Shown here piece by piece: positions 1 to 36,256 of a stretch of 36,256 nucleotides of DNA; the stretch's first letter is position 1; the number at the start of each line of letters is the position of its first letter. The DNA is from Cyanobacteria bacterium HKST-UBA04. Its GTDB lineage: Bacteria > Cyanobacteriota > Vampirovibrionia > Vampirovibrionales > JAGQHJ01. The position numbers and the translations under genes are program-made. The notes beneath the pieces are model-generated. The model worked only from the letters and a program-made list of their open reading frames with translations, did no database searches and was not told where the DNA came from. The stretch lies in assembly GCA_020431915.1 (NCBI GenBank), contig JAGQHJ010000019.1:1-36256 (forward strand), read 5' to 3'.

Positions 1-3
1 ACC

Positions 4-351
4 TTGTTCTTCTCCATTGTTTTTGGTGCCTTACTTTGCGTGACGCTGGCCGTGGGCCTGATGCCCGCTGCCCAGGCGGATCCCGGCAACACCCTGGAAA
101 ACCCGGCCGCCACCACCAACGTGCCTTACCATCGTGGGGGCCGGAGCATTTTCAAGAAAAAACGTTCCACGCCGACGACCGCTATCCCGGCAGAGCAGGA
201 CATCCATATTCCAGGCGAGCAAAGCAGCTCGTCGGCCCTGGTGGATGAAAGCGGCAGCAAGCCAAGCACCGCCAGACCCAAGGCCACCAGCATGACCGAT
301 TACGAGCGGCGCAAGGCGCAATTTCCCAAGGGACACCTAGGCCAGCCCTAG
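4..351 (+). CDS. small secreted protein, unknown function (possibly 5'-truncated)
   Basis: The frame starts at a TTG three bases into the window, so the true start may lie upstream. Residues 2-25 form a hydrophobic signal-peptide core (FFSIVFGALLCVTLAVGLM) ending in a typical A-x-A cleavage site (AQA, then DP). The mature part of about 90 residues is polar, rich in Ser, Thr, Pro and Lys, with a short basic patch (FKKKR) and no Cys or recognisable domain; it looks disordered. Export to the periplasm or outside is likely; the function is unknown. A strong hairpin terminator lies about 50 bp after the stop, so the gene probably ends its transcript. Confidence 0.6.
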   Translation: MFFSIVFGALLCVTLAVGLMPAAQADPGNTLENPAATTNVPYHRGGRSIFKKKRSTPTTAIPAEQDIHIPGEQSSSSALVDESGSKPSTARPKATSMTDYERRKAQFPKGHLGQP

Positions 352-399
352 GCACGCGATACGCCAGCCCACCTAACCGCCTTTTCCATTTCTTTCTCC

Positions 400-437
400 A
401 TAGCGCCCCTGCACACTCGGCACGGGGCGCTATTTTA
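400..437 (+). terminator. rho-independent terminator of the secreted-protein gene
   Basis: A perfect 10-bp stem (ATAGCGCCCC at 400-409 with GGGGCGCTAT at 424-433) with a 14-nt loop is followed by TTTAC. It separates the first gene from the membrane-protein gene at 520. Confidence 0.7.
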
Positions 438-519
438 CAAGCAATCCGTGGGAAGGCGATGGTTTTATTGGTTTTAGCCTCACACACAGGTACCACACAA
501 CGCCCCCGCCCGTTTCTCC

Positions 520-1836
520 ATGGTCAACCCACTCCGTATTCCCGCCTGGGTACAGCAGGTCAATACCTTCCAGCGTCTGGCCATTCTTAACAAGGCTGTA
601 CTGGACGTGGCCGGCATGGATGTCCCCATCATTGCCCTGGCCAAAAACAACGATGAACGCAAGGAGCGCCTGTTCCGCCAGGCTTTGATCCTGGTGGGTA
701 CCTTTCTGCTGGCCCCACTACATGCAGCCCTTGTATACCGGTTATTTGGCCAGTCGCTCCCCGACAAGCGACTGCTGCAACTGCCGTATAAAAACCTGCT
801 TTCAGTCCGGGCACTGAAGGAAGGTACCGTGACACTGTACCGCCAAACACTTAAAAGCCCCCTACCCAAGCGGCTTATGCCTCGGCTAAACGAGGCCTTC
901 AGGAAACGGCTCATCCGGGCCAAAACCGGTTTCCTAATTACCGACCTGATGCTGATGGGGGTGTTGCTCAGCAACGTCGGCTGGTTAAAAAACCTGTTTG
1001 GGCGTGCTCTCAGTGGCAATAAACAGTTTAGCGGGGAGCGGGGTATTGTGGGGCAACAGCAACTCGACCGCCTGTATGCCGCCGAGGCCCAGGGACCACA
1101 TGTCAGCGAACAATTCAAAATGGCCCTGACCAGTATTCTAGGAGGAGCCGTGCCACTGGGTATTGGGCTTTTACTGCGCCACGCCCTAACTCACCCGACC
1201 TCGGCCGGGGGTGGTCTGTTCAAACTGGCCAGGGCGTGGAGCCCTCGGTTCGATTACCAGTTCAAGTGGGGGGTCCCATGGCTAGCCAACCTCTCGTTAG
1301 CCGCCATTACCCTGTGCAGCGACGTGGCAGAAGTCGCGGCCTCAAGGAGTCCTAGGGAACTTCGCGAAAATCTGTTGATTCGCCCCATCGGTTTTGTCAG
1401 CTTCATGTTTGGCGACCTGATTTGGATGAAACTGCTGACCAGCTTGTTCGGGGCACCAAAGGGGCTCAAGCAAACCCTGTCCGTAAACCAAGCGCTGCAA
1501 ACAGCCCCCATGGCCTTAAAAGCAATTGCAGGCAAGCGTGCCGCAGGGTTCTACCTGCTCAGCTTCCTGCTTAATACCGCCACGTTGTCGGGCATCATTC
1601 TGCTGGCCAATCACCTCACCCGGCGGTCGGTTGCAGAAAAGGCGGCCCGTTTACCCGCCAAGGCCCCCACACGGCCACCACCTACACCATTTAAACGAAC
1701 CGGGGCCGTGCCATGGCCGGGCCATTCAACATGGCCCGATCGGCGGTCGATACCTCAACACACAGCCCTTGTTGAGGAACACAGCCCCTATGGATCCCTC
1801 CAATCCTTCCAGTCATTCCATCAGTGCCCCTTGTGA
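520..1836 (+). CDS. polytopic membrane protein, unknown function
   Basis: 438 residues with about six hydrophobic segments (around residues 56-77, 137-156, 205-222, 248-270, 290-310 and 344-364), so an inner-membrane protein is likely. The N-terminal third is basic and amphipathic. The last ~70 residues are Pro/Arg-rich, lack hydrophobic segments, and are read through the start region of the next gene: the stop lies 47 bp inside the formyltransferase gene. No family was recognised. The overlap suggests one transcript with the downstream gene, but gives no hint of function. The ATG at 520 lacks a clear Shine-Dalgarno. Confidence 0.65.
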   Translation: MVNPLRIPAWVQQVNTFQRLAILNKAVLDVAGMDVPIIALAKNNDERKERLFRQALILVGTFLLAPLHAALVYRLFGQSLPDKRLLQLPYKNLLSVRALKEGTVTLYRQTLKSPLPKRLMPRLNEAFRKRLIRAKTGFLITDLMLMGVLLSNVGWLKNLFGRALSGNKQFSGERGIVGQQQLDRLYAAEAQGPHVSEQFKMALTSILGGAVPLGIGLLLRHALTHPTSAGGGLFKLARAWSPRFDYQFKWGVPWLANLSLAAITLCSDVAEVAASRSPRELRENLLIRPIGFVSFMFGDLIWMKLLTSLFGAPKGLKQTLSVNQALQTAPMALKAIAGKRAAGFYLLSFLLNTATLSGIILLANHLTRRSVAEKAARLPAKAPTRPPPTPFKRTGAVPWPGHSTWPDRRSIPQHTALVEEHSPYGSLQSFQSFHQCPL

Positions 1837-2917
1837 TTCATACCCGTTCAGCCTGCCTCAGTGCCGGCCCGACGAGCCCATTCGCCTGCTTCTGCTTAGT
1901 TCCGAAGCCATGGCCCTGGCCCTGATGGACGGCATGACCGGCCAACCGCAGGTTGTCGAACCCGTGGGGTATTTCCCCGTCAGCCAAACCAAAAAAGGGG
2001 CCTTCCTGGCCCGAAGCAGCGACGAGGCCGCCATCCAGGCCAAGGCCGAAACCTACGGTATTGAGCGCCTGGACGTCACCAGTGTCAACGGCCCCGCCTT
2101 CCGAGCGGTACTCGACACCCTCAAGCCCCACGTCGTGTTTGTCTGCATCTGGCCCGAAATCATCAAGGCCACCACCCTGGCCCATGCCATCGACTATGGC
2201 CATGGCCACTGGCCGGCCACGTTCATCAACTGCCATGGGTCGCTGCTGCCCAAGTACCGAGGGGCACGGCCTTACCTGGCCGCCATCTTCAACGGCGACA
2301 CCCAGGGCGGCTACACCTTCCACCTGATGGACGAAGGGGTGGACACCGGCGACATTCTCTTCCAGGAATCGTTTGGCCTGGCACCGAACGAAACCCGCAC
2401 GTCCTATTTCGAGCACAGCGTGGCCAAAGTCGGCCAAGCCATCGGGCCTTTCCTGGCCGACCTGAAAGCAGGCCGCATTGTGGCACGGAGCCAGGGTGGC
2501 GAAGCCAGTTACGTGCCCCAGCAAAAACCCCACTGGGGCTGGATCCAGTGGCACCTGGAGCCGCAGGTCATCGAGCGACGCATCCGGGCCATGGCCCGCT
2601 ACGTCAACCTGTTGACCACCCTCAACAACGTTTTGCTTGGGTTTGAAAACGGCCACCTCGTCCAAGCCGAGGCAGAGGAACCCGTCACCCTGGTGCTGGA
2701 GAAAAACCCTCGGCCCCGGTTCCAGTACCAGCCGGGCATGGTCGTGGCCAACACGCCGGAAGGCATCACCGTGGCCACCAACGACCCCGGCACACACCTG
2801 CTGCTGACCAAACCGATGGTGATGAACATGCTCCCGTCCGAGTCCTCGCGGATGATCAACACCATTGTGCCGGGCCACCAGTTCATCAGCCCGTTCTTTG
2901 ACATGGAATTAACCTAA
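1790..2917 (+). CDS. formyltransferase of the Fmt/ArnA fold (methionyl-tRNA formyltransferase-like)
   Basis: The protein has the N10-formyltetrahydrofolate-dependent formyltransferase signature: INCHGSLLPKYRGARP carries the catalytic Asn147 and His149, and GVDTGDIL carries Asp185, the third member of the triad. The C-terminal ~150 residues (IERRIRAMARYVN..., YQPGMVV...GITVAT) resemble the OB-fold tail of methionyl-tRNA formyltransferase. I chose ATG 1790 because GAGGAA precedes it by 10 nt; the frame is open further upstream. At 375 residues it is longer than E. coli Fmt (about 315), with a ~45-residue N-terminal extension. It could formylate initiator Met-tRNA or an amino sugar: two glycosyltransferase genes converge on it, and their stop codons interlock with this one. 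Formyltransferase chemistry is well supported; the substrate is not. Confidence 0.8.
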   Translation: MDPSNPSSHSISAPCDSYPFSLPQCRPDEPIRLLLLSSEAMALALMDGMTGQPQVVEPVGYFPVSQTKKGAFLARSSDEAAIQAKAETYGIERLDVTSVNGPAFRAVLDTLKPHVVFVCIWPEIIKATTLAHAIDYGHGHWPATFINCHGSLLPKYRGARPYLAAIFNGDTQGGYTFHLMDEGVDTGDILFQESFGLAPNETRTSYFEHSVAKVGQAIGPFLADLKAGRIVARSQGGEASYVPQQKPHWGWIQWHLEPQVIERRIRAMARYVNLLTTLNNVLLGFENGHLVQAEAEEPVTLVLEKNPRPRFQYQPGMVVANTPEGITVATNDPGTHLLLTKPMVMNMLPSESSRMINTIVPGHQFISPFFDMELT

Positions 2918-3633
2918 CGCGCGCCGGCACCCCACACCCGGTTTTTGCACTGGCGGCACACGGCCCCGGCAATATCGACGGCTGCCCGGAAAACGTATTC
3001 CGGCAGGCTGCGAATCAGCCGGGAAGGCCGACCCGAGGGCCGGGCCGAAACCGGTACGGTAACGGTGGACAACCCAAGCCAACCGGCCTGAAGCAAAGTT
3101 TCGGCCGTATACGTATAGCGCGACCGAATCTGGAATTGGCTGGCCGCTTCCTTGCTGTACGCCCGAAAGCCGCTGGGCACGTCGTACACGTTTAATCCGC
3201 TCAGGCAACGCACCACAAAGCTGCCCAGCCAATGGCACACCCCGTAGGCCAAAGACGTGGTCCGGCCGGTTCGCTGGCGTTCGCCCACCACCACATCGGC
3301 TTGCCCGGCCACAATGGGACGAACCAGGTCGGGTATAAAGGCCGGGTCATGCTGGTTGTCTGCATCCACAGTCACAATGACGTCGGCCCCATGCTGCAGG
3401 CAGGCCCGAAGCCCGGCAGCAAACGCCTTGGCCAGGCCTACGTGCTTGGGCAGGGCCTCAATGTAATCCACGCCTGCCGCCTGGGCCCGTGCCACGGAGG
3501 CATCCGTCGATCCGTCGTCAACCAGCAACCAAGCCACCGTATCAAACCCGTCCACCTGGCGCGGCAGGTGGGCCAGGGTTTCGGCAAGGTGTTCTGCCTC
3601 GTTCCAGCAGGGAATTAAAATCACGAGCTTCAT
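2914..3633 (-). CDS. GT2-family glycosyltransferase (polyprenol-phosphate sugar synthase-like)
   Basis: 239 residues with a GT-A fold: LVILIPCWNEAEHL at the N-terminus (nucleotide-sugar binding), VDDGSTD (Asp39-Asp40) and the metal-binding VDADNQHDP (Asp90 and Asp92). The later DVPSGFRAYSKEAA segment is typical of DPM1/GtrB/ArnC-like enzymes. There is no C-terminal membrane segment, so it resembles the soluble dolichol-phosphate-mannose-synthase type that loads a sugar onto a polyprenol phosphate. The ATG at 3633 overlaps the stop of the upstream membrane glycosyltransferase gene (ATGA), so translation is probably coupled. Its TAG stop interlocks with the TAA of the convergent formyltransferase gene. 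Inference: it makes the lipid-linked sugar used by its upstream partner. Confidence 0.85.
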   Translation of the reverse strand: MKLVILIPCWNEAEHLAETLAHLPRQVDGFDTVAWLLVDDGSTDASVARAQAAGVDYIEALPKHVGLAKAFAAGLRACLQHGADVIVTVDADNQHDPAFIPDLVRPIVAGQADVVVGERQRTGRTTSLAYGVCHWLGSFVVRCLSGLNVYDVPSGFRAYSKEAASQFQIRSRYTYTAETLLQAGWLGLSTVTVPVSARPSGRPSRLIRSLPEYVFRAAVDIAGAVCRQCKNRVWGAGAR

Positions 3634-5384
3634 GGATGCGATGGGCCACCACGTGGTTGTGAGGAAGAATACACCTGAGAAGGATACACCACAAGCGGCG
3701 TATCGATCGAACGAAGCAACTTGCCGGGCGCCGGTTTGTCGGGTGCCGGTTTGTCGAGTAAGGGGCACCCCACCTGCAAGCGGTAATGGGGACGAATATC
3801 CGGGTTGAAATAGGCGGTGTACAGTATAGCGGCATGAACCGGCGGGATGCAAACCAACTGCCCCGGCACATGGTTGCGGGCCACGGCCGTCTTTAGCTGG
3901 TGCAGGGGGAATCGGTACAACACGCGGTTGTAGGTTTCGGCATCGTAAAAAAACGACGTGCGGCTGGGCGCCAAATAACGATATTCCGTCAGGTAGTTCA
4001 CCAACATAAACCAGCCGAGCATGGGCAGCACCAGCAACCGAAGCAACCGGTCGCCGGACAGCCCGGCATGGCGGGCTCGAACCCACCCGGTTAACAACAG
4101 AACGTTGAGGCTAACGAGCGTGATGGCCCACACCATGTTGTAACGCATCATATGGTTGCGCGGCAGGGCGATAAACAGCAGGGTCATCGTGCCAAACAGC
4201 AGCACGGTCCACCCGCTGCAACCACGCCACCAGTTCCGCCACCGGTGTCGTCGGTCACCGCCCGGCAGCATCGCCACCTGCAGAACAATCTGCACGGCAA
4301 GCAACAGTAGGTGAACCCCCATGTAGACCCCAAAGAAGCCGCCTGTTTTGGGGCAGCCAAAGGGCCGGTAGCAGCCGTTAACCGACCAATCGAAGGGAAC
4401 AGGCTGCCGCAGTTCAAACACCGACACGGCCCACTGTGCCAGCTTGGACAGTCCCCGAACGGACGGATTGGGCAGGGTGTTCACAGAGGCATCCACCCCG
4501 GCCAGGTGCAGGCCCAGCACATGGATGTCGAGCGGAAACAGCGGGTTGCCGGCATAGGGGGTGCCCAGGGTAGAGACCAGGTTTTTGAGGCACGGAAAAT
4601 ACAATACCGGCACCAGCAGCACACCAATTAATATCCCCCGGGCACTGTGCCGAACAAACGCACGCAGGCATGCCCCCTTGGACTGTTGCGGCTGGCACAC
4701 CTCGACAAATCGGTATCGCAACCAGCAGGCCACGGCCATCAACAGAGCCACCGTCACGTAGGGCAACACTACAAACTTGCTGTTCAGGGCCACGGCAGCC
4801 GATACGATGATTAACCCAAGCCACCGGTTCTGCTCGGTTCTATCGGTGGCCTGGCCATAACGCCACAGGGCCAGCCATACCATGGCCGCACTGAGGTGGG
4901 CAAACAGGCTAATGTAGCACGAGGTGGCATGGATGAGCACCATCGGCACCGACAGCAAGGCAAAGGTCGCCAAGGCCACCGGCACACCAAACCACTTGCG
5001 AAGAACGGCCACGTACACCACCAGCATCCCCAGGTTAACCAGTGCGGCCGCCTGCACATGATCCGTCAGTCGCCACAGCAGCCCCTGCAAAATATTGGCC
5101 AACAACGGATACCCGTAATAATGGGCATTGAGGTAGGGCAACCATTGAAAATCCTGGGCCGGAATCACCCCACCCAGTCGGCTGGCAAAGGGCAGGTGAA
5201 ACCAGACCGCGTCAAACTCCATCGGCGGAAAGCACCATGCCTTGCGCAGCAACAACGCGCCCACCAGCACCACCAAGCCATTAAGCACCAGCCCGAAACG
5301 GCTGGTCGCCTTCAATCGGCACCACCCCTGGCCGACCCACGCCTGCCACGTATTACCAATACCCGCCATGTCGTTCAGCTTCAT
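3630..5384 (-). CDS. polytopic GT-C type glycosyltransferase (PMT/ArnT-like)
   Basis: 584 residues with about 10-12 hydrophobic segments. After the first segment comes the loop PPMEFDAVWFHLPFASRL, matching the acidic motif of GT-C enzymes that use polyprenol-linked sugars (D/E-x-D followed by H-L-P). The ATG at 5384 fits the N-terminal membrane topology; the frame stays open about 165 bp upstream. A CATACT hexamer lies 6 nt upstream of this ATG, so a leaderless start is conceivable, but no -35 was found. The C-terminus holds a 15-bp direct repeat encoding DKPAPDKPAPGK. The stop overlaps the start of the GT2 gene (ATGA). Inference: it transfers the sugar loaded by the GT2 enzyme to a periplasmic acceptor; acceptor unknown. 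Confidence 0.75.
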   Translation of the reverse strand: MKLNDMAGIGNTWQAWVGQGWCRLKATSRFGLVLNGLVVLVGALLLRKAWCFPPMEFDAVWFHLPFASRLGGVIPAQDFQWLPYLNAHYYGYPLLANILQGLLWRLTDHVQAAALVNLGMLVVYVAVLRKWFGVPVALATFALLSVPMVLIHATSCYISLFAHLSAAMVWLALWRYGQATDRTEQNRWLGLIIVSAAVALNSKFVVLPYVTVALLMAVACWLRYRFVEVCQPQQSKGACLRAFVRHSARGILIGVLLVPVLYFPCLKNLVSTLGTPYAGNPLFPLDIHVLGLHLAGVDASVNTLPNPSVRGLSKLAQWAVSVFELRQPVPFDWSVNGCYRPFGCPKTGGFFGVYMGVHLLLLAVQIVLQVAMLPGGDRRHRWRNWWRGCSGWTVLLFGTMTLLFIALPRNHMMRYNMVWAITLVSLNVLLLTGWVRARHAGLSGDRLLRLLVLPMLGWFMLVNYLTEYRYLAPSRTSFFYDAETYNRVLYRFPLHQLKTAVARNHVPGQLVCIPPVHAAILYTAYFNPDIRPHYRLQVGCPLLDKPAPDKPAPGKLLRSIDTPLVVYPSQVYSSSQPRGGPSHP

Positions 5385-5885
5385 TCTAGCAGTATGCCCC
5401 AAACCGTCCCCACCCGTATATGTTCCACCGGGTGGCCCCGTATTCAGACGCCCCTGATCAGGGGGCTTAATGCTTTGTTCAGGGTCGTTAAAAGATGATT
5501 GCCAAAACCGGGGAAAAACAAAAAGCTCGCTATAATCATGGTGTTGCAATGGTGTTGCAATTGAGTGTTAGATGCAAAGCCCCCAACAGCAGCCCGACAG
5601 CAGCCCAACAACGGCTGCCCAACAACGGCTGCCAAGAGAAGGCTGGCGCCCAACACCGCGTTGCCGCCCTTTGTAATTTCGTTTTCAATTCGTCCTTTCC
5701 AGCCACGCTTTCAACCGTATGGATTCGCTTCGTTTTATGTGATGTGTTGAATCCCCCCCCCCCACCTGCCTGCCTGCGGCCTGCTTACCTTGCACAAACC
5801 CCGGTGGTTTGATACCCGAATGCCGAGGCATTGCCCCTGCCGTGGGCCAGCCAAAAAACCGAGAGAAAAAAGGAGACCCTCGATA
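5385..5885. repeat. divergent intergenic region with short repeats and an 11-C tract
   Basis: No gene is evident between the divergent glycosyltransferase and hsp20 genes. It contains a perfect 14-bp palindrome CCCCTGATCAGGGG (about 5452-5465), a tandem ATGGTGTTGCA pair near 5537-5560, tandem CAGCAGCCC and CAACAACGGCTGCC units at about 5588-5632, and a run of 11 cytosines at 5753-5763. A TATAAT hexamer occurs near 5531 without a good -35. The C tract lies about 120 bp before the hsp20 start. Confidence 0.5.
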
Positions 5886-6374
5886 ATGACCACGTTACTC
5901 ACCCCCCCTACCTCACGCCGTACCCAACGTCATACCCAACGTCGTCGCCTGCCGTCCCTGTTCGACGAGCTGGAACAGTTTGCCTTTCCGTTTGCCGGTG
6001 CCCACCACCCCTTGCTTGGCACGGCCTCGCCATCGACGGTGCCACCACTCGACATCGAAGAGACGGATGACGGCTTCGAGGTTCGCCTGGCCATACCCGG
6101 CTGGCACAAGGAAGACATTCAGATCGAAGTCGAACAGAATTGCCTGGTGCTCAGCGGCCAGTCGTCCAGCCAGCACGAATCACAAACCGAGGACGAAGCA
6201 GAAGGCCGACGGTTGCTCCGCCAGGAAATCAGCAAGTCCGACTTCCGACGCCAGCTCACGTTTCCGACCGAACTGAACGCCGAAGCCGTAACGGCCCGCT
6301 ACCACAACGGCCTGCTAACCGTTGTGCTGCCCAAGGCCAAACAATCGCAAAAACGAGCCATTGCCATTAAATAA
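5886..6374 (+). CDS. small heat-shock protein, Hsp20/alpha-crystallin family
   Basis: 162 residues. The alpha-crystallin domain runs from about residue 52 (PPLDIEETDDGFEVRLAIPG) to the terminal A-x-x-x-N-G-L-L-T-V-V-L-P-K motif, which is diagnostic for the family; a short basic tail (KAKQSQKRAIAIK) follows. These ATP-independent chaperones form oligomers that hold unfolding proteins. I chose ATG 5886 because AAGGAG lies about 10-12 nt upstream, although the frame extends back to 5790. The N-terminal 25 residues are very Thr/Arg-rich. No full CIRCE operator was seen. A terminator follows directly, so the gene is probably monocistronic. Confidence 0.93.
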   Translation: MTTLLTPPTSRRTQRHTQRRRLPSLFDELEQFAFPFAGAHHPLLGTASPSTVPPLDIEETDDGFEVRLAIPGWHKEDIQIEVEQNCLVLSGQSSSQHESQTEDEAEGRRLLRQEISKSDFRRQLTFPTELNAEAVTARYHNGLLTVVLPKAKQSQKRAIAIK

Positions 6375-6417
6375 GGCCTATCGCTTTTTTACCCAATACG
6401 CCTATGCCCAAACCAAT

Positions 6418-6451
6418 CGCCTGCCCTTTCGGAGCAGGCGTTTATTTTTTT
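6418..6451 (+). terminator. rho-independent terminator after hsp20
   Basis: CGCCTGC (6418-6424) pairs with GCAGGCG (6434-6440) around a CCTTTCGGA loop, followed by TTTATTTTTTT. It ends the hsp20 transcript 44 bp after the stop. Confidence 0.88.
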
Positions 6452-6743
6452 CAATAAACAATTTTTGAAACAGTGTTCCTCGCTTTAGAGGGCAGGGTAT
6501 CAAAAAACACCTTAAGGATTCCTTAATACAGTAAGACCGACGTCTATCCGTCCACAGGAGAAGTACTGCACCAAGACGGGAGCATGCACCAAAACGGCTC
6601 GAAAGCAGCCTGCTCAACATACCGGGGATACATACATACACACACACGCACTCTCTCACACACACGCCAGAGAGATACCGTCCAACGTCTTTCTCGACGC
6701 GCCACAGATGACATCAGAGATTTCAGGGGGTTAACACACAGCC
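6452..6743. repeat. intergenic stretch with CA/CT dinucleotide repeats
   Basis: No gene seen. Positions about 6625-6668 hold a low-complexity run of CATA, CACA and CTCT repeats. An imperfect CCTTAAGGATTCCTTAA dyad lies near 6510. The following gene is preceded by an AGGGGG stretch about 12 nt before its ATG. Confidence 0.45.
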
Positions 6744-7550
6744 ATGCCAGATCCTGTTGCACCAACCTATAACACACGGTACACGTTCCACAACCATGTG
6801 TCGCACCCTTCACAGCGGGGCCCTGCCAGCCAAAACGCGCCGGGACAAATCCGAATTCGCGGCTTTGGCGACTTCGATCTGCCAAACGACTACGTCACCC
6901 CACAAGGCTTTTACTGGTGGGCCGGCGACAACGCCCTGGCCAACAACCGGGCCGAACATGCCACTGCGTTAAGCCCCGAAGCCGCCAGACGGGCCGATCG
7001 CTTTGACATTGGGCTTGCTTCGCCTTTTCGATCCGACGGCAGCGCACCGGTACGTTCGCGCAACACTCAGCCACAGGCCTTTTTCGGTCAAACCGTTGAC
7101 AACAACGGCAACCTCTACACCCTCGACTTTCGCAACAACAACAGTGCCGACACGTTCCTGGTCAACTTTGATTCGTTGCGCCGCGTCACCAACGACAACG
7201 ACGCCTACGTCACGGCCAACTTAGGCCCAGAAGACTCGCTGCCCACCTTGTTTCCAGGCGCAGGTGGCAACGTCGCGCAACCGGGCCGTACGGCCAGCCT
7301 GGCCAACGGTGGCAGTATCCAGTTTTACAGCAACTTTGCCCAAATCACGCAGCGCAACGCCGACGGCACCGAACGCACCGTCTACGTAGACGACCCCAAA
7401 AAGCTGGCCCAATTGCAGGCCAACCCGAATGCCGCTGTCACACCGGACCTGCTGTTTATACGACACCCGGCCGCCGAGCAGCCTGCACCCGAAGGCAACG
7501 GCCCGGCACCACCAGCACCGCCAACGCCACCAGCACCACCGACCCCTTAA
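6744..7550 (+). CDS. hypothetical protein, Pro-rich C-terminus
   Basis: 268 residues, no signal peptide and no membrane segment. The N-terminus is rich in His, Asn and aromatic residues (TYNTRYTFHNHV), the middle is Asn/Asp-rich with beta-strand-like hydrophobics (NLYTLDFRNNN, TFLVNFDSLRRV, SIQFYSNFAQITQ, RTVYVDD), and the last ~25 residues are a Pro/Ala repeat (PAPPAPPTPPAPPTP). No family recognised. The codon pattern is like its neighbours, so it is likely a real gene. The start at ATG 6744 is supported only by a purine-rich AGGGGG upstream. Confidence 0.65.
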   Translation: MPDPVAPTYNTRYTFHNHVSHPSQRGPASQNAPGQIRIRGFGDFDLPNDYVTPQGFYWWAGDNALANNRAEHATALSPEAARRADRFDIGLASPFRSDGSAPVRSRNTQPQAFFGQTVDNNGNLYTLDFRNNNSADTFLVNFDSLRRVTNDNDAYVTANLGPEDSLPTLFPGAGGNVAQPGRTASLANGGSIQFYSNFAQITQRNADGTERTVYVDDPKKLAQLQANPNAAVTPDLLFIRHPAAEQPAPEGNGPAPPAPPTPPAPPTP

Positions 7551-7632
7551 GCACAAAAGGTCTCGCATGCTCTAGGGAATCGCGGCGCGAACCTTAACAA
7601 CGGGGTCTCGACTGGCTTGCTTTTGCGCTAGA

Positions 7633-9426
7633 ATGCCTCTTATGCAAGGTCGAGGTAAACATACAGGCAGCCAGACAGGTAACCCTACCGCACACGTCTG
7701 CCTGATTCGCCCACCGGCTGCTGAAAAGTTCCGGTTATCTTCAACGTCAGTCACACTGCCGCTGGGGCTGGCTTATATTGCCGGGGCGCTTGAAGGTCAG
7801 GGACACCAGGTTTCGGTTATTGATGCCGTGGGGTTGGCCCCCACACACCATACCCGCTATTACACCGGCTACCTGGTCGGACTCAGCTTTGAAGCCATTG
7901 TCGATCGTATCGATCCGGCCTGCACCTGCATCGGCATCAGCGTCATCTTTACCCATGAATGGCCAATGGCCGTCAAGCTCATCGAGGCCATCCGCCGCCG
8001 GTTTCCTGCCACCCCCATTATCCTGGGAGGCGAGCACGTGACGGCCCTGCCCGAGTTTTGCCTGGCCACGTCGCAGGCCAGCGTGGTGGTGGCCGGAGAA
8101 GGGGAGGAAACCGTTATTGAACTGGTCGAGACCCTAAGCCGCCACACCAGTCTTGAAGGCATTCTGGGTATTGCCTACCGTCAGGGCGAGGCCATCCACG
8201 TTAACCCGAGACGGCCCCGGCAAACCAACATCGATGCCGTGGCCCGCCCGGCCTGGCACCATTTTGACCTGCATGCCTACCATCGCCACCGCTTTGTGGG
8301 TGGCATGGTAACCGACCGGCTTACCATCCCCATTCTGGCCACCCGGGGCTGCCCCTACCAATGCACCTACTGCTCGTCCCCCAACATGTGGACGCCCAAG
8401 TGGGTTCCGCGTACGCCAGAGGCCGTCGTCGACGAAATCGAGACGTACGTTAAGCAGTACGGGGCCCGAAACTTCCCCTTCCAGGATCTGACCGCCATTT
8501 TGGATCGCGACTGGATCCTCCGGTTTTGCAAGGCCTTGCAGGATCGAAACCTCGACATTACCTGGCTGCTGCCCACGGGCACCCGCGCCGAAGCCATCGA
8601 CGAAACCGTGGCCCAGGCCCTGAAAGATACGGGCATGGTCAGCATGGCCTATGCCCCGGAGTCCGGGTCGGAGACCACCCGGAAGCTGGTTAAAAAGCGC
8701 ATGCACACCCAGGCCCTGTTCGACAGTATCCAGGCCGCCCTGGCACAAGACTTGAACGTGGCCCTGTTCATGGTCATCGGCTTTCCGCACGACACCCCCC
8801 AACACCTCGACGAAACCATGGCCTTCCTTGAGGACGTTGCTCGGATTGGTGCAGAGGATGTTGCCATTGCCTACTACATGGCCATGCCCGGCACCCAGCT
8901 GTTTGGCAGCCTGTACGACAGCGGCCAAATCCGGATGGACCGCACCTATTTTAACCACCTGTTTGCCAATTCGGATCTGATCCCCGTCAGTTCCTACGCC
9001 CCCCACCTCTCGCGCTGGCAACTGTTTTGGGCTAAGTGCCGCTTTTATCTCAAGTTTTACTGCTTTAGCCCCCATGCCAAACGCAGCCGGTCCGGCCTGG
9101 CCTTCTTGCGACAGGCCATCGGCAGCTTTTTCAGCCGAAACGGCCACCAAAGCCGCATGCAATCGGCCCTGACAGCAGGGGTTCGCTCCGGCTGGCACAC
9201 CCTGGTCGTACAGTTCACCCCCCCATGGATTCCCCGTGCCGAAGAAGACGCCTTGTTTGCCGACTGGGATCGCCTCTACCGCGACATCCGGCAAAATCGC
9301 CAGCAACAACGGCCAGCCCTGCACTATCCAGCCAACACCACCCTGCTGCACAAACAAGCGGTTCAGCACATGCTGGGCCACGAGCATGCCGGCCTGGACA
9401 AGCCGATGGTTTTAAGCCTCCGCTAG
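7633..9426 (+). CDS. B12-binding-domain radical SAM protein
   Basis: 597 residues. Residues ~20-190 form a cobalamin-binding-like Rossmann domain (VCLIRPP, LPLGLAYIAGALEGQGHQVSVIDA, CIGISVIFTHEWP, IILGGEHVTALPE, VVAGEGEETVIEL). The radical SAM core follows, with the 4Fe-4S motif Cys240-x3-Cys244-x2-Cys247 in RGCPYQCTYCSSP and a TGTRAEAID and APESGSE strand pattern. Such BchE/P-methylase-class enzymes do methylation, cyclisation or other radical chemistry; the substrate cannot be read. The ~150-residue C-terminal region is basic and aromatic. ATG 7642 is an alternative start: a TAGAAT hexamer ends 7 nt before it, which would give a leaderless message. The stop interlocks with that of the convergent next gene. 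Confidence 0.88.
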   Translation: MPLMQGRGKHTGSQTGNPTAHVCLIRPPAAEKFRLSSTSVTLPLGLAYIAGALEGQGHQVSVIDAVGLAPTHHTRYYTGYLVGLSFEAIVDRIDPACTCIGISVIFTHEWPMAVKLIEAIRRRFPATPIILGGEHVTALPEFCLATSQASVVVAGEGEETVIELVETLSRHTSLEGILGIAYRQGEAIHVNPRRPRQTNIDAVARPAWHHFDLHAYHRHRFVGGMVTDRLTIPILATRGCPYQCTYCSSPNMWTPKWVPRTPEAVVDEIETYVKQYGARNFPFQDLTAILDRDWILRFCKALQDRNLDITWLLPTGTRAEAIDETVAQALKDTGMVSMAYAPESGSETTRKLVKKRMHTQALFDSIQAALAQDLNVALFMVIGFPHDTPQHLDETMAFLEDVARIGAEDVAIAYYMAMPGTQLFGSLYDSGQIRMDRTYFNHLFANSDLIPVSSYAPHLSRWQLFWAKCRFYLKFYCFSPHAKRSRSGLAFLRQAIGSFFSRNGHQSRMQSALTAGVRSGWHTLVVQFTPPWIPRAEEDALFADWDRLYRDIRQNRQQQRPALHYPANTTLLHKQAVQHMLGHEHAGLDKPMVLSLR

Positions 9427-9854
9427 TCGCCCGCGCCCACATAGGCAAACAGGGCGTTACCGTACCGTTGCATATTGGCCTCAACCGCCCGGCGGAAGTC
9501 CCTTAATTTTTGTATTTCGTCTGGCGGCAACCCGCCCGTCGTCCCTTTAGGCAAGTGCTTATTAACCAAATCCGGGTGCAGCTTCACCCCGTAGGTTTGC
9601 AAGACAAACGCAAGCACATCCGGCCCATCGATGGCCGCCACCATGTGGGGCTCGGCCGGGCTGACCAAACCGGCCAAATCGACCGAATCGGCCTGGCAAT
9701 GAAGCACCAAAGGCTTGCTTCGGTTAAGCGCCCTAAGCTGGCGCGAAGTCGACGCGACATCGCCCACAAACAAGTGACACCCCGAAAACAACGGCACCTG
9801 CTTCTTGCCATAGGCTGAAACCGATTGAAACCTTTTTAAACCAACCACCTGCAT
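9423..9854 (-). CDS. small hypothetical protein
   Basis: 143 residues from ATG 9854, chosen because GAGGAG lies 11 nt upstream. Soluble, with an N-terminal stretch SVSAYGKKQVPLFSG that loosely recalls the short aromatic-Gly motif of other small proteins here, alternating helices afterwards (DEIQKLRDFRRAVEANMQ), and a C-terminal FAYVGAGD. No family recognised. Its TAG stop shares the tetranucleotide CTAG with the stop of the convergent radical SAM gene, which supports it being a real gene. Confidence 0.6.
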   Translation of the reverse strand: MQVVGLKRFQSVSAYGKKQVPLFSGCHLFVGDVASTSRQLRALNRSKPLVLHCQADSVDLAGLVSPAEPHMVAAIDGPDVLAFVLQTYGVKLHPDLVNKHLPKGTTGGLPPDEIQKLRDFRRAVEANMQRYGNALFAYVGAGD

Positions 9855-9950
9855 CGATGTCCGATCTCCTCGACGCTTCACAGCCCTCATGCAACAGCGG
9901 CAGGGCATTCCTGGCTGCCATGGCGGCATTATTCACCAAAACCCGCTCCT

Positions 9951-9986
9951 AAACAAGCCCACAAACAAGCCCACAAATAAGCCCGA
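9951..9986. repeat. 12-bp tandem repeat, three copies
   Basis: AAACAAGCCCAC occurs at 9951-9962 and 9963-9974, with a degenerate third unit (AAATAAGCCCGA) at 9975-9986. It lies in the divergent region between genes at 9854 and 10254. A second degenerate array of TTTTCAAAAG-like units follows at about 10008-10050. Confidence 0.75.
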
Positions 9987-10183
9987 CCCATGGCACCCAA
10001 TTGAACCTGGCTTTTCAAAAGTTTTTCAAAGGTTTTTCAGAGGCTTTTTAAACGCGTTTGAACCAAACTAGCACAAAAACCCAATTGGCTGTTTTTATAA
10101 TAATACTTTACTCAATGTTCGTTCTTCTTCTCGTCAGGCTGGTTTTATTCAAGGTCGACTGCGTATTTTCGCCGTCCGTTCAT

Positions 10184-10226
10184 TTGCCAACTCGTTTGCC
10201 AATTCGTTTGCCAGCGCTTTTATAAA
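10184..10226 (+). promoter_or_regulatory. candidate promoter with tandem -35-like TTGCCA repeats
   Basis: A 12-bp unit (GCCAACTCGTTT-like) occurs three times at 10186-10221. Each junction produces TTGCCA (10184, 10196 and 10208), a fair -35 hexamer. TATAAA follows at 10221-10226; the middle TTGCCA gives a 19-bp spacer. A separate TATAAT lies at 10096-10101. The gene starts at 10254. Confidence 0.4.
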
Positions 10227-10253
10227 GTAGCTTCCCAACATAGGTGGTGTGTT

Positions 10254-10700
10254 ATGACAATTTCGATCTCCAATCCCAATGGGTTTTACTCCTTCACGTC
10301 CGGTTATTCGGCAGGCCCGTCGCAGGCATTTTCGCCTCACTCAAGCGGCTACTTCACCATGCCCGCTGCCGGCCATGCCTATCAGGGCCTAAGCAACACG
10401 GTGGCCCCGTATAACCCGGCCAGTGTCCATGCCGGCTATGCCACCCAACCCGCCTACCGCGTACCGTTTATGCAGCAGGCCTATAACTTTGTGCAACCGT
10501 TCTTCAGACCGGTTCAGCAGGCTTGGAACGGCATTAGCCGTGGCTTCCAGCAAGCGGGCCAGTTTGTCCAGCAGCACCCGTATATGGCAGCTGCCGGTGG
10601 AGCCGCCATGGCCGGCGCAATGGGCGCCTGCCCCTACTGCGGTGGTGTGGCCGCCGCCTCGGCCGGTATGGGCCTGGCTGCCGCCATGTACAACCGCTAA
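10254..10700 (+). CDS. small hypothetical protein with Gly/Ala-rich C-terminus and CxxC
   Basis: 148 residues from ATG 10254, with AGGTGG 6 nt upstream. The N-terminal ~60 residues are Ser/Gly/Tyr-rich and low complexity; the middle is a Gln/Phe-rich amphipathic region (FMQQAYNFVQPFFRPVQQAWNGISRGFQQ). The last ~40 residues form a Gly/Ala-zipper-like hydrophobic stretch (MAAAGGAAMAGAMG, then ACPYCGGVAAASAG) containing one CPYC pair, which might insert in or associate with a membrane. No family recognised. A strong terminator directly follows, so it is transcribed alone. Confidence 0.68.
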   Translation: MTISISNPNGFYSFTSGYSAGPSQAFSPHSSGYFTMPAAGHAYQGLSNTVAPYNPASVHAGYATQPAYRVPFMQQAYNFVQPFFRPVQQAWNGISRGFQQAGQFVQQHPYMAAAGGAAMAGAMGACPYCGGVAAASAGMGLAAAMYNR

Positions 10701-10727
10701 AATTTCACGTCGACAGAAGACATTCCG

Positions 10728-10773
10728 GGACCGGATGCCCCCACCAACGGGGCACCGGTCCCAACACCTTTTT
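10728..10773 (+). terminator. strong hairpin terminator
   Basis: GGGACCGG-A-TGCCCC (10728-10742) pairs with GGGGCA-CCGGTCCC (10749-10762), a 14-bp stem with one bulged A and a short loop; AACACCTTTTT follows. It ends the 10254 gene. Confidence 0.85.
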
Positions 10774-10863
10774 AGAAGAGAGGGGAACGCGTCATAGCCG
10801 TGAGGGTTGCCGCTATAAGTAGATGAGAAGCCACCCGAGAACGCCTGACGCAACTAAGTGGTT

Positions 10864-11050
10864 GTGCCAGACGGCGCTGGCACATAGCGTGTCAGCCGCT
10901 GGTTATTCATACCCATGATGGTGGCCGATAGGCCATTCGAACGCCTGACCCGCGCCATGTGTTGTGCCAGACGGCGCTGGCACGGGGCCAGGTTTAAACA
11001 TATGCCATACCCGTGATGGTGGAGGATAGGAGATTCGAACTCCTGACCCC
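10864..11050 (-). repeat. ~100-bp tandem repeat: tRNA-Ala 3' half plus downstream hairpin
   Basis: Read on the minus strand, the 3' half of the tRNA gene (T arm with TTCGAAT, acceptor end, CCA), its flank GGGTATG and a hairpin GTGCCAG-CGCCGT-CTGGCAC are present twice. The intact copy is at about 11050-10964 and the damaged one at about 10952-10864. TTCGAA lies at 11034-11039 and 10936-10941; the identical 20-nt hairpins lie at 10964-10983 and 10864-10883. A third trace (GTCAGGCGTTC) is near 10835-10855. The 5' half of the tRNA is not repeated. Confidence 0.8.
10919..10952 (-). pseudogene. tRNA-Ala 3'-end remnant
   Basis: On the minus strand GGTCAGGCGTTCGAATGGCC followed by TATCGGCCACCA matches the T arm, acceptor 3' strand and CCA of the adjacent tRNA-Ala with several substitutions. 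The T stem keeps four of five pairs but loses the conserved 53-61 pair, and there is no acceptor 5' strand, D arm or anticodon arm. It cannot be a functional tRNA. Confidence 0.75.
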
Positions 11051-11092
11051 CTGCGTGCAAAGCAGGTGCTCTACCAGCTGAGCTAATCCCCC
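11017..11092 (-). tRNA. tRNA-Ala (anticodon UGC)
   Basis: A complete 76-nt cloverleaf on the minus strand. The acceptor GGGGGAT pairs with ATCCTCC; the D arm is in AGCTCAGCTGGTAGAGC; the anticodon stem CCTGC/GCAGG closes the loop TTTGCAC, giving anticodon TGC; the T arm is AGGAG-TTCGAAT-CTCCT. Discriminator A is followed by an encoded CCA (11017-11019). No intron or mismatch in stems apart from one G-U. Confidence 0.97.
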
Positions 11093-11141
11093 ACCATCAG
11101 GGGCCTGTTTTTCAGGGCGCGCCAAAAATTGACGAACTTTT

Positions 11142-11147
11142 ATTATA
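11142..11147 (-). promoter_or_regulatory. candidate -10 box of the tRNA-Ala gene
   Basis: A perfect TATAAT on the minus strand lies 50 bp upstream of the mature tRNA 5' end, which would leave a leader of about 40 nt. No convincing -35 hexamer was found at the usual distance. Confidence 0.45.
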
Positions 11148-11275
11148 GCCAAACCCAACCAAAAGACCAGCCACACCCCCAACCCTGCAACCCCAACCCA
11201 ACATCTTGCCCCAAACCCCTCGCCTCGCTGTTCGGCCCCAAAAAGTCTCAACCGGGGCCGTCCTTCAAATCCAGC

Positions 11276-11299
11276 AAAAGCCGCTCTACAAGCGGCCTT
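11276..11299 (-). terminator. orphan minus-strand terminator-like hairpin
   Basis: On the minus strand AAGGCCGCT-TGTAG-AGCGGCTTT forms a 9-bp stem with one G-U pair, ending in TTTTGC. No minus-strand gene lies to its right before 12882, so either a short RNA runs leftward from about 11300-11600 or the match is fortuitous. Confidence 0.4.
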
Positions 11300-11307
11300 A
11301 AGGTTGT

Positions 11308-11340
11308 TTTAACTATATATTACTTAAAAATATATACACA
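11308..11340 (+). promoter_or_regulatory. AT-rich element TATATTACTTAAAA (copy 1)
   Basis: The 14-mer TATATTACTTAAAA at 11316-11329, continued by ATATATACACAAT, stands out in GC-rich surroundings. The same 14-mer occurs at 12370-12383 with a related 3' flank. This copy ends 287 bp before the start of the 11617 gene; the other ends 266 bp before the 12650 gene. No other gene lies in between. It may be a promoter or regulator site producing a long leader. Confidence 0.5.
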
Positions 11341-11616
11341 ATCATTCAAATCTGTGGTTTCATAACAGTAGAACAAGTCCCCCAAACCAACCCTCAAAAA
11401 CGCCCCGTCTTTTATCCCCTTTCATTCGTTTTTGATGACCCCCGAACCACCAGATCCCCGTTGAACCATTAAGCGCATAATCCCCGTTTCCTATCAGGCA
11501 CAGCGGCTGCTCGACAACGCCGTTTGCTTACAGGTCCGCCGTCTCTGGTGCAGGCGCCCCCTTGCCCGCGCAAGCACCCCCCCATGACGATTAATCCAAG
11601 GAGCTTACTTTTCGCT

Positions 11617-11976
11617 ATGAACCACCACCCCTACCACCACTCTGCCAACCAACCCACCCCGTTCTTCATGCACCCGGCCGGCGACAACAGCCCGCACCAA
11701 GCCGGCATCAGTCAGCAGGACGTGATGGCCATCGTCAGCGAAGCCACCCAATACCTCTGCCAGGTGATCAACCAGTACAGCCAGCACCTTCGCCCCCAGG
11801 CAACCGACCCTATGGCGGCCCAGCCCCCCAAAACCACCGAACTGCATTTTACCTTCCCCGCCCCGCCCCCGATGGTACAACGCGTGGTCATCAGCGGCCC
11901 AACCGACGAACCGGTACCCCCCTTCGTGATGGTCCCCGTCTGCGCGCCGCCCATCCAGCAGTATGAATTGAACTAG
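11617..11976 (+). CDS. small hypothetical protein, His/Pro-rich
   Basis: 119 residues. ATG 11617 is chosen because AAGGAG lies 13 nt upstream; ATG 11584 in the same frame has no ribosome site. The N-terminus is His/Pro-rich (MNHHPYHHSANQPTPFFMHP), the middle is helical (QQDVMAIVSEATQYLCQVINQYSQHL), and the C-terminal third is strand-like and Pro-rich (LHFTFPAPPPMVQRVVISG). It ends VMVPVCAPPIQQYELN, which resembles the end of the next small gene (VFVPVLPNPWDVSLN). No family recognised; no membrane segment. Confidence 0.62.
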   Translation: MNHHPYHHSANQPTPFFMHPAGDNSPHQAGISQQDVMAIVSEATQYLCQVINQYSQHLRPQATDPMAAQPPKTTELHFTFPAPPPMVQRVVISGPTDEPVPPFVMVPVCAPPIQQYELN

Positions 11977-12291
11977 ACGCCGCGCAAACACCCCACGCCA
12001 CCCCCTGATTAACTCTGATTAACCCCAATTAACCCCAATTAACCCGTTCCCTGCGTACACAAATCGTGTGCCTATCGTGTGCGCAAGGAGAGCCCCCGGT
12101 CACACCAACCGCACTGATTGCACTGACCGCACCAGCCTCGCCTCCCATGGCAACACCCTGTGAAGCTTTTTCTCCCACACCCTCCCCTACCCCCTCCTCC
12201 CATGCCGCCTTTGGCGATTAGCGAACCCGTGTAAACCACCCCCCCTTAGCGAACCATTCAAAGCAACGAAACCAAACCAACACCTGTAAGC
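11977..12291. repeat. gene-free stretch with 10-bp tandem repeat
   Basis: No gene seen. Positions 12006-12045 hold four units of a 10-bp repeat (TGATTAACTC, TGATTAACCC, CAATTAACCC, CAATTAACCC). The rest is C-rich with scattered CACC/CCTCC runs, consistent with a long untranslated tail before the terminator at 12292. Confidence 0.6.
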
Positions 12292-12329
12292 CCCGTGACA
12301 AGCACCCCCAAGCTTGTCACGGGATTTTT
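12292..12329 (+). terminator. strong rho-independent terminator
   Basis: A perfect 12-bp stem, CCCGTGACAAGC (12292-12303) with GCTTGTCACGGG (12312-12323), loop ACCCCCAA, followed by ATTTTTG. It lies 316 bp after the 11617 gene and 41 bp before the second AT-rich element. Confidence 0.9.
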
Positions 12330-12366
12330 GTCTGCCGCCATGGCCTGATCCACTGCCCTGTTCAAA

Positions 12367-12400
12367 TTTTATATTACTTAAAACACTATAAACAAAATAT
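12367..12400 (+). promoter_or_regulatory. AT-rich element TATATTACTTAAAA (copy 2)
   Basis: The 14-mer TATATTACTTAAAA lies at 12370-12383, followed by CACTATAAACAAAAT, which aligns with the flank of the copy at 11316. It sits just after a strong terminator and 266 bp before the 12650 gene, a sensible promoter position with a long leader. Confidence 0.5.
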
Positions 12401-12429
12401 GATCGGCCGTTTTTATATAAGTAACCTCG

Positions 12430-12480
12430 TTCGCCTTACGCCGTTCGCCTTACCTTATTCGCCTTACCTTATTCGCCTTA
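12430..12480. repeat. 14-bp tandem repeat, 3.6 copies
   Basis: Units of TTCGCCTTACCTTA start at 12430 (with GCCG for its last four bases), 12444, 12458 and 12472 (partial). The array lies in the presumed leader of the 12650 gene. Confidence 0.85.
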
Positions 12481-12649
12481 GACGTGCTTCTCAAAAGCAT
12501 CCCGGCGCAGAACCGGCCCCACGACAGAGCCCCCCCCCTTTTAGGCCCAGGCTGTTGTATTGGCTTGCCCCCCATTCACCCCTTCTATCCTTAGGCCTAT
12601 TGGCCCCAAGCTTCCCCCACCCCGTTACTGATTAGAGGAGTCCCCGTCT

Positions 12650-12838
12650 ATGTCCCAATCCCCGCATTCGCACGAGCCGTCCGACTACCGTCCCTATCCG
12701 ACCAATCCCAATGCCTACATGACGTCCGGCTCGACGTATGCCCTCAATCAGGGAGATCCAGACGACGAGGACATGGATTTAATCCACGTGGTGTTCGTGC
12801 CCGTGCTGCCCAACCCCTGGGATGTCAGCCTGAACTAG
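12650..12838 (+). CDS. very small acidic protein, unknown
   Basis: 62 residues from ATG 12650, with GAGGAG about 10 nt upstream. The N-terminal half is Ser/Pro/Tyr-rich, followed by an acidic run (GDPDDEDMDL) and a hydrophobic C-terminus IHVVFVPVLPNPWDVSLN. Its end resembles that of the 11617 protein (V-x-V-P-V...P...LN). Both genes share the distant AT-rich element. The good ribosome site and upstream element argue for a real gene; function unknown. Confidence 0.6.
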   Translation: MSQSPHSHEPSDYRPYPTNPNAYMTSGSTYALNQGDPDDEDMDLIHVVFVPVLPNPWDVSLN

Positions 12839-12881
12839 GGCCCTCCTGGGTCATTCGCGCACAAGCAAAGCTGTGGCGGAT

Positions 12882-13382
12882 CTAGACGATTTCCAGATGC
12901 TCGTCTTCTTCCTCGTCCACTTCGACCTGCACCACAAAGTCAATTTCCACGGCCGCGTTCAGGGGCAATGAAGCCACCCCGACCGCCGCACGAACATGCT
13001 TGCCATTGGCCCCAAACGCCTTGGCCAGTAAGTCCGACGCCCCGTTGATTACGGTGGGGTGCTGGGTAAATTCGGGCGGTGCATTCACGTAGCCGGTCAC
13101 CTTGACGATACGCTCGATGTGAGCCAGCCCGCCAATATGCTTCTTGATAGCCGCCATGGCATTCAGGGTGCACAGCCGGGCCGCCTCCTGGGCGTCCTCA
13201 ATGGAGCAGTCCACCCCAACCTTGCCCTTGGTGGTCAGCTCCCCGTCCTTAATCGGCAGCATCCCGGAGGTGTAAACCAGGTTGTCCACCTGCACCACGC
13301 TCACGTAACTGCCTACCGGCTCCGGCGGCTGCGGCAGCGACATCTCAAATTCGCGAAGATTAATGGTAACCACATTACCCAT
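12882..13382 (-). CDS. RidA/YjgF/YER057c/UK114 family protein
   Basis: 166 residues. The region LPQPPEPVGSYVSVVQVDNLVYTSGMLPI and the terminal block HVRAAVGVASLPLNAAVEIDFVVQV match the RidA superfamily, in the longer branch starting with LPxPPxPVGxY. The Arg of VRAAVGVASLP is the conserved substrate-carboxylate-binding residue of RidA deaminases, which hydrolyse reactive enamine/imine intermediates. The tail ends in an acidic run (EVDEEEDEHLE). ATG 13382 was chosen by alignment; AGGAG lies 15 nt upstream, a little far. It sits 60 bp behind the MFS transporter gene on the same strand and may be cotranscribed. Confidence 0.85.
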   Translation of the reverse strand: MGNVVTINLREFEMSLPQPPEPVGSYVSVVQVDNLVYTSGMLPIKDGELTTKGKVGVDCSIEDAQEAARLCTLNAMAAIKKHIGGLAHIERIVKVTGYVNAPPEFTQHPTVINGASDLLAKAFGANGKHVRAAVGVASLPLNAAVEIDFVVQVEVDEEEDEHLEIV

Positions 13383-13442
13383 ATCGGTGCAGCGTTGGCT
13401 CCTAAACAAACCGCCTGTTTGTCGGTGCAAACCAGGCTTGTG

Positions 13443-14849
13443 CTAGTGCCCCACGTGGCCAGGCACGGCGCTTGAAGGGCGGTCATTGACCCATTGTAAA
13501 AGCAAGGCGGCAATCAGTACAGCCCCACCGCCCAATATCAGGGCCGACGAATCGAGGCCGGTTTGAAACACCAGGTAGCCAGCCAATGCCGACGCCACGA
13601 TTTGCGGCGCGGCAATAAAAATGTTGAAGGTGCCCATCATCACCCCTTCCTGTCCTGGCTTGATGTGCGAGGCCATCATGGCAAACGGAATGGACAAGGT
13701 GGTGGCCCACCCCAGGCCCAGCAGGCCCATGGCCATGGCCACGTGGGTCCCAACACTTAAAAAGTGCATGGACACCAGGCCGGCCCCCATAAACAGCAGG
13801 CCCACGGTGTGTATGGCTTTTCGGCTAACCACCTTCAACAGGTACGGAATGGCCAGCGACGCGACCACGTTGACCACGTTCCAAATCAGGAAGCACGTGG
13901 CAGCATACTGCAGCCCGGCCTGGTACAACGGCGCCTGAGGATCGGTGGCGCCAAAAATCTGGTGGGCCACAAACACCGAGAAGAAAATAAACATACACTG
14001 CCAACCAAACCACGTCAGACTGTGGACCAAACACAGTTTTTTGGCATCAATGGGCATTTGGGCAATGCTGGCCAAGGTCTGGCTTACAATGCCTTCCAGG
14101 CCACGTTTCTGCACACCAATTTGCCCAGAATCCTGCCCAACCGGGGCCACCGGCGGTAGTTTCGGTTCCTTTGTCGTCAGCATCGTCCAGGTCATAAAGG
14201 CCAACATGGCCACGGCCCCAATGTAAAACAACGTGTTCAACGACACATCGAGCGAGCCGACATAGCTGGCGGCAATAGAACCCAGGCCGATAAAAAAGCT
14301 CATGAAGGCAAAGGTGGTGGCATGCTGGTGCTTGGGCACCACGTCGGGCACCAGCGCCCGATAGGGGCCCTGGGTAATGTTAATGCTGGCATCAAGCAGC
14401 CACAGCATCATGGCCGCCACCAGCAGCGTGGGCGAGTTGGGCATGGCCACCAGCCACAGGGCCGTGCTAATCATCCCGGCAATCAAAAAAGGCCGGCGAC
14501 GGCCCAGACGTGACCGGGTCCGGTCGCTCAGGGAGCCGACAATGGGCTGCACCAAAATACCGGTAATGGGCCCCGCCCACCAAATCACCCCCGAAATCGC
14601 CGCATTGGACCCCAGGCTTTCAAGGAAAGGGGTGGTGCGCATAATCTGGATCATCCAGGCAAACTGGATACCGAAAAACCCAATGCTGAGATTCAGCAGC
14701 TGGCTAAAGGCCAAGCCGCTGGTCGGATGATGGGGACTGATGATGTCGCGTTCAAAGGTCGTCACCCCTGGCTCGGACGGGGCAATTGCCACATCCTGGC
14801 TGATGGACACAGGTGATTGGGGTTCCAGGGTCGGGGGGGTGTCGGACAT
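13443..14849 (-). CDS. MFS sugar transporter, SLC45/sucrose-symporter type
   Basis: 468 residues, about 12 membrane segments beginning near residue 45 (AFSQLLNLSIGFFGIQFAW). The loop between helices 2 and 3 carries SDRTRSRLGRRRPFLIAG, the hallmark of the glycoside-H+ symporter group of plant SUT and animal SLC45 proteins. GLGWATTLSIPFAMMASHI in the second half is also family-like. The N-terminal 40 residues are a soluble polar extension. ATG 14849 has AAGGAG 6 nt upstream. The likely role is proton-coupled uptake of a disaccharide or similar glycoside; the substrate is not readable. The following gene, ridA, is 60 bp downstream. Confidence 0.88.
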   Translation of the reverse strand: MSDTPPTLEPQSPVSISQDVAIAPSEPGVTTFERDIISPHHPTSGLAFSQLLNLSIGFFGIQFAWMIQIMRTTPFLESLGSNAAISGVIWWAGPITGILVQPIVGSLSDRTRSRLGRRRPFLIAGMISTALWLVAMPNSPTLLVAAMMLWLLDASINITQGPYRALVPDVVPKHQHATTFAFMSFFIGLGSIAASYVGSLDVSLNTLFYIGAVAMLAFMTWTMLTTKEPKLPPVAPVGQDSGQIGVQKRGLEGIVSQTLASIAQMPIDAKKLCLVHSLTWFGWQCMFIFFSVFVAHQIFGATDPQAPLYQAGLQYAATCFLIWNVVNVVASLAIPYLLKVVSRKAIHTVGLLFMGAGLVSMHFLSVGTHVAMAMGLLGLGWATTLSIPFAMMASHIKPGQEGVMMGTFNIFIAAPQIVASALAGYLVFQTGLDSSALILGGGAVLIAALLLQWVNDRPSSAVPGHVGH

Positions 14850-14983
14850 ACATCACTCCTTAAACGATAGGGGTTGTTCAGCAGTTGTTCGGCGGTGGCC
14901 AATACCACGGGTCTCATCAGGCACCGGGTCAGGGCCACCAAACCACCAAGCTGACCACCAAGTAAGCCTTCAGTTTAAACCAA

Positions 14984-15067
14984 CTGGTCTAATAAAGACC
15001 AGACACGGCCGACAATTGCCGACAAACCGCCGCTCGCCCCGTATTCACACCCTCTATTCACACCCTC
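14984..15067 (-). terminator. weak minus-strand hairpin and 13-bp direct repeat
   Basis: CTGGTCT (14984-14990) and AGACCAG (14996-15002) form a 7-bp stem with a 5-nt loop; on the minus strand TTGGTTTAAAC follows. It lies 80 bp after the end of the 15084 gene and could be its terminator or an operator. TATTCACACCCTC is repeated directly at about 15042-15067. Confidence 0.35.
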
Positions 15068-15083
15068 TATTTATGCGCTGCGT

Positions 15084-15578
15084 TTATGTCGTGCCCACCC
15101 GGCCAGCCGTCCCCAGCGTCTCCAGAGTTTCATCTACCAGCCGCGTCAGGGTTACGGCGGTTACGGGCCGGCTGTCGTCATTGCTGTACCCCAGGTAGCG
15201 GTTTCCCAAATGGGTCAGCACCTCCTCGCGAAAATGGGGCACGACCTGCGCATCATCGCGGTCCAGGCAAAACACCTTCATCTGGGCCTCTTTGGCCTGG
15301 CCGCTCACCAGCACGTACAGCTCATCAATCATACTAAACAGGGTAATCCGGCGTCTGGGCACATCGTCAAACGAGGTTTCAACGGCACACGCCCCTGTCT
15401 TGGACGAAGCCAGATCGGCCATCATCCGTTTTACCTTGTCGAGCAAGTAGGCATAGCGGTCGGGCTCCTCGTCGCGACCATCGAAAGCCCCAATCGGCCG
15501 GCCCAACGAAACGGTTGTAATGGACGAAAACCGGGGCCGAGGCCCCCATTGGACAGGCATGCACGCAGAAAGCCGCAT
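15084..15578 (-). CDS. hypothetical protein
   Basis: 164 residues from ATG 15578 with GGAG 12 nt upstream; a TTG at 15596 is an alternative. The N-terminus (MPVQWGPRPRFSSITTVSL) recalls the P-x-F-x-x-x-T motif of other small proteins in the window. The rest alternates helices and strands (AYLLDKVKRMMADLASS, ITLFSMIDELYVLVSG, MKVFCLDRDD, FREEVLTHLGNRYLGY), so a folded soluble protein is likely. No family recognised. It is divergent from the 15732 gene. Confidence 0.6.
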   Translation of the reverse strand: MRLSACMPVQWGPRPRFSSITTVSLGRPIGAFDGRDEEPDRYAYLLDKVKRMMADLASSKTGACAVETSFDDVPRRRITLFSMIDELYVLVSGQAKEAQMKVFCLDRDDAQVVPHFREEVLTHLGNRYLGYSNDDSRPVTAVTLTRLVDETLETLGTAGRVGTT

Positions 15579-15731
15579 CAGGAAAAAACGCTCCAAAGGG
15601 TCAATAATATTACATTATTAGTAAAAAATAGGCCCATGTCACTATCCAAGCCCGTGTCCCTGCCCTATGATGGAGGGGCGAGACACCCTCAATACTCCTA
15701 ATACCCCTGACAGAAAGGCTTGCAACCGCCT

Positions 15732-16373
15732 ATGATGCCGGTATCTGCCTTCACTACAACGCAGTCAGCCTTATCAACCCGCCCCTTTGCCTGGCAGCAA
15801 AAAAAACACCAACCGGCCTTCGGGCTAACGTTCAACTTCCTGCCCTTTGAGCCGGTTGCCAGCAACAAAGGCGAAGCCAGCAAGCCAGAAGCAGCTCCGA
15901 TATGGGCCCAAGCCCGTCAAAACCTGATTCGTTGGGTTGAAGGCCTGCTAACCGCCCCCGCTGACGAAAAAACCACCCGGTCGGCAGCCAGCTTAATTGT
16001 GGCCGACCTGGCCTCGCCCCCGACCGAGCTGGTGGGCGACGAGCGATTGCACCCCCAAATCCCGCATTTCGTTCTCTGGCAGCTATTCTCCGACCCACGG
16101 GCCAAGGACATCTGCATTGACATCCTCCCCTGGCACCGGCAAGGGTTTAACCACTTCCGGGCCTTCGTCCCGCATGACCCAGACAAGCACCTGTTTTTCA
16201 CGGTGGATCAGGCCGTCAACAGCCTGTCCGATACCCGGGTCTTCCTGCAGGAAATTGCCCGGCGCCTCAGCGTAGCCTTGTACCTGCATCATGGCGAAAC
16301 CGACGAACCCCGCCTGACCTTTGGCCCCGGCCCCAGCGGCGAGAACAACGAAGGCCATCCAGAGAACCCCTAG
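15732..16373 (+). CDS. hypothetical protein with N-terminal PAFGxT motif
   Basis: 213 residues from ATG 15732 (GAAAGG about 13 nt upstream; ATG 15735 is equally possible). After a ~27-residue Thr/Ser-rich leader comes HQPAFGLTFNFLPF, the motif shared with the two paralogs at 34904 and 35542. The centre is helical and probably soluble (QNLIRWVEGLLTAP, VLWQLFSDPRAKDICIDIL, VFLQEIARRLSVALYLHH). The C-terminus is Gly/Pro/Glu-rich and low complexity. No catalytic motif or membrane segment. Function unknown. Confidence 0.65.
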   Translation: MMPVSAFTTTQSALSTRPFAWQQKKHQPAFGLTFNFLPFEPVASNKGEASKPEAAPIWAQARQNLIRWVEGLLTAPADEKTTRSAASLIVADLASPPTELVGDERLHPQIPHFVLWQLFSDPRAKDICIDILPWHRQGFNHFRAFVPHDPDKHLFFTVDQAVNSLSDTRVFLQEIARRLSVALYLHHGETDEPRLTFGPGPSGENNEGHPENP

Positions 16374-16972
16374 CCACAAGCCACTCAAAACGCACCAAAA
16401 CCGCCCCGTACACGGCCACACATGCCACCCAAAAAGCGTGTGCAGGTCAGCCGGGGTACGAGGCAGTTCGGTGAAGTGGTTCTGTCTCAACGGAGTTTGG
16501 CAGACTATGGAGAAAAAACCAATGAGCGCGTAAGAAACACGGAAGAACACACCGGGATTACAGCTGGGTTAAAGCGGTTCGGGTCAGATGGATTTTAAGA
16601 CACAATGCAGAAGGTTCCGCCTAAATGAAGGCCCCTGAAGCCGCAAAGATGACGCCAAAGGGGGTAAATGTAACGGTTTCTTTATATAGAGGGATCGCCA
16701 GGCAATTTCCAAACCAACCATGTTTTATATATAATATATATCCTTAATGGGTTTTGGATATCGTTCTCCCGCCCGCTTCGACCCGAAGCCCCGTAATTCC
16801 AGAGACACCAGAGACACCAGCAACCCCCGATTATTCCCCGCGCACGCACGCACACGTGCCGCCGCCAAAGAAAAGCTTATACCGTTTACGCATCACAAAC
16901 GCCTTGCCATCAGGCTCATTTGCCACCCCGACCAAGCGCGTTTTGAACCAAACCAAAAGGATCATCCTCCCT
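16374..16972. other. 600-bp gene-poor region with AT-rich island
   Basis: No convincing gene. Positions about 16681-16745 are strongly AT-rich (TATATATAATATATAT), about 230 bp before the 16973 gene, recalling the spacing of the AT elements before the 11617 and 12650 genes. The frame of the next gene is open back to about 16754, but that part has no ribosome site and is Thr/Pro low complexity. Confidence 0.5.
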
Positions 16973-17260
16973 ATGACGACGCTCAACACGACCCCCAACG
17001 CTCCCCAAGCCGATGAAACCACCGAAACCGTAACCAGCCAGTACCGGTTGTTCATCCAGGATCTGCCCAGCCAGCATATGACGCCGTCGCCCACCACCAA
17101 CCCCCTGTGGGGCTTTACCGGTGACAACGGCCTGCCAGCCCCCTTGTACGACCGTCTTTACGACGGGTCTCAAGAAGCCAGAGCCGCCATGCAGCAGGTC
17201 AAGGACGTGCTCGACTTCGGGTTTATCAGCCAGCGTCGTCAACCCAGCTTCGCCATCTAG
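16973..17260 (+). CDS. small hypothetical protein
   Basis: 95 residues from ATG 16973 with AAAGGA 11 nt upstream. Thr/Pro/Gln-rich, with SQYRLFIQDLPSQH and a short helix (EARAAMQQVKDVLDFGFI). No signal peptide, membrane segment or known domain. An excellent terminator begins 31 bp after the stop, so it is a single-gene unit. The extended start at 16754 was not used because it lacks a ribosome site. Confidence 0.6.
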   Translation: MTTLNTTPNAPQADETTETVTSQYRLFIQDLPSQHMTPSPTTNPLWGFTGDNGLPAPLYDRLYDGSQEARAAMQQVKDVLDFGFISQRRQPSFAI

Positions 17261-17290
17261 GCCCAGCTTCCAACCGCACAACCACGTTTT

Positions 17291-17323
17291 AAAACCGGTA
17301 CGGGTTCGCCCCTACCGGTTTTT
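17291..17323 (+). terminator. rho-independent terminator with UUCG-type tip
   Basis: AAAACCGGTA (17291-17300) pairs with TACCGGTTTT (17313-17322); inside, GGG-TTCG-CCC continues the stem after a C-C mismatch. A further T and CGCC follow. Confidence 0.85.
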
Positions 17324-17591
17324 CGCCTATCCAGAGAACGGGTTGAGGGCATTCAGAGAGAACGGCTGCCAAAATTCCTCTGTTTGGTCGCTGCAATTTG
17401 GGCAAAACGGCTCATACTGGTAACAGGGCATTGCGGCCCAGCCAGCCGCAGCACGAGACAGCACATACCCAAAGCCCCACCAAGCCCATACCTCCAGTGT
17501 TACGCCAAGCGCCTGTCCCCTGCTAGCAAGGGGCGCCTTAAGAGACGGCAGGATGTTGCCCAAACAGGCCAAACCGGAAGTTATCGAAGCG

Positions 17592-18902
17592 ATGTTGTTG
17601 AACCACAACCGACCCCTCCTCTCCTTTCTCAAGGTCATCAACCTGAAGCCCCTCAGCCTTCTTGTACCGGCTGGCCTCTCGCTGTGCCTGCTTTTAAATA
17701 GCTTTTCACCCATTGCAGGGGCTGTATCCGGCCCTTCAGACCCCTACGAGCCCCAAGGGGCCCCACTGGGCGAAAACCTCTCGAACCGAGGCCCGAATGG
17801 CAGCAACAGCCCGACCTCTTTCCCTGAAAAAGCCACCACCCGCCAGGAATTCCCCCATTTGCAGAAGCTGCTGACCCGACAACAGACAGCCCAACCCGTC
17901 TTTGCGTCGACCAGCCTGGCGTGGATGATGCCGCGAAGCACCTCTCAAAGCCTGGCACAAAGCGCCCCTCAAAGCCTGGCGCAAAGCGTTTCATCGAAAA
18001 CGATCGGCAAATACGGAGCCCGGTACCGGGCCACCGCTGTCCCCACCTCGGCACCGGCACCAGCGTCGGTATCGGCTGCCGCATCAACCTCGTCCCTCCA
18101 AATTGCCGCCGGCGTGCCCGACACAGAGCAGCCCAAGCTGCGTTCGACCCAGCCAACCCAGTCAACCCAGCCAACCCAGCCAACCCAGGCAACCCAGCCG
18201 GCCATACCCGGCAAGGCTGCCGGACAAGCCTTTAAGCACAGCCTTTTCTCACAAAAATCAGCCCAAACCGAATTGCCCCCTAACGACGACCCCGACGCCG
18301 ATGCCGCCACCTCGCCCGATTTTGATCAGGCGGTGGCGGCCTACCGCGACGGGGCCTACCAGGACGCGTTTAAGCGCTTTGCCCGGATCGTGAAAACCCA
18401 GCCCGAATGCGTGGATTGCCATTACTACTACGCCATTTCCGCCGCCCAAATGGGCCGCATCGAGACGGCCCGGCAGGCCTACAACCGGGTGTTAACGCTG
18501 GCCCCCAACTCCGAGGCCGCCGAGTTGGCCAAGACCGGCCTGGGCTATCTGCCCGAGGGCAACCAGCTCGACGTTCCCCCCAAGCTGAGCGGATCGGCCC
18601 AGCAAACCACCACCGCCGGCCCGGCCAAAACGACGGCGGCCCAACCGGCTTCGGGCATGGACAGCCAGACGTTGCAGACCATGATGATGATGAGCGCGTT
18701 GGGCGGCGGCTCAAAAAACGGGGGTGGCATGAACATGATGATGTTGCCCCTGCTCCAGCAGATGCAGCAGGGGGGTAACACTCAAGAGCCGGGACAGACG
18801 GCCGGCATGCCGAAAGTGGATCCTTCGGTGATGCAAACCATGATGATGCAGCAGATGATGGGTGGCTACGAAGACTTTTTCTCTAACAAAGACAACGACT
18901 AA
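17592..18902 (+). CDS. secreted TPR protein with Met-rich tail
   Basis: 436 residues from ATG 17592 (GGAAG 11 nt upstream); ATG 17553 is an alternative. A signal-peptide-like segment (LLVPAGLSLCLLLNSFSPIAGA) suggests export. A long disordered Ser/Gln/Thr/Pro region follows, with two in-frame direct repeats: (PQ)SLAQS near 17945-17990 and 9-bp units encoding TQP near 18148-18200. About two TPR helical repeats lie near 18313-18550 (FDQAVAAYRDGAYQDAFKRF, and AQMGRIETARQAYNRVLTLAPN). The last 80 residues are Gly- and Met-rich (MMMMSALGGG, MNMMML, MMMQQMMGGY). Possibly a periplasmic assembly factor; function unknown. Its stop interlocks with that of rsfS. Confidence 0.75.
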   Translation: MLLNHNRPLLSFLKVINLKPLSLLVPAGLSLCLLLNSFSPIAGAVSGPSDPYEPQGAPLGENLSNRGPNGSNSPTSFPEKATTRQEFPHLQKLLTRQQTAQPVFASTSLAWMMPRSTSQSLAQSAPQSLAQSVSSKTIGKYGARYRATAVPTSAPAPASVSAAASTSSLQIAAGVPDTEQPKLRSTQPTQSTQPTQPTQATQPAIPGKAAGQAFKHSLFSQKSAQTELPPNDDPDADAATSPDFDQAVAAYRDGAYQDAFKRFARIVKTQPECVDCHYYYAISAAQMGRIETARQAYNRVLTLAPNSEAAELAKTGLGYLPEGNQLDVPPKLSGSAQQTTTAGPAKTTAAQPASGMDSQTLQTMMMMSALGGGSKNGGGMNMMMLPLLQQMQQGGNTQEPGQTAGMPKVDPSVMQTMMMQQMMGGYEDFFSNKDND

Positions 18903-19321
18903 GAGGCTTTTCGCTGTAGCGCCACCGAGGCCCATTCATCGCGGGGCACCTGGCGGGCATGGTTCCAGAACCGCTCCAGCTGGTAGTATTCCCGATCATC
19001 GTTGTTCAGTACATGAATCACCACGTCGGCATAGTCTATCACCGTCCAGTGGCCGGACTTATCGCGGTCCATGCCGTAGGCAGGACCAAACTGTTCTTTC
19101 AGGCTTTGACTCAAGGTGTCAGCCAGGCTTATCATCTGGGTGCGGCTGTTGACGGAAACAATGACGAAAAAATCGGCCAGGGTGGAAACCGGTTTTATTT
19201 CAAGCAGGACGATGTTGTTGGCTTTTTTATCATCGGCGAGACGGGCAGCCGTCGACGCCAGCAGAAAGGCATTGTACGAATCACTAAGGGGTTGGGTCGC
19301 ATCGTCGTGGGTTTGAGTCAA
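18899..19321 (-). CDS. rsfS: ribosomal silencing factor RsfS
   Basis: 140 residues. The RsfS/DUF143 pattern is clear: AARLADDKKANNIVLLEIKPVSTLADFFVIVSVNS, then QMISLADTLSQSLKE and GHWTVIDYADVVIHVLNNDDREYYQLERFW. RsfS binds L14 of the large ribosomal subunit and blocks subunit joining during starvation. I chose the TTG at 19321 because AAGGAG lies 7 nt upstream; there is no nearby ATG in frame. The gene follows a yqeK-like gene by 46 bp, the usual yqeK-rsfS order. Its TAG overlaps the stop of the convergent TPR gene. Confidence 0.93.
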   Translation of the reverse strand: MTQTHDDATQPLSDSYNAFLLASTAARLADDKKANNIVLLEIKPVSTLADFFVIVSVNSRTQMISLADTLSQSLKEQFGPAYGMDRDKSGHWTVIDYADVVIHVLNNDDREYYQLERFWNHARQVPRDEWASVALQRKAS

Positions 19322-19367
19322 ATGTGTTCTCCTTGTCTTGGCTGATACAAACAACAAGCATTAACGG

Positions 19368-20051
19368 TTAAACGGAAGACCATTGGCCCACCCGGTTTGG
19401 CCGCCGCTGGCCCTCTGCCAGCCGGGCCTTGAGGGACAACAGCAGTTCGTTGCGGGCCTCAACGGATCGGGGGTGGATCAGTTCGTTGACCCCTAAATCA
19501 TAACTGATTTGGGAATCAAATAAATACATCAGGGCGCCATCCAGCGTATCGGGATCGCCGTAATGAATAAAGCGCATGACCTTGTCGAGGAACAAGGGGT
19601 TTTTGCGGTTTTGCTGCATTTTGTGAGCCACGCACACCAGCTTTTCAACGGTGCCCATACCGGCCCGGCCCGTGGCGTGATAGCGAATGGCGTTAAGGGT
19701 TTCGTTGTCCCCCACGCGAAACTCGCGGCGGGCAATGGAAGCCGCCGCAAACGATCGCAGGGAGAGGGCCGACATCCGGTCAAAGTCGCTCATGTGCGGG
19801 TCTTCGGCATCGGGATGCAGGCGCAGTTCATCCACGCTAAAACAGGTGGCACAGTTGTGCAGCAACGCCGCCGTGGCCACCTTGACAATGGTATCGCCTG
19901 AGAACCGAAACTGCTGAGCCAGCTCCACCACCCGTTTTTCCGTACCCAGCGCATCGTTCAGCGCTTCAACGGGCAACCGTTCCTGCAACCAGCCCACGAT
20001 ACGAATACGTTGTGCTGGTTCCAAACCGGGGGTTGGGGTGTTTAGTAACAG
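19368..20051 (-). CDS. YqeK-like HD-domain protein, degenerate active site
   Basis: 227 residues. The position before rsfS and the blocks AIRYHATGRAGMGTVEKLVCVAH and the terminal IHPRSVEARNELL match the YqeK family (HD-fold diadenosine tetraphosphatases). Several metal ligands are changed: the HD pair is HN in ALLHNCAT, the family D in the V-A-D motif is H (VCVAHKM), and the first and third His positions appear to be Asp and Arg; only the His of IRYHATG and of HN remain. It may be a non-catalytic or altered relative. Start: no ATG is near; a CTG at 20051 has AGGAG 9 nt upstream, and a candidate promoter at 20128-20156 places it inside the transcript. The frame is open to about 20207. Confidence 0.75.
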   Translation of the reverse strand: MLLNTPTPGLEPAQRIRIVGWLQERLPVEALNDALGTEKRVVELAQQFRFSGDTIVKVATAALLHNCATCFSVDELRLHPDAEDPHMSDFDRMSALSLRSFAAASIARREFRVGDNETLNAIRYHATGRAGMGTVEKLVCVAHKMQQNRKNPLFLDKVMRFIHYGDPDTLDGALMYLFDSQISYDLGVNELIHPRSVEARNELLLSLKARLAEGQRRPNRVGQWSSV

Positions 20052-20127
20052 TGGCGTGTTCTCCTGCGGTTTAGCCGGTCGATTACCCCCTATATCGCCT
20101 GGGGGAACAATTACTTTACCTATTGAT

Positions 20128-20156
20128 AGTATACCCTGTCTGTCGTGTTTCTGCCA
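20128..20156 (-). promoter_or_regulatory. candidate sigma70 promoter of the yqeK-like/rsfS operon
   Basis: TGGCAG (20156-20151) and TATACT (20133-20128) are separated by 17 bp on the minus strand. Transcription would start near 20121, about 70 nt before the proposed CTG start. Confidence 0.5.
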
Positions 20157-20318
20157 GCTCAACAGTGGGGCATTCGCCGCCTTGTGTAACAGGGTTGTTA
20201 CGCACAAAAATCGGTAAAATCACACAAGAGACGGGGCTTTAGCTTGCTGGCTACCGTATTTATCGGCAGGAAGCCCCCCCAAATTGAATTCGACAGGAAA
20301 AAACCTCGAAAAAACCCG

Positions 20319-21317
20319 CTAAACCGCCACCGGGCAAAGTGTTTTCGGGCTATCCGCCAGGGATTCCACCGTAATTTCGTCATCGGGCAGGCTGATATCC
20401 AGCCGGGCCTGGACGCGCTCGATCCCCACACACCGGCCATCGTTGACGGCCAGGGTAAACCGGCACCCGTTAATCTGCACCAGCGGTTCCTCGCTGACCT
20501 CAATACGGGTGGGGGTAGTCCCCTTCATGCGGTTAATCGAGGTATCGGGCACAAAGCCAATCACACTGTTAAACGGCCCGCAAAAACCGCTGTCGGTAAT
20601 GTAGCCCATCCGTTCCATCAGAACCTGCTGGTCGGCCGTCTGCACATGGGTGTGGGTGCCGGTAAAGGCGCTTGCCCCCAACCGGCATGCGTAGTGCCCC
20701 ATGGCCATTTTTTCGGCCGTTGCCTCGGCGTGGAAGTCGACAAACACCAGATCCGTCTCGGCCCGAACCGCCTCGATGGCATCCACCATCGCTTCCCAGG
20801 GCGAATTATACTGCCCCATAAACACCTGGCCAATCAGGTTAATCACCCCAACCTGCACCGTCCGGCCACCGCCCAGATCCACCGGTACAAGCAACCAGCC
20901 CCGGCCCGGACTGCCCTCGGCAAAGTTGGCCGGCCGCACAATGTTGGGCTTCTGGTCGATCCAGTCCACAATTTCCTTGCGATCCCAAATGTGATTGCCC
21001 CCGGTCATCACGTCCACACCGGCCTTGCACAGCTCGTGGTAGCCTTTCTCGGTTAACCCAAACCCATGCGAAGCATTCTCCACGTTGGCAATCACCAGCT
21101 CGGGCCGGGCACTGCCATGTGCCGCCCGACGTTCGGCACGACGTTCGGCACGACGTTCGGCACGATGGTGGGCCAGGTAATGGGCCACGCCCCGCCGGCC
21201 AGATCGGCCCACGATATCACCCAGAAAAAGAATATCCACCAGCGGCTCGACGGCAGGATCCAACAGACCCGATTGGTCCGGCTGATCCGGCTGGTTCGAT
21301 TTTCTCGGTGGGCTCAA
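20319..21317 (-). CDS. YmdB-like metallophosphoesterase (TIGR00282 family)
   Basis: 332 residues. Metal-binding motifs are intact: LGDIVGRSGR (Asp34), IANVENASHG (Glu/Asn 80-81), TGGNHIWD (Asn108, His109), VDFHAEATAEK and TGTHTHVQTADQ. The family acts on 2',3'-cyclic nucleotides, for example YmdB of B. subtilis. The C-terminal ~50 residues extend beyond the usual core. A 12-bp tandem repeat (21127-21162) encodes three in-frame AERR units at residues 53-64, between the first two catalytic motifs. The start is TTG 21317, preceded by GGAGG at 10 nt. It lies between recA and the yqeK-like gene on the same strand, but terminators and promoters separate them. Confidence 0.9.
   Translation of the reverse strand: MSPPRKSNQPDQPDQSGLLDPAVEPLVDILFLGDIVGRSGRRGVAHYLAHHRAERRAERRAERRAAHGSARPELVIANVENASHGFGLTEKGYHELCKAGVDVMTGGNHIWDRKEIVDWIDQKPNIVRPANFAEGSPGRGWLLVPVDLGGGRTVQVGVINLIGQVFMGQYNSPWEAMVDAIEAVRAETDLVFVDFHAEATAEKMAMGHYACRLGASAFTGTHTHVQTADQQVLMERMGYITDSGFCGPFNSVIGFVPDTSINRMKGTTPTRIEVSEEPLVQINGCRFTLAVNDGRCVGIERVQARLDISLPDDEITVESLADSPKTLCPVAV
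21127..21162. repeat. in-frame 12-bp tandem repeat inside the YmdB-like gene
   Basis: CGACGTTCGGCA occurs three times in direct succession (21127, 21139, 21151) plus CGA of a fourth. It encodes AERR units in a loop; copy-number change would keep the frame. Confidence 0.92.
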
Positions 21318-21376
21318 GGGACAACGACCTCCAAACGGTTGACGGCTTTACCACACAGCAGCATAACCCAAGCCCT

Positions 21377-21415
21377 GCCATAACTCTAGGCCATAACCCC
21401 AGGCCATAACGCTAG
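21377..21415. repeat. 13-bp tandem repeat, three copies
   Basis: GCCATAACTCTAG, GCCATAACCCCAG and GCCATAACGCTAG lie head to tail at 21377, 21390 and 21403, upstream of the YmdB-like gene on its promoter side. Confidence 0.9.
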
Positions 21416-21461
21416 GCTTAAGACACTGTGGCGCGAACACAGCACGGAGGTGTCCTCGGCC

Positions 21462-21503
21462 AGCAAAAAAAAACGGGCCGTCCCACGCCAGGGGAACGGC
21501 CCG
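21462..21503 (-). terminator. rho-independent terminator of recA
   Basis: On the minus strand CGGGCCGT (21503-21496) pairs with ACGGCCCG (21481-21474), followed by a run of nine T-rich bases (A-tract 21465-21473 on the plus strand). It lies 50 bp after the recA stop. Confidence 0.9.
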
Positions 21504-21554
21504 CAATACACAGTCTAAACAGGCATCCGGCTCTAGCAAGCCGAAAGAAAAAAA

Positions 21555-22676
21555 CTATTTACCCTTGCCGTTTTTACCAGCCGTGGTCGTTTCCTCGGCT
21601 TCTTCCGCCTCGGTGGTTTCGGCCACCTTGGGCAACGGCGCCGAAGCCGGGTTGAGCTGGGCCCGGACATGGGCATCAATTTCAGCCAGCAAGGCGGGGT
21701 TTTCCTTCAAGAATTCGCGCGCCTTGTCGCGGCCCTGCCCCAGTTTTTCGTCGGCAAAGCTGTACCATGTCCCGGTTTTCTGGACGACGCCAAGCTGAGC
21801 GGCCACATCCAGCAAACAGCCTTCCGACGAAATCCCCTCGCCAAAAAGAATATCAAACTCGGCCAGCTTGAAGGGCGGGGCAATCTTGTTCTTGACCACG
21901 CGCACCTTGACGCGGTTGCCGTACTCGGCGCCGTCTTTCTTCAGGGTTTCAATCCGGCGAATATCGAGCCGCACGCTGGAATAAAATTTCAGGGCGTTGC
22001 CACCGGTGGTGGTTTCCGGGTTACCGTACACCACACCAATTTTCTGGCGCAGCTGGTTAATAAAGACCAGGGTCGTGCGGGTCTTGCCGATAACCGCCGT
22101 CAATTTACGCAAGGCCTGGCTCATCAGCCGGGCCTGCAGGCCCATGTGGGCATCGCCCATGTCGCCCTCAATCTCGGCCTTGGGCACCAGGGCCGCCACG
22201 GAATCCACGACGATAATATCCACGGCCCCGGACCGTACCAGTTGTTCGGTAATATCAAGGGCCTGTTCACCGGTATCGGGCTGGCTGACCAGCAGCTCGT
22301 CAATGTTTACCCCAATTTTGGCGGCATATTCGGGGTCAAGGGCATGTTCGGCATCAATAAACGCAGCCAAGCCGCCATTTCTTTGAGCCTCGGCAATCAC
22401 GCTCAGGGTCAGGGTGGTTTTGCCACTCGACTCCGGGCCATAAATTTCGACCACACGACCCCTGGGCAGGCCGCCAACCCCCAGGGCCAAGTCCAGCGAC
22501 AGCGCGCCGGTGGGAATGACATCGGCACGGATGTGGGCCTTTTCACCCAGTTTCATGATGGCCCCTTTGCCATAGTCTTTCTGGATTTTATCGAGGGTAA
22601 AAGACAATACCTTTTGGCGCTCGCTGGCGCTTGCCGGCAAGGTGTCGGATTGAGGGTCGGTGGTTTTGGTGGCCAT
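21555..22676 (-). CDS. recA: recombinase A
   Basis: 373 residues, full length for RecA (about 350). The N-terminal helix and polymerisation region (ALDFTLDKIQ-like: [21 protein letters not shown]), Walker A GPESSGKT (80-87), the DNA-binding-loop region [42 protein letters not shown] and the C-terminal domain are all present; the last 30 residues are Glu/Thr-rich with a basic end. RecA forms ATP-dependent filaments for strand exchange and stimulates LexA self-cleavage. ATG 22676 has only a weak purine stretch upstream. Two TTCGAA palindromes 12 bp apart sit in the upstream region and might be an operator. Confidence 0.99.
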
Positions 22677-22778
22677 GGGGTTCGGGTCTCTCTCTGTCTT
22701 CTTTATTGTGTAAATCCTGTCCGCGAAAAAACGGGCGGTAACCGTGCGGTAAAGGGGCCGAATGCCTTAGGGAACAAA

Positions 22779-22822
22779 TTCGAATGTATTTTCGAATGGC
22801 TCTATTGTGCGGCAAGTTTGAA
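22779..22822 (-). promoter_or_regulatory. candidate recA promoter/operator with two TTCGAA sites
   Basis: TTCGAA palindromes lie at 22779-22784 and 22791-22796, giving an ATTCGAA-N5-ATTCGAA pattern on the minus strand. TTGCCG about 20 bp upstream and the AAAATA/TACATT hexamers between the sites could be -35 and -10 elements. No known LexA consensus is matched exactly. Confidence 0.35.
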
Positions 22823-23035
22823 CCGGGGTCAAGCCTTTTATGGATTTGGCAAAAAACCTGGTTCCAAGGCTGTTTAAACGGAGGTTCCCGACTGTTACAA
22901 AATGTAAACTCATGGCGGGTGCCCTTTTCGTTGCCACATTCATACCACATTGCTTTGTTAGAGTAGACACAGTGAAGGTTATCGGTATATAGCGTTTATT
23001 TTTTCAGTCGGTAAACAATTACCACTTGCGTGAAC

Positions 23036-23098
23036 AAAGTTTCGTAAAAAGTTTCGTGAAAAAAGTTCCGTAAAAAGCGTTCAGAGAGTTTCGTAGAG
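23036..23098. repeat. degenerate ~13-bp tandem repeat GTTTCGTAAAAA
   Basis: AGTTTCGTAAAAA, AGTTTCGTGAAAAA, AGTTCCGTAAAAA and a shorter AGTTTCGTAGAG follow one another immediately before the 23106 gene. The preceding ~300 bp (22797-23035) hold no gene. Confidence 0.7.
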
Positions 23099-23105
23099 AT
23101 TTGAA

Positions 23106-23885
23106 ATGATTTCAGCACTCTCACAACCGACCGCAACTGCACCCCGCTTCGGGCGGGTAGCCATTACGGCCGTGGATAACACCAACGATGTGCAAGACGG
23201 TAAAACCCGCGTTTCGATGACATTTACGCCCGATGGCGGCGGCAAGTATGCTGTGGATTGGCTCACACCGGGCAACGAATCCAAACAGGCCGTCCACATG
23301 GCCGGTCGTGGCGATGCCGACGTAGAACGGCTCAGCGGCTTAATTGATCGCTACCAAAGAGACAGCTGGAACCCGGACTATACCACCCCGTTTCTGGAGC
23401 GTGCTCATGGGTTCTTAAGAAGAACCGCCCCCACCCTGGCCGACGGGTTGGCTGTCAAAGTCAACAGCCCGCTTGAAGGGGTGCAAACCCTGTACGACCC
23501 CACCACCCATGCCCTGAGATTTAACTGGACCATGGACAAGCCCGCCCTGACCTCTCCTGGCGACGAGCTGGCCCAGTCGCGAAAGGGCCATGGGCTCGGC
23601 AAACAACAGGTCGGAGAACCGACCATTAAGCCGGCCAAGGATCTGCCCGCCCAGTACAAGGCCCCTGCCGCCGGCAATATGGGCAACCTGATGGCCGTCC
23701 TTGCCCCACTCGCCCTTTGGGCCGCTTCACGAGGCCGCTTCGCCGCCGGACCGCTCCCCAAGTTTTCCAACCAGTCGAGCATGAGCCCCTTGCCCCAGCA
23801 GAATGACCAAACCGCATTCAGCGCCAATCACCGCCAACCGTCCCGCCCCGCCTACCCCCGTCCCACCTACAACTACTACGCTTAA
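23106..23885 (+). CDS. hypothetical protein with N-terminal PRFG motif
   Basis: 259 residues from ATG 23106; no clear ribosome site, the preceding bases being the end of a repeat array. The N-terminus TAPRFGRVAITAVDN carries the short P-x-F-G motif seen in other small proteins here. A strand-rich part follows (KTRVSMTFTPDGGGKYAVDWLTPG), then helices (ERLSGLIDRYQRDSW, LERAHGFLRR). Residues ~195-215 are mildly hydrophobic (NLMAVLAPLALWAAS) and could be a membrane segment. The C-terminus is Pro/Gln/Tyr-rich. No family recognised. Confidence 0.65.
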   Translation: MISALSQPTATAPRFGRVAITAVDNTNDVQDGKTRVSMTFTPDGGGKYAVDWLTPGNESKQAVHMAGRGDADVERLSGLIDRYQRDSWNPDYTTPFLERAHGFLRRTAPTLADGLAVKVNSPLEGVQTLYDPTTHALRFNWTMDKPALTSPGDELAQSRKGHGLGKQQVGEPTIKPAKDLPAQYKAPAAGNMGNLMAVLAPLALWAASRGRFAAGPLPKFSNQSSMSPLPQQNDQTAFSANHRQPSRPAYPRPTYNYYA

Positions 23886-23939
23886 CCGCTTCCGCCCAAA
23901 GAAAACAACGCGCGTCTCTATTTCTTTTTAGAACCCGCT

Positions 23940-24836
23940 TCAAACCACCGACAACGGCGCCGTAATGCCCAGTTGGGTCATCAGCAACCGAGTCTGATCC
24001 ACATTCAGGCCGCTTTTATCCTTGGTCAGCAGAACCGCCGTCACATCGTCCAACACAAAGCCCTGGCTCAGGGCATCAAACACGGCGGCCAGCAGGGCCG
24101 GCATGGCCATCGTCGTCACGCTCGATTCAATAACCCCACCCAGTCCATAGCCCTGACGACCCGTTTTCGACGTCCCCAGGGTATGCCCCGCCCTGACCGG
24201 CTGCTGGTTGCTTAAGACCAGCACCACACCACTGTGCTGCCCGGTATAGGGGGCATAGCTTTTTTCAGCCACCAACCGAACCAGCCCTGTTAATGCAGCC
24301 AAGGCCGGGTCGGCAGCGTGCAGTTGATCCAGATCCGATTGCGTCGGGGCATCGGGCCAATTCAGGCAATGCCGATCGGCATGGGCCCAGGTAAACGGAT
24401 GGGGCATCAACTGATCCAGACGCGCCTCCTCAAAGATCGGTGCATGATCATCGGTACTGGCATCGGTGGTGGGCACCAGCCAACGCACCGTCAGATCGGG
24501 CCGGCCGGCTTCCAGCATAAACTGTCGACAGCGCCCGCAGGGCGGGTCGGTCAGCACCACCTGGCTCAGTCGGGTTTCCCCATGGCGCCGGGCCATGGCC
24601 AGGGCACTAAACTCGGCACACACCCCCATATGGGGGCTCACCTCCACGTTGGCCCCGTAGTAGCGTCGGCCGCTTTGCCCCACGGCCACCACCCCCACGC
24701 GGTAATTGGAGTAGGCCGCCCAGGCGGCCTGGCGAGCCTGTTGCAGGTCGGCATACTGGGCTACTGCGTCCCACGACGCGCCTTCAATCGGCAGGCCTTG
24801 CGGCAAGGCTTGAGGTTGGGACTGAGAAACTTCCAT
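23940..24836 (-). CDS. cdd: two-domain cytidine deaminase
   Basis: 298 residues, the size of the dimeric E. coli type. The N-terminal domain has the zinc site Cys73-Ala-Glu75 (VCAEFSALA) and PPCGRCRQFMLE (Cys100, Cys103); Glu75 is the proton shuttle. The C-terminal half repeats the fold but lacks zinc ligands (APYTGQHSGVVLV, VIESSVTTMAMP), as in E. coli Cdd. The first ligand is Cys, as in small tetrameric enzymes, not the His of dimeric ones. It deaminates cytidine/deoxycytidine in pyrimidine salvage. The ATG at 24836 has AAGGAG 10 nt upstream and shares one base with the Nudix stop (TGATG). Last gene of the M20-Nudix-cdd operon. Confidence 0.9.
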   Translation of the reverse strand: MEVSQSQPQALPQGLPIEGASWDAVAQYADLQQARQAAWAAYSNYRVGVVAVGQSGRRYYGANVEVSPHMGVCAEFSALAMARRHGETRLSQVVLTDPPCGRCRQFMLEAGRPDLTVRWLVPTTDASTDDHAPIFEEARLDQLMPHPFTWAHADRHCLNWPDAPTQSDLDQLHAADPALAALTGLVRLVAEKSYAPYTGQHSGVVLVLSNQQPVRAGHTLGTSKTGRQGYGLGGVIESSVTTMAMPALLAAVFDALSQGFVLDDVTAVLLTKDKSGLNVDQTRLLMTQLGITAPLSVV

Positions 24837-25396
24837 CAGACGATCGCTCCTTGCATACCCGCCACCAAGGCAAAGCCGCAAATGGTTTTGGCATCCGTCA
24901 GCCGACCCTCGACAATGGCCGCCTGGATGGCTTCGGGGTGCATCGGCACCAGCTCAATGGCCTCGTCTTCCAGACCACCGGCCTCGGCCAGCTGGCGCAG
25001 CCCGTGGGCATAAAACACGTGGATCCACTCGTTGCAGAAACCGGGGGCCGTGGCCATTTTGGTCAGCGGCTGCCAATGGTCGGCCGCGTAACCGGTCTCC
25101 TCTTCCAGCTCGCGCTGAATGGTTTGCAGGGGGGCTTCGCCTGGCTCTATTTTTCCGGCCGGAAACTCCAGCAGAAAGTCGCCCAAGGCATAGCGATATT
25201 GGCGAATCAGCAGCAGGCGCCCGTCGTCGAGGCGAGGCACCACCATCACGCCGCCGGGGTGCTCCACCACATCACGGCCCCGTTCCAGGCCATTGGCCAG
25301 CCGGACGGTATCATGGCGCACCGTCAAAAAAACGCCTTCATGGCAGACGCGGCTGGCCAGGGTGGTTTCCGGCTGAAGCGCCATGTTTTCGGTCAT
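24836..25396 (-). CDS. Nudix hydrolase, ADP-ribose pyrophosphatase-like
   Basis: 186 residues. The Nudix box G-x5-E-x7-R-E-L-E-E-E-T-G-Y lies at residues 81-103 and is complete. The N-terminal strands (VCHEGVFLTVRHDTVRLANG, RDVVEHPGGVMVVPRLDDGRLLLIRQYRYA) and ATAPGFCNEWIHVFYAHGL match the NudF/ADP-ribose pyrophosphatase group, which cleaves ADP-ribose to AMP and ribose 5-phosphate. The ATG at 25396 overlaps the stop of the M20 peptidase gene (ATGA), so translation is coupled. The downstream cdd gene overlaps by one base. Confidence 0.92.
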   Translation of the reverse strand: MTENMALQPETTLASRVCHEGVFLTVRHDTVRLANGLERGRDVVEHPGGVMVVPRLDDGRLLLIRQYRYALGDFLLEFPAGKIEPGEAPLQTIQRELEEETGYAADHWQPLTKMATAPGFCNEWIHVFYAHGLRQLAEAGGLEDEAIELVPMHPEAIQAAIVEGRLTDAKTICGFALVAGMQGAIV

Positions 25397-26574
25397 CGCG
25401 ACGCTCCCGCCAGCCCGGTCAATTCGGTCAACCCTGCCCATGCCTGCCAGAACCCCAGCAACACGGCGACCATGGTCACCATGTCCTTCAGGTACACATG
25501 CTCGCTGAGGGCATGCGGGTCGTGGTACCCGGCACTTAACACCACCCCCGGCAGGCCGCGGTTGGCAAACACGTTAAGGTCGCTGCCCCCATGGCTGGCC
25601 CGAATATTGGGCGTGCACCCCAGTGCCAAAAACGTGTCGGCCACCGCCTGCACGTACGGGTGGTCGGGGTCGGTTCGATAGTGCTCAAACTGCGTGTCAA
25701 AGGTCAGGGCGGCCGAGGCCGGCGCCACCACGTGCCGGGCCATCGCCGCTTCAAGGCGTGCCTTGAAGCGATCAATCATCTGAGGGTGCAGGCTGCGAAA
25801 TTCGCCACGGGCCACAGCCTGGTCCGGTACCACGTTGGTGCCCTTGCCGCCTTCCACCCAGCCCCAGTTAAAGGTGCCGCTCATCCCGTCCAGGTCCACC
25901 CGGCCCGTGGGCACGTCGTTTACCACAGCCAGCAGGTGGGTAATGGCGTTAACCCCATGCTCGGGGCAAATGCCCGCATGCACGCTTTTGCCGGTCACCG
26001 TCAACGCGAACTCCACAAGCGTGGGGGCTTCGTGAACAATCAAGCCCTGCTCGCCGGTGTGATCAAACGCCACGCCAAACACGCAGTCGGCATAGTGCGA
26101 CGGATCCATGGCATAGGCCCCCTGCAACCCCACTTCCTCGCCGACGGTAATCAGCAGCTTCACCTCGGGCCGCGCCGTTTGTTGCTCGTCGCTTACCCTA
26201 ATGGCTTCAAGGAGGCCGGCCAGGGCCGATTTGTCGTCGGCACCCAACACCGTTTGCCCGTTGCTGCGAATCACCCGATCCCCGTTTTGGCCGGTTACCA
26301 TCGGCTCAACCCCCGAGCAAGGAGGTACCACATCCATATGGCCCGTTACCACCACCGGCGGGGCCGTGCTATGGCGAGCGGGCAACGTGGCAATCACGTT
26401 GCCATGGGCGTCGGCCTGGGCCGTAATCTGGTGCCGGGCAAACCAGTCCAGCAGGTACTCGCGTACCGGGCCTTCCTGGCCACTGGGGCTGTCGAGGCGA
26501 AGCAGATCAATAAAGGTGCCGAGCAACCGGTCGGGATTGACCGCCGCATCGGTTGGGGTCGTCGCGGATCTCAT
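25393..26574 (-). CDS. M20 family metallopeptidase (peptidase T-like)
   Basis: 393 residues. Zinc-site motifs of M20 are present: VTGHMDVVPP (His79, Asp81), LGADDKSALAGLLEAI (Asp113 region), TVGEEVGLQGA (Glu146 catalytic, Glu147 ligand), FDHTGEQG and a late SEHVYLKDM. The dimerisation domain contains TGKSVHAGICPEHGVNAI and GTFNWGWVEGGKGTNVVPD. The arrangement is that of PepT-like aminotripeptidases, releasing amino acids from short peptides in the cytoplasm. A promoter with its -10 six bases before the ATG predicts a leaderless message. The TGA overlaps the Nudix start. First gene of a three-gene operon. Confidence 0.92.
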   Translation of the reverse strand: MRSATTPTDAAVNPDRLLGTFIDLLRLDSPSGQEGPVREYLLDWFARHQITAQADAHGNVIATLPARHSTAPPVVVTGHMDVVPPCSGVEPMVTGQNGDRVIRSNGQTVLGADDKSALAGLLEAIRVSDEQQTARPEVKLLITVGEEVGLQGAYAMDPSHYADCVFGVAFDHTGEQGLIVHEAPTLVEFALTVTGKSVHAGICPEHGVNAITHLLAVVNDVPTGRVDLDGMSGTFNWGWVEGGKGTNVVPDQAVARGEFRSLHPQMIDRFKARLEAAMARHVVAPASAALTFDTQFEHYRTDPDHPYVQAVADTFLALGCTPNIRASHGGSDLNVFANRGLPGVVLSAGYHDPHALSEHVYLKDMVTMVAVLLGFWQAWAGLTELTGLAGASR

Positions 26575-26580
26575 ACCGTT

Positions 26581-26609
26581 ATTACATCACCAAGCCGGGC
26601 CGTTATCAA
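26581..26609 (-). promoter_or_regulatory. sigma70-type promoter giving a leaderless mRNA
   Basis: TTGATA (26609-26604) and TGTAAT (26586-26581) are spaced by exactly 17 bp on the minus strand. The -10 ends 6 nt before the ATG at 26574, so transcription should begin at or next to the start codon. Confidence 0.65.
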
Positions 26610-26702
26610 AGTCGCGGGTTAAACCCGCCTGGGGCACCGAGCCCACCCTTATGACATAATGAAAGGGTTGCCGTTGACACAGGCCCGAGAGCGACCCCCG
26701 CC

Positions 26703-28238
26703 ATGGTTCCATCTGCCGTTTGCCCCATTACCGACACCCTCATTACCGACGTGGTGGCCGATTTGTTTTACACCGCCACCCACCAGTTGCCCCAGGATAT
26801 TTTTGAGCGCCTTAACAGCATTTACCAGCTGGAGGTAGGCGAGAACGCCCGGGAAGCCACCCGGCAAATTCTGGAGAACGCCGTCAAGGCCCGCCAGAAG
26901 CAACGCCCAATGTGCCAGGACACCGGCTTTCCGGTGGTGTTTGTCGAGCTGGGCCGCCAGTGCCCCTACCAGGGAGATCTGGCCCAGGCCATTAACCAGG
27001 GGGTGGCCAAGGGCTACACCGAGCATTACCTGCGCAAGTCCATGGTCAAGGATCCCGTGTTTGATCGCACCAACACCGGCGACAACACCCCGGCCATTAT
27101 CCACACGGAACTGGTCGACGGCGACCACCTTAAAATTATGGTCGAGCCGAAGGGCACGGGCTCGGAAAGCATGAGCGCGCTGACCATGCTCAAGCCGTCA
27201 CAGGGGGTCGACGGCATCAAGCAGTTTATCCTCGACGCCATTTTCCGCGCCGGCGCCAACCCATGCCCGCCCCTGCTGCTGGGCATCGGCATTGGCGGCA
27301 CCTTCGAGAAAGCGGCCCTGATGGCCAAACGCGCCCTGTTCGACCCGGTGCTGGATGCCGACGCGCTGCGTCAAAAAGCCGATGGCGGCGACCCCTATGC
27401 CGGCCTGGCCCTGGAACTGATACAGATGGTGAATGAAACCGGCATCGGTACGCAGGGTCTGGGGGGCGTGCAGATGTGCATTGGCGTGAACATCCGCACC
27501 TTTGCCACCCACATCGGGGCATTGCCCGTGGCCCTGAACGTGCAGTGCCATGCCGCCCGCCATGCCGAGGCCGTCATCGAGGCCGACGGCACCGTAACCC
27601 ACCTGGGCCAGCACATTGGCACCGAGGCCCGTTTCGACGAAGCCAGCGAGGCCGTCAACGCCCACGTCGTCAAGCTGCAAACACCGGTATCCGCCGAGCA
27701 GTTTGCCCAGCTTCGGGCAGGCGATCGTGTACACATTAGCGGCACCATCTACACGGCCCGCGATGCAGCCCACAAGCGCATGATGGAAGCCTACGAAGCA
27801 ACCGGCGCGTTTCCCTTCCCCATGGACAACCAGATTATTTACTATGTGGGCCCCGTACCGGCGATGGCCGACGAAGTCATCGGCCCGGCCGGTCCCACCA
27901 CGGCCGCGCGCATGGACAAGTACGCCCCCTTCTTCCTTAACCATGGGCTGAAGGCCATGATTGGCAAGGGCTACCGCAGCGCCGAGGTCATCGACGCAAT
28001 GAAGGCCAACGGCGCCGTGTACATGGTGGGCATTGGCGGGGCGGCTGTCGTGATTGCCGACAGTATCAAGCAGTGCGACGTGGTGGCCTACCCCGAACTG
28101 GGCCCCGAAGCCGTGTACCGGCTGCAGGTAGAGAACTTCCCGGCCATCGTGGCCATTGACAGCCAGGGCAACAATATTCACGAGCAAGGGCGCGAAGCCT
28201 ACCGCAAACGTGACCTGCCCGCCGACATGGCAGGCTAA
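26703..28238 (+). CDS. class I (Fe-S) fumarate hydratase, fused alpha and beta domains
   Basis: 511 residues. Three Cys ligands of the [4Fe-4S] cluster are visible: PMCQDTG (Cys71), GANPCPP (Cys188) and NVQCHAARHAE (Cys282). The C-terminal beta domain contains the swivelling-domain block GDRVHISGTIYTARDAAHKRM and later GPTTAARMD and KGYR. It interconverts fumarate and malate in the TCA cycle; tartrate dehydratases share the fold, but the single-chain arrangement and length fit FumA/B-type fumarase. ATG 26703 has no strong ribosome site. It is divergent from the M20 peptidase with 128 bp between them. Confidence 0.94.
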   Translation: MVPSAVCPITDTLITDVVADLFYTATHQLPQDIFERLNSIYQLEVGENAREATRQILENAVKARQKQRPMCQDTGFPVVFVELGRQCPYQGDLAQAINQGVAKGYTEHYLRKSMVKDPVFDRTNTGDNTPAIIHTELVDGDHLKIMVEPKGTGSESMSALTMLKPSQGVDGIKQFILDAIFRAGANPCPPLLLGIGIGGTFEKAALMAKRALFDPVLDADALRQKADGGDPYAGLALELIQMVNETGIGTQGLGGVQMCIGVNIRTFATHIGALPVALNVQCHAARHAEAVIEADGTVTHLGQHIGTEARFDEASEAVNAHVVKLQTPVSAEQFAQLRAGDRVHISGTIYTARDAAHKRMMEAYEATGAFPFPMDNQIIYYVGPVPAMADEVIGPAGPTTAARMDKYAPFFLNHGLKAMIGKGYRSAEVIDAMKANGAVYMVGIGGAAVVIADSIKQCDVVAYPELGPEAVYRLQVENFPAIVAIDSQGNNIHEQGREAYRKRDLPADMAG

Positions 28239-28295
28239 GCCTGCACCCATTCCGTTAAGAGGGCCGTTTGGATCAAACTTTCTTGCGATACACAA

Positions 28296-28442
28296 CAGAA
28301 GGTTTGACCGACCCGCTGGCTTTTTGGAGACATGACCCTGTAGGGTCTTTGGTAGGGGGCTTGGCCCCCTACCAAAAAGCAAACGACCGTTTGTATCAAG
28401 CCGAAAAGACCCATAAAGCCCTTGAATCGGTCAAACCCTCTG
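28296..28442. mobile_element. 147-bp MITE-like element with terminal inverted repeats
   Basis: The termini CAGAAGGTTTGACCGA (28296-28311) and, reverse-complemented, CAGAGGGTTTGACCGA (28442-28427) match at 15 of 16 positions; similarity continues inward (GGCTTTTTGG versus GGCTTTATGG). The flanks carry ACAA on both sides (28292-28295 and 28443-28446), a candidate target-site duplication. The centre is a perfect 13-bp stem (28348-28360 with 28364-28376) with a 3-nt loop, next to a smaller hairpin GACCC-TGTA-GGGTC. No open frame. No transposase is in the window. Confidence 0.65.
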
Positions 28443-28470
28443 ACAAAAAAGGCCTTTCGTAAAGCAAACA

Positions 28471-28503
28471 AAAAATAAAACCGGCAACGATGAACGTGCC
28501 GGT
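28471..28503 (-). terminator. minus-strand terminator of the HATPase gene
   Basis: ACCGGCA (28503-28497) pairs with TGCCGGT (28486-28480) on the minus strand and is followed by TTTATTTTTTG. The interval 28504-28714 is AT-rich, with two GGATATATTT copies and a CTTAAG-CTTTT-CTTAAG motif, and holds no gene. Confidence 0.85.
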
Positions 28504-28714
28504 CAAGTTCTCTCTTTTCTTCTCTTAGGTTAGTGTGTGTGTATGGGAGGTTTCGCTTCTCTCTATAGTAATAAAAACAAACAGGATATATTTATTGCTA
28601 TGCCTGTATGTCGTAGAGCGGGATTGTTACATTTTTTAAGATAGGCGAAGGATATATTTTCTTAAGCTTTTCTTAAGCATTTCCCAAAGCCCCGGCTCTG
28701 CCTCACGGCCAGAA

Positions 28715-30283
28715 TCAAAGGGCTGCCGCGCTCCCAAGAGAAGGCAGGCTACGGGGGATTCCCCCTGCCCCAGCGTCGGTATCCGCATCCGTCTGGGCAT
28801 CGTCGGCCGCCGCAGGGATGGGAATACGGCAGGTAATGCAGCTGCCGGGCACCGAGCCCCCCAACCGCCAACTGCCCCAACCCCGGCCCCCTTGCACAAC
28901 GGGGCTCATTAACAGCGGTACCCGCCCGGCCCTAAACATGCGGCTCAGGGCAAACGGCCCAGGGCGGTGGCGATCGCGGTTGTTTACAATCTCAAGGGTG
29001 CCACCGACGCTTTCCACCAGTTCCTTGACCCGTCCCAGGCCGTAGCCGGTGCCGGGAATATGCTCGTGCTGCTGTGACCGGCCCCCTTCCTCAAGCAACC
29101 GGGGCAGCTCGGCCATATCAAACCCGTCGCCCGTATCGGCCACCTGAATAACCAAGGTATTGGCCCGCTTGGCCGCTTCCGAACCATGTTTGCTGCCAGG
29201 CCACTGCTTGGGGCCGTTAAACATGGCCCAGTTGGCGTTATCAATGGGCGGCCCCATATACACCGTTACCGCTCCCTCATTGGGGGTGTATTTAATGGCG
29301 TTGCTCACCAGGTTGGATATCAGGCCGTACAGCTGGTCCGGGCGCAGGGGCAGGCGGCCCCCTAACTGCCAGTCGTCCACAAACCCGTTGGCGGCGTCGT
29401 GAAAGGTAATGGCCTTCTCCCCGGCTTCGCGCTTGGCATTCAGCACGGCATGGGTAAATATCGACACGGCACTGAAGGGCCGACCCTGATCATTGACCAT
29501 GCCTTCCGGTTTCAACAGGCCCTTGCGTTCTAAAAAGGCAAACTGCCGGGCCAGCAATATCAGGCGATTCACGTTGCTCTTCACCTGCCGGGCCAGTTCC
29601 TGGCGCGCCTCGGCTTCGGGCATGGGCAATTCGCCATTCTTGGGCTGCATTAGCCGGGGCACCTTAATGCCGGCCAGCTCCAGGCGGTTTAATACGTTGG
29701 CCTGCACGGCATGGCGCACATCGCCGCGAAAAGTGCTGACCCGCGCGCGTTGCACCCCGGCATCATCCGACACGTCATCCGGCACCGGGGCGTATTTGTC
29801 TTCAATCGCCCGAAGCCAGTTGTCAAACAGGTTCATGGCCCGATGGGCCGTCTCGGCCAGCGTCGAGGGCCAGTCATCAACCGGCCGGGTATGGAGCTGG
29901 GCCAAGGGGGTCAGCAGCGCTTCCAGTTCATCGGCCAGTGGGGGCAACTCTTGGCGCCGAAGCCGTAACGCTGGCGTTGGAGAAGGCGTTCTGAGCGAAG
30001 AGGCCGGCTGTTGTGCCTGCCGCATCTGCTGCAGGCGCCACGCCGCCGGGGTCATACCCGCCGGCGGCCCCGCTGTCAAGGGTGTCACGGGTACCGGAGG
30101 CGCCGAACCAGCCATGCCCGAAGGGGACGGCTCGTCGCTGTTGTTACCAAACTGCACCGAATCAGGCCGCCAGCCAATCGATGCCATAGGCATCCGACCC
30201 GAAGATCGGTACTGCAGAACAGTCGGGGTAGGCGGGGCGGGTCTGACGGCCCTCAAGGCATTGAATTGAACAGGCTTAACCAT
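28715..30283 (-). CDS. soluble histidine-kinase-like ATPase protein
   Basis: 522 residues from ATG 30283. The C-terminal half is a GHKL ATPase domain: N box GLISNLVSNAIKYTPNEG, G1 box VADTGDGFD, G2 box GTGYGLGRVKELVESVGGTLEI, and a final SCITCRIPIP strand after a ~50-residue insertion. No membrane segment or receiver domain was seen. No canonical H-E-x-R/N-P H-box is present; a helix GDVRHAVQANVLNRLELAG is the best place for a phospho-acceptor His. The N-terminal 110 residues are Pro/Ala-rich and disordered, with VKPVQFN and DSVQFGN motifs like the P-x-F-G motif nearby. Downstream: 50 residues of low-complexity tail. A role in phosphotransfer signalling is likely but unproven; no response regulator is adjacent. 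Confidence 0.8.
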   Translation of the reverse strand: MVKPVQFNALRAVRPAPPTPTVLQYRSSGRMPMASIGWRPDSVQFGNNSDEPSPSGMAGSAPPVPVTPLTAGPPAGMTPAAWRLQQMRQAQQPASSLRTPSPTPALRLRRQELPPLADELEALLTPLAQLHTRPVDDWPSTLAETAHRAMNLFDNWLRAIEDKYAPVPDDVSDDAGVQRARVSTFRGDVRHAVQANVLNRLELAGIKVPRLMQPKNGELPMPEAEARQELARQVKSNVNRLILLARQFAFLERKGLLKPEGMVNDQGRPFSAVSIFTHAVLNAKREAGEKAITFHDAANGFVDDWQLGGRLPLRPDQLYGLISNLVSNAIKYTPNEGAVTVYMGPPIDNANWAMFNGPKQWPGSKHGSEAAKRANTLVIQVADTGDGFDMAELPRLLEEGGRSQQHEHIPGTGYGLGRVKELVESVGGTLEIVNNRDRHRPGPFALSRMFRAGRVPLLMSPVVQGGRGWGSWRLGGSVPGSCITCRIPIPAAADDAQTDADTDAGAGGIPRSLPSLGSAAAL

Positions 30284-30776
30284 AAGAAACGAGTGCAATT
30301 AACCACAACAGCCCTTTGACAGGTAGCAGGTGATAGGTGGAAGGTCAAACGGGACGAGATAGGACCATTTCCGGGTCAACACCGGGGCAACACCGGGCCA
30401 AACCGGGCAACAACCTGCACAAAGCCACACAGCATCAGGGTCAGGGGGCATTTTTTGGGCATGGTCATCATACCTGAGTAAACACCGCCAATGCAAAGGC
30501 ATTGCCCCCCAAACGCCGGTTTGTTTACACACCGGCCGGACGCCAGCCACAGCCGTGGTTTAACGACCGTTCTATTTTGTGCCCACCCTACCCTCGTGAC
30601 AATACGCAGGGAACCGCCACGACAGCACGCAGAGGATAGCCGCTACAGCACGCAGAGGATAGCAAAAAGTACGCTGTTTTGAGTACAATGGAAGTCCGGC
30701 TTTCGGCCGGCCCAGGGCTAAAGCTTGCTCAAGCCCGTTTTGTATCCGCATCCGTGCATTTGCCTGCCTCAGCACG
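30284..30776. repeat. divergent intergenic region with 23-bp period repeat
   Basis: No gene. ACAGCACGCAGAGGATAGC is present at 30622-30640 and 30645-30663. A small hairpin CAATGC-AAAG-GCATTG lies near 30489-30504. TACAAT at about 30684-30690 could be the -10 of the exonuclease gene; no good -35 was found. Confidence 0.6.
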
Positions 30777-31859
30777 ATGACTGCCAAGGACCCCGACCCC
30801 CCTATGTCTTCTTCTTCCTCTTCCTCTTCCCCCACCACGACGTCTTGCACACCCGCCACCGATGCCGAGGCCAACGGCAGCTCAAACGCCTTTCGCAGCG
30901 ATCCCATCATCGTCCTGGACCTGGAAACCACCGGCCTGGACCACCGCTGTGAACGCATTATTGAAATCGGCGCCGTCCGCCTCGAAGGCGGCCAGATCGT
31001 CGAGGAGTTTTCCACCCTCGTCAAGCCCGACGTCCCCATTCGCCACAGCAGCTTCAAGGTCCACGGCATTAGCGACGAAATGGTCGCAGACGCCCCGTCC
31101 ATCGAAGACGTGTTGCCGAAGTTTCTCGAGTTCATGGGCGATTTGCCCTTTGTGGCCCACAACGCCATTTTCGACTACAGCTTTCTCAACGAAGCCAGCA
31201 AGCGCTTGTACGACGAACGCCTGAAGAACCACCGCGTCGACACCTTCGAGATGTACCGCGTTACCTTCCCCGAAGAACAAAGCCACGGGTTAACCAGCCT
31301 GCTCGACCGCTTCGGTTTCGAGCAGCCCATCAAGCACCGAGCCCTAGAAGATGCCGCCAACCTGGGTCGGGTCTTCCCGCTGCTGCGCGAGCATTACGAG
31401 CAGAAACTGTCGTGGCAACTCTCGCAGCTCAAGAACATCAGCTACCTTGTCGAGCGTTACCAACGGCTGCAGCGCACCATGCAACTGCTGCAGGCCGAAA
31501 TAACCGATCTGCGCGAGCTGTTCAAGCTGCACTTTACCGAAGGCGGCAAGCCGGTAACGGCCACCAACGGCGAGATGCTGGTAACCAGCTATCGTCGGCA
31601 GTACGACTACAACGAAGCCGAGCTTCGGAAACTGCTTGAAGACTGCGGCCTGCAGCATAAAACCTTCAAGGTCAACATCAAGGCCGTCGATCGCCTGATT
31701 GACCGGGGCGACATCGACACCGACATTCGCCGGGCCCTGATTGGCACCCGCACCCGCATGAGCGAAAACCGTGTCATCTCCTTCATCAAGCCCGTCGACT
31801 ACGAGCCGGCAGCCGAAGAAGACAGCAACAACAGTGGCAGCGAGGAAGAAAACGCCTAA
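30777..31859 (+). CDS. DnaQ-like 3'-5' exonuclease with extra C-terminal domain
   Basis: 360 residues. The DEDDh exonuclease motifs are complete: VLDLETTG (Asp48, Glu50), VAHNAIFDYSFL (Asp133) and HRALEDAANLG (His187, Asp192). This matches the epsilon/PolC-type proofreading fold. An extra ~150 residues follow: a coiled-coil-like part (SWQLSQLKNISYLVERYQRLQRT in pieces) and a domain with YNEAELRKLLEDCG and DIDTDIRRALIGTRTRM, not recognised. The N-terminus has a run of eight Ser from TCT/TCC codons. ATG 30804 is an alternative start, with AAGGA 13 nt upstream. It could proofread for a replicase or act in repair. Stop interlocks with the convergent thioredoxin-like gene. Confidence 0.88.
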   Translation: MTAKDPDPPMSSSSSSSSPTTTSCTPATDAEANGSSNAFRSDPIIVLDLETTGLDHRCERIIEIGAVRLEGGQIVEEFSTLVKPDVPIRHSSFKVHGISDEMVADAPSIEDVLPKFLEFMGDLPFVAHNAIFDYSFLNEASKRLYDERLKNHRVDTFEMYRVTFPEEQSHGLTSLLDRFGFEQPIKHRALEDAANLGRVFPLLREHYEQKLSWQLSQLKNISYLVERYQRLQRTMQLLQAEITDLRELFKLHFTEGGKPVTATNGEMLVTSYRRQYDYNEAELRKLLEDCGLQHKTFKVNIKAVDRLIDRGDIDTDIRRALIGTRTRMSENRVISFIKPVDYEPAAEEDSNNSGSEEENA

Positions 31860-32344
31860 AGCTTGGCGTCCAACTGCTTGCGAATATCCGAGGTCACCGC
31901 ACCAGCCTGGCCCCAGGTGTAATTTTTGCCGTCATACAACAGCGTCACGCTGCTGTTGTGCATCAGGTACACCACCGGCAGCTGGCCGGCCTTAATGCTG
32001 ATGCCATAGGTGGCCGCCTTGGCCTGGTCGGCGGGCTGGTCCACATTGAGGGCCTCAAAAGCAAGCCCCTTGGCCTGATAGCCCGATACCAAAGACGTAA
32101 TGGCCGGGTTCAGCTCACGACAATACGCACACCAGTCTGCCTCAAGCATCAGCAGCCGACTTCCGCCGGCACCCGATTCCGAAGCCGCGTGCGAAGCCGG
32201 GGTAAGCACAAGCAAGGGCGTGGAAGCACACAGCCCCAGCACCACAAGGGTTGCCAGCATCAGCAGCACCGGCGGCACCCAGCCCAGGGCATTCCCCAAA
32301 ACATCGCGATGATTAACACGTTTAAAAGCTGGTTTAAACACCAT
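31856..32344 (-). CDS. membrane-anchored/exported thioredoxin-like protein
   Basis: 162 residues from ATG 32344, chosen because AAGGGG lies about 11 nt upstream. A single hydrophobic segment (WVPPVLLMLATLVVLGLCA and LLVLTPASHA) forms a signal peptide or anchor. The thioredoxin fold follows: LLMLEADWCAYCRELNP with the redox pair C-A-Y-C, FEALNVDQP and a cis-Pro position in AGQLPVVYLM. It probably acts outside the cytoplasm as a reductase or disulfide carrier; partner unknown. A good promoter lies at 32387-32415. Confidence 0.87.
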   Translation of the reverse strand: MVFKPAFKRVNHRDVLGNALGWVPPVLLMLATLVVLGLCASTPLLVLTPASHAASESGAGGSRLLMLEADWCAYCRELNPAITSLVSGYQAKGLAFEALNVDQPADQAKAATYGISIKAGQLPVVYLMHNSSVTLLYDGKNYTWGQAGAVTSDIRKQLDAKL

Positions 32345-32386
32345 GGTGACCATACCCCTTATAAAACCTTCTTGGACCAATGCCTC

Positions 32387-32415
32387 ATTATAAGGCAAGT
32401 CGGCAACGGTTTACA
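32387..32415 (-). promoter_or_regulatory. candidate sigma70 promoter of the thioredoxin-like gene
   Basis: TGTAAA (32415-32410) and a perfect TATAAT (32392-32387) are spaced by 17 bp on the minus strand; the start codon is at 32344, giving a leader of about 35 nt. Confidence 0.6.
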
Positions 32416-32439
32416 GTAGGAGAAGGCTCAATGGCAGGG

Positions 32440-33378
32440 CTAATTCACGCGGCGCATGTCCTGCGGGTCAAAATAATAGCGGTAGGCTTCGGCAAACTCA
32501 CGATGCCCCAGCTTGTAGAAGGTGCCGGCATACATAAACTGCTCAAGCATGGTGCTGGTTTGCTGGTCTTTTCCGGTTTCCAGCTGCTGTTTGGCCTCTA
32601 TGCCCACGTAGGCCTGGTTGGGTCCCACGCACTTAAGCAGGTCGCGCAGGTACAAAATTTCACGATCGGCCAGCTCCATGCCGGGCAGGGTTTGCACCGC
32701 CGCCCGGAAATACGGCGCCTCGTCCAGAAAGTAGTTGTGCTCGCGCAGCAGTTGCTCAAAGGCCACCTGAAACTGGTGGCAGAACCGCAGGGCGTGGAAG
32801 GTGGAGGAAAACTGGATCAGCTTTTCGTGGGCGTCGTTGACCAGCATGTGCTCGTGGGAAAATGCGGCAAACTGCTCCTTGGCCAAGACTTCGAGGAAGG
32901 CTTCGTCTTCCATGTGCTCCAGGCGCAGTATCAGCAATGACGCCTGTTCGGCCACCTTGCGTTCCTGAGCCACCACGTCGCGCTTGATGGCCACCTTCTC
33001 TTCCTTGGTCACCTGCCAGACGTAAAACTCGTGCTCAAGCTTGCGGTAGGTTTTCGACATCACCTCGTCCACGCTGTTAAGCACCGACCCAATGGACAAG
33101 CACACCATAAACATAATGAAGAACACCATCACCAGCAGGCACAACGACATATCCAGCTGGTGGCCGGCCATCTCCTGGTAATGAATGCCGAATTGCTGCC
33201 GGACAAAGAAGAGAAACGGCCCGAGAAACAGCTCAAAAATCCCCTTGAACTGGTAGGACAGGGTCTGCTCGAACACAACGCTATACCACTGGGCCAGCCA
33301 GTACACAAAGGCCGACAGACCCAGAAAATAGGACAGCGAACCCATGACGTTCGCCAGAATAGCCAGGGGGCGAATCAT
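32440..33378 (-). CDS. two-TM membrane protein with cytoplasmic helical domain, unknown
   Basis: 312 residues. Hydrophobic segments lie near residues 4-30 (LAILANVMGSLSYFLGLSAFV in part) and 78-102 (SLCLLVMVFFIMFMVCLSIG). The remaining ~210 residues are charged and largely helical, with His/Glu/Gln-rich stretches (KLEHEFYVWQVTKEEKVAI, EQASLLILRLEHMEDEAFLE) and no recognised domain. ATG 33378 is next to an in-frame TTG at 33381; no ribosome site is clear. The gene is followed by the thioredoxin-like gene on the same strand, but a promoter separates them. Confidence 0.7.
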   Translation of the reverse strand: MIRPLAILANVMGSLSYFLGLSAFVYWLAQWYSVVFEQTLSYQFKGIFELFLGPFLFFVRQQFGIHYQEMAGHQLDMSLCLLVMVFFIMFMVCLSIGSVLNSVDEVMSKTYRKLEHEFYVWQVTKEEKVAIKRDVVAQERKVAEQASLLILRLEHMEDEAFLEVLAKEQFAAFSHEHMLVNDAHEKLIQFSSTFHALRFCHQFQVAFEQLLREHNYFLDEAPYFRAAVQTLPGMELADREILYLRDLLKCVGPNQAYVGIEAKQQLETGKDQQTSTMLEQFMYAGTFYKLGHREFAEAYRYYFDPQDMRRVN

Positions 33379-33768
33379 CAATGCAGTCTCAGTTTAAGGG
33401 GACATTTTGGACAAAAAGACGGGAAAACCACTATCATCAGTAGTACTACACCTAGTGCTGTTGCGGAACATCAGCGAAGAAGCGGCTTACAAGGAAACCA
33501 TGCCTTTTATGCCGTCTTGAACGTATCGGCAGCCTCTTGGACAGGCTTGAGCCAAACCCTCTGCTTAGATGAAGGGGCTGTTACACGGCCAAAAAAACGC
33601 CCAAACCCCCACACACCCTGAAAAAAAACCGCCCATCCCACCCCTAAAGCCCCCTGATTCGTCTCAATGACTGTGCTTGGTCTAGAATAGAAGCCGCCGC
33701 CGCTCCCACCCCTGCTCCTGCTTCCGCGGCTAGTCGCCATCAACCCCCAAGGAGTTTATCGCCCCGCC
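33379..33768. other. divergent intergenic region
   Basis: No gene seen. It contains an A8 tract near 33621-33628, a TAGAAT hexamer near 33684 that could serve the downstream gene (no good -35), a CCGCCGCCGC run, and AAGGAG 14 nt before the ATG at 33769. Confidence 0.45.
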
Positions 33769-34776
33769 ATGGCCACGTCTCCGCCAAAATCCAAGCCCAA
33801 ACAGCCTGAAAACAAGCCTTTATCGGGCCAGGAAAAGCCTTATTTACCCTACAGCCAGGTATTGCGGGAAAAATTCGGCTGCAAGGTCTACAAGGTGACC
33901 CTCGATGCCGGCTTTACCTGCCCCAACCGCGACGGCAGCAAGGGCGTCGGGGGGTGCACCTTTTGCGACACCACCGGCTCAAGCTCACGGGCCCAAAATC
34001 GCCGCGATTCGCTGACGGAGCAAATCCAAAAAAACATCGACCGCATGCGGGCCCGCTTCGGGGCCGACAAGTTTGTGCCCTACTTCCAGTCGTTTACCAA
34101 CACCTACGCCCCGCCCGACCGGCTCAAACGCCTGTACGACGAAGCCTTATCGGCCCACGACGACGTTATCGGTCTGGCCATTTCCACCCGGCCCGATTGC
34201 GTGGACGAGGCCAAGCTGGATCTGATTGCCACCTACAAGCGCCCCGATGGGTATTTGTGCGTGGAGTACGGCATGCAAACCATCCATGACAAAAGCCTGG
34301 CGCTGGTCAACCGCTGCGAAACCTATGCCGATTTCCGCCATGCCTTCGAACTGACGCGCGCCCGAGGCATTGACCAATGCGTGCATGTCATTCTGGGCAT
34401 GCCCGGCGAAACCCACGCCGACATGATGGCCACGGCCCGTGCCCTGAGCGATCTGAAACCGGAAGGGGTAAAAATCCACTGCCTGTGTGCCATGGAGCAT
34501 ACCCCCCTGGCGCGGCTGTACGAGCGGGGGCAGTGGCAGCCCCTGGCCCAGGCCGACTACGTGGCACTGGTGACCGACTTCCTCGAGCATCTCGATCCGG
34601 CCATCGCCATTCATCGCATTACGGGCAACGGCCACCGCAAGGCCCTGGTGGCCCCCCGGTGGCTAACCAAAAAATTCGAGGTCCTCGAACAGGTCGAAGC
34701 CACCTTTGCCGCCCGCCAAACGCGCCAAGGCAGCGCCCTACAGGACAGCCCCCGAAAGGCCCCCCCACATGACTGA
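33769..34776 (+). CDS. radical SAM protein, YhcC-like (TIGR01212 family)
   Basis: 335 residues. The family-specific iron-sulfur motif is C-P-N-R-D-G...G-G-C-T-F-C: Cys51, Cys63 and Cys66, with the long first spacing typical of this group, not the usual CxxxCxxC. Further blocks: YFQSFTNTYAPPDRLKRLYDEAL, ISTRPDCVDEAKLDLI, CVEYGMQTIHDKSL, VHVILGMPGETHADM and KIHCLCAMEHTPLARLYERG. The biochemical role of the family is unclear. The C-terminal 40 residues are basic and low complexity. AAGGAG 14 nt upstream supports ATG 33769. Confidence 0.92.
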   Translation: MATSPPKSKPKQPENKPLSGQEKPYLPYSQVLREKFGCKVYKVTLDAGFTCPNRDGSKGVGGCTFCDTTGSSSRAQNRRDSLTEQIQKNIDRMRARFGADKFVPYFQSFTNTYAPPDRLKRLYDEALSAHDDVIGLAISTRPDCVDEAKLDLIATYKRPDGYLCVEYGMQTIHDKSLALVNRCETYADFRHAFELTRARGIDQCVHVILGMPGETHADMMATARALSDLKPEGVKIHCLCAMEHTPLARLYERGQWQPLAQADYVALVTDFLEHLDPAIAIHRITGNGHRKALVAPRWLTKKFEVLEQVEATFAARQTRQGSALQDSPRKAPPHD

Positions 34777-34903
34777 CAGCCGCGCGTTTTAGAATACCCG
34801 CCAGCAAAACAGGGCCCTTGGCACACGCAATTCCCTGCCGGCCGCCGGGTTTATTCCGCTACCCCGCCCCCGCCCCCACCCTGTACGGAGTTCTGATCGC
34901 CCC

Positions 34904-35407
34904 ATGCGTGTTTTACCAACAACGCCCCCATCGCCTGCCTTTGGTCAACCCTATACCGCTGCTTCGCCTGCCTTTGGTCAAACCTACGTCATCCCGTTTT
35001 CGCGGGTGGCGCGTTTTTTCACTCGACGTGGGGAACTGCTCGTCGACCAGGCTCCGGCCTACATGCAAACCCTGACCCAGCTCACCGGCGATCGGGCCTT
35101 CGAAGCCGACAACGACAAACCGTCTGGCGCGAGCGGGTTTGACGTGGTCAGCTTCATGGACTCTTTCGGCTACTACACCACCAGCCAGCAACACCCCGAC
35201 GCGCGCCAGACCGATCGATTCTTGTACGTGCTAACCAACACCCACTACCCCTCGGCTCAAACCGCTTCCAGCCCAGGTCCTCGGCAAGCCCCCAGCCCCG
35301 TTGAAGCCATGCGGTTTCACAGCGACCGGCAGCCCCTCGAAGCGTTTTTGAAACAAGCACTGGCCGACGGGCAAGTGACCTACATCCGGCACGAACCGCT
35401 CAACTAA
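34904..35407 (+). CDS. small lineage-specific protein, PAFG family, copy 1
   Basis: 167 residues. After MRVLP come two PAFGQ units, encoded by an 18-bp direct repeat with a 33-bp period (34931-34948 and 34964-34981). The block PAFGQTYVIPFSRV...QLTGD aligns without gaps over 42 residues to PAFGMTHIVPLDNF...GLTGD of the next gene, and LYVLTNTHYPSA to LMVLFTNTDTPTA; both end in a helix plus strand (AFLKQALADGQVTYI). They are clear paralogs. No signal peptide or known domain. CGGAG lies about 13 nt upstream of the ATG. Confidence 0.7.
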   Translation: MRVLPTTPPSPAFGQPYTAASPAFGQTYVIPFSRVARFFTRRGELLVDQAPAYMQTLTQLTGDRAFEADNDKPSGASGFDVVSFMDSFGYYTTSQQHPDARQTDRFLYVLTNTHYPSAQTASSPGPRQAPSPVEAMRFHSDRQPLEAFLKQALADGQVTYIRHEPLN

Positions 35408-35427
35408 CCCCTTAAAACGAGGCCACC

Positions 35428-35509
35428 GGCCCGGTCCCGAGGCCCCGTCTCGTGGCCCGGTCCCGAGCCCTAACCAACGCCTGTGATATACTGCCGTATA
35501 TTACTACTG
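35428..35509 (+). promoter_or_regulatory. 26-bp-period repeat, dyad ATATACTGCCGTATAT and TATATTACT element
   Basis: GGCCCGGTCCCGAG occurs at 35428-35441 and 35454-35467. A perfect dyad ATATAC-TGCC-GTATAT (35486-35501) follows, merging with TATATTACT (35497-35505), the core of the AT-rich elements before the 11617 and 12650 genes. It lies 40-55 bp before the ATG at 35542, a position fit for a promoter and operator. Confidence 0.5.
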
Positions 35510-35541
35510 CATTCGGTACGCGATGAGGAGATCTGTGGCCC

Positions 35542-36054
35542 ATGCGCGTTTTACCGGCACGGTACCGGCCCATAAGGCAGCCCATAACGCGGTCCATCGG
35601 TGGCCATGACGCCCAGCCGCCGAAACGACCCCAACCACCCGCCTTTGGGATGACCCATATCGTGCCGCTGGACAATTTCCCCGACCATTTTGATACCCAG
35701 GGCCGGGTACTGCCCCACAAGCAGGACGACCTGCTGGCCAAACTCTTCGGGTTAACCGGCGACCCCGTGCTGAATGCGGCCACAGCCCCCGGCACGGGCG
35801 TGGTACAGCACGGCCCGGCCGATTTGTGGTTGCAGACCGACCCGGCCAACCACTTCAGCTCGCAGGTGCCCCACCCCCAGGGGCCGTATTTCAACGGCCT
35901 GATGGTGCTGTTTACCAACACCGACACGCCCACGGCCACGCGCTACGATCAGTCGGGCATCCCGGCCATGCCCAACAAGGCCGATCGGGTGGATCCGCTT
36001 CTGGCCTTTATTCTGGCCGAGCATCAGCAAGGCTGGGTTCGCTTTTACGCCTGA
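35542..36054 (+). CDS. small lineage-specific protein, PAFG family, copy 2
   Basis: 170 residues from ATG 35542, with GAGGAG 11 nt upstream. It begins MRVLP like its neighbour, has a Pro/Arg-rich leader, then PPAFGMTHIVPLDNF and GLTGD. The body is soluble, with GLMVLFTNTDTPTATRYD and a C-terminal LLAFILAEHQQGWVRFYA. It is a tandem paralog of the 34904 gene, diverged to roughly a quarter to a third identity by eye in the aligned blocks. No catalytic motif is evident. Confidence 0.72.
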   Translation: MRVLPARYRPIRQPITRSIGGHDAQPPKRPQPPAFGMTHIVPLDNFPDHFDTQGRVLPHKQDDLLAKLFGLTGDPVLNAATAPGTGVVQHGPADLWLQTDPANHFSSQVPHPQGPYFNGLMVLFTNTDTPTATRYDQSGIPAMPNKADRVDPLLAFILAEHQQGWVRFYA

Positions 36055-36078
36055 CCCGCGATCACGTTATCGGTACGG

Positions 36079-36244
36079 GCATCGAACCTGACCGGGCGCG
36101 AATCGGCAACGCTTTTTTCTGGCTGGGGCTGCAGGCGGTTCGGCCCCCTGTTATAAAGCCTGCATCGAACCTGACCGGACGCGAACCGGCAACGCTTTTT
36201 TCTGGCTGGGGCTGCAGGCGGTTCGGCCCCCTGTTATAAAGCCT
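36079..36244. repeat. 83-bp tandem direct repeat, two copies, open to window end
   Basis: The unit beginning GCATCGAACCTGACCGG occurs at 36079-36161 and again at 36162-36244, with only two mismatches seen; GCATCG begins a third copy. Each unit holds TTTTTT, a GGGGC...GCCCC stem and TTATAAA. The next few bases (GAAGTG) depart from the unit. Confidence 0.92.
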
Positions 36245-36256
36245 GCATCGGAAGTG

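Follow-up and report, generated by a model that had tools for sequence, protein, structure and literature searches.

A P-x-F-G leader common to a tandem pair of small paralogs and dozens of other proteins in Cyanobacteria bacterium HKST-UBA04: a candidate sorting or docking signal

Two adjacent small genes at one end of a contig of Cyanobacteria bacterium HKST-UBA04 are, judging from their sequences, paralogs of a six-member, lineage-restricted family, and both begin with a leader containing the motif P-x-F-G (PxFG), which is found near the N-terminus in about 4-5% of the sampled genes of this genome. The PxFG leader probably acts as a modular signal for sorting or docking at the N-terminus, with flagellar-type type III export as a candidate route. 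The genome assembly comprises 2.7 Mb in 180 contigs and is 87.65% complete, and the window, i.e., the whole stretch of 36,256 nucleotides that was analysed, is an entire contig (C94). The features of the tandem pair are as follows.

34904..35407, plus strand: copy 1, 167 aa, with a short leader (residues 1-21) containing two PxFG motifs, followed over residues 24-160 by a small domain predicted to be alpha/beta
34931-34948 and 34964-34981, plus strand: exact 18-bp direct repeat TCGCCTGCCTTTGGTCAA in copy 1, an in-frame duplication of SPAFGQ
35542..36054, plus strand: copy 2, 170 aa, with a leader (residues 1-32), PAFG (residues 33-36) and then the same predicted domain as in copy 1
35638..35649, plus strand: PAFG motif of copy 2, ending an acid-poor leader

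The two open reading frames, which both start with MRVLP as reported in a preliminary description of this DNA, lie 134 bp apart in the same orientation, with ATG starts and GGAG- or GAGGAG-like stretches upstream. Several similarities listed in that description were recovered, including an ungapped alignment from PAFG to LTGD over 42 residues (P22-D63 of copy 1 versus P33-D74 of copy 2), a TNT-x-x-P-[ST]-A block in both proteins and a C-terminal helix predicted for both. Homology of the two copies is substantiated by a local alignment score of 114, compared with shuffled scores (n = 2000) that average 32 and do not exceed 58, and after removal of the leader and PAFG the score is 88 versus a shuffle maximum of 62. 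In agreement with the claim that neither protein has a known domain, Pfam and NCBIfam searches returned 0 matches for both copies. The internal duplication of PAFGQ pointed out in copy 1 corresponds to the 18-bp repeat at 34931 and 34964, with an offset of 33 bp, and its exactness at the DNA level suggests that the duplication is recent. Between the paralogs, at 35428-35470, there are three 17-nt near-copies of GGCCCGGTCCCGAGGCC with 13-nt spacing. An 83-bp tandem repeat, whose copies are 98% identical, occupies positions 36079-36244 just 3' of copy 2 and extends up to 12 bp from the contig end; such a repeat may be the reason for the assembly break at this point.

Structure prediction did not yield the different folds that would speak against relatedness of the two proteins. 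The AlphaFold models of copies 1 and 2 place the same elements in one common order (strand, helix, strands, helices, strand), albeit at low pLDDT (means of 56 and 61) and from one small shared alignment; because four sequences underlie both models alike, little weight can be put on their similarity. The leaders are low-confidence regions in both models. No PDB match was obtained for either copy, and a Foldseek search of the PDB with these low-confidence models likewise gave no match at E<=0.001.

Searching the genome with either copy returned the same four loci, two on C94 and one each on C138 and C176 (E 2e-15 to 5e-6). Two divergent members were found side by side on the minus strand of contig C135 (L063:6890-7666 and 7699-8385), and as a two-row profile this pair aligns to the four-member profile over 117 columns (hhalign E 2.5e-7, probability 93); the second C135 protein alone showed no significant match to the same profile (E 0.08). 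The count of family members, proposed earlier as a check, is six, with 22-33% identity to copy 1. No match to the four-row profile was detected in the 288 other genomes of the class (289 sampled). With the six-row profile, 0 of 57 relatives gave a hit at E<=0.01, and the sub-threshold values of two members of the class (E 0.14 and 0.43) resemble noise. The pair is thus well described as tandem paralogs of an unrecognised, fast-diverging small-protein family.

The preliminary description also suggested, as inference, that such genes may serve an interface with other organisms or phage; if the pair are phage- or host-interface proteins of this kind, the motif would be incidental. Tandem duplication, fast divergence and presence in only one sampled genome are in keeping with such a role, but viral contigs, PHROG and PADLOC are all without a match to either copy or to the family, so the phage link found no support, and the genome-wide occurrence of the motif means that it is not incidental to the tandem pair. 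This reading therefore appears quite improbable. An interface with another organism would be conceivable should the leader serve in export.

The view of the pair as a self-contained family feature was not supported, because PxFG, the most conserved block of the family, is common to dozens of other proteins. The motif was counted in approximately 1.38 Mb, about half of the genome, where a crude purpose-written caller yielded 1114 genes. Among these, 51 have P-x-F-G in the N-terminal zone, compared with 12.4 ± 3.4 after within-zone residue shuffling; chance would account for about 12 of these genes, leaving an excess of about 39 in the half that was read. Extrapolation gives about 100 carriers per genome, of which roughly three quarters exceed the chance level. 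When one position at a time was varied in this genome, P, F and G were the most enriched residues, and the commonest forms are PAFG (18 vs 1.5 expected) and PRFG (11 vs 0.7). VxFG likewise exceeds expectation (35 vs 11.6), which makes the motif boundary loose, and the true form may be [PV]xFG; [^PV].FG is slightly over expectation (154 vs 125.9). The codons at the motif are diverse (CCN, a mixed x codon, TTT/TTC and GGN), which places selection on the protein and rules out a DNA-level element as the source of the motif. No description of a PxFG leader motif was found in open-access papers, with subscription literature and preprints outside the scope of the search.

Could the motif be an artefact, arising by chance or from gene starts misplaced into upstream sequence that is rich in GC and proline? 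The crude caller and the proline-rich leaders lend themselves to such an explanation, and T.PP and PP..T are as strongly enriched in the N-terminal zone as PxFG. However, the composition-preserving shuffles fall far below the observed count, and permuted motifs show no excess (P.GF, 12 vs 12.3 expected; G.FP, 4 vs 12.3 expected). Genes of other phyla with similar GC content are not enriched either, with 3 carriers among 988 genes from 77 loci; this control consists of GTDB loci from a neighbour-gene scan, mostly from Nitrospira and Alphaproteobacteria, and is rich in mutual orthologues, so it is weaker than the 988 genes imply. An artefact is accordingly very improbable, the least probable of the explanations considered.

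Carriers of the motif are for the most part dissimilar proteins. Those in the window other than the tandem pair include the following.

15720..16373, plus strand: apparently unrelated carrier containing ...HQPAFGLTFNF, no Pfam match
23106..23885, plus strand: apparently unrelated carrier containing MISALSQPTATAPRFGRVAIT, no Pfam match
28715..30298, minus strand: HATPase_c protein carrying SVQFGNN, a related V-x-F-G variant located far ahead of the HATPase domain (PF02518)

In an all-against-all blastp comparison (E<=1e-3), only a handful of carriers were linked, and the possibility that they form one blastp family was discarded. A Pfam scan of roughly 35 carriers gave few matches (an M16 peptidase, a 2OG-Fe(II) oxygenase whose gene start is uncertain, and the HATPase protein of the window), and NCBIfam has no matching model for the carriers tested. 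In the M16 peptidase, the motif precedes the enzyme profile by about 50 residues, which indicates a modular leader.

The main alternative is that PxFG opens a single fast-diverging superfamily of small domains, consisting of PxFG, a first strand, a later hhLT[NDEP] strand and a C-terminal helix, so that the motif would reflect common descent and fold and no sorting signal. The first strand of either paralog model begins at FG or no more than two residues from it, and the profile comparison extends the tandem-paralog family to the C135 pair, both of which are consistent with a shared domain. An hhLT[NDEP]-type strand is present in 9 of 43 small carriers versus 40 of 606 other small proteins (p=0.003, a post hoc comparison), and TGD occurs no more than 62 residues after the motif in 5 of 46 carriers, which belong mostly to the tandem-paralog family or the L106 cluster. 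Nevertheless, the motif also stands ahead of the M16 peptidase, the 2OG-Fe(II) oxygenase and a multi-span membrane family, as well as on proteins of 500-1150 aa that lack such a small domain, and acid-poor leaders are general among the carriers. A common superfamily is therefore considered unlikely, and a modular leader is preferred.

Some carriers are neighbours in the genome. Five adjacent pairs were counted versus 1.7 expected (P=0.02), an excess that is given little weight because some of these pairs are homologous duplicates. Three neighbouring [PV]xFG carriers stand in a row at L106:1185-3736, and five of six consecutive called genes at L066:2546-10114 have [PV]xFG; in one gene at the latter locus (L066:3802-5325), PxFG is directly followed by RRQFLQWLGL, which by eye resembles a twin-arginine signal.

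The composition of the leader was determined from 25 carriers with an independently called start upstream of the motif. Asp and Glu together make up 1.2% of leader residues; the figure for matched prefixes taken from other genes is 8.3%, and the lowest of 2000 draws gave 3.2%. Pro accounts for 13% and Ser plus Thr for 21%. In a separate comparison, Arg is enriched (8.6% vs 4.7%) and Leu is about equal. Owing to the crude gene caller, some leader positions may be wrong. A hydrophobic, transmembrane-like window within the first 60 residues was seen in 0 of 46 carriers versus 15% of other genes, i.e., these 46 proteins do not have the hydrophobic N-terminal segment of Sec or Tat signal peptides. 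FxxxPhi is a gate-recognition motif of flagellar substrates, and it was rejected as a match for the leaders, as column counts judged by eye put the hydrophobic positions downstream of PxFG at +3 and +5 relative to its F instead of +4.

Taken as a sorting or docking signal, the leader would be a probably disordered, acid-poor, P/S/T-rich segment ending in P-x-F-G, followed in the tandem pair by a small alpha/beta domain. A putative receptor would recognise PxFG in the unfolded leader and would thereby gather otherwise unrelated proteins at one place, be it a scaffold, an export apparatus or a structure at the pole or surface. In this view, the tandem pair would represent two cargo proteins of that system that diverged after duplication, and the second flagellar-type type III export cluster of the order is a candidate route. 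A bolder version holds that the order (probably Vampirovibrionales) has an undescribed protein-targeting system for which PxFG leaders serve as dedicated sorting signals. This system, perhaps a second flagellar-type export apparatus, would handle many tens of cargo proteins in each genome of this lineage, the tandem pair among them; this is regarded as a speculative and rather unlikely extension. Multi-span membrane proteins are found among the carriers, and so are probable cytosolic enzymes; this mixture speaks against one common secretion route.

Export through a flagellar-type type III system would make the leader an N-terminal secretion signal and its carriers cargo, maybe acting outside the cell on prey or a host. 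This is a specific form of the sorting-signal explanation, with overlapping probability, and in itself it has a low probability. FHIPEP (FlhA/SctV) was detected in each of 18 genomes searched from the order, of which 16 clearly have two full-length or near full-length copies, the exceptions being G010 (81% complete) with one copy and G001 (56% complete) with one copy plus fragments; none was found in G018, from another family of the class. In the genome studied here, a second flagellar-type cluster on contig C135 (L063:3366-15046) encodes FlgF/G-like and rod proteins, an SLT transglycosylase, FliE, FliF and FlhA (the second FHIPEP copy of this genome), and the divergent pair of the paralog family is located between fliE and fliF on the opposite strand. 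The position of the pair in the cluster may be due to chance, and the rod proteins and FliE of the same cluster have no PxFG at their starts. Flagellins are also present in this genome, so at least one of the systems presumably makes a flagellum; in the 2015 genome paper on Vampirovibrio chlorellavorus, one flagellum was described, compared with two FHIPEP copies in nearly all genomes of the order.

Published type III N-terminal signals (EffectiveT3, PMC2669295) are enriched in Ser, Thr and Pro and depleted of acidic residues and Leu, without enrichment of basic residues. PxFG leaders resemble them in being S/T/P-rich, acid-poor and apparently unstructured (low N-terminal pLDDT in the paralog models) and in heading otherwise unrelated proteins. 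They differ from them (PMC2669295) in having a fixed PxFG core, in the enrichment of Arg, in the absence of Leu depletion and in their occurrence on some membrane proteins.

Other routes were dropped, as their machinery was not found here. VirB4 (PF03135) and a contractile sheath were not detected in this 87.65% complete genome, a result that agrees with type III export, and the microcompartment shell protein PF00936 was not found in 19 genomes searched. Across 24 genomes searched for PF03135, matches were limited to G012 (three matches) and G017. V. chlorellavorus possesses three T4SS operons, and T4SS has been proposed to function in its predation (PMC4451040). The agreement with the three VirB4 matches of G012, the kinship of the genomes compared and a 16S 3' end of cyanobacterial appearance in G005 and G007 together suggest class Vampirovibrionia and order Vampirovibrionales. 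That bacterium probably belongs to the same order, and the comparison extends to a secretion-based interaction with prey; the difference lies in the lack of detectable VirB4 in the genome studied here.

Short sorting or docking tags on many proteins of one genome include LPXTG, PEP-CTERM and the targeting peptides of encapsulins or microcompartments. The PxFG leader is similar to these tags in that one short terminal motif is found on many unrelated proteins of a lineage, but it is N-terminal and has no hydrophobic segment, and the PF00936 search speaks against a microcompartment. An N-terminal motif on dozens of otherwise domain-less proteins offers a way into a large set of uncharacterised genes in poorly studied bacteria, a branch that, if the order is correctly assigned, includes predators of algae. 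It also defines a testable list of cargo proteins and a search for one receptor, and the two odd genes of the window can be better understood through a genome-wide motif than as a pair alone.

The motif was also surveyed in related genomes. In a sample of G005, from the same order, there are 5 P.FG carriers versus 1.0 expected; a small sample of G003, from the same family, has 3 versus 1.8 expected, a weak enrichment, and a sample of G020, from the same class, has 0. Homologues of the multi-span membrane family were collected from other genera of the order, and their leaders, which look unalignable, contain FG or PxF[AS]G in 12 of 18 cases versus 2.35 by shuffling, where leader boundaries were cut by hand and the relaxed form PxF[AS]G was picked after the sequences had been seen. 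The strict P.FG count, which is independent of the relaxed form, is 5 of 18 versus 0.25 expected. The membrane paralogs themselves (loci L236-L265 and positions 520-1836 of the window, plus strand) have at least 10 matches in this genome and 9 in G005, and this large family comprises tagged and untagged branches, the copy at 520-1836 being a weak match (E 1.8e-9).
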